64,000 nucleotides of DNA, from NCBI GenBank assembly GCA_030584085.1, contig CP129490.1, forward strand, positions 1,707,511-1,771,510. The letters run 5' to 3'. Position 1 is the stretch's first letter. Each line of letters begins with the position of its first letter. The position numbers and the translations under genes are program-made. The notes under the pieces are model-generated. The model was not told the origin of the DNA. It did no database searches and saw only the letters and a program-made list of their open reading frames with translations. Positions 1 to 64,000 of this stretch are shown one piece after another. Origin of the DNA: Melioribacteraceae bacterium (GTDB taxonomy: Bacteria; Bacteroidota; Ignavibacteria; Ignavibacteriales; Melioribacteraceae).

Positions 1-1
1 A

Positions 2-445
2 GGAATAATCCCGGCAATTTCCGAAGATAGAATTCAACTTACAGCGGGTTTAGGACAACGTGGTATATTGTTTTTCGATTTATCTAAATTACCTCCACAT
101 GTTAATATTAATAAAGCCGAACTAACTCTAAATGTTGATTCAACTTTATCTTATATCGGTTCACCGGATACTGATTCATTAAGATTACATTTATATTCTG
201 ATAGTACTAATAATGAAATTGCAAGCGACCAAAGAGGTTTGAGATTATATTTTGACGGAAAACAATTCAAAGGTGATATTGCAAGATTCGTTCAAGCTTT
301 TGTTTCCGGTAAGGAAAATCAAGGAATGAGTTTGACTTTAAGTAACGAAATTTCCGCAGTTGATAAATATGTGGTTTACGGCAGTAAATTTGCTGATCAA
401 ACTCTTAGACCTAAATTAGTCATTTACTATAACGTCTTTAACTGA
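2..445 (+). CDS. C-terminal part of a surface/secreted protein (DNRLRE-like), 5' end outside window
   Basis: The reading frame is open from base 2, so this is the 3' end of a gene that begins before the window. An in-frame TTG at 68 is probably internal, because the residues before it (ending GLGQRGILFFDLS) fit the same fold. The pattern of an FDLS segment, then LPPHVNINKAELTLNV, and a closing LRPKLVIYY strand resembles the beta-sandwich DNRLRE-type domains seen in secreted proteins of this group. There are no cysteines or catalytic motifs. It ends 5 bases before the next gene, which encodes an outer-membrane protein, so the two are probably co-transcribed. Function is unknown; the family call is inference. 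Confidence 0.6.
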   Translation, partial: GIIPAISEDRIQLTAGLGQRGILFFDLSKLPPHVNINKAELTLNVDSTLSYIGSPDTDSLRLHLYSDSTNNEIASDQRGLRLYFDGKQFKGDIARFVQAFVSGKENQGMSLTLSNEISAVDKYVVYGSKFADQTLRPKLVIYYNVFN

Positions 446-450
446 GGGAA

Positions 451-1689
451 ATGAAAAATAAAATTTTAATATCGTTACTCTTGCTTAGTTCAATAATACT
501 TGCTTCAGGTGGCTCGATCTATAGTCGTTATGGAATTGGTAATTTGTTAGTTTCAAACTCAGCAAGAGATGCCGGAACTGGTTTTTCGGGATTGGCTTAT
601 GCTCAACATGATCATATAAGTTTGTTAAACCCTGCCGGTTGGCATAAAATTGACATGACAAGATTCTCAACTGGTGTTTCCTTCACCGGATATGATATTG
701 CTGATATGACTCAATCAACCTTTTATTCAGAGACAGATTTCAGTGGGTTTTTAATTGCGTTTCCAATTTCAAATGATTACGGAATTACTTTCGTTGGAGG
801 TTTAACACCTTACAGCAATATTAATTATGATGTTTTATCCGACGTTGATGATCCGATTCTTGGAAAGCACACATTCGAATATTCCGGAGATGGCGGACTT
901 TCAAAAGCATTTCTTGGTTTTTCATATAAACTCCCATTTAATTTGGCCTTAGGCGGAACATTTGATTATTACAGTGATAAATCAGAATACAAATCGTCCG
1001 TTAAGTTTGAGCAAAACACTGATTTTGCCAACACCGAGTATGTGTTTGGCTTAAAAAGTAGAGGATTGGGTTTCTCATTTGGTCTGATTTCGCCCGATTT
1101 ATCACAAGTATTGAATATTGATGGTTTATCTCAGTTAAGATTAGGAGCAACTTATCAATTTGGTATGACTCTTAAAGTGGATTCTGTTGGGGCATATAAT
1201 AATTCTAATGGATACGAAGATTACCTGAGCAAAGGTTTTGATCGTGAGATTCCTCACAGATTAGGTCTTGGTTTAGCATTTAACTGGAGTGAAAACTATA
1301 CATTCATGGTCGATTTTGTGAATCAACCATTTTCCCAATTTAAAGAAAACAAAATCAAATCCGAGTATTTAAGGGATTTTTATCGTTATTCTATCGGTTT
1401 TGAATATCGGCACGCTTCTAGTAGATATGGTAGTACGTGGCAGCAAGTTATTTGGCGTGGCGGTTTAAGTTATGAACAAACACAGTTTATTTTTAATGGT
1501 AAGGGAATTGATGAAATGGCAGCTTATGCCGGAGTGTCATTCCCAATGGGTTTTGATAATTCAATTGACATTGGCTTGAAATATGGAATTCGAGGCACTA
1601 CTGATTTTAACTTGTTGAAAGAGAATATTTTCGCAGCTTTTATAACAATCAATTTTGGCGATCTCTGGTTCATCAGACCGGAGAGGTAA
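451..1689 (+). CDS. Outer-membrane beta-barrel protein with signal peptide
   Basis: The 412-residue product begins with a classic signal peptide (MKNKILISLLLLSSIILASG) followed directly by SIYSRYGIGNL, a motif I associate with a recurrent outer-membrane protein family of Bacteroidota/Ignavibacteria. The rest alternates short hydrophobic strands with Gly/Asn/Ser turns and ends in a strand (AAFITINFGDLWFIRPER), as expected of a beta barrel resembling FadL/PorV-type proteins. No enzymatic motif is visible. The ATG at 451 is preceded by GAGGGAA, a good ribosome binding site. It lies between a surface-protein gene and a secreted TPR protein, which suggests an envelope role. Transported substrate unknown. 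Confidence 0.7.
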   Translation: MKNKILISLLLLSSIILASGGSIYSRYGIGNLLVSNSARDAGTGFSGLAYAQHDHISLLNPAGWHKIDMTRFSTGVSFTGYDIADMTQSTFYSETDFSGFLIAFPISNDYGITFVGGLTPYSNINYDVLSDVDDPILGKHTFEYSGDGGLSKAFLGFSYKLPFNLALGGTFDYYSDKSEYKSSVKFEQNTDFANTEYVFGLKSRGLGFSFGLISPDLSQVLNIDGLSQLRLGATYQFGMTLKVDSVGAYNNSNGYEDYLSKGFDREIPHRLGLGLAFNWSENYTFMVDFVNQPFSQFKENKIKSEYLRDFYRYSIGFEYRHASSRYGSTWQQVIWRGGLSYEQTQFIFNGKGIDEMAAYAGVSFPMGFDNSIDIGLKYGIRGTTDFNLLKENIFAAFITINFGDLWFIRPER

Positions 1690-1709
1690 ACAAAATAGGG
1701 GATAAGAAA

Positions 1710-2948
1710 TTGAAACGGACTAAAAACTTACTCGCAATAATTTTAACAATATTTAGCATAAACTCCTTGGCTCAAAACCAAGAGATAATGGCTGAATTTA
1801 GTTTGTTTTATGAATATCATAAAAACGGTGATTTCGTTAGCGCGCTTCCTCATGGATGGAATGTAGTTAATGAAAATCCTGAGCAGTTTATAAGATACAA
1901 AATCTTCACACGAATGGAAGAAGCACTTTTCTACATGTATGATAGTGTAGCAACAACTGATGAAGAAAAATCTGCCATTGCAGACACAACTCTTTATCTG
2001 TATGAAAAAGCTATTCAATACGAACCTGATAAAAAATCTTATTTCTTAGCCAAGAAAGCGTTTGTAATTGAGACTTGGATTAAACCTTCTACCGAAGAAA
2101 TCATAAAAGCATATCAAGAGGCATTAGCTGAAGACCCGAATCTTGATACGTTTTATCAAGATAGACTGGGTACTATTTTGGCAAATAATGCTACTGAAGA
2201 AAATGGATACAAGTTGAAAGCGTTGGAACTGTATTCAAATTTATCTGAGAAAGAACCTGATAATGCTACATGGATTTCGAGAATTGAGAATTTAGCGGAA
2301 GATATGGATGAACTTGTTGAGATTACTTATAAATCTTGGCAGCTAGATCCTGAGAATATGGAAAAAGCATGGAAGTTTTCTAACACTGCAATGAGAAACA
2401 AAAGTTATGAACGAGCAATAGAAGGTTTGGAATTCTTAGTAGATAAAAGTCCTGATGTAATAAATTATTGGAATCAATTGGCTACAGCTTATCAAAAATT
2501 GGACATGACAGACAAAGCAGTTACCGCATATAAAAAATTGATTGATCTTCAACCTGAAAATGCAGAACACTATGTAAATCTTGCTGTTATGTATAAGAAT
2601 CAAGGTCAACTTTCTGCGGCAAGATCATTTTTACAAAAAGCTTCATCAGCTAATCCAAGTTGGGATTACCCAGTTTATATCGAAGGAACACTCTATGAGC
2701 AAGCTGCAAGAAGTTGTGGATTCGATTTTATGGATAAATTGGTTTATCTACTTGCAGTTGATACTTATAGAAGAGCAGCAGCAATGGGTGGAAGTTATAG
2801 CAGCACTGCAAGAGAAAGAGTATCGGCACTTGCAAATTCAATCCCGTCACAAGAAGATTACTTTTTCAGAAAATTAAAATCTGGTGAAAGTATTAAAATC
2901 GAAGGTAAATGTTACGACTGGATAGGCAGATCAGTTACAATTCCATAA
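1710..2948 (+). CDS. Secreted TPR-repeat protein
   Basis: A 412-residue product starting at TTG 1710, chosen because AGGGGAT precedes it by about 6 bases and it opens a signal peptide (KRTKNLLAIILTIFSINSLAQ). The mature part carries repeated helical pairs with TPR spacing, for example YWNQLATAYQKLDMTDKAVT, followed by a unit containing NAEHYVNLAVMYKNQGQLSA. TPR proteins act as protein-interaction scaffolds. The export signal and the adjacent outer-membrane protein gene place this one in the periplasm or at the outer membrane. The partner is unknown. It sits 15 bases upstream of glyA, probably in the same transcript. Confidence 0.75.
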   Translation: MKRTKNLLAIILTIFSINSLAQNQEIMAEFSLFYEYHKNGDFVSALPHGWNVVNENPEQFIRYKIFTRMEEALFYMYDSVATTDEEKSAIADTTLYLYEKAIQYEPDKKSYFLAKKAFVIETWIKPSTEEIIKAYQEALAEDPNLDTFYQDRLGTILANNATEENGYKLKALELYSNLSEKEPDNATWISRIENLAEDMDELVEITYKSWQLDPENMEKAWKFSNTAMRNKSYERAIEGLEFLVDKSPDVINYWNQLATAYQKLDMTDKAVTAYKKLIDLQPENAEHYVNLAVMYKNQGQLSAARSFLQKASSANPSWDYPVYIEGTLYEQAARSCGFDFMDKLVYLLAVDTYRRAAAMGGSYSSTARERVSALANSIPSQEDYFFRKLKSGESIKIEGKCYDWIGRSVTIP

Positions 2949-2963
2949 ACAAGGATTTAAGAA

Positions 2964-4262
2964 ATGTTAGAATATTTGAAGAACGATCCGGAAATTTTTG
3001 AAGTCGCAAATTTAGAATTAAATCGTCAAGAAGATCACTTAGAATTAATTGCTTCGGAAAATTTTGTATCTCTGCCTGTTTTAGCTGCGGCTGGTTCTAT
3101 TTTGACTAATAAATATGCAGAAGGTTACCCCGGTAAAAGATATTATGGTGGTTGTGAATATGTTGATATGGCTGAAGAGCTAGCTCGTGAAAGACTGAAA
3201 GAACTTTTTCATGCTGAATATGTTAACGTCCAACCTCACAGTGGTTCACAAGCAAACATGGCTGTTTACATGTCATTGCTTAAACCTGGAGATAAAGTTT
3301 TAGGTTTAAGTTTAGACCACGGTGGACATTTGACTCATGGATCATTCGTGAATTTTTCCGGACAAATTTATAAATCTGTTGGTTATACGTTAAGCGAAAA
3401 AAATCAGCAACTTGATTATAATTTAATTGAAGACCTTGCGGTAAAAGAAAAACCGAAACTTATTATTGCAGGCGCAAGCGCTTACTCACGTGATTGGGAT
3501 TATAAAGCTTTCAGAGAGATCGCTGATAAGGTTGGTGCATTTTTACTCTGCGATATGGCACATCCTGCCGGACTTATTTCTAAGGGATTATTAAATAGCC
3601 CAATTGATTATTGTGATGTTGTAACTTCTACAACGCATAAAACACTGAGAGGTCCGCGTGGTGGAATAATTCTTATCGGTAAAGACAGAGAAAATCCAAT
3701 GGGAATTAAAACTCCGAAGGGAGATCGTACAAAATTAATGTCAGAAGTATTTGATTCAATGGTTATGCCGGGTATTCAAGGCGGTCCGTTGATGCATGTT
3801 ATTATGGCTAAAGCTGTAGCATTCAAAGAAGCATTAAGCGATGATTTCAAAATTTATGCTCAGCAAGTCATTAAGAATGCAAAAAGATTAGCAGAGAAAT
3901 TAATATCATATGATTTCCAAATTATTTCCGGCGGAACAGACAATCACCTTATGTTAGTTGATTTAACGAATAAGGAAATCAGCGGTAAGAAAGCTGAAAA
4001 TACATTAGGTGCGGCGGGCATTACCGTTAACAAAAATATGATTCCGTTCGATAAGAAAAGTCCTTTCGTAACAAGCGGAATTAGAATAGGAACAGCAGCA
4101 GTTACAACCCGTGGTATGAAAGAAAATGAGATGGATCGGATTGGAGAATTGATAAATTCTGCATTAGTAAACCATGAAAACGAAAGTGAGTTAGCCAAAA
4201 TTAAAGAGGAAGTTAAATCACTTTGTTCAAATTTTCCTCTATATCCCGAACTTAGATCATAA
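2964..4262 (+). CDS. glyA: Serine hydroxymethyltransferase
   Basis: GlyA interconverts serine and glycine with tetrahydrofolate, supplying one-carbon units, and uses pyridoxal phosphate in the cytoplasm. The 432 residues match the usual bacterial length. Visible signatures are the N-terminal LIASENF segment, the [18 protein letters not shown] block near residue 60 that contributes active-site residues, and [14 protein letters not shown] with the PLP-binding lysine at about residue 226. The ATG at 2964 has AAGGA upstream. It is followed after 8 bases by tatC, so it shares an operon with unrelated housekeeping genes. Confidence 0.96.
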
Positions 4263-4270
4263 GTAATTAA

Positions 4271-5032
4271 GTGAGTTCTGAAGAAAAGAAATTAGAAGAC
4301 GATGAATCACCTGAAGTCGAAATGTCTTTCCTAGATCATCTTGAGGAATTACGTTGGCGAATTCTATACTCTTTAATTGGAATAGCTGTCGGTACTGTTG
4401 TTGCTTGGATTTTTATTGATATAATCATTGATCACATCTTACTGCGTCCGGCTCAACATGCTGATATAAGTCTTCAAAACCTAAGACCTTTCGGACAATT
4501 ATTCTTGTATTTTCAAGTTGCATTCATAGTCGGTATAATATTGAGTATCCCCAACATTTTTTATCAACTATGGTTATTTGTCTCTCCGGCTTTACGATCG
4601 AACGAAAAAAAATATGTAACCGCGGTTGTGGGATTTTCCACATTATGTTTTCTTGGTGGAATTGTGTTTGCTTATTTTGTGATGCTTCCGTTTACTCTGT
4701 CATTTGCAGGTAAATTTGGTTCCGAATTAATTGAGAACAACTTTGCGATTGATGAATACTTTTCCATTATTATCAGTGTGATGCTTGCAGCCGGAATTGT
4801 TTTCGAATTACCAATGATGTCGTTCTTTTTATCCAGATTAGGGTTATTAACTCCCGCGTTTATGAAAAAATATAGAAGGCATGCAATTGTTGGTATTCTA
4901 ATCGCAGCAGCAATTCTCACTCCGGGCACAGACCCAATAGCTCAAGTACTTCTAGCCGTTCCGTTGGTTTTATTATATGAAATAAGTATTTTTGTTTCAA
5001 AAATATTTCAGAGAAAGAGTGTCTCAGATTAA
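4271..5032 (+). CDS. tatC: Sec-independent protein translocase TatC
   Basis: TatC is the membrane receptor for twin-arginine signal peptides and, with TatA, forms the Tat export pore. The 253-residue product starts at GTG 4271 and has the family's N-terminal MSFLDHLEELRWRI segment followed by six hydrophobic helices, including the conserved region ALRSNEKKYV and the late ILTPGTDP motif. It ends inside the start of the next gene. Its presence near the respiratory operon is notable because actB and the small protein at 6802-6969 both carry Tat signals. No tatA is visible in the window. Confidence 0.95.
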   Translation: MSSEEKKLEDDESPEVEMSFLDHLEELRWRILYSLIGIAVGTVVAWIFIDIIIDHILLRPAQHADISLQNLRPFGQLFLYFQVAFIVGIILSIPNIFYQLWLFVSPALRSNEKKYVTAVVGFSTLCFLGGIVFAYFVMLPFTLSFAGKFGSELIENNFAIDEYFSIIISVMLAAGIVFELPMMSFFLSRLGLLTPAFMKKYRRHAIVGILIAAAILTPGTDPIAQVLLAVPLVLLYEISIFVSKIFQRKSVSD

Positions 5033-5999
5033 ACTTCCAGAAATAATCCTTCCCATTCAACAAGAACTCGAATCCTTCAACGATAAATTTAAATCCTCAA
5101 TCAAATCTAAAGTTGGTTTAGTTGATTTAGTAACTAAATACATCTTAAAACAAAAAGGTAAAAAGATCCGTCCGGTTTTGGTTTTACTTTCTGCAGGTAT
5201 AAGCGGAGGGATTTCTGATCGTTCTTATAGAGGTGCAGTTTTAGTTGAGATGCTCCACACAGCAACTCTAGTTCATGATGATGTGGTTGATGCCGCTGAA
5301 ACACGAAGAGGACTACCATCGATAAATGCTGTCTGGAAAAATAAAGTAGCCGTCTTGATTGGAGATTATCTTCTTTCACGAGGATTAATGCTTGCGGTTG
5401 ATGGTAATGATTTCGATTTTTTGAGAATTGTTACTGATACTGTAAAAAGAATGTCGGAAGGTGAACTTCTTCAAATTAGCAAAACAAGAAAATTGGATAT
5501 CGACGAAGAAACTTATTATAAAATAATTTCTGACAAAACCGCATCGCTGATTTCAACTTGTTGCGAGATTGGTGCAAAAAGTGCAACCCAGAATGAAGGT
5601 CAAATACAAGCTATGAGAAGCTTTGGTGAAGCTTTGGGTATAGCTTTTCAAATAAAAGACGACATATTGGATTATACTGGGAAAACAAAAATTTTGGGAA
5701 AACCTCTTGGTGGTGATATCAAGGAGAAAAAAATCACCCTACCTTTGATTTATTCTCTTAAAAATGTCGATAAAAGTGAAGCAAAACGAATTATTAATCT
5801 TATCAAAAGTGAACGCAAAAAGGGCAGAATTCAAGAAGTGATTGATTTCGTTTTGACAAATGGCGGGATTGAATATGCTGAAAAAGAGGCAGAAAAGTGG
5901 ATAAGTAAGGCAAAAGAAAGTCTCAATACCTTTGCAGAAAGTCAATACAAACAGTCTTTAACTGAATTAGTAGATTTTGTCGTCCAGAGACGAAACTAA
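5019..5999 (+). CDS. Polyprenyl diphosphate synthase (octaprenyl/heptaprenyl type)
   Basis: A trans-isoprenyl diphosphate synthase that elongates farnesyl or geranylgeranyl diphosphate with IPP to make the side chain of menaquinone or a related quinone. Both aspartate-rich metal motifs are present: DDVVD at about residues 87-91 and DDILD at about residues 214-218. GTG 5019 is preferred (preceded by GAGAAAGA, 14-base overlap with tatC); a TTG at 4992 would add nine residues. Length (326 aa) fits long-chain synthases such as IspB or HepT. Exact chain length cannot be read from sequence. It is the last gene before a hairpin and the respiratory operon that would use its quinone product. Confidence 0.88.
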   Translation: MSQIKLPEIILPIQQELESFNDKFKSSIKSKVGLVDLVTKYILKQKGKKIRPVLVLLSAGISGGISDRSYRGAVLVEMLHTATLVHDDVVDAAETRRGLPSINAVWKNKVAVLIGDYLLSRGLMLAVDGNDFDFLRIVTDTVKRMSEGELLQISKTRKLDIDEETYYKIISDKTASLISTCCEIGAKSATQNEGQIQAMRSFGEALGIAFQIKDDILDYTGKTKILGKPLGGDIKEKKITLPLIYSLKNVDKSEAKRIINLIKSERKKGRIQEVIDFVLTNGGIEYAEKEAEKWISKAKESLNTFAESQYKQSLTELVDFVVQRRN

Positions 6000-6012
6000 T
6001 TAGAAATTTAAT

Positions 6013-6046
6013 ATCTATTCTTGAGTAGATTTTCTTTTGTTTTTAA
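6013..6046 (+). terminator. Weak intrinsic terminator after the polyprenyl synthase gene
   Basis: ATCTATT and AGTAGAT (6013-6019 and 6024-6030) can pair as a 7-bp stem with one T-G wobble around a CTTG loop, followed by a T-rich run to about 6046. The position 14 bases after the stop codon fits a terminator, but the stem is AT-rich and weak. Confidence 0.45.
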
Positions 6047-6070
6047 TCGTAATTTTTTATTTTTCGGACT

Positions 6071-6101
6071 GATTAAATAAGATTATTTATCTTATCTAAT
6101 C
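6071..6101. promoter_or_regulatory. 31-bp inverted repeat upstream of the ACIII operon, candidate operator
   Basis: Two 13-base arms, 6071-6083 and 6089-6101, are inverted copies with a single mismatch around a 5-base TATTT spacer. No T-run follows on the + strand, which argues against a simple terminator. The right arm ends exactly where the best -35 candidate (6102) begins, so a dimeric regulator bound here would contact the promoter. The identity of any regulator is unknown. Confidence 0.5.
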
Positions 6102-6130
6102 TTGATCATTAAAAAAGTCATACCTATTAA
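6102..6130 (+). promoter_or_regulatory. Predicted sigma-70-like promoter of the ACIII/caa3 operon
   Basis: TTGATC (6102-6107) and TATTAA (6125-6130) are separated by exactly 17 bases. This would start transcription near 6137, leaving a leader of about 85 bases before actA. A comparable TTGAAA-17-TATATT element precedes the tRNA genes in this window, which supports use of this promoter type. Confidence 0.45.
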
Positions 6131-6222
6131 TTAACAGAAAATATTTAGCATTAATAATTATTTGAGTTCCCCGAAAGGATTAAAATAACTTAATAGGAAA
6201 ACGTTGTAGCTAAAGGTTACTG

Positions 6223-6792
6223 ATGAAAAAAACTTTACTTGACTATACTCTTAAAATTCGCCTTCCATTAACATTATTTGTAGTAGCAGCAACATTCGTA
6301 ATAACTTTTTATGCATCAAGAGCCGAAAGAGACGGGATTGGTTATGAACCCGAACAACCGATTGCTTTCTCACATAGACTTCATGCCGGTTTAATGGAAA
6401 TCGATTGTCAATATTGTCATACCGGTGTTGAAAAGGGAAGACATGCTTTAATTCCTTCCGTTAACATCTGCATGAATTGCCACTCAGTTGCACGAAAAAA
6501 TCAACCGGAAATTATTAAGTTGACAGAGTATTACGAGAATAACAAACCATTACCATGGGAACGAATTCACAAAGTTCCTGAGTATGCATACTTTAATCAT
6601 AGTGTTCACGTTAATAATAAAATAGAATGTGAATCTTGTCATGGAGATGTTGCTCAAATGGATGTTGTTAAACAAGTAAAAGGATTTACAATGGGAGATT
6701 GTTTAGCATGTCACAGAAGCCCGGAAGAACATTTACCATATCTTAAAAATGTAAAAATCGGACCGGAAAATTGTGCAGCTTGTCATAGATAA
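6223..6792 (+). CDS. actA: Alternative complex III subunit A, pentaheme cytochrome c
   Basis: ActA is the membrane-anchored multiheme cytochrome of ACIII, a quinol:electron-acceptor oxidoreductase that replaces the bc1 complex. The 189 residues contain one N-terminal hydrophobic anchor (about 15-31) and five CXXCH heme sites starting at about C62, C83, C136, C160 and C184. That count matches the pentaheme ActA family. Extra histidines such as FSHRLH and FNHSVH could serve as distal ligands. It opens a 15-kb operon that runs to the terminator at 21.3 kb, and lies 9 bases upstream of a small Tat-signal gene. Confidence 0.93.
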   Translation: MKKTLLDYTLKIRLPLTLFVVAATFVITFYASRAERDGIGYEPEQPIAFSHRLHAGLMEIDCQYCHTGVEKGRHALIPSVNICMNCHSVARKNQPEIIKLTEYYENNKPLPWERIHKVPEYAYFNHSVHVNNKIECESCHGDVAQMDVVKQVKGFTMGDCLACHRSPEEHLPYLKNVKIGPENCAACHR

Positions 6793-6801
6793 GAGAAAAT
6801 T

Positions 6802-6969
6802 ATGAAAACAAAATTAAACAGACGAAAATTTTTTGCATTAAGCGGGTTTGCCGCCATCGGAACCGCATTTTTTACAAACACTCCTCTCAAGTATTTTGAT
6901 AGAACAAATAGAATTTCAGTAACTAAAAAAGTTAAACTGCATCCGGATGCGGTCAAAAGAACTAAATAA
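6802..6969 (+). CDS. Small 55-residue twin-arginine-signal protein between actA and actB
   Basis: An ATG at 6802, nine bases after actA, opens a 55-codon frame ending at TAA 6967-6969, 11 bases before actB. The product starts MKTKLNRRKFFALSGFAAIG, a twin-arginine export signal followed by a hydrophobic stretch, and ends in a short basic tail. No cofactor motif is visible. It recalls the small Tat-target proteins encoded next to formate dehydrogenase genes, whose enzymes are distant relatives of ActB. A role in export or assembly of ActB is inference. Tight operon spacing and a coherent Tat signal make it a real gene in my view, although it is below usual length cut-offs. Confidence 0.75.
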   Translation: MKTKLNRRKFFALSGFAAIGTAFFTNTPLKYFDRTNRISVTKKVKLHPDAVKRTK

Positions 6970-6980
6970 GGTTTTTAAGA

Positions 6981-9900
6981 ATGTCTGATAAGAAAAAAAT
7001 CAATAATCCGAATTTTTGGCGAAGCATTAAAGAATATCATGATAATGATGCAGTCTTTGAATCGAAAGTAAACGAATTCAAAGAAGGGGTTACGGATGAT
7101 TTTGAACCCTCCGAAATTAACGGTGTCTCAAGAAGAAAATTTTTAGCTCTACTCTCGGCTTCTGCTGCTTTTGCAGTTACTTCTTGCACAGATTATCGTG
7201 ATAAAGGTGAGATTGTGCCTTACAACAAAAGACCGGAAGGAGTATTACCGGGAAAACCGAATTTTTATGCTTCAACTTGTACAGAATGTTCCCAAAACTG
7301 TGGAATTTTAGTTAAGACACGAGAAGGAAGACCAATTAAAGTTGATGGTAATCCTGACCATCCGGTTAATAAAGGAAAGTTATGTACAATTGGTCAAGCA
7401 TCAATTCTTAACCTTTATGATCCGGAAAGATTGCAATATCCATTAAAAGGGAATAGTAAGACGAGTTGGGATACCGTTAACTCTGACATTATCGCAGAGT
7501 TGAATTCAGCAGACACATCAAATAAAGAAATTGCAATAATAACCGGAGCAATTACATCTCCAACAACAGCTCGTCTATTAAATGATTTTGTAAATAAATT
7601 TCCCACTGCAAAAGTTTATTCATACGAATTAATTAATGATAAAAATAAAAGAGATGCATGGAAAGAATCCTATGGCGTTGATACAATTCCGGCTATAAAA
7701 CTTGATGAAGCTGATGTAATTCTATCATTAGATTCTGATTTCTTAGGTAAAGAAAATTCTTCCGTTGAAAACATGAGAAAGTTTGCATCAAGAAGAGATT
7801 TAATGAAGGGAACTGATTTTAATCGTCTGTATGTAGCAGAAGGTGGGATGAGTTTAACAGGTACCAATGCAGACTACCGCTTACGTGTTCGTCCCGATTA
7901 TCAATTACAATTTGTTCTGGCTTTACTCAATGAAATAGTAAATAGAAGAAATGCTTCGGAAATATCGCTAAGTTCTTCAGCTACATCGTTAATCTCAAAA
8001 CATGATCTAAAAAGTTTTGTCACAAAGCATAATTTAAACGAAAAGTATATTGCTAGCCTGGTTGATGATCTCATCCAAAATAAAGGTAAGGCAATTGTTT
8101 TAGCCGGTGAAACTCTTGATAAAGAAGTACATATCGCAGTAAATCTTCTTAATGAAGTGCTGGGTAATTCATCTTTGTATAATGAAAATTCATATTCTTC
8201 GTTACAGCTATCAATGAGCAGCGCAGAAGATATCAAGCGATTAATTGGAAATATGAAATCCGGAAGTGTCGGAGTAGTAATTCATTTTGATACTAATCCC
8301 GTTTATCACTTTCCGGGAAAATTAGATTATGTTTCTGCCTTAGCTAATGTAAAAACTACAATTTCATTGTCAGAAAATATTAATGAAACTTCAGAGAAAT
8401 GTCTTTATACATTACCTATAAATCATACACTTGAGTCATGGAATGACTTCCAAGTTAGAAGCGATGTTTACTCAACACAGCAGCCTGTAATTTCTCCGTT
8501 ATTTGATTCTAGACAGAAAGAAGCAATTGTATTTAATTGGATAAATAATAAAAATTATTCCGATGATATTTATCATAAATACTTGATGAATAATTTTAGA
8601 GAATTGGTTTATTCTAATTTCAATACTATTGTCGATTTCAATACATTTTGGTTTACCACTCTTCATGATGGTGTCATCGCAATAAAGAATGATTCATTAA
8701 AATTAGCATTCAAAATAAGTGCATTCGAATCTATCAAAGAAAGTAAAGTATCCGAGTCCATCGCTGTTCAACTTCAGAAAAATTATTTCATCGGTGATGG
8801 AAGATTCACAAACAATGGTTGGCTTCAAGAAACTCCCCATCCGGTATCAAAAGTTACATGGGATAATTATGCTGCATTGTCTCCCGCTACTGCTGAAAAA
8901 TTATCGGTTGAAAATAATGATGTAATAAAAATTGAAATAAACAATTCACAACTCGAAATTACTGCATTTGTTCAACCCGGTATGGCTGATGACCTTATTA
9001 CGATAGAGTTGGGTTATGGAAGAACTGTTGCCGGTGAAGCCGGAAGTAATGTTGGCTTCAATGCAAATAATTTGTTGAATTATGTCGAGAATAATACTCA
9101 ATACATTCTAGGAAATGCAACCGTAAGTAAAACCGGTTCTACCTATGCATTGGTTTCAACTCAAGAACATCACGCAGTTGATGATTCATTAGTAAAAGAT
9201 TTTCACTTGATCAGAGATATTATTCAAGAAGGAACTATAGAAAAATACAAAACAGATCCTAAGTTTTTACATCATGGTTCACATAAATTATTAAATATTA
9301 CCGAGCCGTTTGCTTATGAAGGTGTTAAGTGGGGAATGGCAATAGATTTAAATAAATGTACAAGCTGCTCTGCTTGTGTCACATCATGTAATGTTGAAAA
9401 TAATATACCGGTGGTTGGAAAAGATCAAGTCGCAAACGGACGAGAAATGCAGTGGATCAGACTCGATAGATATTATTCCGGTACTCCGGAAGATCCGATT
9501 GTTAGCAATCAACCAATGTTATGTCAGCATTGCGACAACGCGCCTTGCGAAAATGTCTGCCCGGTAAATGCGACAAATCATAGTACCGACGGATTGAATC
9601 AAATGGCATATAACAGATGTGTTGGTACAAGGTATTGTGCAAATAACTGTCCATATAAAGTTCGCCGTTTTAACTTCTATAATTTCCGAGATCATTTTGC
9701 AAATGCGTATTATGAAAATGATGTAACTTCATTGGTGAATAATCCTGAGGTGACAGTTAGATCACGCGGCGTTATGGAAAAATGTACATTCTGTGTTCAA
9801 CGTATTATGGATGAAAGAGAGAATGCAATTCGTGAAGGACGTGAAGTAATTGGAAGTAATGTTAAGACAGCATGTCAAACAGCTTGTCCAACTGATGCAA

Positions 9901-10049
9901 TTAAATTTGGTGATATAAACGATCAGAATTCAGAAGTGTATAAATATAGAAATCATGATCTCGGCTATCATGTTTTGGAAGTATTAAATGTAAGACCTAA
10001 CGTAACCTATTTAGCTAAATTAAGAAATATTCACTCGGAGGAAGTCTAG
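6981..10049 (+). CDS. actB: Alternative complex III subunit B, iron-sulfur protein with molybdopterin-oxidoreductase-like domain
   Basis: ActB carries electrons in ACIII on the periplasmic side. The 1022 residues start with about 45 residues preceding a displaced Tat signal ([15 protein letters not shown], about 50-64) that ends VTSC, a possible lipobox at C69. Residues about 100-700 resemble molybdopterin oxidoreductases, including a CX2CX3CX27C motif starting at C100; the family is known to lack molybdenum. Residues about 785-990 are a ferredoxin-like domain with four Cys clusters: [37 protein letters not shown] and CTFC...CQTACP. In the third motif Thr replaces the second Cys, as expected for a [3Fe-4S] site. 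It overlaps actC by one base. Confidence 0.93.
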
Positions 10050-11416
10050 TGTCCACAGTTGACTACTCACAAGAATTATCTGTTATCGAAAATAAACCTT
10101 CCTTAAGGCAAATTGATGATTTAATTGCTAAGCCGCTTGAGAGCATGCCGGATAAAAAATATTACATTGCTCTTGCAGTGACTATTAGTATGTTGATGAT
10201 TGGTGTTATTGGATTGGGACTTTCGTTTTATTACGGAACCGGCTTGTGGGGTAACAATAATCCGGTTGGATGGGGTTTTCCGATTGTTAACTTCGTGTTT
10301 TGGGTTGGTATTGGTCACGCCGGTACACTTATTTCTGCAATTCTCTTTTTATTTAGACAGAAATGGAGAACCGGTATTGCACGATTTGCCGAAGGTATGA
10401 CAATATTTGCAGTTATGACTGCCGGTATTTTTCCTCTTATTCACGTTGGGCGTCCTTGGTTAGCAGGTTATCTTTTCCCTTATCCGAATCAGCATTCTTT
10501 ATGGGTTAATTTTTCGTCACCTTTATTGTGGGACGTTTTTGCGGTTTCTACCTACTTAACAGTTTCGTTTATTTTTTGGTACGTTGGATTAATTCCGGAT
10601 TTTGCAACATTGCGAGATAGAACGACTAATAAAATTAAGAAAATCATTTACTCTGTATTTAGTCTTGGTTGGAGACATTCGAACAGACATTGGCAGCATT
10701 ATGAAATGGTTTATTTGATATTGGCTGGGTTTGCAACTCCGCTCGTATTATCGGTTCATACAATTGTGAGTTTTGATTTCGCAGTTTCAATTATACCCGG
10801 TTGGCATACAACCATATTCCCGCCTTATTTTGTTGCGGGCGCTGTTTTTTCAGGTTTTGCGATGGTTCAAAACGTCCTGATTTTCATTCGAAAAATATTC
10901 AACTTCGAACACATCATTACCATAGACACACTTGAAAAAATGAATAAGATTATAGTTCTAACCGGAAGTATGGTTGGTTATGCATATGCAATGGAGTTTT
11001 TCATTGCTTGGTATTCCGGCGTTCAGCCTGAACAGTTTACTTTTATCAACAGAGCATTTGGTCCTTATGCTTGGGCATATTGGATTATGGTTTCCTGTAA
11101 TGTGATTTTCCCGCAATTATTCTGGTTCAAAAAAATTCGACGAGCAATTCCGGCAATGTTTGTTATTGGTGTTCTTGTTAATGTCGGTATGTGGTTTGAA
11201 AGATTTGTTATAACAGTTACGTCTTTATCAAGAGATTATTTACCTTCTAGTTGGGCTTATTATACACCAACACTTACAGACTTCTCAATATTGATTGGTA
11301 GCTTTGGGTTATTCTTTACACTTATGTTATTATTTACGAAAACATTACCGGTTGTGTCAATTGCAGAAGTTAAAGCTGTTTTGGATGACTCACAACCTTC
11401 ACATAAGGATCATTGA
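10049..11416 (+). CDS. actC: Alternative complex III subunit C, NrfD/PsrC-like integral membrane quinol-oxidizing subunit
   Basis: ActC is one of two related NrfD-like membrane subunits and is thought to hold the quinol site facing ActB. The 455-residue product starts at GTG 10049, overlapping the actB stop by one base, and contains about ten hydrophobic helices, for example the segment around [20 protein letters not shown]. The LRQIDDL stretch near the N terminus and internal [15 protein letters not shown]-like region resemble ActC/PsrC proteins. Its order after actB is that of other ACIII operons. Confidence 0.9.
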
Positions 11417-12555
11417 TGATGAGTGAAAAAGTTTTATTTGCGATATCGGCAATATTCAATACTCCTGATGAGATTATACATGCGGCTGAAAAAACAGCCG
11501 AAAAAGGTTACAAAAAATTTGATGTGAACACACCTTATCCAATTCATGGTATGCCGCAAGCAATGAAATTGGGGCGATCTAAATTGGGTTATGCAGCTTT
11601 GATTTTTGGATTAAGCGGTACACTTGCTGCATTATTAATGACATTTTGGATGTCTGCAATTGACTACCCGCAGATTATAGGTGGTAAACCATTTTTTGCA
11701 TTCCCAAAATATGTTCCTATAATGTTTGAAGTAACAGTTTTGGCAGCAGCTATTGGAACTGTTGTTACTATGCTTTTCTTCTTTTTCAAATTCCCTAATA
11801 ATTCTCATCCGCTGCATGATACCGATTATATGAAAAAAGTTTCGAGTGATAAGTTTGGTGTGGTTATTCAAGCAGACGATGAATTATTCAATTATGGGGA
11901 AGTAAAGAGATTCCTAAGTGAAATTGGTGCATCAGAAGTTAATGAAATTTATTGGGATGATGAAGAAGTAAGTACAAATCCACGTGTGCTTGAACCAAAG
12001 TTTTTAGGATTTCTTTTAGTTACTGCAATTCTGATATCCGGTGTTACTTATTTCTCTTTGAATAAGTTAATGTTTATGGTTCCATTTAATTGGATGATGG
12101 AACAAGATAAATTATTACCACAAGAAACATCCACATTGTTTGCCGATGGATTTTCCATGCGTCCACCAGTTGAAGGAACAATTTCAAGAGGAACAATCCC
12201 GTATCCATACTATGGCCAGCCTGAACTAGCGGAAAAGAATTTAATAAATCCACTCGATTTTACTAAAGAGAATTTAGATCTAGGAAAAAAGAATTACGAT
12301 ATCTTCTGCAGTCCGTGTCACGGTTATTTTGGAGAAGGTGACAGCAGACTAAGGGGACAATTTCCTAATCCACCTTCAATTCATTCAGAAAAAGTCAGAA
12401 CTTGGAGTGATGGAAGAATTTATCACGTAATTGCAGAAGGACAAAATGTCATGCCTTCGTATTCAACTCAAATGACCAGAGAAGAAAAGTGGGCAACTGT
12501 TTTATACATCAGAGCATTACAACGTGCATTAAATGCCAAGGAGTCTGATCTATAA
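11416..12555 (+). CDS. actDE: Fused alternative complex III subunits D and E (DUF3341 domain plus cytochrome c)
   Basis: Residues about 1-190 form a DUF3341/ActD-like domain with two transmembrane helices (about 58-80 and 100-125). Residues about 196-220 form a third helix, and the C-terminal part is a monoheme cytochrome c with CSPCH at about 299-303 and a likely Met ligand in GQNVMPSYS. In many organisms ActD and ActE are separate proteins, with ActE attached independently. Here the extra helix would tether the ActE heme domain. Several starts are stacked at TTG 11413, ATG 11416 and ATG 11419; 11416 is used because it overlaps the actC stop. Its last base is the first base of actF. Confidence 0.87.
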   Translation: MMSEKVLFAISAIFNTPDEIIHAAEKTAEKGYKKFDVNTPYPIHGMPQAMKLGRSKLGYAALIFGLSGTLAALLMTFWMSAIDYPQIIGGKPFFAFPKYVPIMFEVTVLAAAIGTVVTMLFFFFKFPNNSHPLHDTDYMKKVSSDKFGVVIQADDELFNYGEVKRFLSEIGASEVNEIYWDDEEVSTNPRVLEPKFLGFLLVTAILISGVTYFSLNKLMFMVPFNWMMEQDKLLPQETSTLFADGFSMRPPVEGTISRGTIPYPYYGQPELAEKNLINPLDFTKENLDLGKKNYDIFCSPCHGYFGEGDSRLRGQFPNPPSIHSEKVRTWSDGRIYHVIAEGQNVMPSYSTQMTREEKWATVLYIRALQRALNAKESDL

Positions 12556-13745
12556 TGAGTTCATCAGAAACAAAAATTGAATATTCTAGAAAGGAATTAC
12601 CGTCAGGTTTTGGAAAAGCCGGAATTGCACTTTTTGCTATCGGATTAGTTTTGGTAATTTTATCTTTCTTTGTTGATGCAACCCGAAGTTCATTCAATAA
12701 TTTGATATTGCTTATGTTTTTAAGCAGTATCGGTGTTGGGTCATTATTTTTAGTAGCAGTTGAATATCTAGCAGGTGCTGTTTGGAGCACTCCATTTAGG
12801 AGGATACCAGAATTTTTGGGAGCAATTCTATTTATACTTCCGATAGTTGCTATACCAATTTATTTTAATTTGCATGATATGTTTCACTGGACGCATACAG
12901 AAGATGTAATGAATGATGAAATATTGAAAGGGAAGTCAGGTTATCTCAATGTTCAATTTTTTACAATAAGAATTATAGCAATCTTTTTAATCTGGATATT
13001 GTTCTACGTTCTCTTTACAAAACGCTCAAAAAAGCAAGATAGTACCGGTGATCAAAAATTGACTACTGCAAATATCAAAACCTCGGCTGTTTTTATGCCG
13101 ATATTTGCTATAACAATAACACTTGCTTCTATCGATTGGATAATGAGCTTAGAACCACATTGGTTCAGCACAATATTCGGCGTTTATTATTTTGCCGGAA
13201 CAATTCTCGCAGCTATTGCCGTTGCTACATATCTCGTAGTTTATTTAAATGAAAAGGGAATATTTGTAAAAGGAATCAAGACTGATCATTATTATAGTTT
13301 TGGTGCGCTAATGTTTGCATTTGTAAATTTCTGGGCATACATAGCATTCTCCCAATTCCTTTTAATCTATTATGCAAACTTACCGGAAGAAACTTTTTGG
13401 TACTTAGAGAGGTGGGAAGGTAACTGGTTAATTGTCTCGATTATATTAATAGTTGTTCATTTTGTTGTTCCATACTTTGGTTTAGTATCACAACCTTCTA
13501 AAACAAATCCAAAGAGGTTGAAGTTTATGGCTATTTGGATTCTGGTAGCTCATATGATTGACTTATACTGGTTGATTATGCCGACTTACAGTAAAGATTC
13601 CGTCCCATTCGGTTGGATGGAACTTGGATTTCCTTTCTTAGCCTTTGGTATTATGGTAATTGTGTTTGGATTGAAAGCTAAAAAAGAAAATATAATTCCT
13701 ATCGGTGATCCTAAACTTAAACGAGGATTAGATTTTAGACTCTAA
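12555..13745 (+). CDS. actF: Alternative complex III subunit F, NrfD-like integral membrane protein
   Basis: A 396-residue, roughly ten-helix membrane protein. ActF is the second NrfD-like subunit of ACIII, related to ActC, and is suggested to take part in proton translocation. Recognizable segments are the VEYLAGAVWSTPFRRIPEFL region near residue 70 and MFHWTHTEDV near residue 110. The start ATG overlaps the actDE stop by one base, so translation is coupled. Position directly after actD/E is the usual gene order. A plain DUF/NrfD membrane protein unrelated to ACIII is unlikely given the context. Confidence 0.9.
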   Translation: MSSSETKIEYSRKELPSGFGKAGIALFAIGLVLVILSFFVDATRSSFNNLILLMFLSSIGVGSLFLVAVEYLAGAVWSTPFRRIPEFLGAILFILPIVAIPIYFNLHDMFHWTHTEDVMNDEILKGKSGYLNVQFFTIRIIAIFLIWILFYVLFTKRSKKQDSTGDQKLTTANIKTSAVFMPIFAITITLASIDWIMSLEPHWFSTIFGVYYFAGTILAAIAVATYLVVYLNEKGIFVKGIKTDHYYSFGALMFAFVNFWAYIAFSQFLLIYYANLPEETFWYLERWEGNWLIVSIILIVVHFVVPYFGLVSQPSKTNPKRLKFMAIWILVAHMIDLYWLIMPTYSKDSVPFGWMELGFPFLAFGIMVIVFGLKAKKENIIPIGDPKLKRGLDFRL

Positions 13746-13757
13746 CGGAATAAAGTT

Positions 13758-14699
13758 ATGAACCCTAATAAAAAATACGAACCTGAAATTGATTTTAAAG
13801 CGTTGTTGAAAAATCCTAAGAGATTATTCGGATGGGTTTTCCCTTACTTCTTTATTCTCATGCTAATGCTGGGAATATTTTATGTCAAAAATTTAAATGC
13901 GATTTCTGAGAACACAGCACAAGTAAATGCACCGATTGAAGATGAGGTTAAAAGAACAATATCCGCTAAAAAAGGTGCTATTATGCCGGCAGTTGATCTT
14001 GAAGTAATTAAAAATCCTTCGAGTGATTTTATTGCAAAAGGGAAAGAACTGTATCAACAGAGTTGCGCAAGTTGTCATGGTAATAACGGTTTGGGTGATG
14101 GAGCAGCCGGTGTGGCTTTGAATCCTCCTCCAAGAAATTTAACAGATTTATCCGGCTGGACTAATGGAACCGATTTTGTAAACTTATATAAAACTCTTGA
14201 AGAAGGCATCGTAAAAAACGGAATGGCTGCATATGAATATATGCCACCGGTTGATAGAATCGCAATGATTCAATACATTCGAACACTTGCTGATTATCCT
14301 GAAATTACCGAAGATCAAATTCAAGAAGCAGATGTTACATATAATCTTACTGAAGGAAAGGCAACTTCAAATCAGATTACACTTGATGAAGCGATTGATT
14401 TGGTAGTAAAAGAAAAGTCAGTCAGTCCAAAACTTGCAAATATCATGATATATATGAATAATCATCCTTCAATTGAAGGAAGAGATATATTTAATAATGT
14501 TGCCGTTAATCAGTATAGAGTTGTTTCTTCTTTTGCTTCTATAAACTTAAATTCACTTTCGCTTGAGGAATTCGTTCAAATATCCAGCTCAAATTTTAAT
14601 GAGATCGGTTTCTCAGCTAATGTAAATACTTTAGAGCAAGATGGTTGGCAGAAATTATTTAACTATTTGAAAAATGTCTTAGGAAGTGCTTCAGTATAA
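13758..14699 (+). CDS. Membrane-anchored monoheme cytochrome c
   Basis: The 313 residues contain a hydrophobic anchor at about 24-43, a linker, then a cytochrome c domain with CASCHGNNGLGDG (heme Cys at about 103 and 106, His 107) and a likely Met ligand in YMPPVDRIAM. Beyond the heme domain is a C-terminal region of about 110 residues with no motif I recognise. Its position between ACIII and SCO/caa3 genes suggests that it passes electrons between the two complexes or is an accessory ACIII subunit. The stop overlaps the SCO start by one base. Confidence 0.82.
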   Translation: MNPNKKYEPEIDFKALLKNPKRLFGWVFPYFFILMLMLGIFYVKNLNAISENTAQVNAPIEDEVKRTISAKKGAIMPAVDLEVIKNPSSDFIAKGKELYQQSCASCHGNNGLGDGAAGVALNPPPRNLTDLSGWTNGTDFVNLYKTLEEGIVKNGMAAYEYMPPVDRIAMIQYIRTLADYPEITEDQIQEADVTYNLTEGKATSNQITLDEAIDLVVKEKSVSPKLANIMIYMNNHPSIEGRDIFNNVAVNQYRVVSSFASINLNSLSLEEFVQISSSNFNEIGFSANVNTLEQDGWQKLFNYLKNVLGSASV

Positions 14700-15460
14700 T
14701 GAAACGATTGTTTAATATACTTCTTATAACTATTGCCATTTCTCTACATCTAAATGGTCAAGAAATTGAAGTTGGTATTGACGAAAAAATTGGAGACTTC
14801 ATTCCAATGGATGTTGAATTTTTTACATCCGATGGCGATACCGTAAAATTGAATGAAATTATTGATAAACCTTTTTTATTAGCACTTGTATATTATGATT
14901 GTCCCGGAATATGCAGCCCGCTATTAACAGAACTAACTTGGGTAGCTGATAGAGTTCAGTTAGAACCGAATGAAGAATTTAAAATCATTACGCTGAGTTT
15001 TGATCCACGCGAAACTCCGGAATTAGCTGCCAACTGGAAAAAAAATTACTTCAATAGTTTCAGAAGAAATTTTCCTGAAGAAGCGTGGACATTCCTGACC
15101 GGCAATGAAGAAAATATTAAAAAAATTACTGATGCAGTTGGTTTTTATTATAAGCCGACACAAGATGATTTTTTGCATGCCGGAGCATTGATTGCAATTT
15201 CTCCGGAAGGTAAAATATCTCGATATATTTTCGGTTCAACTTATAATCCATTTGATGTAAAGATGGCGTTGCTGGATGCCGGAAGTGGAAAGACTAATCC
15301 TACTGTAGCAAAGGTTTTACAATTTTGTTTTAGTTATGACCCTGAAGGAAGAAGTTATTCACTTAACATTACTCGAATTATCGGTTCGGTAATGTTAATT
15401 ATGATTGGTATTTTCTTAACTGTGCTTTTGGTAAAAAAACGAAAAGATTCTAAGAATTAA
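14699..15460 (+). CDS. SCO1/SenC family copper-binding oxidase assembly protein
   Basis: SCO proteins deliver or reduce copper for the CuA centre of cytochrome c oxidase subunit II. This 253-residue protein has an N-terminal signal sequence, a thioredoxin-like fold with the copper motif CPGIC (C68 and C72), and the third ligand in FLHAGAL (H160). The C terminus has an extra transmembrane helix (about 225-247) followed by a basic tail, so the protein may be anchored at its C-terminal end. It lies 15 bases before ctaD and one base after the cytochrome c gene, matching a role in caa3 assembly. Confidence 0.92.
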   Translation: MKRLFNILLITIAISLHLNGQEIEVGIDEKIGDFIPMDVEFFTSDGDTVKLNEIIDKPFLLALVYYDCPGICSPLLTELTWVADRVQLEPNEEFKIITLSFDPRETPELAANWKKNYFNSFRRNFPEEAWTFLTGNEENIKKITDAVGFYYKPTQDDFLHAGALIAISPEGKISRYIFGSTYNPFDVKMALLDAGSGKTNPTVAKVLQFCFSYDPEGRSYSLNITRIIGSVMLIMIGIFLTVLLVKKRKDSKN

Positions 15461-15475
15461 AGGAGTTAGATATAA

Positions 15476-17122
15476 ATGGCTGATGCAAACGCTCATGTAG
15501 CCAGTAAGTCATTTTTTGAGGAAGGAACTACTAAAAGTAGTAAGGGAATTCGCTCTTGGCTATTTAGTACAGACCATAAACGAATCGGTTTGATGTATTT
15601 GGTTACTATTACCGCATTCTTTTTTGTTGGTGCATTATTCGGCGTGTTAATGAGATTGGAATTGATGTCGCCCGGCGAAACGATTATGGGGGCACAAGAA
15701 TATAATACATTATTTACGCTTCATGGCGTCATAATGATTTTCTTGTTTATCATTCCGGGAATTCCCGCCATATTCGGAAACTTTTTTCTTCCCTTACAAC
15801 TCGGGGCAAAAGACGTTGCTTTTCCTCGATTAAATTTATTATCCTATTGGATTTACTTAATAGGAAGCATCCTTGTAATTTTATCTTTATTTATGCAAGG
15901 CGGTCCGATAGATACCGGTTGGACTTTCTATGTGCCATATAGCGTCAGAACTACAACAAGTGTTTCACTTCCGCTTTTTGCCGCATTTGTACTTGGATTC
16001 TCATCGATATTAACCGGATTAAATTTTATTGTTACTATTCATAGAATGCGTGCTCCGGGAATGAATTTTTTTAGGATGCCGTTATTTGTTTGGTCAACGT
16101 ATGCAACTGCGTGGATTCAAGTAATTGCAACTCCGGTTGTTGGTATTACAATTTTACTAGTGATAATAGAACGATCTTTTGGAGTCGGAATTTTTGATCC
16201 GGCACTAGGTGGAGACCCGATTCTCTTTCAACATATGTTTTGGATTTATTCTCATCCCGCTGTATATATCATGATACTTCCGGCAATGGGTGTTGTATCG
16301 GAAATAATTCCAACTTTTTCTAGAAGGACAATTTTTGGATATACACCAATTGCAATGTCAAGTTTGGCAATTGCTTTTGTCGGATATCTTGTTTGGGCAC
16401 ACCATATGTTCACTAGCGGTATGAGTGATACATCAAGAGTTATCTTTTCATTGCTTACATATATTGTTGCTTTACCGAGCGGTGTTAAAGTCTTTAACTG
16501 GGTTGCCACAATGTATAAGGGAAGTATAGATCCGAAACCACCGTTCAATTGGGTTATGTCATTTGTATTCCTATTTTCAATTGGTGGTTTAACCGGTTTG
16601 GTATTAGGAAGTATTACTGCTGATATACACGTTCATGATACTTATTTTGTCGTCTCCCATTTTCATTATGTAATGTTCGGTGGTACAGGTACTATAGTTT
16701 TTGCCGCGATGTATTACTGGTTTCCAAAGATGTTCGGTAAAATGTATAATATTAAATGGGCGAATCTCAACGCACTGTTTTATTTCATCGCATTTAATAC
16801 ACTGTATTTCCCAAAATTCATAATGGGTTATCAAGGTATGCCAAGAAGGTATTATGATTATTTACCTGAGTTTGCAGATTTACAAATGCTATCAACTATA
16901 GGTTCTTGGCTGATGTTTGCAACACTTGTATCAATATTTTTGAATTTATATTTAGCAGTTAAGAAAGGTAAAAAAGCGCATCACAATCCGTGGGGCGGAG
17001 TTACATTAGAATGGCATACATCGTCACCACCGCCGCTTTTAAATTTTGATAAAGAAATTACAGTTAATCATGAACCTTATGACTTCAGCCAACTCAAGGA
17101 GTTAGATTATGAGTCAAAGTAA
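15476..17122 (+). CDS. ctaD: Cytochrome c oxidase subunit I, A2-type (caa3)
   Basis: The catalytic heme-copper subunit, reducing O2 and pumping protons. The 548 residues include about 12 helices, the heme a ligand segment [10 protein letters not shown], the CuB and cross-linked His-Tyr region [17 protein letters not shown] (H260, Y264), and [17 protein letters not shown] with the remaining ligands. Tyr258-Ser259 precede the His, and the helix VI glutamate is replaced by Ala. This YS signature defines A2-type oxidases such as the caa3 of Rhodothermus, which also partners ACIII. An AAAGGAGTTAG ribosome binding site precedes ATG 15476. Confidence 0.96.
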
Positions 17123-17732
17123 CACTACCGCTGTTCACCACGTACATAGAGATGATCTCGGTGCAAAAATGGGGATGTGGGTTTTCCTATTTACCGAGGT
17201 ACTTTTATTCGGCGGTATGTTTTTAGTTTATGCTGTTTATAGATTCCAACACCCGGAGCTATTTAAACTTGCTGCTCTAGAATTAAATACCGCAATGGGT
17301 ACATTCAATACAATTGTACTGCTTACAAGTTCACTCACAATGGTTTTAGCGATTGTTGCGCTGCAGAAAATGCATAAAAAATTATCATTATTTTATTTAG
17401 CTGTAACTATTGGTTTCGCATTTGTGTTTATGGTTGTAAAATATTTTGAATGGTCAGCTAAATTTAGTCATGGTATTTATCCGGGATCCGAAGAACTTCT
17501 TAATAAACAAAACGGTGAAATACTATTCTTTGGACTTTACTTTGTGATGACCGGTTTACATGCCCTTCACGTGATTATAGGTGTAGTAATTATTGCATTC
17601 TTATATGTATTTATTAAACGCGATAAAATTACTCATGACAATTATGTTAAACTAGAAAACGGTGGACTTTATTGGCACTTAGTAGATTTGATTTGGATTT
17701 TCTTATTCCCACTATTCTATTTAATACATTGA
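17109..17732 (+). CDS. ctaE: Cytochrome c oxidase subunit III
   Basis: A 207-residue, five-helix subunit III, which stabilises the oxidase and its proton uptake. It shows typical segments such as [20 protein letters not shown] near the N terminus, [11 protein letters not shown] in the fourth helix and [20 protein letters not shown] at the C terminus. It starts 14 bases inside the end of ctaD, suggesting translational coupling. Confidence 0.94.
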
Positions 17733-17739
17733 GGTTTTG

Positions 17740-18036
17740 ATGGAACATGGAAATACAGAACATAAAGAACATTCACACGGTTATGGAATATATATTCTTG
17801 TTTGGCTTGCATTAATTGCATTAACATCAATTACTGTAACTGTAGCCGGTGTTGATTTTGGAAAAATTGCATTACCGATTGCTTTGTTTATTGCTGCGGT
17901 TAAATCTATGCTGGTTATTAATTTTTTTATGCATATAAAATATGAAGATGCAATCTTCAAAGTATTCTTGCTTTTAAGCGGCATGACACTCTTGGTAATA
18001 TTTATTTTAACTTTCTTTGATGTTTTTTATAGGTGA
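17740..18036 (+). CDS. Cytochrome c oxidase subunit IV (CyoD/CtaF-like)
   Basis: A 98-residue three-helix protein with a His-rich N terminus (MEHGNTEHKEHSHGYGIY), the usual form of the small subunit IV of bacterial oxidases, which helps assembly or stability. ATG 17740 is chosen over the adjacent TTG 17737 because GAGG at 17731-17734 is then at proper spacing. The helix segment ending in INFFMHIKYE matches the family. It sits between subunits III and II. Confidence 0.88.
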   Translation: MEHGNTEHKEHSHGYGIYILVWLALIALTSITVTVAGVDFGKIALPIALFIAAVKSMLVINFFMHIKYEDAIFKVFLLLSGMTLLVIFILTFFDVFYR

Positions 18037-18044
18037 GGTTGATA

Positions 18045-19004
18045 ATGTTTGGATTTTTATCTGGCACAGCTCCGGCATCCACTACTGAGACCGTTGACGA
18101 TGTAATGCTTTTTATTGTCGCGATTTCCGTAGTATTACTGATTGGGGTTACGGTCGCGATGATATTTTTTGTTTTCAAGTATCATCGAAAGAAAGGACAC
18201 AAACCGGTTGATATTCATGGAAATTTATGGTTAGAAATTCTTTGGATCGGCATTCCGACAATTCTGGTATTAGCAATGTTTTATTATGGTTATTTAGGAT
18301 TTAGCAAAATTAGATATATCCCGGAAGATGCATTTGAAATTGAAGTTACTGCCAGAATGTGGGCTTGGGAATTCAATTACCCCAATGGCAAGAAAACTGA
18401 TTCGTTATATATTCCTGTAGATAAACCTATTAGGTTAACTATGGAATCAGCTGACGTAAACCATTCTCTTTATATCCCGGCTTTTAGAATTAAAGAAGAC
18501 GTTATTGCCGGTCGAACAACTTATTTATCTTTTACGGCTGAAACAATAGGAAGATACGATATTGCTTGCGCGGAATATTGTGGATTAAAACATTCTATGA
18601 TGTACAGTGCCGTGATAGCAATGGATGAGCGTGAGTTTGCATCATGGTATGATTCGGATGCGCAAAATGATTCTACTGATATATTGAATGAAGAAGTTCC
18701 AATGGCACAATTAACAAATCACTCGTTGTTGGTTGAAAAAGGTTGTATGACTTGTCATACTATCGACGGAACGGAAAAATTAGCTCCATCATTTAAGGGA
18801 TTAGTCGGCAACAAGAAAATTGTTTTAACCGATGGTGAAGAAAGAGAAATTATTGTTGATGAAGAATATATTCGAAGATCAATCATCGATCCCAATGCCG
18901 ATATCGTGAAAGGATTTGTTTATGGAATGATGCCGGTACAAACTTATAATCTTAACGATGATGAATTATTAGAAGTTATTGAGAGTATAAAGAGTATAAA
19001 TTGA
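18045..19004 (+). CDS. ctaC: Cytochrome c oxidase subunit II with fused cytochrome c domain (caa3)
   Basis: Subunit II accepts electrons and passes them to heme a through CuA. Two N-terminal helices (about 20-45 and 62-83) are followed by the cupredoxin domain with CuA ligands H140, C175, E177, C179, H183 and M186 (CAEYCGLKHSMM). A C-terminal cytochrome c domain with CMTCH at about 234-238 makes this a caa3-type enzyme. ATG 18045 is preferred over GTG 18033 because GAGG lies at good spacing upstream. The stop overlaps the TTG start of the heme o synthase gene. Confidence 0.95.
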   Translation: MFGFLSGTAPASTTETVDDVMLFIVAISVVLLIGVTVAMIFFVFKYHRKKGHKPVDIHGNLWLEILWIGIPTILVLAMFYYGYLGFSKIRYIPEDAFEIEVTARMWAWEFNYPNGKKTDSLYIPVDKPIRLTMESADVNHSLYIPAFRIKEDVIAGRTTYLSFTAETIGRYDIACAEYCGLKHSMMYSAVIAMDEREFASWYDSDAQNDSTDILNEEVPMAQLTNHSLLVEKGCMTCHTIDGTEKLAPSFKGLVGNKKIVLTDGEEREIIVDEEYIRRSIIDPNADIVKGFVYGMMPVQTYNLNDDELLEVIESIKSIN

Positions 19005-19894
19005 GTAATTATTTCGAAACGGTGAAAAACAAAATCAATCCGTTTCTTGAATTAGCAAAAATTAGAATAACTTTTTTTATAGCGATTTCAACAGCAGTAG
19101 GGTTTATTCAATTTGCAGGAGAGCTTTCGACAAGAATTATTCTACCGTCAGTCGGTGTTTTAATTTTAGCTTGTGGATCATCTGCAATTAATCATTATCA
19201 AGAAATAAATACTGATGCAATGATGGAACGGACAAAAAATCGTCCACTAGCATCGGGAAAGATTTCACCTTTTGCCGGATTAACATTTGCAATCGTTCTT
19301 ATAATTATTGGAAGTGCATCAATTTATTTTTCATCCGGATATGTGGCTTTAATTTTAGGATGGATTACGCTTCTTTGGTATAATTTATTTTATACTCCAT
19401 TAAAGAAGAGATATGCATTAGCAGTTGTTCCCGGATCAATTGTTGGGGCTTTACCTCCGGTAATCGGATGGGTGGCAGCGGGCGGTTATTTATGGGATGC
19501 TCAAGCTTTAGCTTTAGCGCTTTTCTTCTTTATATGGCAAATTCCTCATTTCTGGTTATTGCTTTTAATATATGGTGAGGATTATGAAAAGGCTGGTTTC
19601 CCGACATTAACTAAAATATTTTCTGATGCACAACTGAGCAGAATTACTTATATGTGGATAATAGCTTTGGCTATTAGCAGTTTGCTAATTCCTTTATTTA
19701 GCTTTAATGCTAATATTATTACGGCAGTTCTACTGTTAGTCGCCGGTTTTTGGTTAGTATATAAATCAATAAATGTTATTAAAGATTATTTAAACAAGAG
19801 AGTTTTTAGAAAAGCATTTTTATTGATAAATGTATATGTGTTGATTGTTGTTATAATTATTTCAGTCGATAAACTTATTTTCAGACAACTTTAA
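19001..19894 (+). CDS. ctaB: Protoheme IX farnesyltransferase (heme o synthase)
   Basis: CtaB adds a farnesyl group to heme b, making heme o, the precursor of heme a needed by the oxidase encoded just upstream. The 297-residue UbiA-family membrane protein carries the Asp-rich site NHYQEINTDAMMERTKNRPL (about residues 63-82) and roughly nine helices. The start is TTG 19001, overlapping the ctaC stop by four bases. No ctaA (heme a synthase) is seen in this window. Confidence 0.94.
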   Translation: MSNYFETVKNKINPFLELAKIRITFFIAISTAVGFIQFAGELSTRIILPSVGVLILACGSSAINHYQEINTDAMMERTKNRPLASGKISPFAGLTFAIVLIIIGSASIYFSSGYVALILGWITLLWYNLFYTPLKKRYALAVVPGSIVGALPPVIGWVAAGGYLWDAQALALALFFFIWQIPHFWLLLLIYGEDYEKAGFPTLTKIFSDAQLSRITYMWIIALAISSLLIPLFSFNANIITAVLLLVAGFWLVYKSINVIKDYLNKRVFRKAFLLINVYVLIVVIIISVDKLIFRQL

Positions 19895-19905
19895 GGAAAT
19901 GCAGT

Positions 19906-21252
19906 ATGGATTTTCTAAAAAATTTAGCTCTTCCTCAATCTCATGAGCATTTGATATTATTAAAATATTTGCTCGGATTAACTTTCACGTTATTTCTTCC
20001 GTATTTATCTTTATTGATTGGGGCGAGCTTTCTTTCTATTATTCTCAAAAAGAAGAGTACAAAAGAGAACGATGGCAAGTATATACGTTATGCTCGGGAT
20101 TTAATAAATATAGTCACTTTTAATAGAAGTGTTGTGTACGCTTTAGGTATTGTTCCTCTACTAAGTACATTGTTTTGTTACTTACAGCTTTTACAGAATT
20201 CTTCCTCAAGTGTCTTGACTTTGGTTTTATTGTCGTCAGCTTCATTTATAATCGGTATAATTCTGATTTATTCTTACAAGCACAGTTTTAACTTAAAAAC
20301 CATTTTCGAATACGTTCAAACAAAGCAAATAAGTTTTGATGAATCCGACACAAAAGAAACTTTTGAAAGTTACGGTAACGATGCCAGACATAAGTTTGAA
20401 AAAACAGATTTATGGAGTTTGATATTTTTCTCATTAGCTGCTTTCCTCTTTATTGGTGCAATCGCCCAGGCATCTAATTCTGAACTGTGGGGAAGTGATT
20501 ATTCTATTATCGCATCATTATTTTCAGTAAAGAGCTTATCCTATTTAATTTACTTTTTTATCTTATCTGTAGCGGTAACATTAATTGCCGGATTATTTTA
20601 TACATATAAATATAAACAAGATGAACAGGCTGATTCAGAATATGTGAGTTTTGTACGTGAGTATTCGATAAATCTTTCATTAGTTTTGACGATTATTCTG
20701 CCGGTATTTGTTTTATTTACAATGTTCTTTACACCACCGGGTTCTTTAGCTTACTTTGGGTTTATCTCGATTTTGTTAATGCTTATCTCATTGCTACTTA
20801 TTGCTACCTTGTTATATGTCATGATGAAGGATTCTAAAGTAAACTATGTAACAACATTGGTTGTGTTGGTTATATTCGTATTTATTTTCTCTAATGCAAA
20901 AGATCAAATTGCATTTAGCACGGCATCAAAGCAGCACTTAGCCGGATTGGAAGCTGAGTTTATCAAATATGAAGAAGATTTTAAAGCAAGTTTGGGTTTA
21001 TCTACTGTCACGATAAGCGGTGAGGATATTTACAACGGTAAGTGTATTGCATGTCACCAATTTGATAAAGTCTTAGTCGGACCACCGTATAAAGAGATAT
21101 TACCTAAATATGACGGTGATAAAGAAGGACTTGTGCAATTTATACTCAATCCGGTCAAAGTAGATCCCAATTATCCGGCAATGCCAAATCAAGGTCTTAA
21201 ACCAAATGAGGCAAAAGCTGTTGCAGAATATATTCTCGAAACATATAAGTAA
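19906..21252 (+). CDS. Polytopic membrane protein with C-terminal cytochrome c domain
   Basis: About eight transmembrane helices fill residues 15-345, followed by a short cytochrome c domain with CIACH at about 380-384 and a likely Met ligand in YPAMPNQGL. I do not recognise the membrane part, which has no conserved paired histidines that would mark it as a b-type cytochrome. It is the last gene of the ACIII-caa3 operon, 11 bases after ctaB and just before a strong terminator, so it probably belongs to the same electron-transfer chain or its assembly. The fusion of a large membrane region to a C-terminal heme domain is unusual. Confidence 0.75.
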   Translation: MDFLKNLALPQSHEHLILLKYLLGLTFTLFLPYLSLLIGASFLSIILKKKSTKENDGKYIRYARDLINIVTFNRSVVYALGIVPLLSTLFCYLQLLQNSSSSVLTLVLLSSASFIIGIILIYSYKHSFNLKTIFEYVQTKQISFDESDTKETFESYGNDARHKFEKTDLWSLIFFSLAAFLFIGAIAQASNSELWGSDYSIIASLFSVKSLSYLIYFFILSVAVTLIAGLFYTYKYKQDEQADSEYVSFVREYSINLSLVLTIILPVFVLFTMFFTPPGSLAYFGFISILLMLISLLLIATLLYVMMKDSKVNYVTTLVVLVIFVFIFSNAKDQIAFSTASKQHLAGLEAEFIKYEEDFKASLGLSTVTISGEDIYNGKCIACHQFDKVLVGPPYKEILPKYDGDKEGLVQFILNPVKVDPNYPAMPNQGLKPNEAKAVAEYILETYK

Positions 21253-21275
21253 TATTTAATTACAGAATTAGTTTG

Positions 21276-21306
21276 AAAGGGATGTAATTATCACATCCCT
21301 TTTTTA
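21276..21306 (+). terminator. Strong intrinsic terminator ending the respiratory operon
   Basis: AAAGGGATGT (21276-21285) and ACATCCCTTT (21293-21302) form a perfect 10-bp stem around a 7-base loop, and the stem runs into a T-rich tail. It lies 23 bases after the stop of the last operon gene and just before prmC. Confidence 0.9.
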
Positions 21307-21317
21307 TTTTAAACAAT

Positions 21318-22184
21318 ATGAATAATAAAAATCAAATACTGACGGTCCTTAATGCAATTCAACTTTCAACAAGTTATTTGGAAGAAAAAGGAATTGAATC
21401 ACCAAGAATGAACGCTGAACTTTTGCTGGCTCATGTTCTTCAATGTAAAAGACTTGATTTATATTTAGCATTTGATAGACCTTTGCTTGAAGAAGAAATA
21501 GTGCAATTAAGAGAATTTATTGCTAGAAGAGGGAAGTTTGAACCACTTCAATATATTTTGGGTGAAGTTGAGTTCTACAATTTAAATTTTAAAGTTGATA
21601 AGTCAGTGTTAATTCCTCGACCAGAAACTGAGTTATTAGTTGATGAAGCGATTAATCTAATTAACGAATATAACTATACAAACATATTAGATGTAGGAAC
21701 AGGCTCAGGTAATATTCCAGTATCCCTCGCAGCAAATCTGAATGGAGTTACAATTACTTCAATCGATATTTCCAAAGAAGCGATAGATACAGCAGTTAAG
21801 AATGCTGAAAAGAATAATGTTAGAGATAAGATAAATTTCATTATTTCCGATATTGCTGATTATGTTCCGGATCAAAAGTTTGACGTAATCGTTTCAAATC
21901 CACCGTATGTATCTTCACAAGAATATCAAAATCTTCAAAAAGAGATCACCGCTTATGAACCGAGAGAAAGTGTGACTGATAATGATGATGGATTTAAATT
22001 CTATAGAAATATTCTTTCCAATAATGATAGGCTGCTACGATCCAATGGATTTGTAATTTTTGAAATAGGCCAAGGTCAAGAAAGCACCTTGTATAAATTA
22101 TTTGAAGAACATTCTTTTGAACATGTAAAAACGATAAAGGATTTGCAGAATATTGATCGAATAATTTTAGGTAGAATAAAATGA
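21318..22184 (+). CDS. prmC: Peptide chain release factor N(5)-glutamine methyltransferase
   Basis: PrmC methylates the Gln of the GGQ motif of release factors RF1 and RF2, using S-adenosylmethionine. The 288 residues have the N-terminal helical domain, the SAM-binding motif ILDVGTGSGNIPVSLA near residue 125 and the catalytic NPPY motif (SNPPYVSSQEY) near residue 195. Length is typical. It follows the terminator of the respiratory operon and overlaps dtd by four bases, opening a new transcription unit. No prfA is adjacent. Confidence 0.93.
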   Translation: MNNKNQILTVLNAIQLSTSYLEEKGIESPRMNAELLLAHVLQCKRLDLYLAFDRPLLEEEIVQLREFIARRGKFEPLQYILGEVEFYNLNFKVDKSVLIPRPETELLVDEAINLINEYNYTNILDVGTGSGNIPVSLAANLNGVTITSIDISKEAIDTAVKNAEKNNVRDKINFIISDIADYVPDQKFDVIVSNPPYVSSQEYQNLQKEITAYEPRESVTDNDDGFKFYRNILSNNDRLLRSNGFVIFEIGQGQESTLYKLFEEHSFEHVKTIKDLQNIDRIILGRIK

Positions 22185-22630
22185 GAGCATTAGTTCAAAA
22201 GGTAAAAGAAGGTGGCGTTTATATAAGTGAGAATAATTATTCTGCTGAGATAGGAAAAGGATTAGTTATTCTTCTTGGTGTCACTCACGAAGATGGAGAG
22301 AACGAAATTAATTTTGTTGCGGATAAATGTTCAAATCTCAGAATCTTCCCGGATGATGGTGGTAAAATGAATTTATCTGTAAAGGATATTGACGGAGAAA
22401 TTTTAGTCATATCTCAATTTACATTATATGGAGATGCAAGAAAAGGAAACAGACCAAGTTATACAGAGGCAGCAAGTCCGGAATTGGCTGATAAAATTTA
22501 TCAACAATTTATTTCTAGATTGAAATCCAATCTGGGTGATTCTAAAATTAAAACCGGTCAATTCGGGGCGATGATGGAAGTGAAAATTATAAATGATGGT
22601 CCGGTAACAATTATGGTCGAATCTAAATAA
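22181..22630 (+). CDS. dtd: D-aminoacyl-tRNA deacylase
   Basis: Dtd hydrolyses D-amino acids mischarged onto tRNAs. The 149-residue product is full length and contains both family signatures: SQFTLYGDARKGNRPSY (about residues 78-94) and the NDGPVTIMVE segment at the C terminus that holds the GP motif. It overlaps prmC by four bases and abuts the next gene, so all are probably co-translated. Confidence 0.95.
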   Translation: MRALVQKVKEGGVYISENNYSAEIGKGLVILLGVTHEDGENEINFVADKCSNLRIFPDDGGKMNLSVKDIDGEILVISQFTLYGDARKGNRPSYTEAASPELADKIYQQFISRLKSNLGDSKIKTGQFGAMMEVKIINDGPVTIMVESK

Positions 22631-23533
22631 ATGTCAAAAGTATTAATGATATTTGTGGACGGAGTCGGGATAGGCGAGAATGACTCGAATAAAAATATTT
22701 TTTTTACCCGAAGATTTAAATTCATCCATGATATCTTCGGCGAAGTTCCGCATTTACAAAATCAACTTATAGAGAAAGACGGTAAATATATTTTCCCCAC
22801 CGATGCTTGTCTTGGTGTAAGTGATCTACCACAAAGTGGAACAGGTCAAACTTCAATATTTTGTGGAATTAACGCACCAAGTATTCTGGGGAGGCACTTC
22901 GGCCCTTATCCGCATTCAGAACTTATTCCTTTTTTGAAAAAATTAAATATTTTCAAATCTTTTCTTGATCTCAACAAGAAAGTTGTATTTGCAAATGCAT
23001 ATCCAAAAATATTTTTTGATTACATAGATTCCGGTAAAAAGAGATTAAGTGTAACTTCATTGAGTTGTTTGCTTTCGGGTGTTCCGTTAAAAAGTGAAAC
23101 TGACCTTGCAAATGGTAATGCATTAAGTGCTGAAATTGATAATAGTCGCTGGGTTACAAAATTGAATTATGATCTTCGTATAATCACTCCCGAGCTCGCA
23201 GCCGAGAGACTATTTAAATTAGCAGCTGAAAATGATTTTACACTTTTTGAATATTTCTATACGGATCACATTGGACATTTTAGAATTAAGGATGTAGCGG
23301 ATGAAATCCTAAATACATTTGATGAATTTTTATATTTAATATTATCAAATCTTCCGGATGATATAACTTTATTAATTTGTTCTGACCATGGAAATATTGA
23401 GGATATGAGTGTAAAAATGCACACGAGAAACCCGGCTTTAACAATAACTGCCGGTAAACATTCCGATAAACTTGCCCGGCAAATTAAAGATATTACACAA
23501 ATTAAAAACGCAATAATAGGTCTATTTGATTGA
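22631..23533 (+). CDS. Alkaline-phosphatase-superfamily metalloenzyme (phosphomutase-like)
   Basis: A 300-residue protein of the superfamily that includes cofactor-independent phosphoglycerate mutase, phosphopentomutase and alkaline phosphatase. Visible metal and nucleophile motifs are FVDGVGIGEND at the N terminus, SGTGQTSIFCG (about residues 70-80, with the nucleophilic Thr or Ser), and the C-terminal pair SDHGNIEDM and MHTRNPALT. It is shorter than classical mutases, since it lacks the large inserted domain, so the substrate cannot be assigned. It directly abuts dtd and overlaps comEC by four bases. Confidence 0.8.
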   Translation: MSKVLMIFVDGVGIGENDSNKNIFFTRRFKFIHDIFGEVPHLQNQLIEKDGKYIFPTDACLGVSDLPQSGTGQTSIFCGINAPSILGRHFGPYPHSELIPFLKKLNIFKSFLDLNKKVVFANAYPKIFFDYIDSGKKRLSVTSLSCLLSGVPLKSETDLANGNALSAEIDNSRWVTKLNYDLRIITPELAAERLFKLAAENDFTLFEYFYTDHIGHFRIKDVADEILNTFDEFLYLILSNLPDDITLLICSDHGNIEDMSVKMHTRNPALTITAGKHSDKLARQIKDITQIKNAIIGLFD

Positions 23534-25923
23534 GAGATTACCCATTAATAAAATTTACACTTGCTTTTATTATTGGTATTGTTGTTAGCGGTTATATTGA
23601 TTTCCAAATCCTTCATCTGAGTGTTACGCTTCTGATGTTGATTGTTGTTTCAATCCTACTAAACTTCATCAAGTTCAATTATAGAGATGTAGTAATTTCC
23701 TTGTTAATTTTGTTCTTAATTTCACTCAGCGGTATAATTTATTATAAATCACATACAATAGATAAACCAATTTATCCATTCAAAGATCATTTTGTTAAAG
23801 ACGTATTGTTGGACGGACGAGTTGATGAAATTCAGCTACCAAGCGATAAATTGACTTTAACATTGAAAGTTGATCGCATTCTTAAAGGAAATAATAAAAC
23901 TGAAATCGATTTTAACGTTTTGTTGCATTTATATTATGATGAAAAAGAGATAGATCAAATAATATCGAAACTTCAGCCCGGAAATAGAATAGTCATACTC
24001 GGTAGTCTAAGTATTCCTCCAAATGAAAGAAATCCAAATGATTTTAATTACCGTGAATATTTAGCAAATCAAGGAATCACAGCTATACTTAATTCATACT
24101 CTTCATTTGATTTTGTAATTGTTGATTACGAGAGAGAATTTATCAATTCAGCCATCTTTAATGCCCGATACTTTATCGCTAATAAAATTAAAAGCATTTA
24201 TTCTCCTCAGACAGCAGGATTACTTAAGGGTTTATTATTAGCTGATAGAAGTGAAATCAGTTATGATGTAAAAGATGGATTTATAAAATCGGGAGTGATT
24301 CACGTTCTTGCTGTTTCCGGATTACATGTTGGTTTTATTATTCTAATACTTCTATTCTTATTAGGTAGATTCAATATTTATTTGAGAATAGCATTTACGA
24401 TACTCGGATTATTTGCATTTGTGATTATAACGGGATTACCACCCTCCGTAACTCGTGCTTCAATAATGGCTAGTTTAATATTAATTTCATTTCTCCGATC
24501 AAACAAGCAAAGCAATTATAATACACTTGCACTAGCTGCGTTAATAATATTAGTCTTCGATCCCCATCAAGTATTTAATCCCGGTTTCCAACTGTCATTT
24601 TCAGCTGTTTTATCAATTTTTATTTTTCTACCAAACTTAAAAAGATTGATTGAAAGAAGAATTACAACCAATAAATCAATAAGTTTTTTACTATTATTTA
24701 TATCTGTTTCAATTGCCGCGCAAATTGGAACATTACCATTTACAGTTTATTATTTCCAGAAGTTTTCTATCATTTCAATAATTGCTAATCTTTATATAAT
24801 TCCAATAATTGGATTTATTCTTGCTCTAGGAATACTAACATTAGTACTTAGCCTTGTTTCATTCCCATTAAATTCGTTATACATTTTGGTAAACGAAGGA
24901 ATTGTTGAGTCAACCTTTGAAATAATTAGCATAATGTCATCTTTACCTTTTTCATATTTAGAATTTCCTAATTATTCGGTATGGGACGGATTGGTTTATT
25001 TAGTATTGCTAGCTCTTTTTACAAGATACTTTAAAGAATTAGTTTCTTTAAAAACCAAACTTATATTCGTCTTATTAATTGTGTTTAATTTGGCAGTCTG
25101 GAGCAAAGTTGATGATACTAAGATTTTACCGGATGGGAAATTATCTATCTTGGTAGTCGATGTTGGTCAAAGTGAATCTGCAATAGTAAAATTTCCTAGT
25201 AATAAACTCGCTGTAATAAATTTCGGTTCCGCCTCAAGCGAATACAGTACTGGAAGTCAAACTATTGTTCCTTTATTAAAGTTATTAGAATTAGATCAAA
25301 TCGAGTATGGAATTATATCACACTTTAGTAGAAGAAAATATTTAGGTGTCTTGGATGTGATTGAGAATATTAAGCATGATTCATTGTTCATCCCCAAAAT
25401 ATCCGGACATAACAGCGAATTAGAACTATTCAATACTTACCTTAATGAGAGGAATGTGAATTGGGAAATCATCTCAGGTAATAAAATCGATTTTGAAAAT
25501 TCGCGGATATATTTATTCCCACATACAAGTATGGGCACTAACAACAGTATGAATGTTTATAATCTCAGTGCTGGTATTAAAATAGCTTATGGAAATACAA
25601 GTATTCTATTTATGGGGGGAATCGAAAAGAGGGGAGAAGTCATTTTAAATGAGACGTATAATAAGTTCTTAGAATCTGATATATTACATGTCGCAAATTA
25701 TGGAAGTGATGTAAGTACTTCATCGGAATTAATCAATGTTGTTAAACCAAAATATTCGGTAATAAGTGTTGGGCTTGGTAATTATATGAATTATCCATCC
25801 AATTCAGTTATTGATTTATTATCTGCACACGATTCTCAAATTCTTCGAACCGATGAACTGGGTGCAATTCTATTTGTAAGCGACGGTGAAAAAATTGAAC
25901 AGATTGATTGGAGAAAGAATTGA
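23530..25923 (+). CDS. comEC: ComEC/Rec2-family DNA-uptake channel with degenerate beta-lactamase-like domain
   Basis: ComEC forms the inner-membrane channel that takes up transforming DNA. The 797-residue protein has N-terminal helices and a DUF4131-like segment, then the Competence domain (about 220-500, with KGLLLADRSEIS and VSGLHVGFII), then a C-terminal metallo-beta-lactamase-like domain starting VVDVGQSESAIV. The usual HxHxDH metal site reads HFSRRKYLG, the HHGS motif reads NYGS, and the GD motif of the usual LTGD reads GGIE, so the metal ligands are gone. The fold appears preserved. Start is TTG 23530, overlapping the previous gene by four bases. Confidence 0.9.
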   Translation: MRDYPLIKFTLAFIIGIVVSGYIDFQILHLSVTLLMLIVVSILLNFIKFNYRDVVISLLILFLISLSGIIYYKSHTIDKPIYPFKDHFVKDVLLDGRVDEIQLPSDKLTLTLKVDRILKGNNKTEIDFNVLLHLYYDEKEIDQIISKLQPGNRIVILGSLSIPPNERNPNDFNYREYLANQGITAILNSYSSFDFVIVDYEREFINSAIFNARYFIANKIKSIYSPQTAGLLKGLLLADRSEISYDVKDGFIKSGVIHVLAVSGLHVGFIILILLFLLGRFNIYLRIAFTILGLFAFVIITGLPPSVTRASIMASLILISFLRSNKQSNYNTLALAALIILVFDPHQVFNPGFQLSFSAVLSIFIFLPNLKRLIERRITTNKSISFLLLFISVSIAAQIGTLPFTVYYFQKFSIISIIANLYIIPIIGFILALGILTLVLSLVSFPLNSLYILVNEGIVESTFEIISIMSSLPFSYLEFPNYSVWDGLVYLVLLALFTRYFKELVSLKTKLIFVLLIVFNLAVWSKVDDTKILPDGKLSILVVDVGQSESAIVKFPSNKLAVINFGSASSEYSTGSQTIVPLLKLLELDQIEYGIISHFSRRKYLGVLDVIENIKHDSLFIPKISGHNSELELFNTYLNERNVNWEIISGNKIDFENSRIYLFPHTSMGTNNSMNVYNLSAGIKIAYGNTSILFMGGIEKRGEVILNETYNKFLESDILHVANYGSDVSTSSELINVVKPKYSVISVGLGNYMNYPSNSVIDLLSAHDSQILRTDELGAILFVSDGEKIEQIDWRKN

Positions 25924-26960
25924 GTACTGTCCATCATAATTATTCTCTCAAAAAATATAATACATTTGGCATTGAATGCTTTTCGAAACAATTTGCGCGG
26001 TTTAATTCTGAAGAAGAATTAATTGCACTGTTAAACTCGAAAGAAATTGATAAAAGACAGTTATTTATTTTAGGTGGGGGAAGCAATATTCTTTTCATCA
26101 ATGATTATGATGGAGTCATTCTCCATAATAATATTAAGGGAATCAGCGAAGTAAACATTTCTCAAAATGATGTTAAGTTATCAATTGGTTCCGGTGAAGT
26201 ATGGGATGATATCGTTCAATATGCCGTGAAGAAAAATTATTACGGAATCGTAAACCTATCTTTAATTCCGGGTTCGGTTGGAGCCGCTCCAATTCAAAAC
26301 ATTGGTGCATACGGAGTTGAGCTAGAAAATGTTTTACATTCTGTTGAAGGTATATTTATTGATTCGCTGAAACAGAAAGTTTATCTAAATAATGAATGTA
26401 ATTTTGGCTACCGTGAAAGTATTTTTAAGAAAGAATTAAAAGGAAAGTTTATTGTTACAAAAGTTAATCTGATTTTATCCAAACAAAAAAAAATAAATTT
26501 AACATACGGTTCGCTAGATTCTTATTTGAGATCTGCAAATATTGATGAACCGAACATCCAGAATATTAGAGATGCAGTAGTATTTATAAGAACAAGTAAA
26601 CTTCCTGATCCTAAAAAACTAGGAAATGCCGGCAGCTTCTTTAAGAATCCAAAAGTAAACGTTTCTGAACTAGAAGTAATTAAAACAAATTATCCGGATA
26701 TTGTAGCATTTCCATATGATGAAAATGTATATAAAATCTCAGCCGGTTGGATGATTGAAAAATGCGGTTTAAAAGGAAAAAGAGTTGGTGATGTAGGAAC
26801 TCATATAGACCAAGCATTAGTAATTGTGAATTATGGCGGTGCTTCCGGATCAGAAATACTTAAATTTGCAAAAACCATTCAACAAAATGTTTATGATAAG
26901 TTTGGAATAAAATTGGAACCTGAAGTAAATATTATAAATAATAATCGGGATTTATTATGA
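25920..26960 (+). CDS. murB: UDP-N-acetylenolpyruvoylglucosamine reductase
   Basis: MurB reduces UDP-GlcNAc-enolpyruvate to UDP-MurNAc in peptidoglycan synthesis, using FAD and NADPH. Signatures are NTFGIEC, the FAD segment GGGSNILF, GSVGAAPIQNIGAYGVE, the type I YRESIFK motif, GNAGSFFKNP with the proton-donating Ser, and the C-terminal SAGWMIEKCGLKG. TTG 25920 is preferred because GGAG sits 6 bases upstream; another TTG at 25908 would add four residues. It overlaps comEC by four bases and the transporter gene by four bases. Confidence 0.95.
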   Translation: MSTVHHNYSLKKYNTFGIECFSKQFARFNSEEELIALLNSKEIDKRQLFILGGGSNILFINDYDGVILHNNIKGISEVNISQNDVKLSIGSGEVWDDIVQYAVKKNYYGIVNLSLIPGSVGAAPIQNIGAYGVELENVLHSVEGIFIDSLKQKVYLNNECNFGYRESIFKKELKGKFIVTKVNLILSKQKKINLTYGSLDSYLRSANIDEPNIQNIRDAVVFIRTSKLPDPKKLGNAGSFFKNPKVNVSELEVIKTNYPDIVAFPYDENVYKISAGWMIEKCGLKGKRVGDVGTHIDQALVIVNYGGASGSEILKFAKTIQQNVYDKFGIKLEPEVNIINNNRDLL

Positions 26961-28366
26961 CAGAGAATACTGAAGAAACAAAAAATGGAAATTTCTTTAA
27001 AGGAATTATTAAAGAACTAACTCAACCATTTATTGATTTAGCTCATACCTCAAAAGCATTATTCGGACTTAATTTTTCATACGTGATTGAGGGTATGACT
27101 TACTTTGGAATTGTAGGATTGCTTGCAATCTTTTTCAATCAGTATATTGGTCTTGATGATATTGATGCCGGAAGAATGGTTGGTATTCTTACCGCCGGTA
27201 TAACAATTGCTATGTTATTCCTTGGTGCAACAGTTGATTGGATTGGTCTGAGAAAAGCTTTGCTGATAGCACTTTCATTTATGCTTGTAGGTAGATTGTT
27301 GTTAACAATATCACCGGAAATAGGTTTACCCGGATTATGGAATACTTCTCATGTATTTGCAATGCTAGGTATTTTGGGTATAATAATTGGTTATGGAATT
27401 TATCAACCCGCAGCTTATGCCGGTGTTAAAAAATTAACTACACCCAAAACAGCCGCCATGGGCTACGCAATGCTATATGCGCTAATGAATCTTGGTGGAT
27501 TTTTACCGGGTTTGATTTCTCCTCCTATAAGAAAAGCATTTGAAATTACAGGTGTGTTTTGGTTTATGACAATATTTACAGTTGTGGGTATTGGAATAGT
27601 TTACTTTATCATCACGAAAAAAGCCATGAAGAATGCTGTTGACCAAATAAAAGCTGAATCCGGTGTGACGGCAGAGGAAGCCGAAGAGGAAGACGAAATG
27701 GATAAATTAACCTCAAAAGAGAAACTTAAATTCTACATAAAGAATTTCCCGTTGCGTGATATGAGATTTCTATTTTTCATTTTTATTCTTATACCCGTTC
27801 AAACACTTTTTGCACATAATTGGTTAACATTACCGTTATATACAAGCCGTGCGTTCGATGGTTTTGTCCAAGATAATTTTGAGTTCTTCGTAAATCTCAA
27901 TCCAATATTGATTTTCATTTTAGCACCAATGGTAACGGCACTTACTTCAAAGAAAAACACTTATAACATGATGATAATCGGTACTGCAGTTATGGCATTG
28001 CCAACTTTTATTTTAGCATCAGGACCCACCTTTTTCAATCTAATGGCTTACCTCGTTATAATGACAATAGGTGAAGCAATGTGGCAGCCTCGATTTTTGC
28101 AATGGGTCGCTGAAATAGCACCAAAGAACATGACCGGTATTTATATGGGTATAGGGCAATTCCCGTGGTTCTTAACAAAAATTGTTACTAGTTTGTATTC
28201 AGGTTGGTTCTTAATGAATTATATACCCGGTGACGTACCCCAATCAATGATGAACTCTGAAATGATGTGGCTGATTTATGGGTGTATTGCTATTATAACT
28301 CCTATTGGATTATTTTTAGCAACAGGCTGGATGAAAAAAGGCTTTAAAACAAAACACGAAGGATAA
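26957..28366 (+). CDS. MFS transporter, peptide-transporter (POT)-like
   Basis: A 469-residue polytopic membrane protein with about 12 helices in two halves joined by an acidic loop (EEAEEEDEMDKL, about 235). The first helix, YVIEGMTYFGIVGLLAIFF, and the GYGIYQPAAYAGVKKLT segment resemble POT-like members of the major facilitator superfamily, but the POT ExxER motif is not intact. Substrate is unknown. It ends the prmC-to-MFS unit and is followed by a hairpin terminator between convergent genes. Confidence 0.82.
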   Translation: MTENTEETKNGNFFKGIIKELTQPFIDLAHTSKALFGLNFSYVIEGMTYFGIVGLLAIFFNQYIGLDDIDAGRMVGILTAGITIAMLFLGATVDWIGLRKALLIALSFMLVGRLLLTISPEIGLPGLWNTSHVFAMLGILGIIIGYGIYQPAAYAGVKKLTTPKTAAMGYAMLYALMNLGGFLPGLISPPIRKAFEITGVFWFMTIFTVVGIGIVYFIITKKAMKNAVDQIKAESGVTAEEAEEEDEMDKLTSKEKLKFYIKNFPLRDMRFLFFIFILIPVQTLFAHNWLTLPLYTSRAFDGFVQDNFEFFVNLNPILIFILAPMVTALTSKKNTYNMMIIGTAVMALPTFILASGPTFFNLMAYLVIMTIGEAMWQPRFLQWVAEIAPKNMTGIYMGIGQFPWFLTKIVTSLYSGWFLMNYIPGDVPQSMMNSEMMWLIYGCIAIITPIGLFLATGWMKKGFKTKHEG

Positions 28367-28405
28367 GCCTCATTTTAACTAGAAATTTGTAGTGGCTTAA
28401 ATATA

Positions 28406-28436
28406 AAGACAGGTTCAGATAATCCGAACCTGTCTT
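28406..28436. terminator. Shared hairpin terminator between convergent operons
   Basis: AAGACAGGTTC (28406-28416) and GAACCTGTCTT (28426-28436) form a perfect 11-bp stem with a 9-base loop. The symmetric stem lies between the MFS gene (+) and the ybjQ-like pseudogene (-). The T-tail is modest in both directions, best on the minus strand. Confidence 0.75.
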
Positions 28437-28441
28437 AATTA

Positions 28442-28764
28442 TTAATCTTCTAAAACAATAGCCGTTCCATTTGCAGAAACCATTAACATACTTCCGCCTT
28501 GACCAATAGTTTCATAATCTAGATCTACTGAAAGAACTGCATTACCTCCCATACTTCTTGCTTGGTCTATCATTTCACTTATTGCTAAATCTTTTGCTCG
28601 TCGTAATTCTTTTTCATAGGAAGCAGAACGTCCACCAACAATATCACGAATTCCGGTAAAAAATCCTTAAATATATTTGCACCTAGAATTGCTTCACCGG
28701 AGACTAATCCAAGATATTTAGCAATTTTCTTTCCTTCTACAGTATTGGTTGTTGTAACTAACAT
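28442..28764 (-). pseudogene. ybjQ-like (UPF0145, heavy-metal-binding domain) gene with a one-base frameshift
   Basis: Read from 28764 downward, the frame begins [20 protein letters not shown] and continues GANIFKDF, which is typical of the YbjQ/UPF0145 family. At a run of six T (sense) it shifts out of frame and stops after 59 codons. One extra T restores the family sequence, with [36 protein letters not shown] and the terminal GTAIVLED followed by a stop. The restored length would be 107 residues, normal for the family. The break is either a real mutation or an assembly error in a homopolymer. It lies 39 bases after the MoxR-like gene, as third gene of that operon. Confidence 0.85.
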
Positions 28765-28803
28765 TTTATCTCCAAATTAATTTTGTTGAAGTGCTATTAA
28801 AAA

Positions 28804-30312
28804 TTAATAATAATTTTCTTCTGAATCTTCATCATCTTCGGATTGATTTATGTTAAACATGCTGCTCAACATATCTTTGAATTTTAGACCGGACTCAATT
28901 ACTTCTTTACTTAATAAAGAATATTCGGACAAACCGAATAGCAGAAATTCCATGAGCAATAATTTATTTTCTTCAGTTTCATTTTGATGAAAAGTATTCA
29001 CTAAATCGGATAATCCGTTAACTTTATGTAATGCATCTTTGTAATCCGTGTTTGATGCATTTTTATTTAAATCAATATACTTCCCGGAGTTGAACCAGCT
29101 AATGATCTTTGAATAAGGATTTTCTTGATTCTTTTTCTTCATTAGATCCGGACTTGTAAAGTAGTTTGCAAATTGATTTCTGATTGCTTTACCGATTAAT
29201 ATGTGAGCAACTTTCAGAGGGCCTTCTTGTTCTCCTTCGTAAACTAATTCTATTTTTCCGGTTATTGAGGGAATTACTCCGCCTAAATCACTAAACCTAA
29301 TTGTAGTAAGATTTTCACCATTCAGAAGCATTCTGCGTTCAGCAGTGCTGACTAAATTTTCATATGCGGATATTGTCAATCTCGCAGAGACTCCACTTTT
29401 AGAATCCACATACTCACTACTACGCGCTTCCATTGCTATTTGTTCAATTAGATTTTTAAATATATCCGGTACAATAATATTTTCTTTTTGATCAAATGTT
29501 AAAGATGATTCCGAAGATGTTATCTTTTTAGAGTCGCTGATAGAACGCGGATAATGAGTTAATATTTGCGATTCAATTCTATCTTTTAGCGGAGTTACAA
29601 TTGCACCACGATTTGTATAATCTTCAGGGTTTGCAGTAAATACAAAATGTACATCTAAAGGTAATCGAATTTTAAACCCTCGAATCTGAACATCTTTTTC
29701 TTGAAGAATATTAAATAATGCAACTTGAATTCTTGCTTGGAGATCAGGTAATTCGTTTATTACAAAAATGCCTCTGTGAGAACGAGGAATCAATCCAAAG
29801 TGAATTACTCGTTCATCAGAATAGGGAAGTTTGAGAGTTGCCGCTTTTATCGGATCAACATCACCAATCAAGTCAGCAATTGTAACATCAGGTGTTGCCA
29901 ATTTTTCTGTATAGCGTGTATCTCTATTTATCCACTCAATCGGGGTATCGTCGCCCATTTCACTAAGGATATCTTTTGCATAACGCGACAATGGATTAAA
30001 AGGATCATCATGCATTTCTGAACCGGCAATAACAGGAAGATAGTCGTCTAATAAGTTTACAATCAATCTAGCAATTTTAGTTTTAGCTTGTCCTCTTAAT
30101 CCGAGCAATATCAAATTGTGTCGAGATAATATTGCTGTTTGAATATCAGGTATAACTGTCTCATCATAACCAACAATTCCATCAAATGGATTTTCACCAT
30201 TTTTTAATTTATAAATTAAATTAGAACGCAATTCATCCTTGACTGAACGAGTTCTATAACCGGACGCTTTTAGTTCACCGAATGTTTTTATTGATTCAAT
30301 ATTTTTTTGCAT
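28804..30312 (-). CDS. MoxR-like/magnesium-chelatase-type AAA+ ATPase
   Basis: A 502-residue AAA+ protein with Walker A GLRGQAKT (about residues 71-78), Walker B-like GIFVINELPDL and the AAA segment FVFTANPEDYTNRGAIVTPL. These match the MoxR/ChlI group, which remodels proteins with a partner containing a von Willebrand A domain. That partner is encoded immediately upstream, with 11 bases between the genes. The client is unknown. The C-terminal third is helical and specific to this subfamily, ending in an acidic tail (EDDEDSEENYY). ATG 30312 has GGAG at good spacing. Confidence 0.85.
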   Translation of the reverse strand: MQKNIESIKTFGELKASGYRTRSVKDELRSNLIYKLKNGENPFDGIVGYDETVIPDIQTAILSRHNLILLGLRGQAKTKIARLIVNLLDDYLPVIAGSEMHDDPFNPLSRYAKDILSEMGDDTPIEWINRDTRYTEKLATPDVTIADLIGDVDPIKAATLKLPYSDERVIHFGLIPRSHRGIFVINELPDLQARIQVALFNILQEKDVQIRGFKIRLPLDVHFVFTANPEDYTNRGAIVTPLKDRIESQILTHYPRSISDSKKITSSESSLTFDQKENIIVPDIFKNLIEQIAMEARSSEYVDSKSGVSARLTISAYENLVSTAERRMLLNGENLTTIRFSDLGGVIPSITGKIELVYEGEQEGPLKVAHILIGKAIRNQFANYFTSPDLMKKKNQENPYSKIISWFNSGKYIDLNKNASNTDYKDALHKVNGLSDLVNTFHQNETEENKLLLMEFLLFGLSEYSLLSKEVIESGLKFKDMLSSMFNINQSEDDEDSEENYY

Positions 30313-30323
30313 TAATTCTCCAT

Positions 30324-31424
30324 TTATCTTAATCTTTTTCTTCGGTTCCGAACGAAATCTTCAAACACATATTCTCCTAAACCGGTTAGTGAACTGTAAT
30401 AAGCTCGACCTTGATTAGTAATTGTAAATTCTCTTACGAACTGCTGCAAATATGGATCGCTTGCAATCATAAATGTGGTAATAGGTATTCCGAGTTTTTT
30501 ACATTTTGCAGCTTGATCGAATGTTTTATTAATAATTTTTCGATCCAAACCGAAACTATTTTTATAATATTTTATACCTTGCTTCAAGCAAGTCGGTTTG
30601 CCATCGGTAATCATGAAAATTTGTTTGTTGGATGTTTTCCGTTTTCGTAAGATATCCATTGCCAATTCCAGCCCGGCATAAGTGTTTGTATGGTATGGAC
30701 CGACTTTCAAATAGGGGAGGTCCTTTATTTCGATTGACCATGCATCATTACCGAATACAATTATATCAAGGGTATCTTTTTTGTATTTAGTAGTTATTAA
30801 TTCAGCTAAAGCCATTGCAACAGTTTTAGCTGGAGTAATTCTATCCTCGCCGTACAATATCATTGAATGAGAAATGTCAATCATCAAGACAGTAGATGTA
30901 TTTGTCTTGAATTCATTTTCCTCAACTTCCAAATCATTTTCTGTGAGATGAAAATCATCTATCCCGTGATTAACTTGTGCATTTTTAATTGAGGAAGTCA
31001 CATCAATTTGATCTAAAGTATCACCAAATTGAAAATCTCTTCTTTCCGATGTTTTGTCATCACCAAACCCACTGAAATGAGTTCTATGATCACCTTTACC
31101 CGATTTCTTCAATTTTGAGAATATCTCTTCCAATGAACGTTGTCTAATTTCTCTTTCCGATTTGGAGGTTATACTAAATTTATTGGGATTAGCAGGATTA
31201 TCATCTATGTATCCTTTGTCTTTAAGATCTTCTATAAAATCACCCATTCCGTAATCATTATCTGTAATATTGTACCTTCTATCAAGTTCGTTCATCCAAT
31301 TGAGTGCTTCTGAAACATCTCCTGCCGTTATATTGATTAATTGCATAAAAATATCAAGCAATTTATCGAATGCTGAAAATGATTTATGAATAGGATTATA
31401 TTTGCTGAATCTATATCCAAGCAT
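30324..31424 (-). CDS. Von Willebrand factor A domain protein, partner of the MoxR-like ATPase
   Basis: A 366-residue cytoplasmic protein whose C-terminal half is a VWA domain with an intact metal-ion-dependent adhesion site: DISHS at about residues 183-187, the Thr region GPYHTNTYAGLEL and the late Asp in MITDGKP. The N-terminal 170 residues are charged and helical. VWA-MoxR pairs act as ATP-driven insertion or remodelling systems, as in magnesium chelatase and RavA-ViaA. It is the first gene of a minus-strand operon with the ATPase and the ybjQ-like gene. No signal peptide is present. Confidence 0.87.
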   Translation of the reverse strand: MLGYRFSKYNPIHKSFSAFDKLLDIFMQLINITAGDVSEALNWMNELDRRYNITDNDYGMGDFIEDLKDKGYIDDNPANPNKFSITSKSEREIRQRSLEEIFSKLKKSGKGDHRTHFSGFGDDKTSERRDFQFGDTLDQIDVTSSIKNAQVNHGIDDFHLTENDLEVEENEFKTNTSTVLMIDISHSMILYGEDRITPAKTVAMALAELITTKYKKDTLDIIVFGNDAWSIEIKDLPYLKVGPYHTNTYAGLELAMDILRKRKTSNKQIFMITDGKPTCLKQGIKYYKNSFGLDRKIINKTFDQAAKCKKLGIPITTFMIASDPYLQQFVREFTITNQGRAYYSSLTGLGEYVFEDFVRNRRKRLR

Positions 31425-31603
31425 AAAATAGAAAACCTTTCATTTTAATTAAAAGTTCAAAAACGGATAGAATGTATTATAAATCTAAAAATAAGTATAC
31501 GATTAATAAAGTCAATAATTTTGATTACATTTAATAATTAAATAAAGCTTTCTATTAAGTAATATTTTGATTCCACAGGGCACAGTTCGTTGAATTTCTG
31601 TAA
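31425..31603. other. Divergent intergenic region
   Basis: This 179-bp AT-rich segment separates the minus-strand VWA operon from the plus-strand gene at 31604 and must hold promoters for both. I see no convincing -35/-10 pair with good spacing and no strong dyad. Confidence 0.5.
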
Positions 31604-32473
31604 ATGAATCTAGTTAAACAATACATAATTCAGTCAATTATTACAGCTTCAAATAATCTCAGATTAAGTTCCGAGAAAATTGAGGTTGTCGCAATTTTAA
31701 GAGAACATCTCTCAAGTTGTTCAAGTATTGAATTTGAAATTCAACAAATGAAAAAGGTTACTTCGCTATCTAAATTTGCAATCAAACTGGATGAGATTTA
31801 CCGCTTTATTGCCACTTCCAAAATTGATTTCTTGAAAATATCAGACATGTTTAAGGAACACAGTCACAGTTTAATTAAAGAACTAAACAATGTGCTTGAT
31901 GTCGTTACACCTCTAAATATGAAAAATATTTTAAAAGAAATTTCAGATAGAGATAGCAAATCCGATAAAAGTGAAAAACCTAGTAAACCTGAAGCGATGT
32001 CGGAAATTAAAATTCACAGACCACAAGCTGAGCTTGTTGAAAAAGAACATTCAATTACTGAAAAATTAGTACTCGACGATGTGATCGAGTCCGATGAAAT
32101 AAGTTTTGAGTATTTTGAAAAAACTATTTTAAAACCGGTTAAAGAATTGGATGCATTTTTCAAAAAATTAGAAAATTTGAGTTACACGGGTGAAGAAATC
32201 AAAAAGTTTTATGAACTTATGGAAGTTAATACTTCACTTTCGGAAAAAGTTGGGTTTGAAATTATTACAAACATGCATAGAATAATAACTCAAGCGCTGG
32301 CTCAGATAAAGGACAATGAAATTACTCCGATTCACGAAACTGTAGAAGGAATGCGTGCCTGTCTAATTGTAATTGTTGCCGTTGTTAAACAAAAAGAAAT
32401 TGATATTACTGCTTACTTGAACAAAGCGGAAAAATTCGGCAAATCAATTGTTGCCGGAAAAGGGAGATTTTAA
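31604..32473 (+). CDS. Hypothetical helical protein
   Basis: I do not recognise this 289-residue protein. It has no signal peptide or membrane helix. Two helical parts (about 1-115 and 150-289) are joined by a charged linker rich in Lys, Ser and Glu (about 118-145). No catalytic motif or metal-binding cluster is visible. It is transcribed away from the VWA-MoxR operon and is separated by one base from the mannose-1-phosphate guanylyltransferase start, so it is probably co-transcribed with sugar-nucleotide and pyrimidine genes. A structural or regulatory role is possible but unsupported. Confidence 0.7.
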   Translation: MNLVKQYIIQSIITASNNLRLSSEKIEVVAILREHLSSCSSIEFEIQQMKKVTSLSKFAIKLDEIYRFIATSKIDFLKISDMFKEHSHSLIKELNNVLDVVTPLNMKNILKEISDRDSKSDKSEKPSKPEAMSEIKIHRPQAELVEKEHSITEKLVLDDVIESDEISFEYFEKTILKPVKELDAFFKKLENLSYTGEEIKKFYELMEVNTSLSEKVGFEIITNMHRIITQALAQIKDNEITPIHETVEGMRACLIVIVAVVKQKEIDITAYLNKAEKFGKSIVAGKGRF

Positions 32474-32474
32474 G

Positions 32475-33542
32475 ATGGAACTTTATGCAGTTATAATGGC
32501 CGGAGGAGTGGGCAGCAGGTTTTGGCCTAGAAGTAAAAAGAAAAAACCAAAACAATTAATAAGGATTATAGGTGAGAACACTTTAATTCAAGATACTGTA
32601 AATCGATTGGAAGGAATAGTTAAAAAGGAAAATATTCTTATTATCACAAATCGATTGCAGAAAAGCAGAGTGCGCGAACAATTATATAATATCCCGGAAG
32701 CAAATATTATTGATGAACCTTTTGGGAAAAATACTGCGCCTTGTATCGGACTAGCTACCGCACACTTAAAAAAACGAAATAAGGATGCAGTTGCAATTGT
32801 TCTTCCGGCAGACCACGTCATTCATAATGTAAAAGAATTTCACAAAACAATACTTCGCGCAGCGGAATTTGCGAAAAACTCTAAAAGGTTGGTTACTATT
32901 GGTATCAGACCTTCATACCCCGAAACGGGTTATGGTTATATTCAATTGGACGATGTTGAGCAAGAGAATAATATTTATAAAGTTTTAAATTTTGCTGAAA
33001 AACCTAATATTGCTACGGCTAGAAGATTTTTAGAAGATGGCGGCTTCTTTTGGAACTCCGGAATATTTGTTTGGACTTTGGATGCTATTATGGATGAGCT
33101 AAATGAGTATTTGCCAGAACATTACAGTGGAATTTGTGAAATTGAAAATTCGATTGGGACAGAAAATTACGAAGCAACGTTGACCAATATTTACGGACAA
33201 CTAAAGAGTATTTCTATTGATTATGGTATATTAGAGCATTCCAAAAACGTATATGTTACAAAAGGTGAATTTGATTGGAGCGATTTGGGTTCTTGGGAAG
33301 CTGTCTATGATATAACTCCAAAAGATGAAGAGGGGAACGTAAAGATTGGGGATGTTTATACCGAGAATACTTTTGGGAGTTATATTTTCTCTCCTCAAAA
33401 GTTTACAGCAGTAATTGGAGCCGAACATTTATTAATAATAAATACAAAGGATTCATTACTTATTTGTCATAGAAATAATGCACAAGATGTAAAACATGTT
33501 GTTGATTATCTTAGAATGAATAAAAGAAGTGACTTAACTTAA
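32475..33542 (+). CDS. manC: Mannose-1-phosphate guanylyltransferase
   Basis: This enzyme makes GDP-mannose from mannose-1-phosphate and GTP for glycan synthesis. The 355 residues show the nucleotidyltransferase signature MAGGVGSRFWPRSKKKKPKQ at the N terminus, the LPADHVI metal and nucleotide site near residue 110, and the sugar-binding FAEKPN and WNSGIFVW segments. ATG 32475 is preferred over an upstream in-frame TTG (32448) that lies inside the preceding gene; GGGAG precedes it. The C-terminal isomerase domain of bifunctional enzymes is absent. Confidence 0.92.
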   Translation: MELYAVIMAGGVGSRFWPRSKKKKPKQLIRIIGENTLIQDTVNRLEGIVKKENILIITNRLQKSRVREQLYNIPEANIIDEPFGKNTAPCIGLATAHLKKRNKDAVAIVLPADHVIHNVKEFHKTILRAAEFAKNSKRLVTIGIRPSYPETGYGYIQLDDVEQENNIYKVLNFAEKPNIATARRFLEDGGFFWNSGIFVWTLDAIMDELNEYLPEHYSGICEIENSIGTENYEATLTNIYGQLKSISIDYGILEHSKNVYVTKGEFDWSDLGSWEAVYDITPKDEEGNVKIGDVYTENTFGSYIFSPQKFTAVIGAEHLLIINTKDSLLICHRNNAQDVKHVVDYLRMNKRSDLT

Positions 33543-33543
33543 A

Positions 33544-34191
33544 ATGAAAAAGTTAATTACAGAAGAAAATATTATTCAGCTTGTGAGATCCGGCAAAAGT
33601 GAACTTAGTGTAAAAGGAAATACAATTATAACTCCATCAGCGATGGATAAGATTCGTTCACATAAAATTAAATTGGTGGAAGCAACTTCTGACCAATTAT
33701 TAATTGAACCTAACATACGCAATGAAGTAAAAACTATTGCTATTGGTTCAGATCATACCGGTTATGAGATGAAGAAAATAGTTATAAAATATTTAAGAGA
33801 AAAAGGTTTCATAATTATTGATGTTGGTACAAATAGTAATGATTCGTGTGATTATCCCGATTTCGCTTTAGAAATAGCAAAGAAAAGATTAACCGGGGAA
33901 TGCGAACGTGGAATCATGTTAGACGCTTCAGGAATTCCGTCATCAATTGTTATTAACAAACTTCCGGGAATTCGTGCTGCAACTTGTTATAATGAATTTA
34001 CAGCCAAATCAGCAAGAGAACATAACAATGCTTGTGTTTTGTGTGTAGGTGCAAAATCACTTGGTGAAGAAACAATTAAATCTATTATAGATGTATTTTT
34101 GGGCACTCAATTTGCCGGGGGAAGACATCAACGCAGACTTGATAAAATTACAGCTATCGAGCAAAAACTATTGAATTCAAAAAAGAGTTAA
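33544..34191 (+). CDS. RpiB/LacA/LacB-family sugar-phosphate isomerase-like protein with N-terminal extension
   Basis: Residues about 62-205 match ribose-5-phosphate isomerase B: IAIGSDHTGYEMK, DVGTNSNDSCDYPDFA and NKLPGIRAATCYNEF. The usual catalytic Cys motif CGTG is replaced by DASG at about 127-130, so the normal isomerase chemistry is doubtful. An extra N-terminal segment of about 60 residues contains IITPSAMDKIRSHKIKLVE, similar to segments I recall from microcompartment-linked proteins. No shell-protein genes are present here. It lies one base after manC. Either a changed substrate or a non-enzymatic role is possible. Confidence 0.78.
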   Translation: MKKLITEENIIQLVRSGKSELSVKGNTIITPSAMDKIRSHKIKLVEATSDQLLIEPNIRNEVKTIAIGSDHTGYEMKKIVIKYLREKGFIIIDVGTNSNDSCDYPDFALEIAKKRLTGECERGIMLDASGIPSSIVINKLPGIRAATCYNEFTAKSAREHNNACVLCVGAKSLGEETIKSIIDVFLGTQFAGGRHQRRLDKITAIEQKLLNSKKS

Positions 34192-34237
34192 GATAAATTT
34201 ACAAAGCTAATTTCTCACCGCATTTCTTAGGTACACT

Positions 34238-34996
34238 TTGGTCAACGAAAAAATTGTAATTCAATCAGTCGAAAAACTACAACCAAGTATTTACTTGTTA
34301 AAAGCATTTGCACCTATTATCGCATCCCAAATCAAACCCAGTCAATTTTGCAATATTAAAGTCAGCGAAAATGAATTCCCACTTCTTCGCAGACCTTTTA
34401 GTGTTTGTGATGTAGATGGAGATTCCATTCATTTCATGTTTGATGTGCATGGTGAAGGAACAAGAATTCTCTCTGAAAAAATAAAGGGTGATAAACTAGA
34501 AGTTCTTGGCCCACTTGGCAATGGATTTAACTATAACAAAAATTTTAAGAGGGCAATTTTTGTTGCTGGCGGATTGGGTGTTGCGCCGTTTCCTTACCTA
34601 ACAAAAGTCTTGCAAGAAAAGATTGAAATAATAACTTTAATCGGTGCAAGAAACAGTGATTTTATAATTGAGCACGGGCTAATAAATATTAACATTGCAA
34701 CTGATGATGGTAGTGTCGGTTTTCACGGTAATGTGGTCGAGTTACTAAACTCACACAAAGAAAAATTTATTAATGAAGAGACAGTTGTTTTTGCATGCGG
34801 TCCTACACCAATGTTAAAGTCTCTTCAACAGTTTTCGATTGAAAATAATGTTGAATGTCAAATCTCTACAGAATGCGCTATGGCTTGCGGTTTCGGGATT
34901 TGTCAAGGATGCCCAGTTCATTCAGCAGATGAAGACAAAAATCTGCTCGTTTGCAAAGATGGTCCCGTTTTCGATGCTAAGGATATTAAGTTATGA
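34238..34996 (+). CDS. pyrK: Dihydroorotate dehydrogenase electron-transfer subunit
   Basis: PyrK carries electrons from dihydroorotate dehydrogenase to NAD through FAD and a [2Fe-2S] cluster. The 252 residues show the FAD-binding RRPFSVCD segment, the nucleotide-binding FVAGGLGVAPFPYL loop, and the C-terminal cluster ligands in CAMACGFGICQGCPVH plus a later Cys (VCKDGP). Start is TTG 34238, with AGG upstream. It overlaps pyrD by four bases, the normal arrangement for class 1B enzymes. Confidence 0.93.
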   Translation: MVNEKIVIQSVEKLQPSIYLLKAFAPIIASQIKPSQFCNIKVSENEFPLLRRPFSVCDVDGDSIHFMFDVHGEGTRILSEKIKGDKLEVLGPLGNGFNYNKNFKRAIFVAGGLGVAPFPYLTKVLQEKIEIITLIGARNSDFIIEHGLININIATDDGSVGFHGNVVELLNSHKEKFINEETVVFACGPTPMLKSLQQFSIENNVECQISTECAMACGFGICQGCPVHSADEDKNLLVCKDGPVFDAKDIKL

Positions 34997-35916
34997 GTGA
35001 AGTAAATCTACAAGTAAAAATAGGATCGTTAGAATTACAAAATCCCATACTTCTTGCATCCGGTACTGTCGGCTATGGAAATGAAATTTCTCAATTCACC
35101 GACTTAAGTAAAATCGGTGCGATTATTACTAAATCAGTTTCGCTTAAACCTCGTAAAGGAAATCCACCGCAGAGAATTGTTGAAACATCATCCGGTATGT
35201 TGAATGCTATTGGATTAGCAAACGTTGGAGTTGAAGCATTTGTAAAGGAGAAGATACCATTCCTAAAAGAAATTAAGTCTACCATAATCTGTAATATCGC
35301 GGCAAACACTATCGAAGAATACGTTGAGTGTACTTCTATACTGGATAATGAAGAAGAAATTAAAGGATTCGAAATAAATGTTTCATGCCCAAATGTAAAA
35401 GAAGGTGGGTTGGAGTTTGGCAATAATGTTTCAGCGGTAGGAAAAATTACCGAACGAGTTAGAGCAGTTACAAACAAACCGATTATAATCAAGCTTTCTC
35501 CAAATGTGGCTAGGATTTCGGATTTTGCAAAAGCTGCCAAAGCCGAAGGTGCAGATGCAGTTTCCGCAATCAATACGTTGGTCGGAACCGCTTTCGATAT
35601 ATGGACTGGTAAACCGAAAATTTATAATGTAACCGGCGGACTTTCCGGACCCGCAATAAAACCGGTAGCACTTGCTAAAGTATTGGAAATCAGTCGAAAT
35701 GTTGATATCCCAATTGTTGGTGTCGGTGGTATTATGAATTGGAAAGATGCAGTAGAATTTATGATTGCCGGTGCTTCGGCATTTCAAATAGGAACAGTTA
35801 ATTTTATTAATCCACAAGCGGGTACAGAAATATTAGAAGGGTTGAAAGAGTACTGCATCAAAAGGAAAATAAAATCATTATCTGAAATAATTGCCTCATA
35901 TAAACTTCCGTCATGA
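34993..35916 (+). CDS. pyrD: Dihydroorotate dehydrogenase, class 1B catalytic subunit
   Basis: PyrD oxidises dihydroorotate to orotate in pyrimidine synthesis. The 307 residues include the FMN-site segment ASGTVGYGNE, SVSLKPRKGNPPQR, the active-site Cys in NVSCPNVKEGG and the glycine-rich VGVGGIMNWKDAVEF phosphate-binding loop. Pairing with pyrK marks it as the NAD-linked heterotetrameric class 1B. It overlaps folC by four bases. Confidence 0.95.
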   Translation: MSEVNLQVKIGSLELQNPILLASGTVGYGNEISQFTDLSKIGAIITKSVSLKPRKGNPPQRIVETSSGMLNAIGLANVGVEAFVKEKIPFLKEIKSTIICNIAANTIEEYVECTSILDNEEEIKGFEINVSCPNVKEGGLEFGNNVSAVGKITERVRAVTNKPIIIKLSPNVARISDFAKAAKAEGADAVSAINTLVGTAFDIWTGKPKIYNVTGGLSGPAIKPVALAKVLEISRNVDIPIVGVGGIMNWKDAVEFMIAGASAFQIGTVNFINPQAGTEILEGLKEYCIKRKIKSLSEIIASYKLPS

Positions 35917-37175
35917 ATTTAGAAGAATCATTACAAAAATTATTTTCATTACATCAATTCGGTATTAAGCTCGGATTAGAAAAACCCAAACAACTATTTA
36001 ATCATTTAAGTAATCCGCAAAATAATTTAAAGTGTTTTCACATTGCCGGATCAAACGCGAAGGGGAGTGTTTCATCATTCATAACAAGCATTCTCATGGA
36101 GGAAGGGTACAAAGTCGGTTTATATACTTCACCTCATTATGTAAAGTTTAATGAAAGAATTAGAGTGAACGGACAAATGATTGCTGATGAGTATATAATG
36201 AGTTTTATGAACGAATTAAATGAATATATTAATATAAATGAACCAACATTTTTTGAATTAACTACCGCAATGGCGTTTAAATATTTTGCTGAGCAAAAAG
36301 TAGATTTTGCCGTAATTGAAACCGGTTTAGGTGGAAGATTAGATGCAACAAATGTCATTGATCCAATTGCTTCGGTTATTACTACAATTAGTCTTGAACA
36401 CACCAATATTCTTGGTGATACGTTAAAGCAAATTGCTTATGAGAAAGGAGAAATAATTAAACGAGGTAGAAAATCCTTTATAGGTTTGCTGACGGCAGAA
36501 GCTCAGAATGTCTTGATTAACAAAGCTAATTCAGTCAATTCTGAACTGTACAATTTAAGAGAGGTACTGCAAATCAATAAAGATAGTGTAACCTTGATAG
36601 AAGGTAGTAAGAAAATTAATTTATACTCGACACCATTAATTGGGAATTATCAATTAAAAAATGCAGCTTTAGCAATTCATACGGTTATAAATTCAATAAG
36701 TTTTAAATCCTATCGATCTATTTATAGTGGCATATTAAATGTGATCAAGAATACTGGAATTCAAGGTCGATATGAGATTTTTAATGAAAATCCAAAAATA
36801 ATATTAGATTCATCCCACAATGAAGAAGGAATAAACAATTTTATTTCCGAATTCAAAAATGAAAAAGATAATTATAATAATCGGGAAGTAATATTTGGTG
36901 TAATGAAAGATAAAGATATAAAGAAAATGCTGTTACAGTTCGATAATATATTTGACAAAATTAATATTACTACATTTGAATATGAAAGAGCAGCAACAAT
37001 TGAACAAATAAAGGATATTGCAGATTCAATTGGAGTAAAAGTAAATTTGATTCCCGATCCAGTTGAATACATTTTACGGTTTAAGACCGAAACGGGAAAA
37101 AAATGTCTAGTAGTTCTAGGAAGTATTTATCTGCTAGGACAAATAAAATCTAAATTAATGAATAAAAATGCTTGA
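35913..37175 (+). CDS. folC: Folylpolyglutamate synthase / dihydrofolate synthase
   Basis: FolC adds glutamate to dihydropteroate and folates in an ATP-dependent Mur-ligase-type reaction. The 420 residues show the P-loop variant IAGSNAKGSVSSF (usual form AGTNGKGS), the YTSPHYVKFNERIRVNG segment, ETGLGGRLDATNV and SLEHTNILGDTLKQIAYEKG. Length is normal. The start ATG overlaps the pyrD stop by four bases. It is the last gene before the rho leader. Confidence 0.92.
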   Translation: MNLEESLQKLFSLHQFGIKLGLEKPKQLFNHLSNPQNNLKCFHIAGSNAKGSVSSFITSILMEEGYKVGLYTSPHYVKFNERIRVNGQMIADEYIMSFMNELNEYININEPTFFELTTAMAFKYFAEQKVDFAVIETGLGGRLDATNVIDPIASVITTISLEHTNILGDTLKQIAYEKGEIIKRGRKSFIGLLTAEAQNVLINKANSVNSELYNLREVLQINKDSVTLIEGSKKINLYSTPLIGNYQLKNAALAIHTVINSISFKSYRSIYSGILNVIKNTGIQGRYEIFNENPKIILDSSHNEEGINNFISEFKNEKDNYNNREVIFGVMKDKDIKKMLLQFDNIFDKINITTFEYERAATIEQIKDIADSIGVKVNLIPDPVEYILRFKTETGKKCLVVLGSIYLLGQIKSKLMNKNA

Positions 37176-37200
37176 CATTTAGGGGCTATAGAGGTAATTT
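37172..37200 (+). promoter_or_regulatory. Predicted sigma-70-like promoter for rho
   Basis: TTGACA (37172-37177) and TAATTT (37195-37200) are exactly 17 bases apart, spanning the folC stop codon. Transcription would start near 37207, leaving a leader of about 118 bases in front of rho. Confidence 0.45.
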
Positions 37201-37324
37201 TTAATTGTTCCTCTTGCTCCTTCAACCAAATTCATTAATCAATAAATCATTAAATAACCCCTTATCAAATTGACTTAAAGTCACTCAATAAGAATGCATT
37301 ACAAACAATTCATGGAAGCAAATC

Positions 37325-38578
37325 ATGCCAATGGACATTTCTGAACTTCAATCCAAAAAAATTGTTGATCTTTATCAAATTGCAAAAGACCTTGATTTAC
37401 AAGGCTATAGCGATTTAAGAAAACAAGAACTTATTTTCAAAATCTTAGAAGCACAAACTCAAAAAGATGGTTTAACCTTCTCAAAGGGTGTGCTAGAAGT
37501 ATTAGCTGATGGTTATGGTTTTCTAAGATCAGCGGACTATAATTACCTTCCTTCACCGGATGATATTTATGTATCCCCATCACAAATTAAAAGATTTAGT
37601 TTGCGTACGGGAGATTACGTAAGCGGTCAAGTAAGACCACCGAAGGAAGGAGAACGATTTTTCGCATTGCTAAGAGTTGAAGCTGTTAACGATCAAAATC
37701 CTGAAGAAATAAGAGAACGCACTTTATTTGACAACCTTACACCGCTTTACCCTATAAAACGATTAAAACTTGAATCCGCACCCGGTGAATATTCTATGAG
37801 AATTATGGATCTTCTCGCACCGATTGGTAAAGGGCAGAGGGGGCTTATAGTTTCTCCACCGAAAAGTGGAAAGACAATCTTACTTCAGAAAATTGCGAAC
37901 TCAATCTCAAGAAACCACCCGGAAGTAAAACTAATAATGTTGTTGATAGATGAACGGCCTGAAGAAGTAACGGATATGCAGCGTTCTGTTCAAGCTGAAG
38001 TTATAAGCTCAACTTTTGATGAACCGGCAGATCGTCACGTACAGGTTGCTAATATGGTAATTGAAAAAGCGAAAAGATTAGTTGAAGCAAAAAATGATGT
38101 AGTTATTTTATTGGATAGTATAACTCGTCTTGCTCGCGCTCATAACACAGTTATTCCTCATAGCGGAAGAATCCTATCCGGTGGTGTTGATTCAAACGCC
38201 CTTCATAAACCAAAGAGATTTTTTGGTTCCGCAAGAAATATTGAGGAAGGTGGGAGCTTAACAATCATTGCTACAGCTCTTATTGAAACCGGAAGTAGGA
38301 TGGATGAAGTAATTTTTGAAGAATTTAAAGGTACCGGTAATATGGAATTGGTTCTTAGTCGTGAACTTTCCGATAGAAGAATATTCCCGGCTATTGATGT
38401 GAATAAATCCGGAACTAGAAAAGAAGAGCTCTTACTTACAGAAGAAGAACTCAATAAAGTTTGGATTCTCAGAAAAATACTTAGTGATTTTGATTCGATC
38501 GAAGCCATGGAATTTATGTCCGATAAAATAAAAGGTACAAGGAACAACAAGGAATTCTTACTGAGTATGAATAGTTAA
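37325..38578 (+). CDS. rho: Transcription termination factor Rho
   Basis: Rho is a hexameric RNA helicase that terminates transcription. The 417-residue protein has the N-terminal Rho_N helical domain ([20 protein letters not shown]), the cold-shock-like RNA-binding domain ([15 protein letters not shown]), and an ATPase domain with P-loop [11 protein letters not shown] (K183) and Walker [16 protein letters not shown]. No long insertion between domains is present. It is preceded by a roughly 150-base non-coding stretch with a likely promoter, compatible with autoregulation. Confidence 0.97.
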
Positions 38579-38652
38579 GACCATTCTAAATGCCCTGTAT
38601 TTTTGCGATTTTCCTTTTAGTTTTCCAATTGTAAAATGAAAATGGATACTTT

Positions 38653-39903
38653 GTGAAGAGTTTCGTCTATTTTATTGTATTTTTTTCTTTCGTGATAATT
38701 CTGAACTCACAACCTAGAAGAGATAATAAATTACATAGCAATTCAAAACCAATCTATGTAGAATCACATGTTGTGCAGAGTGATACGAATAATAAATGTT
38801 ATGTCTCTTTTAGAGTTCCGTATTCAAACTTGGTTTTTATCAAAGATGATTTGAATTTTACTTCTGGAATTGTTTTTAGAGTTGAAGTAACCGGTAAAGA
38901 CCGAGTGCTTACTCGAGAATTTACGCACGATAAAGTTACGGTTAACAATTATGAATCAACTAATAGAAATGATTTATTTCTGGAAGGGATTCTTTCTTTT
39001 ACGCTTTCAGAAAGTGAAGTCACTGTTAATCCTTTAGTTTCTCTCGATAACACTCAAAGACAAGTTCCTCTCAGACCATTCAAGGTTGAAAAAAACAGTA
39101 ACTCACCAATAGTGGTTAGAAAAAACTCTAATTGTGGAAATTCTCTAGGTTATTCTTTAGTCAATTATGAAAATTCAATTCCATTTAGTGAAGAAGATTA
39201 TCAGTTATTTTTCCCCATCTACGATAACTATTTAAGATCAATAGAAGTTGAAATCAAGCAGAATGATGAAGTAGTTTTGAAAAGAAATGTTCCACGAAAA
39301 CTTTTTGCTCAATTTGCAATTAATAAATGTAAAGAAACATTAGTCATTGAAGAAAATACTTCTAATAAACCAGCTTCTGTATTTATTATTGATGATTTTT
39401 CAAGGTATTTAAATCAAGGTGAATTCAAAATAAAAATAAGCCACAATGATTCAATTTATTTTGAAAGCGAAATGCTTGTAGATTGGGTTGATAAACCCGT
39501 ATCATTGAGTGATCCAAAATTTGCATTTCAGTTATTAGAAATTATGGAAAGCGAAGATAAGCTGGACAAAATATTTAAAGAAGCAGATAATGAATATGAC
39601 AAAGCGGTTGAATTATTTTGGAACAAATATGATCCGAATTCCAAAACACATTTCAACCAACTAAAAGCCGAGTTTTATAATCGAGCGGATTATGCAATTA
39701 AACAGTATAATACTAAAGCTAAGAATATTAGTGATATTTCTGATCGTGGAAAGATTTATATTAAATATGGTGAACCGGCTGAAGTAGATCGGTACTATTC
39801 GGATAAGAATCAAATAACTGAAGTATGGAAATATATGTCACCCAAAGTAGAGTTTGTTTTTGTTGATATAACCGGCCTAGGTAATTATAAAATTGTGAAT
39901 TAA
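38653..39903 (+). CDS. GWxTD-domain secreted protein
   Basis: The 416-residue protein starts with a signal peptide (MKSFVYFIVFFSFVIILNSQ) from GTG 38653. Its C-terminal region (about 295-416) matches the GWxTD domain common in Bacteroidota, Ignavibacteria and Acidobacteria: KAVELFWNKYDPN and SDRGKIYIKYGEPAEVDRY. The central part is a beta-rich domain. The function of the family is not established. It lies between rho and pdxA, two bases before the pdxA start. Confidence 0.8.
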   Translation: MKSFVYFIVFFSFVIILNSQPRRDNKLHSNSKPIYVESHVVQSDTNNKCYVSFRVPYSNLVFIKDDLNFTSGIVFRVEVTGKDRVLTREFTHDKVTVNNYESTNRNDLFLEGILSFTLSESEVTVNPLVSLDNTQRQVPLRPFKVEKNSNSPIVVRKNSNCGNSLGYSLVNYENSIPFSEEDYQLFFPIYDNYLRSIEVEIKQNDEVVLKRNVPRKLFAQFAINKCKETLVIEENTSNKPASVFIIDDFSRYLNQGEFKIKISHNDSIYFESEMLVDWVDKPVSLSDPKFAFQLLEIMESEDKLDKIFKEADNEYDKAVELFWNKYDPNSKTHFNQLKAEFYNRADYAIKQYNTKAKNISDISDRGKIYIKYGEPAEVDRYYSDKNQITEVWKYMSPKVEFVFVDITGLGNYKIVN

Positions 39904-39905
39904 AG

Positions 39906-40877
39906 ATGAATAGATTCATCTTCACATGCGGAGATCCAAACGGTATTGGTCCTGAAATAGTGATCAAAACAATTAATACCGTTTACAATAAGAAAGATGA
40001 ATTCATCTTCATCTGTCCGAAAAATATTTTCGATATTAATTCATCAATAATCCAACCGAAATTTAAGTACCAGTTTTATGAAAATGACAATTTCGATACT
40101 TCTTCATCTGACCATGTAAAAGTAATTGGAATTAATGACGGTAAGCTAACACAAGGTAAACCTACTAAAACATCAGGATCAATAAGTTTTGAATCTATTG
40201 AAATTGCAAAAAAAATAGTTGATAGAAATTCGGCTATAATAACCGCACCAATCTCTAAGCATTCGTGGGAATTAGCTTCTATAAAATATGATGGTCATAC
40301 CGACTTTTTTGGTAATAAATTTAAAATTAATAATCCTTTGATGTTATTTTATTCACCAAAGATGATTGCCGCACTAGCTACTATTCATAAACCTATTTTA
40401 CAAGTCCCAAAAATATTATCGAATAAATTACTTACCGACATAGTTTCTACAATGATATTTTCTCTAAAGCGTGACTTTAAAATAATAAATCCCAAAATTG
40501 CAATTCTTGGATTAAACCCGCATGCGGGCGAAGAGGGGAGAATTGGTAAAGAAGAATTGAACATTATTAGACCTATCGTCAAAAAATTCAGTAAAAATTG
40601 TTCAGGTCCGTTCGTACCAGATGCTTTTTTCGGAAATAAGTTGTTCGAAAAATATGATGCTGTGTTAGGGATGTATCATGATCAAGTTCTTATACCTTTT
40701 AAAATGTTGAACTTTGATATCGGTGTTAATTTTACTGCGAATCTACCGATAGTAAGGACTTCACCCGATCATGGTACCGCATATGATATTGCTTATAAAG
40801 GTAAAGCAAATGCAACCAGTATGATCGAAGCTTTTAGACTTGCTAAACGTGTACTCAAGAATAGGAACTTACAATAG
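39906..40877 (+). CDS. pdxA: 4-hydroxythreonine-4-phosphate dehydrogenase
   Basis: PdxA oxidises 4-phosphohydroxythreonine in the DXP-dependent pathway to pyridoxal 5'-phosphate. The 323 residues contain GDPNGIGPEIVIKT, KYDGHTDFFG with a metal-binding His, LNPHAGEEGRIGKEE, MYHDQVLIPFKML and the closing TSPDHGTAYDIAYKG. All catalytic histidines expected for the family are visible. PLP made by this route is the cofactor of glyA in the same window. Confidence 0.95.
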   Translation: MNRFIFTCGDPNGIGPEIVIKTINTVYNKKDEFIFICPKNIFDINSSIIQPKFKYQFYENDNFDTSSSDHVKVIGINDGKLTQGKPTKTSGSISFESIEIAKKIVDRNSAIITAPISKHSWELASIKYDGHTDFFGNKFKINNPLMLFYSPKMIAALATIHKPILQVPKILSNKLLTDIVSTMIFSLKRDFKIINPKIAILGLNPHAGEEGRIGKEELNIIRPIVKKFSKNCSGPFVPDAFFGNKLFEKYDAVLGMYHDQVLIPFKMLNFDIGVNFTANLPIVRTSPDHGTAYDIAYKGKANATSMIEAFRLAKRVLKNRNLQ

Positions 40878-40918
40878 AACAAAATCCTTACACAACGATT
40901 TCTGCTATTTACTCGCAC

Positions 40919-41590
40919 TTGATGAGAGAAATCGATTATTCCTCGTGGGCTGATTATCTTGTTGATCTAATTGATTTATATCCCTTGAAGTCACACAGAT
41001 TATTAGAACTTGGAGCAGGTAATTGCAGCATTTCTAAATATCTTGTTGAAAGATATCCGGATTATATCGTATCTGACCTATCATATGCTATGCTGCTAGC
41101 GGCGAATCCTAAACTTCGTAGAGTTACCGCAGATATGACTAAACTTCCTTTCAAAAAAGAATTTGATGTGATTTTTTCTATATTTGACAGTGTTAATTAC
41201 TTGATAAATGATGAGGCTTTTATTTCTTTTCTATCCGAGGCCGGAAAGATTTTAAATGATGATGGTGTTTTAACGTTTGATGTAAGTCTTGAAAAAAATA
41301 GTAAGAAATATATTAAGCAATTAAATCGTAATGGAAGTGTAAACGGAATTAAATATTTTCAAAAAAGTGATTACGACAAAAAGACCAGAATTCACACAAA
41401 CACTTTTAACATAAATATTGATGGAGTAGTATTTTCTGAAACTCATCATCAAAAAATTTATTTATTTGAAGAGTATTTTTTATTTGCTGAAGAGGCTGGA
41501 TTGCGAGTGATAGATTGTTTTGATTGTTTTACATTTGATGACGCCAATAGCAGAACCGAACGCGCACAATTTGTATTAGGAAAAATTTAA
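40919..41590 (+). CDS. Class I SAM-dependent methyltransferase
   Basis: A 223-residue methyltransferase with motif I LLELGAGNCSISKYL near residue 26, an acidic YIVSDLSYAML strand end and IFSIFDSVNYL. The first standard starts are TTG 40919 and ATG 40922. However, the frame is open back to 40865, and residues just upstream (NPYTTISAIYSHLMREIDY) match the usual N terminus of this family. The true start may be a rare ATA (40874) or ATT, or a start codon may have been lost. Substrate unknown. It overlaps ftsE by one base. Confidence 0.8.
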   Translation: MMREIDYSSWADYLVDLIDLYPLKSHRLLELGAGNCSISKYLVERYPDYIVSDLSYAMLLAANPKLRRVTADMTKLPFKKEFDVIFSIFDSVNYLINDEAFISFLSEAGKILNDDGVLTFDVSLEKNSKKYIKQLNRNGSVNGIKYFQKSDYDKKTRIHTNTFNINIDGVVFSETHHQKIYLFEEYFLFAEEAGLRVIDCFDCFTFDDANSRTERAQFVLGKI

Positions 41591-42264
41591 TGCTCACTTT
41601 TAGTAATGTAGAATTTGCATATTATAATCAACCTGTGTTCAGTGATCTGAATTTCGAATGCGATCCCGGTGAATTTGTTTTTCTAATTGGTAAAAGCGGT
41701 TCAGGTAAAACGACATTCCTTCAGATGATTTATATGAATATTCTTCCACAATCAGGATATGTACAAGTTGGTGAATATACTTCAGCTTCAATAAGGGAGA
41801 AAGATCTTCCGTTTTTAAGACGAAAAATCGGAGTGATTTTCCAAGATTTTAAACTTCTTGAAGACCGTAATGTTTATGAGAACATTGCTTTTGTATTGCA
41901 AGTTACCGGAACGCCACGCAAGCAAATTAAAAGAAAAGTAATGGAAGCACTTTCGGAAGTTGGTCTATCTCATAAACAGCAAAATATGCCGAATGAATTA
42001 TCCGGCGGTGAAAAACAAAGAGTTGCAATAGCGAGAGCAATTGTGAATGATCCTATGATAATTTTAGCTGATGAACCAACCGGTAATCTGGATCCTGATA
42101 CTTCCGAAGAAATAATAAATTTCTTGAAAAAAATTAATGCTCGCGGTACATCTGTAATATGTGCAACACACAATTATGATTTAGTTAAAAGGTTAGATTC
42201 CAGAATCATAAAATTACAAGATGGTAAAGCTGTCAAAGTCGTTCTTAAGAAAAAAACTACTTAA
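41590..42264 (+). CDS. ftsE: FtsE-like ABC transporter ATP-binding protein
   Basis: FtsE is the ATPase of the FtsEX complex that controls peptidoglycan hydrolases at the division site. The 224 residues carry Walker [10 protein letters not shown], the FtsE-like Q-loop region [19 protein letters not shown], the signature [15 protein letters not shown] and Walker [16 protein letters not shown]. No ftsX follows: the next gene, adk, is on the opposite strand and overlaps by eight bases. The partner must be encoded elsewhere. A related LolD-type ATPase cannot be fully excluded. Confidence 0.85.
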
Positions 42265-42910
42265 CTTCTTCAAGTTTCGAAATAATTTCTGCCGTTACAG
42301 CCTCAACCGGTTTTGTGCCATTTACTTCAATTACATCTTTATGAATTTTATAATAATCAATAACCGGCTCGGTTGTTTCATGAAAGACTTTTAATCTGTT
42401 ACGTATAATTTCTTCCTCATCATCCTTTCTTTTTACAAAAGTATTTTTGGAACCACAATAAGGGCAGCTGCTTGGGTCTTCAATATAATTTAGATTAATA
42501 ATATTCCCACAAGCACTACAAGTTCTTCTCATTGATAAGCGTTTAACAATCAGTTCATCATCGGCGGTCAAATAAACTACTATAATTTTTTTATCGCCTT
42601 CCAAATTTGCAAGAACATTTTCTAAAATTTCAACTTGATTCAGAGTTCTTGGAAAACCGTCAAGTATAAATCCATTATGCGAAGAATCATCATGCAAAAC
42701 TTCTTCAATAAGTTTACCCATCAAATCATCTGGAACTAAATTTCCCTTATCCATTAATTCTTTTGCTTGCAACCCGAAAGGAGTTTTTTTACTAACTGCT
42801 GTTCGTAATATATCACCGGTGGAAATATGCGGAATATGGTATTTTGCTGCTAAAACTTTAGCTTGAGTTCCTTTACCTACACCCGGAGCACCAAACAATA
42901 TTATTTGCAT
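42257..42910 (-). CDS. adk: Adenylate kinase
   Basis: Adk equilibrates ATP, ADP and AMP. The 217-residue long-form enzyme has the P-loop GAPGVGKGTQA, the HISTGDILR AMP-binding segment, GFPRTLNQ and a LID domain with four cysteines (CSACG and CPYCG), which bind zinc in such enzymes. It starts at ATG 42910 and converges on ftsE with an eight-base overlap of coding ends. It follows tadA by 69 bases on the same strand and may be co-transcribed with it. Confidence 0.96.
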   Translation of the reverse strand: MQIILFGAPGVGKGTQAKVLAAKYHIPHISTGDILRTAVSKKTPFGLQAKELMDKGNLVPDDLMGKLIEEVLHDDSSHNGFILDGFPRTLNQVEILENVLANLEGDKKIIVVYLTADDELIVKRLSMRRTCSACGNIINLNYIEDPSSCPYCGSKNTFVKRKDDEEEIIRNRLKVFHETTEPVIDYYKIHKDVIEVNGTKPVEAVTAEIISKLEEVK

Positions 42911-42979
42911 TATTATACCTTTTGCTAAATGAGAATAATTATTAATATGAAATTTACTCGTTAATTATAATTTAAAAAA

Positions 42980-43459
42980 CTAATTAGGTATACTTTTTGT
43001 ATTTCTAGATTTACTGAAAAATTCTTTTAGAAGAATTGAACTTTCATCCGCATAGACTCCGGAATAAACATTTACTTTATGATTATACTTATTATTTTCC
43101 AAAACATTATATAAAGAACCAGCCGTACCAAATTTTGGCTCAAATGCACCGAAATAAAGATTTTTAATTCTCGAAAGTAATATTGCTCCGCTGCACATCA
43201 TGCATGGTTCAACAGTAATATATAAGTCACATTCTGTTAAAAATTTCGTTTGAAGGTGGTTGGCTGCAGCTGTTATGGCAAGCATTTCTGCATGAGCAGT
43301 AGTATCTTTTAACATCTCTACTTGGTTAAAACCACGGCCAATAATTCTACCATTATGAACAACAACAGCACCAATTGGAACTTCATTTTGATCTAGAGCT
43401 TTTTCAGCTTCTTGTAATGCGGAATACATGAACTTGTAAACGTATTCGGGGAAGAGCAA
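42980..43459 (-). CDS. tadA: tRNA-specific adenosine deaminase
   Basis: TadA deaminates adenosine to inosine at wobble position 34 of tRNA-Arg(ACG). The product has the zinc and catalytic motifs HAEMLAI and PCMMCSGA and the VPIGAVVV segment, with normal length. The frame remains open upstream into the tRNA-Arg gene, so the start must lie inside. TTG 43459 keeps the conserved pre-helix EYVYKFMYSALQEA; ATG 43429 is the alternative. It is immediately downstream of two tRNA-Arg genes, one being its substrate, with a gap of about 30 bases, so co-transcription is likely. Confidence 0.92.
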   Translation of the reverse strand: MLFPEYVYKFMYSALQEAEKALDQNEVPIGAVVVHNGRIIGRGFNQVEMLKDTTAHAEMLAITAAANHLQTKFLTECDLYITVEPCMMCSGAILLSRIKNLYFGAFEPKFGTAGSLYNVLENNKYNHKVNVYSGVYADESSILLKEFFSKSRNTKSIPN

Positions 43460-43489
43460 GTTTAAATTCTCAATTTTTTGTAGGTTTAG

Positions 43490-43563
43490 TACGCCCGGAA
43501 GGATTCGAACCCTCAACCCTCTGATCCGAAGTCAGATGCTCTATCCAATTGAGCTACGGACGC
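43490..43563 (-). tRNA. tRNA-Arg, anticodon TCG
   Basis: Read on the minus strand, the gene folds as a full cloverleaf: acceptor GCGTCCG pairing with CGGGCGT (wobbles at two positions), D-arm GCTC-GAGC, anticodon stem TCTGA-TCAGA with loop CTTCGGA (anticodon TCG, reading CGA and possibly CGG), and T-loop TTCGAAT. The discriminator is A; CCA is not encoded. Its 5' half is nearly identical to the tRNA-Arg(ACG) gene upstream and differs at the wobble base, suggesting origin by tandem duplication. Confidence 0.95.
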
Positions 43564-43656
43564 ATAATTATGTTAAAAGTAGAAAGAGAAAAAGTTGAAA
43601 AGAGCAATAAAAAATCATCATTCCAACTTTCAACTTGTTACTTTGAACTTAGTTAG

Positions 43657-43730
43657 TACACCCGTAGGGATTCGAACCCCAAACCTTCTGATCCGTAGTC
43701 AGATGCTCTATCCAATTGAGCTACGGGTGC
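43657..43730 (-). tRNA. tRNA-Arg, anticodon ACG
   Basis: On the minus strand, acceptor GCACCCG pairs with CGGGTGT, D-stem GCTC pairs with GAGC, anticodon stem TCTGA-TCAGA encloses loop CTACGGA (anticodon ACG), and the T-loop is TTCGAAT. The discriminator is A; CCA is not encoded. A34 is the site converted to inosine by TadA, encoded two genes downstream on the same strand, allowing it to read CGU, CGC and CGA. Confidence 0.96.
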
Positions 43731-43746
43731 ATTTTTCTGAAATCAA

Positions 43747-43775
43747 AATATATCACAATTGAGCTTGATTTTCAA
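43747..43775 (-). promoter_or_regulatory. Predicted promoter of the tRNA-Arg/tadA unit
   Basis: On the minus strand, TTGAAA (43775-43770) and TATATT (43752-43747) are 17 bases apart. Transcription would begin about 10 bases before the tRNA-Arg(ACG) 5' end. This is the best sigma-70-type promoter in the window. Confidence 0.6.
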
Positions 43776-43944
43776 TTTTGATTACTCAACAAAAACTTAC
43801 ACCATTTTTGATCGCAAGGTGATAGTATTTAGATGTGTATAAGAATGATTTCTTAAATCTCAGCTTTACGGCTAACTTCTTTATCATTTCTAAAAGGAAT
43901 TATTTTTATATTTATTAATCTATAAAAAATCACTGACGTGAATC

Positions 43945-45849
43945 ATGGATGAACTTTTAGGTAAAAAAATAGAGAACTATAAAATAATCTCAATTCTCGG
44001 TAAAGGTGGAATGGGAATTGTTTATAAGGCTTATGATACGAAACTTGAAAGATATGCCGCTATCAAAATGCTCAGTTCTCAACTATTTAGTAAAGAGCGA
44101 TTTGTTGAGCGGTTTAAACGCGAGGCAAAGAATCAAGCCAAATTATCTCACCCAAATATTGTCACCGTTTTTGGTTTTATAGAATACAAGGGAATCCTTG
44201 GAATTGTGATGGAATACATTGAAGGGGAGAGTCTTGAAAAACTAATCTACAAGCAAGGCCGAATTCATCTTTATGATGCTGTCTATGTAATGAAACAAAT
44301 TCTTGCCGGAATTGGCTATGCTCATGCAAAGGGTTTTATCCATCGTGATATTAAGCCATCAAATATAATATTCAACGCTGAAGGTGTCGCGAAGATCATG
44401 GATTTCGGAATTTCTAAATCTTTGTTCGAGAAGAGTTTTACGAAAACCGGAGCTAAGATTGGGACTATATATTATATGAGTCCCGAACAAATTAGAGGAG
44501 ATGAATTAACACATCATAGCGACATATACTCTCTCGGTTGTACATTTTATGAAATGCTTATAGGAAAGCCACCTTTTGACCATGAAAGTGAATACAATGT
44601 AATGGATTCTCATCTAAAAGAAACCGTACCAAAAGTTTCTAAGTTAATACCCGGATTACCTGAGAAACTTGATACAATTATAGGTCGGTCATTGGAAAAA
44701 GATCCAAATAATAGATATCCGACATGTGAAGACTATATTGCCGATCTAAGGGAACTAGATGCATATATTGCCGCTCTTCAAGAGAAGTTTACATCAAGAA
44801 TAAAACCAAATCCGAAAAAGACTAAAATTTATTCAATTGCCGGTTTTTCGGTTTTTGTTATTGCTTTAATAGCTTTGATATTTTTCGCCTATAATCAAGT
44901 TGATTCACTTCTTAAAAGTAAGAGTTTGGAAACGCTGAAGAGATATTCAATCGAAAGTCTTTTTGAAGAGAACCAAGATATTGGCATTAAAGTAAACCAA
45001 CTGAAATGGTTGGAAACTGGAGTAGATGTAAAATTGAATTCAGTTTATTTCTCAAATAATAATTTAGGCATTGCCGTCGGTGATTCTGGCAGTATAATTA
45101 TTACTGAAGATGGAGGAAATTATTGGAGGAATATTAATCTCCAAACTAAAGTAACATTTCAATCTTGTTACATTTCCGAAAGCGGAACCGCAATTGTGGT
45201 GGGTAATAATTCGACCATATTTCACACAGATGATTTTTTTATCACATCTACTCCACAATTAGTTAATGGAGATTATACGCTTTTTGATGTAGCATTCACT
45301 GATCAGCGAACCGGTTATATTGTTGGAAGTAAAGGTTTATTGCTTTTAACCTATGATGGTGGTAAAACATGGGAGAAAGCCGCGCTTAATACAAATAGTC
45401 TATTGTATGATGTACACTTCATTTCACAAAATGTTGGTTTTATCTGCGGCTGGGATGGAACACTACTACAAACGATTGATGCTGGAAATAATTGGAAAGC
45501 TTTGGAAAAATTTACTAATAAATATCTTCGACAAATAGATTTTTATGACACAGATAATGGAATTGTAGTTGGTGGGGGTGATGAAGTTTACCTTACAAAA
45601 AACGGCGGCAATTCGTGGACTGAAACTGTAGTTAAACAGCGTGGAGGAATTCAGAGCGCTTCCTACATCACTCATACTCTCATCATTATGCCGGGAAATA
45701 GGGGAGAACTAATAATCTCAAAAGATAATGGGAATACATGGTCCTTACTGGATACAAAAACATACATGAATTTTACATCTATAACTAAAACTAGCAACGG
45801 CAATATTTTTATAACAGCTGTAAACGGACGAATTTTAAGAATTGAATAG
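43945..45849 (+). CDS. Transmembrane Ser/Thr protein kinase with YCF48-like extracytoplasmic sensor domain
   Basis: The 634-residue protein has a complete Hanks-type kinase domain (about 10-275): G-loop GKGGMGIVYKA, K41, the HRDIKPSN catalytic loop with D135, DFG at about 153-155 and the activation segment PEQIRGDE. A single membrane helix lies at about 292-316. The outer part contains at least five repeats of a YCF48/BNR-like blade, such as SIIITEDGGNYW, LLLLTYDGGKTW, TLLQTIDAGNNW and ELIISKDNGNTW, which should form a beta propeller. The topology suggests that the propeller senses an envelope signal for the kinase. Targets unknown. It overlaps no earlier gene and is followed by murA. Confidence 0.9.
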   Translation: MDELLGKKIENYKIISILGKGGMGIVYKAYDTKLERYAAIKMLSSQLFSKERFVERFKREAKNQAKLSHPNIVTVFGFIEYKGILGIVMEYIEGESLEKLIYKQGRIHLYDAVYVMKQILAGIGYAHAKGFIHRDIKPSNIIFNAEGVAKIMDFGISKSLFEKSFTKTGAKIGTIYYMSPEQIRGDELTHHSDIYSLGCTFYEMLIGKPPFDHESEYNVMDSHLKETVPKVSKLIPGLPEKLDTIIGRSLEKDPNNRYPTCEDYIADLRELDAYIAALQEKFTSRIKPNPKKTKIYSIAGFSVFVIALIALIFFAYNQVDSLLKSKSLETLKRYSIESLFEENQDIGIKVNQLKWLETGVDVKLNSVYFSNNNLGIAVGDSGSIIITEDGGNYWRNINLQTKVTFQSCYISESGTAIVVGNNSTIFHTDDFFITSTPQLVNGDYTLFDVAFTDQRTGYIVGSKGLLLLTYDGGKTWEKAALNTNSLLYDVHFISQNVGFICGWDGTLLQTIDAGNNWKALEKFTNKYLRQIDFYDTDNGIVVGGGDEVYLTKNGGNSWTETVVKQRGGIQSASYITHTLIIMPGNRGELIISKDNGNTWSLLDTKTYMNFTSITKTSNGNIFITAVNGRILRIE

Positions 45850-45859
45850 GGTAAGAATT

Positions 45860-47125
45860 TTGGATAAATTTTTAATAAAAGGCGGAATCAAATTAAGCGG
45901 GAAAGTAAAAGTTAGTGGTGCAAAAAATTCATCACTCGCTCTTATGCCTGCATGTTTATTAAACGATGAGGAAAATATTCTTCGAAATACTCCGCAAGTA
46001 AATGATATTTTCACGATGATAAAATTGTTGACCCACATGGGCGTCGAAGTTAACTTTGATGACCATGAATTAAGGATTAATGCAAAAAATCTCTCAACAC
46101 AAGATGCTCCTTATGAACATGTCAAAAAAATGAGAGCTTCTGTTTACGTACTTGGTCCATTATTAGCAAAGTATGGTTATGCAAAAGTATCTCTACCGGG
46201 TGGATGTGCCTGGGGACCAAGACCTATTAATCTACATCTTGAATCAATGAAAAAAATGGGAGCAGATGTAAATTTAGAAGAAGGATATATAGTTGCCAAA
46301 GCTTCCAGATTGAAAGGGACAAAAATAAATTTTGATGTGTCTTCTGTTGGTGCTACAGGTAATGTAATGATGGCCGCATCTCTAGCAAAAGGAACTACAA
46401 AAATTACCAATGCCGCAACTGAACCTGAAATTACGCAATTGGGTGAAATGCTTTCTAAGATGGGAGCACGGATAAATGGCCTGGGAACTTCTACAGTTGA
46501 GATCGAAGGAGTGGAATCGTTAAATGGAAGTGAGATAGACACAATCTCAGATAGAATTGAAGCGGGGACTTTATTAATTGCCGGTGCGATTACTAAAAGT
46601 AAAATTGAAATTGAGGTAACAGATCCGGAGCACTTAAATTCGATTACTACAAAACTTGAAGATGTTGGCTATAAGTTGTCTTCTAATAATAAGTTAGTGG
46701 AAATTGACGCAAGAAATATACAACCTAAAAGTCTCGATGTAACAACAGCAATTTATCCCGGATTTCCAACGGATATGCAGGCTCAATGGACTGCATTAAT
46801 GTCGCTTGTTGAAGGAACTTCTACAATTACCGATACAATTTATTTGGATCGTTTTAATCATATCCCGGAACTAATTAGATTGGGAGCAAATATTGAAATG
46901 ACCAGAAATACCGCAGTTGTACGGGGAGTTGATAAGCTGAAAGGGGCAAAGGTTATGTCAACTGATTTAAGAGCTAGTGCTTCACTTGTTCTTGCCGGTT
47001 TGGCTGCGGAAGGGATGACAGAAGTTCTGAGAATCTACCATCTCGATCGAGGTTATCAAAAAATTGAAGAAAAGTTAGGTCAATTGGGAGCAAGTATCGA
47101 AAGAGTCCCGACAAGTGAGTTTTGA
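45860..47125 (+). CDS. murA: UDP-N-acetylglucosamine 1-carboxyvinyltransferase
   Basis: MurA transfers enolpyruvate from PEP to UDP-GlcNAc, the first step of peptidoglycan synthesis; the product is the substrate of MurB, also in this window. The 421 residues show VSGAKNSSLALMPA, the active-site loop PGGCAWGPRPINLHL with the catalytic Cys (fosfomycin target), and the C-terminal RASASLVLAGLAAEG. TTG 45860 gives the standard N terminus MDKFLIKGG; TTG 45842 would overlap the kinase gene. It overlaps the next gene by 11 bases. Confidence 0.94.
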   Translation: MDKFLIKGGIKLSGKVKVSGAKNSSLALMPACLLNDEENILRNTPQVNDIFTMIKLLTHMGVEVNFDDHELRINAKNLSTQDAPYEHVKKMRASVYVLGPLLAKYGYAKVSLPGGCAWGPRPINLHLESMKKMGADVNLEEGYIVAKASRLKGTKINFDVSSVGATGNVMMAASLAKGTTKITNAATEPEITQLGEMLSKMGARINGLGTSTVEIEGVESLNGSEIDTISDRIEAGTLLIAGAITKSKIEIEVTDPEHLNSITTKLEDVGYKLSSNNKLVEIDARNIQPKSLDVTTAIYPGFPTDMQAQWTALMSLVEGTSTITDTIYLDRFNHIPELIRLGANIEMTRNTAVVRGVDKLKGAKVMSTDLRASASLVLAGLAAEGMTEVLRIYHLDRGYQKIEEKLGQLGASIERVPTSEF

Positions 47126-49274
47126 TAAATTGATTAAGTACTTAAAAAATTATTTTTTGATTTCTATTCTGATTACAATTATTCTTTCTATTGCATTACA
47201 ATTCTTCCCATTAGTAAATGTAACAGGATATGAATTTTCATTAGTAATGACATTGCCATTATTTTTAATTGGCGGTGGCTATGCGATAAAAAAGCATAAA
47301 TCCAGTTTTGATAAAATATTTTTATCAATAGGTCTTTTTCTTCCCTTAATAATTTCAATTATTTCAAACGTATTATTTTCTATATGCCCTCTTTCGAGCG
47401 ATATCTTCTTCTATTTTATTCTATCAATTCCATCATTTATTATCGGATTAGTTTCGGGCAAAATTATTGCAGGATATTTTAATCGATTTAACGGGCTTAT
47501 CTTGTTTTTCCAATTTTTATTCTTGTTAGGGATGACATTCGTTGAGTTTTACTTTCGACCTCAGATTTACTTTTACAATCCGATCTTTGGCTACTTTCCG
47601 GGCACAATGTTCGATGAAAATATATCCATAACAATTGATTTAATACTTTACAGAATTCTCATAATAGGAATTTTCTTTTTCTGTTATTATTTAATCAAAA
47701 AGTTCAATCTTTCTCTCATTAAATTCACTTTCATTACTTGCTTAATACTTTTTTTGTGGATGATTCATTTAAAACCATTGTTTGGTTTTGGAACAAATGA
47801 AAAAAATATTAAATCCGAGTTGGGACAAGAAATAAAAACTGAGCACTTTTCCATTTATACTGATCCCGGCATAACTTACGATACAGTAGCATTAAAATTT
47901 CTTCATGAATTTTATTACGAAGAAATTAAGAATAAATTACAGATAAAAGATGAAATAAAAATAACGTCTTTCATATTTAAGAACAGAGTTCAGAAAAAGA
48001 AATTGTTTGGATCCGAAAATGCGGATGTCGCGAAGCCATGGTTAAAACAAATCTATTTAGATGAAAATAGTTTTACCCATTCATTGAAACATGAAATTGT
48101 CCATATCTTAGCAAGCACTTTCGGCAACTATCCATTTAAGGTTGCTAAAAATTTAAATCCCGCTTTAATCGAAGGTGTTGCAATGGCAATAGAGAACAAT
48201 TTTGATGAATTAGATATCGATTTTATCGCTGCGACAGCTCTAAAAAATAATTACGGAATGGAAATCAAAAAACTGTTCTCGGGTTATAATTTCTTCGGTA
48301 ATTTATCCTCTGCATCTTACGTTTTCAGCGGTTCATTTATGAAATATCTTTTGAATACTTTTGGTGCAGAAAAGTTCAAACAAGTTTATAAAAATGGTGA
48401 TTTTGAAGAAGTGTATGCAAAGCCCTTTAATGAATTACAAAATAATTATCTCGATTATATCAGTGTGAAAAACTTTAAATCCGATAAAGACATTGCTCAG
48501 TTATATTTTGGCAGGCAACCATTAATTAAAAGAACTTGTCCCAGATTAACTGCACGGTTAGAAACAGATGCTTGGCAATATTTTATTCAAAAAGAATTTC
48601 AAGCCGCATTGGAATTATTCATTTATGTACATGAATCTTCCGGTTCATATTCTTCTTTGAATGGGATTTTACTTACAAAAATCCAGATTGAAGAATTTGG
48701 ATCTGCATTGGAATTAGCTGAGGAAAAATTAAAGGCTTTCAGCAATACTTCGTATTTTTACAACCTCAATTTGAGATGTGCTGATATTGCAATTCTAACT
48801 TCGGATTCGAGTAAATCCAAACACTATATAAAACAATTACGCAAATCTCAACCATCAATTTATTATTATAATGAATCTGTTACCAGAAACACATTATTGA
48901 ATAAAGGTATGAAAACATATCAATCCTATTTACTCGGGGATAAAGTTGTAAAATATGAATTACTAGAAAAACTTAAAAAAGATTCGACAAATTTATCGTC
49001 TATCATCCCAAAGTTAGTGGAACTGACAAGATTAACTCAAAAAACAGTTGCTGATTTAGAAGTTATTCTGCACAATAAGTATTTTACTAAAAGCGATGAA
49101 ACAGTTTATGCATATTATAAATTGGCAGAATTCTTTTTTAGTCTTGGGTTATTTGATAAAGCTAGAATATACTCCGACTTAGCACTACTTTTAAATGAGA
49201 GATTAGAATTTGTCAACATTGTTGAAGAACAAAACAAGCTAATTAATTACTCACGAAACAGAATTACGAATTGA
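47115..49274 (+). CDS. Polytopic membrane protein with zincin metalloprotease domain and helical repeats
   Basis: A 719-residue protein starting at GTG 47115. About six to seven hydrophobic helices fill residues 10-235. A soluble domain follows, with the metalloprotease motif HEIVH (H326, H330) and a downstream Glu in NPALIEGVAM (E353), the spacing of gluzincins and the peptidase MA family. The last 230 residues are TPR-like helical pairs. The fusion of a multi-helix membrane part with a probably extracytoplasmic protease is unusual. It lies between murA and the CCA-adding gene, overlapping both, so may be co-expressed. Substrate unknown. Confidence 0.8.
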   Translation: MSFDKLIKYLKNYFLISILITIILSIALQFFPLVNVTGYEFSLVMTLPLFLIGGGYAIKKHKSSFDKIFLSIGLFLPLIISIISNVLFSICPLSSDIFFYFILSIPSFIIGLVSGKIIAGYFNRFNGLILFFQFLFLLGMTFVEFYFRPQIYFYNPIFGYFPGTMFDENISITIDLILYRILIIGIFFFCYYLIKKFNLSLIKFTFITCLILFLWMIHLKPLFGFGTNEKNIKSELGQEIKTEHFSIYTDPGITYDTVALKFLHEFYYEEIKNKLQIKDEIKITSFIFKNRVQKKKLFGSENADVAKPWLKQIYLDENSFTHSLKHEIVHILASTFGNYPFKVAKNLNPALIEGVAMAIENNFDELDIDFIAATALKNNYGMEIKKLFSGYNFFGNLSSASYVFSGSFMKYLLNTFGAEKFKQVYKNGDFEEVYAKPFNELQNNYLDYISVKNFKSDKDIAQLYFGRQPLIKRTCPRLTARLETDAWQYFIQKEFQAALELFIYVHESSGSYSSLNGILLTKIQIEEFGSALELAEEKLKAFSNTSYFYNLNLRCADIAILTSDSSKSKHYIKQLRKSQPSIYYYNESVTRNTLLNKGMKTYQSYLLGDKVVKYELLEKLKKDSTNLSSIIPKLVELTRLTQKTVADLEVILHNKYFTKSDETVYAYYKLAEFFFSLGLFDKARIYSDLALLLNERLEFVNIVEEQNKLINYSRNRITN

Positions 49275-50692
49275 ATCTAAAAGAGAAAATAAAAAATATT
49301 AAAGTCGTTCAAGAAATTTCTAATCTTATTTCCGAAACTGAAGATAAAGTGTATATAGTTGGTGGTTTTGTTCGTGATTTAATTTTAGATCGGACTCAAA
49401 ACGAAATTGATTTTTTAGTTATTGGTGACGGTCCAAAATTTGCAGAAATATTAGCGAAGAAACTGAACATCAAAAATATTAACACTTTTAAGAATTTTGG
49501 AACTGCTCATTTTGTTTTTGATGACTTTAATCTTGAATTTGTTGGGGCAAGAAAAGAATCTTATTTTCCCGAAAGCCGAAACCCAAAAGTTGAATCCGCA
49601 ACTCTTGAAGAAGATATTAGCCGAAGAGATTTTACAATTAATACTCTCGCCATAAGTTTAATGAAAAATAGCTTCGGAGAAGTGCTGGATTTTTACAATG
49701 GTATTGAAGATATCGGAGAAAAAATAATACGAACCCCGTTGGATCCGTTTATTACTTTTGATGACGATCCGTTAAGAATTCTTCGTGCATTTAGATTCGC
49801 TTCACAATTACAATTCGATGTTGATGAGTCAGTCCTTAATGCAGCAACTCAACTTGCGGAAAGACTTAAAATTATTTCGCAAGAAAGAATCACGGACGAG
49901 TTTTTCAAAATTTTAGCATCGCCAAAACCCTCAGTCGGTCTATTGCTATTACATGAATCAAAAGTATTAAAAGTTATTTTCCCGGAAATAGAAAATCTAA
50001 GCGGTGTTGATCAAAGAAAAGATCATCATCATAAAGATGTTTTGCTTCATACATTTCAAGTCGTTGATAATATTTCGGAAGTTACAAACGATGTATGGTT
50101 GAGATTTGCAGCACTAGTTCATGATATAGCCAAACCCCAAACTAAAAGATTTGATGAAAATATTGGGTGGACATTTCATGGCCATGAAGAGCTTGGTGCA
50201 AGAATGATGAAAAGTATTTTTAACAAAATGAAGTTGCCTTTATACAAACTACCTTATATAGAAAAATTAATCCGACTTCACTTGAGACCAATTGCACTTG
50301 TTGATGAAACCGTCACTGATTCGGCTATTAGAAGACTTGTTGTTCAAGCCGGGGATGATTTGGAAGATCTTATCACTTTATGTCGTTCTGATATCACAAG
50401 TAAAAATCCCAAAAAGGTTTCACGATATTTGAACAACTATGATAGGGTAATGCAGAAAGTTCGCGATGTAGAGGAAAAGGATAAACTGAGAGCATTTCAA
50501 TCTCCTGTCAGAGGCGATGAAATTATGAGAGTATGTAACATTCCACCGTCAAAAATGGTTGGAGAAATTAAATCAGCTATTGAGGAAGCAATTTTAGAAG
50601 GAATAATAAAAAACGAACATGACGAAGCACTCCAATATCTATATAAGATAAAAGAAAAATATATCCTCGATGGAACAAATACTCCGGAATGA
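49271..50692 (+). CDS. cca: CCA-adding/poly(A) polymerase-type nucleotidyltransferase with HD domain
   Basis: Class II nucleotidyltransferases of this type repair tRNA 3' ends with CCA. The 473 residues contain the GGFVRDLIL motif, the RRDFTINTLAI motif, DDDPLRILRAFRFASQ and a C-terminal HD phosphohydrolase domain (VLLHTFQVVDN and FAALVHDIAKPQ). The catalytic metal motif reads NEIDFLV where DxD is usual, so the first Asp appears to be Glu. Neither tRNA gene in the window encodes CCA, so a CCA-adding enzyme is needed. The TTG start overlaps the preceding stop by four bases. Confidence 0.88.
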   Translation: MNLKEKIKNIKVVQEISNLISETEDKVYIVGGFVRDLILDRTQNEIDFLVIGDGPKFAEILAKKLNIKNINTFKNFGTAHFVFDDFNLEFVGARKESYFPESRNPKVESATLEEDISRRDFTINTLAISLMKNSFGEVLDFYNGIEDIGEKIIRTPLDPFITFDDDPLRILRAFRFASQLQFDVDESVLNAATQLAERLKIISQERITDEFFKILASPKPSVGLLLLHESKVLKVIFPEIENLSGVDQRKDHHHKDVLLHTFQVVDNISEVTNDVWLRFAALVHDIAKPQTKRFDENIGWTFHGHEELGARMMKSIFNKMKLPLYKLPYIEKLIRLHLRPIALVDETVTDSAIRRLVVQAGDDLEDLITLCRSDITSKNPKKVSRYLNNYDRVMQKVRDVEEKDKLRAFQSPVRGDEIMRVCNIPPSKMVGEIKSAIEEAILEGIIKNEHDEALQYLYKIKEKYILDGTNTPE

Positions 50693-50721
50693 AACTTAAA
50701 TCATTTTAAAAATTGTTTTGT

Positions 50722-50739
50722 AAGTTGTGTAACTTTTTT
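50722..50739 (+). terminator. Possible weak terminator after the CCA-adding gene
   Basis: AAGTT (50722-50726) and AACTT (50731-50735) form a 5-bp stem around GTGT, followed by four more Ts. The stem is short and AT-rich, so this is tentative. The 117-bp gap also must carry the promoter for the export cluster, which I cannot place. Confidence 0.3.
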
Positions 50740-50809
50740 AATCCATAACCGTCCAAACTCACAGAAATTGAAAAAATTAATTAAGAAATCCGTTTAATAG
50801 GAGACCAAA

Positions 50810-52153
50810 ATGAAGAAAATCACCTTTCTTGTATCGCTTCTAATGGTGTCTTCGGTTTTTGCACAGAAGCAATTAACCCTAGAAGATGCAGTTTCAATTG
50901 CTCTACAACGAAATACGAGTCTAATAAAATCGCAAAATAATTTAAGTGCTTCTGAAGCAGAACTAAGAAGTGCGTATGGTGACCTGCTGCCAAACTTAGG
51001 AGCATCGGGATCTTTTGACTGGTCAAGAATTGATGACGACGGCGGCACTCAAGTTGACTTTTTAGGAAATGTAATTCAAACACCGGCTTCTTCTTCAGAG
51101 AGTAGAAGATATAGCGTTGGATTGGGTGGTGGTATTACACTGTTTAATGGCATGGCGAATTGGGCAAATATATCACAAAAAAGTAATAATCTTGAAGCAG
51201 CCGAGTTCGATTTAACAAAACTAAAACAAGATATTGTTTATCAAACTACCGAATACTTTTATGATGTTATAAACAATGAAGAAATACTAAAAGTAAGAGA
51301 AGAAAACGTAAAGTATAATCAAAAACTTTTAGAAACAATTGAAGAGAAAAATCGTCTAGGATCGGTTCCGGTTGTAGACGTATATTCACAACAAGTTCAG
51401 TTAGGAAATGCTGAATTACAACTTATACAAGCCGAAAATATTTATGAAAATTCGAAGAGCACTTTATTAAACTATCTTGCTCTAGATGTATTGGATGAAT
51501 ATACTTTTGTGAATAAAATTGCTCTTGATGATCAAATTAATACAGATTCATATATGACTCAGTTTGGTGATATGGAAATGCTAGTTAACGAAGCATTATC
51601 AAATAGATTTGATTATAAAAGTCAAAAATTAGCTGCAGAAAGTGCATCAGATGGAGTAACAATTGCTCGCGGCGGAATCTTTCCGCAATTAACCGGAAAT
51701 TATAATTATGGTTCTAGCGCAACAACTACAAGTGATTTATTTAATAGGAGATCACTTAGTGCAGGTCTAACTTTAAGCATTCCTATTTTCTCAAACTTTA
51801 ATGTTGATACAAGAATTCAATCAGCTCAGATTTTTGAACTCAATACTCTGGAAGACTTATCAGCTTTAGAACGACAAATAAAGATTGAGATTAAGCAAGG
51901 TTATTTAGATTTGTTAGCAACTAAGAAGAATCTGGATGTAACAAATAAGAATGTTATTTCCGCGAGAGAAAATAGAAGAATTAACACCGAAAGATACAAT
52001 CTTGGTGCTGGTAATATAGTCGAATTGCTTCAAGCGGATAGGGACTATGTAAGCGCGCTAAGCAACAAAATTGATGCTCTTTTTGGGTTCTTTACTTCTA
52101 GAGATCGCTTGCTCAATGCTCTAGGCAAACTTGATTACAAAGTTTTTGAATAA
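50810..52153 (+). CDS. TolC-family outer-membrane efflux protein
   Basis: TolC-type trimers form the outer-membrane channel of tripartite exporters. The 447-residue protein has a signal peptide (MKKITFLVSLLMVSSVFAQ), a duplicated helical-hairpin layout with typical LTLEDAVSIALQRN near the mature N terminus and YNLGAGNIVELLQADRDYV in the second half. It is the first gene of the MacAB-like cluster and precedes the adaptor gene by 22 bases. An AGGAG ribosome binding site precedes ATG 50810. Confidence 0.93.
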   Translation: MKKITFLVSLLMVSSVFAQKQLTLEDAVSIALQRNTSLIKSQNNLSASEAELRSAYGDLLPNLGASGSFDWSRIDDDGGTQVDFLGNVIQTPASSSESRRYSVGLGGGITLFNGMANWANISQKSNNLEAAEFDLTKLKQDIVYQTTEYFYDVINNEEILKVREENVKYNQKLLETIEEKNRLGSVPVVDVYSQQVQLGNAELQLIQAENIYENSKSTLLNYLALDVLDEYTFVNKIALDDQINTDSYMTQFGDMEMLVNEALSNRFDYKSQKLAAESASDGVTIARGGIFPQLTGNYNYGSSATTTSDLFNRRSLSAGLTLSIPIFSNFNVDTRIQSAQIFELNTLEDLSALERQIKIEIKQGYLDLLATKKNLDVTNKNVISARENRRINTERYNLGAGNIVELLQADRDYVSALSNKIDALFGFFTSRDRLLNALGKLDYKVFE

Positions 52154-52175
52154 AATTAACTTAGGAGACCTCTTC

Positions 52176-53447
52176 ATGGCAAATGGAAAGAAGAAAAAAT
52201 CGAAAAAGAAATTATTTATATTCGGTGGATTGGCATTGCTACTTTTAGTTGTTGTAATTGTAGTGGTTGCTAGCGGCGATAAAGAAGTAATTGTATCGGT
52301 TCAGACTGAAAAAGTTGAAAAAAGAACCATAACTCAAGTTGTTTCTGCTACTGGTAAAATTAATCCGGTTGAACAAGTTGTTATCACACCGGAGGTAACA
52401 GGTGAAATAGTTGAACTTCCTGTAAAAGAGGGAGTGAATGTAAATAAAGGTCAACTTTTAATTAGAATTAAACCTGATATTTATCTTGCTCAGAGAGATC
52501 GCGCACAAGCTCAGTTAGAATCTGCCAAGGCTCAATTGAAGGTGAGAGAAGCAAACCTAATGCAAGTTAGAGCAGAATTTGAACGTATGAAAGAACTTTA
52601 CGAAAAAGGATTGGCAAGTGATCAGGAACTAGAAATTTCTAGATCAACTTATTTGCAGTCAGAAGGTCAATACGAATCTCAAAAAGCTTCGGTAACTCAG
52701 TCCGAGGGTTCTTTACGTGAAGCACAAGAAAATTTAGCTAAAACAGCAATTTATTCTCCACTTAATGGCACTGTTAGTGCACTCAATGTTGAGTTGGGCG
52801 AAAGGGTTTTAGGAAGCGGTTTTAGTCAGGGGACAAATATTATGACAGTTGCAGCGTTAGATAAGATGGAAGCAACTGTGGACGTTGACGAAAATGATGT
52901 TGTATTAGTTTCAACTGGTGATACAGCTAGAGTAAAAATTGATGCCTTTCGTGATAAAGAATTTTTAGGGGTAGTTACTCAAATCGGGAACAGTGCAAAA
53001 ACAAGTGGGCTCGGAACACAAGATGAAGTAGTAAATTTTGAAGTAAAAATTGAATTAGTCAATAGTACTCTTGAAATCAGACCGGGTATGTCTTGCGATG
53101 CGGACATTGAAACCGAAACTAGAGAAAACGTATTCTCAGTTCCGATCCAAAGTGTTACAGCTAGAACTATTCCTCCAAAAGAAGGTGAAGAAGAAAAACC
53201 AAACGGAAAACAAGGACCACAAGAAGTTGTCTTCCTAGTAGATGGTTCGGTTGCAAAAATTGTTGCAGTTAAAACTGGAATTAGTGATGATACTCATATT
53301 GAAATTACATCAGGTTTAGAAGGTGAAGAAACTATTGTTACTGGCAGCTATAGAGCTATTTCAAAAGAATTGGAAGATGGGACTAAAGTATCGATCCAAG
53401 GTGGGGGCGGACCGGGTATGAATAGTAGAGGTCCTCGATCTGAATAA
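52176..53447 (+). CDS. Periplasmic adaptor (MacA/HlyD-type membrane fusion protein)
   Basis: Adaptors of this type link an inner-membrane exporter to TolC. The 423-residue protein has a basic N terminus, a single membrane helix (about 14-33), a lipoyl-like half (EIVELPVKEGVNVNKGQLL), a long coiled-coil hairpin rich in Gln, Glu and Ala (about 110-195), the second lipoyl half and beta-barrel domains. ATG 52176 is chosen because AGGAG lies 8 bases upstream; a longer frame from 52131 would overlap tolC. The C-terminal tail is Gly-rich. It is followed directly by the ABC ATPase. Confidence 0.93.
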   Translation: MANGKKKKSKKKLFIFGGLALLLLVVVIVVVASGDKEVIVSVQTEKVEKRTITQVVSATGKINPVEQVVITPEVTGEIVELPVKEGVNVNKGQLLIRIKPDIYLAQRDRAQAQLESAKAQLKVREANLMQVRAEFERMKELYEKGLASDQELEISRSTYLQSEGQYESQKASVTQSEGSLREAQENLAKTAIYSPLNGTVSALNVELGERVLGSGFSQGTNIMTVAALDKMEATVDVDENDVVLVSTGDTARVKIDAFRDKEFLGVVTQIGNSAKTSGLGTQDEVVNFEVKIELVNSTLEIRPGMSCDADIETETRENVFSVPIQSVTARTIPPKEGEEEKPNGKQGPQEVVFLVDGSVAKIVAVKTGISDDTHIEITSGLEGEETIVTGSYRAISKELEDGTKVSIQGGGGPGMNSRGPRSE

Positions 53448-53470
53448 TCTAAATAAAAATCGGGATTAAA

Positions 53471-54193
53471 ATGAACATAATTAATATTGAACATATCGCG
53501 AAAATTTATCAAGTCGGATCAGAGGAAGTTCATGCTTTAGCTGATGTATCTCTTAAAATTGACAAGAATGAATATCTTGCAATTATGGGTCCTTCGGGTT
53601 CCGGTAAATCGACTTTAATGAACATCCTTGGTTGTCTAGATACTCCGACTAAAGGACTTTATGATTTCAAAGGCGAAAACGTTAGTGAGATGACTGATAA
53701 TGAACTAGCCAAAATACGAAATAGAGAAATCGGATTTGTATTTCAAACATTTAATTTACTTCCTCGATCGGATGCGCTCCATAATGTTGAACTTCCGCTG
53801 ATATATGCCGGAGTACCTTCATCCGAAAGAAAAGAAAGGGCACGTGAAGCCTTAGTAAATGTTGGACTGGGGGATCGCATCCATCATAAACCAAACGAGT
53901 TATCAGGTGGTCAACGCCAAAGAGTGGCGGTTGCCAGAGCATTAGTTACAAATCCGTCTATAATTCTTGCTGATGAACCAACGGGTAATTTGGATAGTAA
54001 AACAGGCGAGGAAATAATGATTCTCTTCAACGAAATTCATTTACAAGGGAATACAATAATATTAGTAACACACGAGGAATATATTGCAAGACATGCCGCT
54101 AGAATTATTAGAATCCGAGACGGATTTATCGAAAGTGATGAGAATGTGACCAATAGATATATTCCTACTCCGAGAATAGAAAAAGAATCTTAA
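53471..54193 (+). CDS. MacB/LolD-type ABC transporter ATP-binding protein
   Basis: The 240-residue nucleotide-binding protein has Walker [11 protein letters not shown]-loop [14 protein letters not shown], signature [15 protein letters not shown], Walker [14 protein letters not shown] and the switch His in LVTHEEY. It is the only ATPase in a cluster with five permeases. In E. coli MacB the ATPase and permease are fused; here they are separate. It presumably drives type VII (mechanotransmission) export through the adaptor and TolC-like channel. Confidence 0.95.
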
Positions 54194-54210
54194 ACATTTG
54201 GGGGGAACAA

Positions 54211-55449
54211 ATGGGTCAATACCTATTTGAATTGAAGGAAAGTTTACTTATATCTTTCCGCGCAATCCGTGTAAATAAAATACGATCCATTTTGACAACT
54301 CTTGGAATTGTTATTGGTGTAACGTCAGTTGTACTAATGTCGACTGCACTTAAGGGGATGGACATTGCCTTTCAAGATGGTGTAGCTGCTCTTGGCTCAG
54401 ATAATCTTTATATTGATAAATGGTCATGGTTTGATAACAATATCCCTTGGTGGGAAGTAAGAAACAGAAAAAACCTTGATCTTGATGAATTCAAACAATA
54501 TGAATCTCTTGCCAAATTACCGGAAGCCGTTGCTCCTACTGTGTGGACAAATCAAACATTAAAGTTTAAGGACAATACTCTGTACTTTAACATGATCACC
54601 GGTACTAACCATAATTATATTAAAACCACAAATCTGGAGTTTGCCGAAGGAAGATTTTTTACTGAATTAGAAAGTAACTCAGCCAGAAATGTTGTGGTTA
54701 TAGGTTCATCCGTTGCTGAAAGTCTTTTCCCAAGGGGTGGTGGATTAAACGAATTCATTAAAATTAAGGGAAGAAAATTCAAAGTAATTGGAATACTTGC
54801 TCAGCAAGGAAGTTTTATTATGGGCAATTTCAATCCCGATAATCAAGCGTTCGTTCCAATCGATGTTGTATTCAAATATTTTCATAGATCCGATTTCCGA
54901 AGTATAACTTTCAATGTTAGAGCCAAAAATAATGCTCTTGTACAAGATACCAAAGATGAAGCTATCAGTTTGATGAGAAAAATCCGAGGACTTTCTTATG
55001 CGGATGAAAATGATTTTTCAATTAATCAACAAGAAGGTTTGCTGAATAATATAAATCAGACAACTTCGGTTATAAAAATTGCTGGATACTTTATCACCGG
55101 TTTAGCTCTTTTTGTTGGTGCCATTGGTATTATGAACATTATGTTTGTTTCAGTTAAAGAACGAACTCGAGAAATTGGAATTCGTAAAGCTATCGGTGCT
55201 AAAAGAAGAACTGTGCTCGGACAATTTTTATTTGAGTCATCAATAATTTGCTTAATGGGTGGATTTGTTGGTTTAGCTATAGCAGTTCTATTAAGTATGG
55301 TGGTCAATCAATTTTTACCGACTTCGGTTCAAGTTGATGCAGTCATTCTCGCGATTGTAATTTCTGTATTAACAGGGGTTATTTCTGGTCTGGCACCAGC
55401 ATATACAGCCGCAAAAATGGATCCGGTTGATGCATTAAGATATGAATAG
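54211..55449 (+). CDS. MacB-type ABC permease 1, type A
   Basis: A 412-residue permease with one N-terminal helix (IRSILTTLGIVIGVTSVVLM), a large periplasmic MacB core domain (about 50-285) and three C-terminal helices of the FtsX fold, with GAIGIMNIMFVSVKERTREI and closing AAKMDPVDALRYE. The periplasmic domain starts LYIDKWSWFDNN. That segment and the AAKMDPVDALRYE ending are shared with permease 4 and distinguish type A from type B. A run of six G precedes the ATG as ribosome binding site. Confidence 0.92.
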   Translation: MGQYLFELKESLLISFRAIRVNKIRSILTTLGIVIGVTSVVLMSTALKGMDIAFQDGVAALGSDNLYIDKWSWFDNNIPWWEVRNRKNLDLDEFKQYESLAKLPEAVAPTVWTNQTLKFKDNTLYFNMITGTNHNYIKTTNLEFAEGRFFTELESNSARNVVVIGSSVAESLFPRGGGLNEFIKIKGRKFKVIGILAQQGSFIMGNFNPDNQAFVPIDVVFKYFHRSDFRSITFNVRAKNNALVQDTKDEAISLMRKIRGLSYADENDFSINQQEGLLNNINQTTSVIKIAGYFITGLALFVGAIGIMNIMFVSVKERTREIGIRKAIGAKRRTVLGQFLFESSIICLMGGFVGLAIAVLLSMVVNQFLPTSVQVDAVILAIVISVLTGVISGLAPAYTAAKMDPVDALRYE

Positions 55450-55473
55450 GAATAACTTCATCGGGGGAAAGTT

Positions 55474-56703
55474 ATGAGGTTAATTGAAACTTCAAAAGTA
55501 GCATTATCAGCACTGCGTTCTAATAAATTAAGATCTACTCTTACAATGGTTGGAATCATTGTCGGGATTTTTTCCATTATTTCTATTAGTACTGTCATTG
55601 CGATGCTTCAGACAAGTATTGAAGAGGGCGTTTCAGCTTTAGGAAAAAATACTTTCCAGATTCAAAAATGGCCTGCTGTTGGTAACGGTACACAAAATTG
55701 GGCTGAGATTAGGAATCGCAAAGATATAACTTATGATGATTATACAAGACTCAAAGACATGCTGTTTGATGCGAAATATGTTGGTGCTGAGCAATGGAAT
55801 TTCGGTAGAAAAATTTCCTTTAGAAATAAAGAAACGAACCCTAACATTTCAGTTTGCGGTGCAACACCTGATGCATTTCCGAATAATGATTGGTATGCAA
55901 AAGAGGGAAGAGCGGTAAATCAAAATGATGTTGACAGAGCTGAGAGAGTCATATGTTTAGGTTCCTCTGTAGCTGAATTATTATTCGAGTTCGAAGATCC
56001 TATTGGTAAAGAAGTTAAAATGGACGGGAATAAATTTCGTGTGATCGGAGTAATGGATAGTAAAGCTGGAGGAATGTTTGGAAGAGATCAAGGAAATGAT
56101 AATTATATTCCTATAACTACCATGCAAGCACTATATGGTGATACACGGAGCATAAATATAACGGTAAGCGTGGACACAAAAGAAGAATATGATGATGTAA
56201 TTTTACAAGCTGAAGGTGCTATGCGTACTATTAGAAAAGTACCACCTGCAGCTGCAAATGATTTTGATATTTATTCCAATGAATCTGTCCTGTTGCAAAT
56301 TAATGAAATGACAGAGGGTGTGAGATTAGGAGCGTATGTCATAGGCTTAATCGCACTACTTGCTGCCGGAGTGGGTATTATGAATATTATGCTCGTTTCG
56401 GTCACCGAGAGAACAAGAGAAATAGGAATTCGAAAAGCTATAGGTGCTCGAAGACGTAATATTCTTGTTCAATTTTTGGTTGAGGCTATTACTCTATGTT
56501 TACTTGGCGGAATCGTCGGAATAATTTTTGGTTTAGGAGCCGGAAATTTTGCCGGTTCACTTTTAGAAGCAACAGCAACAATTCCAATGGATTGGGTTCT
56601 TGTTGGAGTTGTTCTTTGCGTAATAATTGGTGTTATATTTGGAACTTATCCCGCATTTAAGGCGGCTAATTTAGATCCTATTGAAGCCTTGAGGTATGAA
56701 TAA
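55474..56703 (+). CDS. MacB-type ABC permease 2, type B
   Basis: A 409-residue MacB/FtsX-family permease with N-terminal helix (LTMVGIIVGIFSIISISTV), periplasmic core domain beginning FQIQKWPAVGNG, and three C-terminal helices starting VGIMNIMLVSVTERTREI. It ends AANLDPIEALRYE, the type B ending. Type B members share the QIQKWPAV or QKYPAV segment. It is highly similar to the next gene, indicating recent duplication, and is followed by it with no gap (stop and start codons adjacent). Confidence 0.92.
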   Translation: MRLIETSKVALSALRSNKLRSTLTMVGIIVGIFSIISISTVIAMLQTSIEEGVSALGKNTFQIQKWPAVGNGTQNWAEIRNRKDITYDDYTRLKDMLFDAKYVGAEQWNFGRKISFRNKETNPNISVCGATPDAFPNNDWYAKEGRAVNQNDVDRAERVICLGSSVAELLFEFEDPIGKEVKMDGNKFRVIGVMDSKAGGMFGRDQGNDNYIPITTMQALYGDTRSINITVSVDTKEEYDDVILQAEGAMRTIRKVPPAAANDFDIYSNESVLLQINEMTEGVRLGAYVIGLIALLAAGVGIMNIMLVSVTERTREIGIRKAIGARRRNILVQFLVEAITLCLLGGIVGIIFGLGAGNFAGSLLEATATIPMDWVLVGVVLCVIIGVIFGTYPAFKAANLDPIEALRYE

Positions 56704-57939
56704 ATGTTAATTTTCGAAATTATTAAAGTAGCTCTAAATTCTCTTAAAGCAAATAAGCTTAGATCATCATTAACTGTTTTAGGAATTGTAGTCGGAATCT
56801 TCTCAATCATTTCAATTAGTACTGTTATTGCTATGCTTCAAACCAGTATTGAAGATGGCGTTTCAGCACTGGGCAAAAACACATTTCAAATTCAAAAATG
56901 GCCTGCTGTAGGAACGGGTACTGAAAATTGGGCGGAAATACGGAATCGTAAAAATATTAATTTGAACGATTACTATGTTCTGCAAGACAAATTAGGCCAT
57001 CTCGCCTCGATCGGTGCCGAAGATTGGCAAGGTGGTAAACTATTGAAACGTGGAAACAAAAAGACTAATCCGAATATTTCTATGTGTGGTGTTACTCCGG
57101 AAGCTTTTTCTAACAATGATTGGGTTGTGACTGCAGGAAGAATTATTAATCAAAGAGACTTAGAAAGTTCTGCGCGAGTTATTGTGTTGGGTGAAGATAT
57201 TAAAAATACGCTGTTTGAACCATATGAAGAACCGCTTGGAGAAGAAATCTATGTTGACGGAAACCGTCTCAAAGTTATTGGCGTGCTTGATAACAGAGAT
57301 AAAGGAATGTTTGGTAGAAATGAAGGCAATTATTCTTTTGTACCTATTACATTTACTCAATCACATTATGGTTCAGAAAATAGAAGTCTAAATTTGACAG
57401 TTGCTGTTTATGACCCGGACGATTATGAAGACACACAAATGCAAGCCGAAGGAATTATGAGAACTCTAAGAAAAGTTCCTCCGGGTGCTGATAGAGATTT
57501 TGATATTTACTCAAATGAATCGGTTCTCTCACAAATTAATGAGATGACCGAAGGAATAAAAATTGGTGCCTACGTTATCGGATTAATTGCATTGCTTGCC
57601 GCCGGAGTTGGAATTATGAACATTATGCTTGTGTCAGTAACGGAACGAACGAAAGAAATTGGTGTACGAAAAGCTATTGGAGCAAGAAAAGTAAACATTT
57701 TAATACAATTTATTTCAGAAGCGATTGTACTTTGTTTAGGTGGTGGAATCGTTGGTATCATTCTTGGGATTGCCGTTGGGAACTTTGCTGGCTCATTATT
57801 AAATGCAACTGCAGTTATTCCCATGGATTGGGTACTTGTTGGAGTTTTCTTATGTGTTATGATTGGTATTATATTCGGGACTTACCCAGCAATCAAAGCT
57901 TCTAATCTAGATCCGATCGAAGCTTTACGATATGAATAG
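56704..57939 (+). CDS. MacB-type ABC permease 3, type B
   Basis: A 411-residue permease with the same layout as permease 2 and long stretches of identity (STVIAMLQTSIE, GVSALGKNTFQIQKWPAVG). The periplasmic domain differs more, for example around residues 95-130. It ends SNLDPIEALRYE. A clear terminator hairpin follows at 57970-58002, so the first part of the cluster may be read separately from the last two permeases. Confidence 0.92.
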   Translation: MLIFEIIKVALNSLKANKLRSSLTVLGIVVGIFSIISISTVIAMLQTSIEDGVSALGKNTFQIQKWPAVGTGTENWAEIRNRKNINLNDYYVLQDKLGHLASIGAEDWQGGKLLKRGNKKTNPNISMCGVTPEAFSNNDWVVTAGRIINQRDLESSARVIVLGEDIKNTLFEPYEEPLGEEIYVDGNRLKVIGVLDNRDKGMFGRNEGNYSFVPITFTQSHYGSENRSLNLTVAVYDPDDYEDTQMQAEGIMRTLRKVPPGADRDFDIYSNESVLSQINEMTEGIKIGAYVIGLIALLAAGVGIMNIMLVSVTERTKEIGVRKAIGARKVNILIQFISEAIVLCLGGGIVGIILGIAVGNFAGSLLNATAVIPMDWVLVGVFLCVMIGIIFGTYPAIKASNLDPIEALRYE

Positions 57940-57969
57940 TTTATATCTCTAAACTATACCTTTCTCAAT

Positions 57970-58002
57970 AAGCATTTGTCTAATTTTAGCAAATGCTTTT
58001 TT
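57970..58002 (+). terminator. Intrinsic terminator within the permease cluster
   Basis: AAGCATTTG (57970-57978) and CAAATGCTT (57990-57998) form a perfect 9-bp stem with an 11-base loop, followed by four Ts. It lies 30 bases after permease 3 and 46 bases before permease 4. It could act as a full or partial terminator, lowering expression of the last two permeases. Confidence 0.8.
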
Positions 58003-58048
58003 ATTTCTGCGAATAATAATATCTTAAGCTTTTAAAAACTGGCACGCT

Positions 58049-59281
58049 ATGAAAAATTTCCTCATCGAGTTAAAAGAAGGTATTCTCATTTCATTACGAG
58101 CAATCAGAGCTAACAAGATGCGCTCGATATTAACAACACTTGGTATAATTATAGGCATTGTAGCTGTTACAACTATGAGTACTGCAATTGTTGGTTTACG
58201 CGAAGCCTTTATCAGTTCTCTTGCTTCATTCGGCAATGATGTGTTATATATAGACAAATTTGAATGGTTTGGAGGTGAGGATTGGAGATATTATCGAAAT
58301 CGAAAGGATATTACTGTTGAACAATTTGAGCAATTGCAAAAAACTTACACCGGTTACCAAGCAATGGCTCCAAACAAGAGAACTTTTGGAAGAACAATCA
58401 AATTTGAAGACCGCTCAGTGGAAGCTACATTAATTTACGGTACAACTGAAGATTATTCAGAAACGGGAAATGCCATACCACAAGATGGGCGATTTATTAA
58501 TGAATTAGAAGTAAGAGCTTCGAGACGGGTTTGTGTAATTGGACAAGATATTTCTGACGGTTTATTTCCAAACGAATCTGCTCTCGGGAAGACAATAAAA
58601 ATAAGTGGGATTCCCTTCAAAGTCGTCGGAGTGTTAGAAAAGCAAGGCAGTGGATTTTTGGGTTCTTTTAGTTTAGACGGACAAATAATAATGCCCTTAA
58701 AAGTATTTGAAAGAGCCTTCGGTGGAAGGGGCAACTTGCAAATTAATGTTAAAATAAAAGATGCTAATAAGATAGATGAAGCCAAAGAAGAAATTGCAGC
58801 AATTTTCAGAGTTATAAGAAAAGTTCCACCCGGTCAACCAAATGATTTTGCAGTTAATCAACAAGATGTATTCACCGATGTATATGATCAAACTGTAGGT
58901 ATAATTGCTACTGCAGGAATTGTAATAACGGCATTATCATTATTCGTCGGTGCTATCGGTATAATGAATATTATGTTTGTTTCTGTAACAGAAAGAACAA
59001 AAGAAATTGGTATTCGAAAAGCAATCGGAGCAAAACGATGGTCAATTTTAACACAATTTTTAGTGGAAGCTGCTGTGATCTGTTTGATTGGTGGAATTAT
59101 CGGTTTAATTATATCATATCCTCTTAGTTTAGTAATAGATCAGTTTTTACCAACGGCAATGCCTTTGGATATAGTTTTCTTATCATTATTTATTTCTGCA
59201 ATGGTCGGAATTATTTCCGGATTTTTACCGGCATACAAGGCGGCTAAAATGGATCCGGTTGATGCATTAAGATACGAATAG
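58049..59281 (+). CDS. MacB-type ABC permease 4, type A
   Basis: A 410-residue MacB/FtsX-type permease of type A: N-terminal helix SILTTLGIIIGIVAVTTMST, periplasmic core starting LYIDKFEWFGG, C-terminal helices starting GAIGIMNIMFVSVTERTKEI and ending AAKMDPVDALRYE as in permease 1. There is no nearby ATPase of its own, so it probably uses the one at 53471 or one elsewhere. It starts nine bases upstream of a type B partner-like gene pair, with permease 5 following after nine bases. Confidence 0.92.
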   Translation: MKNFLIELKEGILISLRAIRANKMRSILTTLGIIIGIVAVTTMSTAIVGLREAFISSLASFGNDVLYIDKFEWFGGEDWRYYRNRKDITVEQFEQLQKTYTGYQAMAPNKRTFGRTIKFEDRSVEATLIYGTTEDYSETGNAIPQDGRFINELEVRASRRVCVIGQDISDGLFPNESALGKTIKISGIPFKVVGVLEKQGSGFLGSFSLDGQIIMPLKVFERAFGGRGNLQINVKIKDANKIDEAKEEIAAIFRVIRKVPPGQPNDFAVNQQDVFTDVYDQTVGIIATAGIVITALSLFVGAIGIMNIMFVSVTERTKEIGIRKAIGAKRWSILTQFLVEAAVICLIGGIIGLIISYPLSLVIDQFLPTAMPLDIVFLSLFISAMVGIISGFLPAYKAAKMDPVDALRYE

Positions 59282-59290
59282 GAATTTTTT

Positions 59291-60517
59291 ATGCAAATCA
59301 AAGAATCAATTGTAATGGCTTTCGATTCATTAAGAACCAACAAGCTAAGATCAATTTTAACATTAATTGGAATTGGAATTGGTTTGTTCTCGATCATAAT
59401 TGTGATGACTGCCATTGGTGCTGTTCAAAAAACAGTAGAAGATGCATTTAGTTCGATTGGTACTAATAATTTTATTATTCAGAAATATCCGGCAGTAAGG
59501 ATGGGTCCGGGTCATTGGAGAATGTACCGTAACCGAAAAGATCTTACATCAGACCAAGGTAGAAGGTTGAAAGAATTAACAATACTTCCTACAGCAATCG
59601 GAATTGAGATGGATGATGGTGGGAATATTGTTAAATATAAGAATCTATCAACCAATCCGAATGTAAATGTTATAGGAACTGATTTAGACAACTTTATGGT
59701 AAATGACTTAAAAGTGGAATTTGGTCGTGGATTTACAATACAGGACATGGATTATATAAGACGATATGCCATTATTGGTAAAGATGTGGCTGATAAACTT
59801 TTTGAAAATGTTGATCCAATCGGAGAAGAAATTAAAGTTGATAATCAACCTTTTGAAGTTATTGGTGTTTTCGAGAAAAAGGGAAGTGTTTTAGGAAGCG
59901 GTCAGGATAATTTTGTGGCAATACCGTTACCTATGTTCGAAAGGATGTATGGTGAAGAAAGAGGAGCAACATTTACAATAATGGCTCCGAGTCCTGAGTT
60001 AATGGAAAGAACAATGGATGAAGTGATTGGAGCATTAAGAGTAATCAGAAAAGTTCCAATCGGAGAAGATAACGATTTTGAAATTGTAACAAATGACCAA
60101 TTGGTTGACCAGTTCAATGATCTAACAAAGTATTTCAAGCTGGGTGCCGGTGTTGTTGCATTCATTGCGTTGCTTGCAGCCGGAGTTGGCATTATGAATA
60201 TTATGCTTGTCTCGGTCACGGAACGTACGCGTGAAATTGGGATACGAAAAGCAATAGGTGCGAGAAAATCCATAATTCGTTCTCAATTTGTAGCAGAAGC
60301 TATTGTGCTTTCACAGATAGGTGGAATTGGCGGAATAGTTCTTGGCGTACTAGGTGGTAATTTGGTTGCGATAATGATAAATGTTTCGGTTGTTGTTCCC
60401 ATTGATTGGATAATGATTGGATTGACTGTTACTACTTTAGTTGGCGTTGTTTTTGGCGTTTATCCGGCAATAAAAGCATCAAACTTAGACCCAATTGAAG
60501 CACTTAGATATGAATAA
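59291..60517 (+). CDS. MacB-type ABC permease 5, type B
   Basis: A 408-residue permease of type B with the segment NNFIIQKYPAVRMG at the start of its periplasmic domain and the ending SNLDPIEALRYE. It is more diverged from permeases 2 and 3 than they are from each other. The FtsX core AAGVGIMNIMLVSVTERTRE is intact. With permease 4 it forms an A-B pair, mirroring the A-B-B order of the first three. Substrate unknown. Confidence 0.92.
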   Translation: MQIKESIVMAFDSLRTNKLRSILTLIGIGIGLFSIIIVMTAIGAVQKTVEDAFSSIGTNNFIIQKYPAVRMGPGHWRMYRNRKDLTSDQGRRLKELTILPTAIGIEMDDGGNIVKYKNLSTNPNVNVIGTDLDNFMVNDLKVEFGRGFTIQDMDYIRRYAIIGKDVADKLFENVDPIGEEIKVDNQPFEVIGVFEKKGSVLGSGQDNFVAIPLPMFERMYGEERGATFTIMAPSPELMERTMDEVIGALRVIRKVPIGEDNDFEIVTNDQLVDQFNDLTKYFKLGAGVVAFIALLAAGVGIMNIMLVSVTERTREIGIRKAIGARKSIIRSQFVAEAIVLSQIGGIGGIVLGVLGGNLVAIMINVSVVVPIDWIMIGLTVTTLVGVVFGVYPAIKASNLDPIEALRYE

Positions 60518-60542
60518 GAACTGATTGGAATTATCTTTTGTC

Positions 60543-60571
60543 TTGAATTAGTAATTTTATCCACTTAGTTT
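60543..60571 (+). promoter_or_regulatory. Predicted promoter for the SprA-like gene
   Basis: TTGAAT (60543-60548) and TAGTTT (60566-60571) are 17 bases apart in the 81-bp gap before the next gene. The -10 match is imperfect. No terminator is obvious after permease 5, so read-through is also possible. Confidence 0.35.
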
Positions 60572-60598
60572 TTATTTTTCATTTCTATAATTGAATAT

Positions 60599-63500
60599 TT
60601 GATTCGGCAAATCACAAAATTAATATTTTTCGTAATACTCTATTCGGCAGCTTTTGCTCAAGAATATAATAATATCATTTCGGTAACCGATACATTTCAA
60701 GTAAATCTTCAACGCGAATTTCATCTAAATTCAATCGCTATCATTCCAAATTCTGAGACTGTTCGATACAATAAAAATTTACTTTCTTCGAAAGATTATA
60801 AAATTAATCTAAGTGACGGAACAATAACATTAAACGAAAATCTTACACCCCGCTTAATTGACACATTGTATGTAACTTACAATACATTCAAATTATCACT
60901 TCGTAAGGAGTATAAAAGAAGATCGCTTATTGTGAGATACGATGATATACTTAATGACTCGATTAGAGTTTCAAGAGTTGAGTCATCTGGATTTACTTCC
61001 GAAGCAATATTCGGTGATAATATTCAAAAAAGTGGTTCTATTGTCCGTGGTTTTACAGTAGGGACAAATAAAGATTTTACTTTAGAAAGTGGTTTACGAC
61101 TCCAGCTATCCGGTAATTTATCAGACGAAATAGAAATTGTTGCCGCTCTTACTGATGAAAATACTCCAATTCAACCGGAAGGTAACACCGAAACATTGGA
61201 TGAACTAGATAAAGTATTTATCGAGGTTCGACATCCAAACGCGATCGGCACATTCGGTGATTATGATTATACAGAAAGTATTGGTGAGTTTGGAAGGATA
61301 ACAAGAAAATTGCAAGGATTAAAAGGAGAATTGTTCTTTGATGAGTTATCAGCATCCGGAGCAATAGCCGGTTCAAGAGGAAAGTTTACAACAAATCAAT
61401 TCAACGGTGAAGAAGGAAATCAAGGTCCATATAGGTTGTATGGAGAGAATAATGAAAATAATATAATTGTTATTGCCGGAAGTGAAAGAGTTTATATTGA
61501 CGGTCAAGAAATGCGTCGTGGTGAAAACAATGATTATACAATCGAATATGCAAACGCTGAAGTTACATTCACACCAAATCGTTTAATTACTTCCGCTTCA
61601 AGAATTACAATAGATTTCGAATACTCGGATAGACAATATCAGAGAAACTTCTTCGCAGGGAATGTTAAGACTAACTTTTTTGAAGATCGATTAAAACTTA
61701 GTGTCGGATTCTTTCAAGAAAGCGATGACGAGAATAATCCAATTGATATTTCTATTTCAGATGAAGACAAAATCATTTTGGAAAATGCCGGTGATGATAG
61801 AAGTAAAGCTGTAAAAAGTGGTGCAAGGTTAGCGCAACCGGATTCTACTGGTATTGTTCGAGGTATTTATGAAAAAATAGACACAACATTTAACGGAGAA
61901 CCATTTACATATTATTTTTACAATCCCGGAAGTGACAGTGCAATCTATAATGTGAGCTTTACGTTTGTCGGTATTGGACAAGGAGATTACTTAAAACGTG
62001 GTCTTGGTAATTATGAGTTTGTCGGAATTGGACAAGGGAGTTATCTTCCGATTATTTATCTTCCACTTCCGGCAAGCAGACAAATGGCAAACATTTTAAT
62101 CGAAGGAAGACCATTTAACAATCTCAATATTAAAATGGAACTTGCAGGAAGTAATTGGGATAAAAATACTTTTTCAAGTTTGGATGATTCGGACAATTTT
62201 GGTTACGCGAGAAATATCGAAATAAAACTTGATCCATCTCAAATTGAAATCGGTGATTTATCTTTTGGAAAAATAGGATTCAATTACAAGGATCGATTTA
62301 TTCAAGACAGATTTACCGCAATTGATAGAATTGATGAAATCGAATTCAATAGAAATTATAATGTTGTTGATCAAGAGAAATACGATGAAGAATTAAGAGA
62401 AGTTGGATTAACCTTAATTCCAATTGAGAGTCTTAATATTTATTCACAATTGGGTAGTTTAAGTCGCGGTGATTTGTTTTCGTCAAAACGATACTTAGTT
62501 AAAACTAATTATGAAGATCCTGAATCATTCAACTTAACTTATAATCTTGATTATGTCAGTTCTTCAAACAGAGGTTTCTCAACAAATTGGTTGAAGCAAG
62601 ACGGAAATACATTTTATAAAATTGGTGTCATTAAACCGGGTTTAAAATTTTTACATGAAAATAAAGAAGACTACGATTCAAATGATTCATTAATGTTAAG
62701 CAGTCTTCGTTATTTTGAGTACACACCATATCTCGAATTGATTAATTGGGGTGGATTAAATTTACTTGGTGAATATTCTATACGTGAAGAATCTTTTCCA
62801 CTTAATGGTATAATCCAAAAACAATCCGAAGCAATTACCAAAAATTTCAAAGTAAGTTACAGTGGAATAAAAGATTTCAATACTTCACTAAATTTTACAT
62901 TACGAAACAAAAATTATACTCAAGAATTTAAGGAAATCGGTTACTTAGATTTCGAAACAATTCTGATAAGATCACAATCGCGAGCAAATTTATTTGACCG
63001 ATTTTTAGACGGGGATTTATTTTACGAAGTCTCCACACAAAAAAGCGCAAGACAAGAAAAAGTCTTTGTATTAGTTGAAAAAGGAACAGGTAATTATATC
63101 TATCTTGGTGATCTAAATAATAACGGCATTAAAGATGAAAATGAATTTGAACCCGCACTATTCGACGGTGAATATATATTACTGACAGTTCCTACCGATG
63201 AACTTTTCCCGGTAATTGATTTGAAAACAAGTACAAGATGGAAAACAGAATTTGCAAGAATCTTCAAAAATGATTCATTCATTTCAACAATCTTGAATCC
63301 AATTTCAACTGAGACATATTGGAGAGTAGAAGAAAATAGTAAAGAACAAAATACTGCTAAAATTTATCTTCTTAACTTCTCACATTTCTTGAATGATTCG
63401 ACAACTATTCGTGGTTCAAATCTTCTACAACAAGATATTTTTCTTTTCAAAAACAAAAATGATCTTTCTTTTAGATTTAGATTTACTCAAAGAAGAAACC

Positions 63501-64000
63501 TGAATCAATTTGCCGGAGGAACTGAAAAAGGTTTCTATCGCGAAAGAGGAATGCGAATAAGATTTCAGATGGTCGAAGAAATATCAAATCAAACCGAGTA
63601 CACAAATACAATTGATAATAACTCTGCACCGGTTACATCAAATCGTGCACGTATTGTTTCAACCAACGAATTAACAAGCGATTTCTCATATAGACCGGAA
63701 CGCAATTTGGAATTTGGTTTTGTAATTAAATTTTCTGAAAGCCGGGATGATTACCCCGAAGTGCCAACACTTGTTGATGCCAATGCCCAAATACTAAGGA
63801 TGAACCTTAATTTTTCCGGAAGAGGTAGATTAAGAGTTGAACTTGAGAGGAATGAATTGAGCGCTAGTTCGGCAAACAATATAATCCCATTTGAAATTAC
63901 AAAGGGGAGAGTAATAGGTAAAAACTATTTTTGGCGTGTCAATTTTGATTTTAGAATTGCCGGTAATTTACAAACAACACTTAATTATGATGGCAGACTT
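60599..64000 (+). CDS. Large SprA/Sov-like outer-membrane protein, 3' end outside window
   Basis: The frame opens at TTG 60599 with a signal peptide (IRQITKLIFFVILYSAAFAQ) and stays open for all 1134 codons to the window edge. The region near residue 160 (LQLSGNLSDEIEIVAALTDE followed by TPIQPEGNTETLDELDKVFI) matches the pattern of SprA/Sov proteins, the outer-membrane channel of type IX secretion. GDLNNNGIKDENEFEPA near residue 837 is another SprA-like element. A repeat FVGIGQGxYL occurs twice, about residues 456 and 474. The rest looks like a very large beta barrel. SprA itself is about 2400 residues; the full length here is unknown, so a shorter SprA-related protein is possible. Confidence 0.7.
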   Translation, partial: MIRQITKLIFFVILYSAAFAQEYNNIISVTDTFQVNLQREFHLNSIAIIPNSETVRYNKNLLSSKDYKINLSDGTITLNENLTPRLIDTLYVTYNTFKLSLRKEYKRRSLIVRYDDILNDSIRVSRVESSGFTSEAIFGDNIQKSGSIVRGFTVGTNKDFTLESGLRLQLSGNLSDEIEIVAALTDENTPIQPEGNTETLDELDKVFIEVRHPNAIGTFGDYDYTESIGEFGRITRKLQGLKGELFFDELSASGAIAGSRGKFTTNQFNGEEGNQGPYRLYGENNENNIIVIAGSERVYIDGQEMRRGENNDYTIEYANAEVTFTPNRLITSASRITIDFEYSDRQYQRNFFAGNVKTNFFEDRLKLSVGFFQESDDENNPIDISISDEDKIILENAGDDRSKAVKSGARLAQPDSTGIVRGIYEKIDTTFNGEPFTYYFYNPGSDSAIYNVSFTFVGIGQGDYLKRGLGNYEFVGIGQGSYLPIIYLPLPASRQMANILIEGRPFNNLNIKMELAGSNWDKNTFSSLDDSDNFGYARNIEIKLDPSQIEIGDLSFGKIGFNYKDRFIQDRFTAIDRIDEIEFNRNYNVVDQEKYDEELREVGLTLIPIESLNIYSQLGSLSRGDLFSSKRYLVKTNYEDPESFNLTYNLDYVSSSNRGFSTNWLKQDGNTFYKIGVIKPGLKFLHENKEDYDSNDSLMLSSLRYFEYTPYLELINWGGLNLLGEYSIREESFPLNGIIQKQSEAITKNFKVSYSGIKDFNTSLNFTLRNKNYTQEFKEIGYLDFETILIRSQSRANLFDRFLDGDLFYEVSTQKSARQEKVFVLVEKGTGNYIYLGDLNNNGIKDENEFEPALFDGEYILLTVPTDELFPVIDLKTSTRWKTEFARIFKNDSFISTILNPISTETYWRVEENSKEQNTAKIYLLNFSHFLNDSTTIRGSNLLQQDIFLFKNKNDLSFRFRFTQRRNLNQFAGGTEKGFYRERGMRIRFQMVEEISNQTEYTNTIDNNSAPVTSNRARIVSTNELTSDFSYRPERNLEFGFVIKFSESRDDYPEVPTLVDANAQILRMNLNFSGRGRLRVELERNELSASSANNIIPFEITKGRVIGKNYFWRVNFDFRIAGNLQTTLNYDGRL

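Follow-up and report, generated by a model that had tools for sequence, protein, structure and literature searches.

Gene content of the locus

The locus lies on the plus strand of a 64,000 nt stretch of DNA (the window) from a Melioribacteraceae bacterium, the genome of which comprises one contig of 3.74 Mb. A series of genes spanning nt 50810–60517 encodes, in order, a channel, an adaptor, an ATPase and the permeases A1, B1, B2, A2 and B3. The TolC-type outer membrane channel (nt 50810–52153; PF02321 OEP, 215 bits) also lies 5' of the adaptor and ATPase genes in most of the relatives that were read. It is followed by a MacA-like periplasmic adaptor (ORF nt 52131–53447, with the ATG at nt 52176 as the likely start codon), which matches HlyD_D23 and HlyD_3 and exceeds the cut-off of TIGR01730 (RND_mfp), and by a stand-alone ABC ATPase of 240 aa (nt 53471–54193; PF00005, 117 bits), whose closest named relatives found were in Ignavibacteria and Melioribacter assemblies. 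The permeases are A1 (permease 1, 412 aa; nt 54211–55449), B1 (permease 2, 409 aa; nt 55474–56703), its paralogue B2 (permease 3, 411 aa; nt 56704–57939), and a second pair consisting of A2 (permease 4, 410 aa; nt 58049–59281) and its partner gene B3 (permease 5, 408 aa; nt 59291–60517). All five ORFs are intact and match both MacB_PCD and FtsX above cut-off, and none carries an ATPase domain (ABC_tran). The ORFs and domains therefore agree with the initial annotation, which had described nt 53471–60517 as one ATPase and five MacB-type permeases in the order A-B-B-A-B.

The fused N-terminal ATPase of canonical MacB is absent, its place being taken by the separate 240 aa protein, and the NCBIfam MacB equivalog cut-off (966 bits) is reached neither by the permeases (177.3–210.5 bits) nor by the ATPase (265.3 bits). 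Gene order and the single strand place the adaptor and TolC genes in the same putative operon as the permeases, as in a tripartite pump; 37 internal promoters were found in the locus versus 37.3 expected, an uninformative count. A separate ATPase for each permease elsewhere in the genome had been named as evidence that would count against a shared motor. No second ATPase in the genome comes close to that of the pump, the best further match having 41% identity.

The adjacent gene on the same strand (nt 60599–64000) codes for a protein of 1152 aa and extends beyond the end of the window. The protein is of an unnamed family, and its signal-like start and C-terminal F suggest that it is probably an outer membrane barrel. 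It is often found beside the array in Melioribacteraceae and is present in 121 of 149 genomes of the class, but its link to the pump is uncertain. The gene was considered as cargo of the second pair and rejected, and it was excluded from the mechanism proposed below, because it also follows lone B genes and arrays without a second pair, and is rare outside the family (among 60 loci outside Melioribacteraceae, L180–L239, it is in the fetched stretch at only L180 and L182).

Two permease families and their order among relatives

Permeases 1 and 4 (A) share LYIDKW/F segments and the ending MDPVDALRYE, while permeases 2, 3 and 5 (B) share QKxPAV and the ending LDPIEALRYE, as had been noticed earlier. 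Pairwise identity is 48% between A1 and A2, 68% between B1 and B2, 46% between either of the latter and B3, and 33–35% between A and B. When scored with A and B models derived solely from the five permeases of the window, complete permeases at 60 family loci gave about 540–830 bits with their own model versus about 280–370 with the other, a gap from which the A/B split can be taken as not due to chance.

The predicted separation into an A and a B clade held in three trees. A FastTree analysis of 357 permeases divides the labels on one branch, with 165 A and 191 B (support 99, to be taken with caution). A mixture-model tree that included MacB and Lol references, but not window B2 and B3 or their identical copies from L118, gave an A clade of 40 rows (99) and a B clade of 42 rows (97), both values requiring caution since this tree, like the third, was a quick search with long reference branches. 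Four permeases from an Acidobacterium and a GN15 bacterium, which are B by score alone, lie outside both clades in this tree; L048 and L058 hold pairs placed in this way. In the third tree the L118 copies were added, and L048, L058, L072, L079, an Enterococcus permease and LolC/LolE were left out; it recovered B at 92, A at 97 and the separation of A plus B from four MacB references at 99, the last two again to be read with caution.

Gene order was counted over loci with a profile hit, in a set whose members were picked for their similarity to the ATPase or the permeases of the window, and which is hence not a random sample. From 170 such loci, 157 were kept after removal of eight unclear ones (the E. 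coli MacB locus, L178, and L048, L058, L062, L068, L072, L078 and L079, whose permeases are ambiguous, solitary or distant) and five exact duplicates (L123, L153, L158, L161 and L199); an ATPase match at L219 (63 bits, 6 kb away) was also excluded. Among known components, the ATPase directly precedes the permeases at 129 loci, and at all 129 the first permease is A, with an unrelated ORF between ATPase and A at eight. The second permease, where present, is always B (124/124, four of these genes being truncated by a contig or stretch end). Arrays of the types A-B, A-B-B, A-B-B-B, A-B-A-B, A-B-B-A-B and A-B-A-B-B occur, and the A-B pair is also present in other Bacteroidota, Verrucomicrobiota, Balneolota, Calditrichota, KSB1 and others. 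A profile of the five permeases (E ≤ 1e-80) has matches in 147 of 149 class genomes and 184 of 198 phylum genomes. On this comparison the order of A before B is an old one, strictly kept. A lone B is found at 11 loci, which counts against an A-B heterodimer. Counted in its favour are eight loci with an A-B pair whose fetched surroundings hold neither ATPase nor TolC nor adaptor, three of which (L147, L162 and L175) are at contig ends.

Inheritance in pairs and the excess of B

The pairs behave as units in several respects. In the mixture-model tree L137, L173 and L182 supply the second A genes with which A2 forms a subclade, and a matching B subclade unites the second B genes of these three loci. 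In the FastTree analysis B3 (represented by its L118 copy) joins the B from the second pair of L119 (support 100), within a clade of 25 rows (support 89) that holds the second-pair B of L129, L133, L144, L137 and others. Co-variation was assessed at 14 two-pair loci by partial correlation of distances given the ATPase, the 91 distances being non-independent. Cognate values were 0.66 (first-pair A-B) and 0.63 (second-pair A-B), and the four other combinations gave 0.10 to 0.38. Upon leaving out one locus at a time the ranges were 0.60–0.73 and 0.49–0.67 for the cognate pairs and up to 0.50 for the others (first B versus second B), so that the ranges touch. The lowest correlation is that of first B with second A, which are neighbours in arrays without an extra B, and position alone is thus a poor explanation of the co-variation; adjacency and joint transfer could also produce it. 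The cognate correlations are weaker when only the membrane part is used (0.29 and 0.35, others at most 0.25), while the periplasmic part gives 0.70 for the first pair and 0.42 for the second, with 0.49 for the non-cognate first B and second B.

The initial annotation had proposed several alternative partners on the B side, and both copy counts and tandem pairs in the tree identify B as the multiplied half. With separate A and B profiles (E ≤ 1e-118) applied to 149 class genomes, 138 carry both; B exceeds A in 28 (closely related genomes were counted singly, so these are not 28 events), the numbers are equal in 110, and A never exceeds B. The remainder have A without B (3), B without A (2) or neither (6), and these are mostly incomplete assemblies, although G109 and G096 reach at least 95% completeness. 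G158 has its sole A and sole B on separate contigs, which, like the lone B genes, counts against an A-B heterodimer. Within Melioribacteraceae, 53 of 57 genomes have both, one has A only and three neither; B is in excess in 17, numbers are equal in 34, and A is in excess in two (G012 and G038), in each of which the last B runs into a contig end.

The FastTree analysis covered 22 tandem B-B pairs. In 11 of them, spread over eight lineages, the two genes share an ancestor holding at most five sequences, the support being only 20 for one of these lineages (L237). The other 11 are in Melioribacteraceae and derive from a deeper B split. Of the 19 loci with two A genes, 18 derive from one deep split (support 59), and at the remaining one, L235, each A has B genes next to it; none of the 19 showed a duplication of A alone. 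The apparent A-A of L171 is a single A in two pieces.

A clade of four sequences from the genus (FastTree, support 99) unites B1 and B2, via the identical L118 copies, with the only B that L119 has in its first pair, and on this tree the B1/B2 duplication is confined to that clade. The L119 gene, which lies beside A1, is sister to B2 at 100, i.e. an orthologue of B2 and not of B1. Since it sits inside the B1/B2 clade, the duplication looks older than the split from L119, and B1 looks to have been lost there, as if either B1 or B2 could serve A1.

A probable heterodimeric pump and its alternatives

Among the 30 columns with the sharpest A/B difference, 13 are in TM1 or TM2 and seven in the stalk, that is 20 from 88 of 402 columns, with region limits that were set by us, guided by hydropathy; TM3 and TM4 contribute six from 55 columns. 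According to PMC5985334, the four-helix bundle of MacB is made of the TM1 and TM2 extensions of both monomers, with TM3–TM4 outside it. The sites discriminating A from B are thus concentrated in the helices of the MacB dimer bundle, which was counted in favour of an A-B heterodimer. One individual difference is at A1 position 303 (TM2), which is Gly in 162/162 A rows and Ala in 185/189 B rows; the equivalent position is Gly in 5/5 MacB-type references. The coupling region, ERTxEIGIRKAIGA, is retained in both families, so both halves should engage an ATPase.

Taken together, the strict order, co-inheritance, co-variation and enrichment of sites in the bundle helices favour an A-B heterodimeric permease of MacB type on a shared, separate ATPase, and this is the best reading, which we consider likely. 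The system would be a tripartite exporter resembling MacAB-TolC, the inner membrane part of which is an A-B heterodimer driven by two copies of the one ATPase. It would comprise two cognate pairs, A1-B1 and A2-B3, plus B2, with a single ATPase, adaptor and TolC presumably common to all five permeases. ATP binding would zip together the four-helix stalk, to which A and B each contribute two helices, as described for MacB, and this would push periplasmic cargo through adaptor and channel. The chances that B1 and B2 alternate on A1 appear about even, and that they carry different cargo is rather doubtful.

The last point bears on the initial annotation, which had taken near-identity of the membrane parts of permeases 2 and 3, with more divergence of the periplasmic parts, to suggest selection on cargo recognition. 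Their identity is in fact 78% for the membrane part and 61% for the periplasmic one, and such selection is not supported for this pair. The greater periplasmic divergence is present, but it is not special, as the membrane part is the more alike in all ten permease pairs, and the periplasmic identity of 0.61 is close to the mean of 0.58 (sd 0.06) expected from cross-genome B pairs with the same membrane identity (n = 602). Synonymous sites between B1 and B2 are saturated (pS 0.77, dN 0.25), so no selection test is possible for them. An A-B heterodimer in which B2 and the second pair are only redundant dosage copies for the same cargo is an alternative that we hold to be less likely than not: periplasmic divergence no greater than expected, the strong constraint implied by a dN of 0.25, and the retention of only one of B1/B2 at L119 all suit it, while the persistence of both genes intact despite saturated synonymous sites does not. 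Also against it are the B-B pairs of L189 and L237, in which the membrane part is 95% identical and the periplasmic part only 71–77%, below all 16 comparators, a pattern that hints at diversification or conversion.

An unlikely alternative is that each permease forms a homodimer, all using the one ATPase, and that A-B is no more than an old operon order. MacB and FtsX are homodimers according to PMC5985334, the 11 lone B genes would be readily accommodated, and predicted structures do not discriminate. AlphaFold2 models of fused A1-B1 (pLDDT 77.4, pTM 0.51) and fused B1-B2 (pLDDT 61.6, pTM 0.48) show a similar two-fold arrangement at low confidence, in both cases as single fused chains, so that B1-B2 appears as much like a two-fold pump as A1-B1; the alignments had 29 and only 6 rows, respectively, and the two models are not comparable in depth. 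The top matches among solved structures, by sequence and fold, are MacB, and both fused models are similar to MacB and, over their full length, to YbbP (best TM-score 0.51 each); VIA-align superimposed fused A1-B1 on YbbP over 624 residues (Z 22.3, rmsd 9.7). In YbbAP the two permease halves form one chain, unlike A and B, which are separate polypeptides, and YbbAP is not known to have a TolC or adaptor. Against homodimers, B never comes first after the ATPase (0 of 129 loci), A-B pairs duplicate and diverge together, and the family-specific sites are enriched in the dimerising helices. Furthermore, the only second A genes not followed by an intact B are broken (L171) or lie shortly before the end of a stretch or contig (L013/L158, L174 and L183). 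Comparison among relatives thus points to a heterodimer in place of the homodimer of canonical MacB.

A role in extracting lipids or lipoproteins, as for LolCDE, rather than in export to the outside is likewise improbable: LolCE is a heterodimer with a separate ATPase in the same superfamily (PMC5985334 and PMC8277102), has the same 4-TM fold and two different permeases, and presence in 147 of 149 class genomes suggests a household role, but here TolC and adaptor genes are in the putative operon, the five permeases score 26.7–62.6 bits with the lolCE model (cut-off 362), and the genome has two further MacB_PCD proteins with an adjoining ATPase at nt 1211215–1213097, the one member tested having LolC/LolE as its best model (263.6 bits, below cut-off).

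The A-B heterodimer can be set beside several described systems. It is like MacAB-TolC in its MacB_PCD and FtsX permeases, MacA-like adaptor and TolC channel, and unlike it in having a separate ATPase, two permease families in place of one, and several permeases per ATPase. Gene content and clades agree with the proposed heterodimeric MacB of Treponema pallidum (TP0962/TP0963/TP0964, with adaptor TP0965 and four TolC-like proteins), which, as summarised in PMC8407342 citing Brautigam 2012, also has, within a single operon, two different MacB-type permeases, one separate ATPase, an adaptor and outer membrane factors; that system has one pair and four channels, while extra permeases are found here. 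Spr0694-0695 of Streptococcus pneumoniae (5xu1) likewise has a separate ATPase and a MacB-type permease, with an adaptor partner (PMC5985334), but only one permease and a Gram-positive host. PMC5985334 and PMC8277102 review homodimeric MacB, heterodimeric LolCE and fused YbbP, and a system with a homodimeric MacB-like permease is described for Borrelia in PMC13078400. Since LolCE is a known heterodimer and one has been proposed for a T. pallidum MacB, this kind of system is already known. A full-text search of a limited literature collection found this treponemal precedent, but neither multiplied A/B permeases nor a widespread A/B pair with one-sided growth of B.

On the heterodimer reading, the excess of B may tentatively be explained by a combinatorial exporter in which A is the fixed half and B exchangeable, duplicates of B retargeting one pump with no need of new motors, adaptors or channels. 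The duplicates concerned may stand in tandem or at other places of the genome.

An ancient A/B pair, carried by 138 of 149 genomes of the class and occurring in other phyla as well, would establish the heterodimer as one of the major forms of the MacB family, and would raise the question of why two different halves have been kept. The one-sided growth of B would offer a testable handle on the cargo-sensing half of a mechanotransmission pump, and the TM2 change in B, at A1 position 303, a precise site for testing.

Gene order and composition of related loci

In the Balneolota-like genomes of L037, L043, L046, L228, L229 and L230, a pair formed by one permease of each of the two MacB-type clades, A and B, lies upstream, not downstream, of the TolC, adaptor and ATPase genes. 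Six other loci (L026, L034, L190, L192, L193 and L197) have an ORF of about 510–530 aa between the ATPase and A, which was not permease-like when examined with the permease profile. The tandem permease pairs of L048 and L058 (GN15 bacterium and Acidobacterium) are placed by the tree outside both clades, and are possibly another type of pair.

In L194, L211, L216, L217, L219, L221, L223 and L226 the retrieved sequence contains a solitary B gene and lacks A, and the neighbouring genes are common to some members of the same group. For the genomes of L194, L211, L216, L217 and L219, whole-genome counts give a total of one A and two B per genome.

Divergence within tandem B pairs

The tandem B pairs at L189 (448–2947) and L237 (6552–9256) share 95% identity in the membrane part and 71–77% in the periplasmic part, the latter being lower than in 16 of 16 cross-genome comparators. 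This hints at gene conversion or diversifying selection.

Other genes near the array

A second ATPase of the window (41590–42264), 41% identical to the pump ATPase, might at a guess be FtsE. The gene 3' of the permease array (window 60599–64000; L244, 110–3568) encodes a 1152-aa protein with no Pfam match at thresholds as loose as E 1, and no match in a PDB search. Its signal-like start and C-terminal F indicate that it is probably an outer membrane barrel. The gene is present in 121 of 149 class genomes, usually as a single match per genome, and in loci of the family Melioribacteraceae it adjoins A/B arrays, ATPase-less A-B pairs and also lone B genes.
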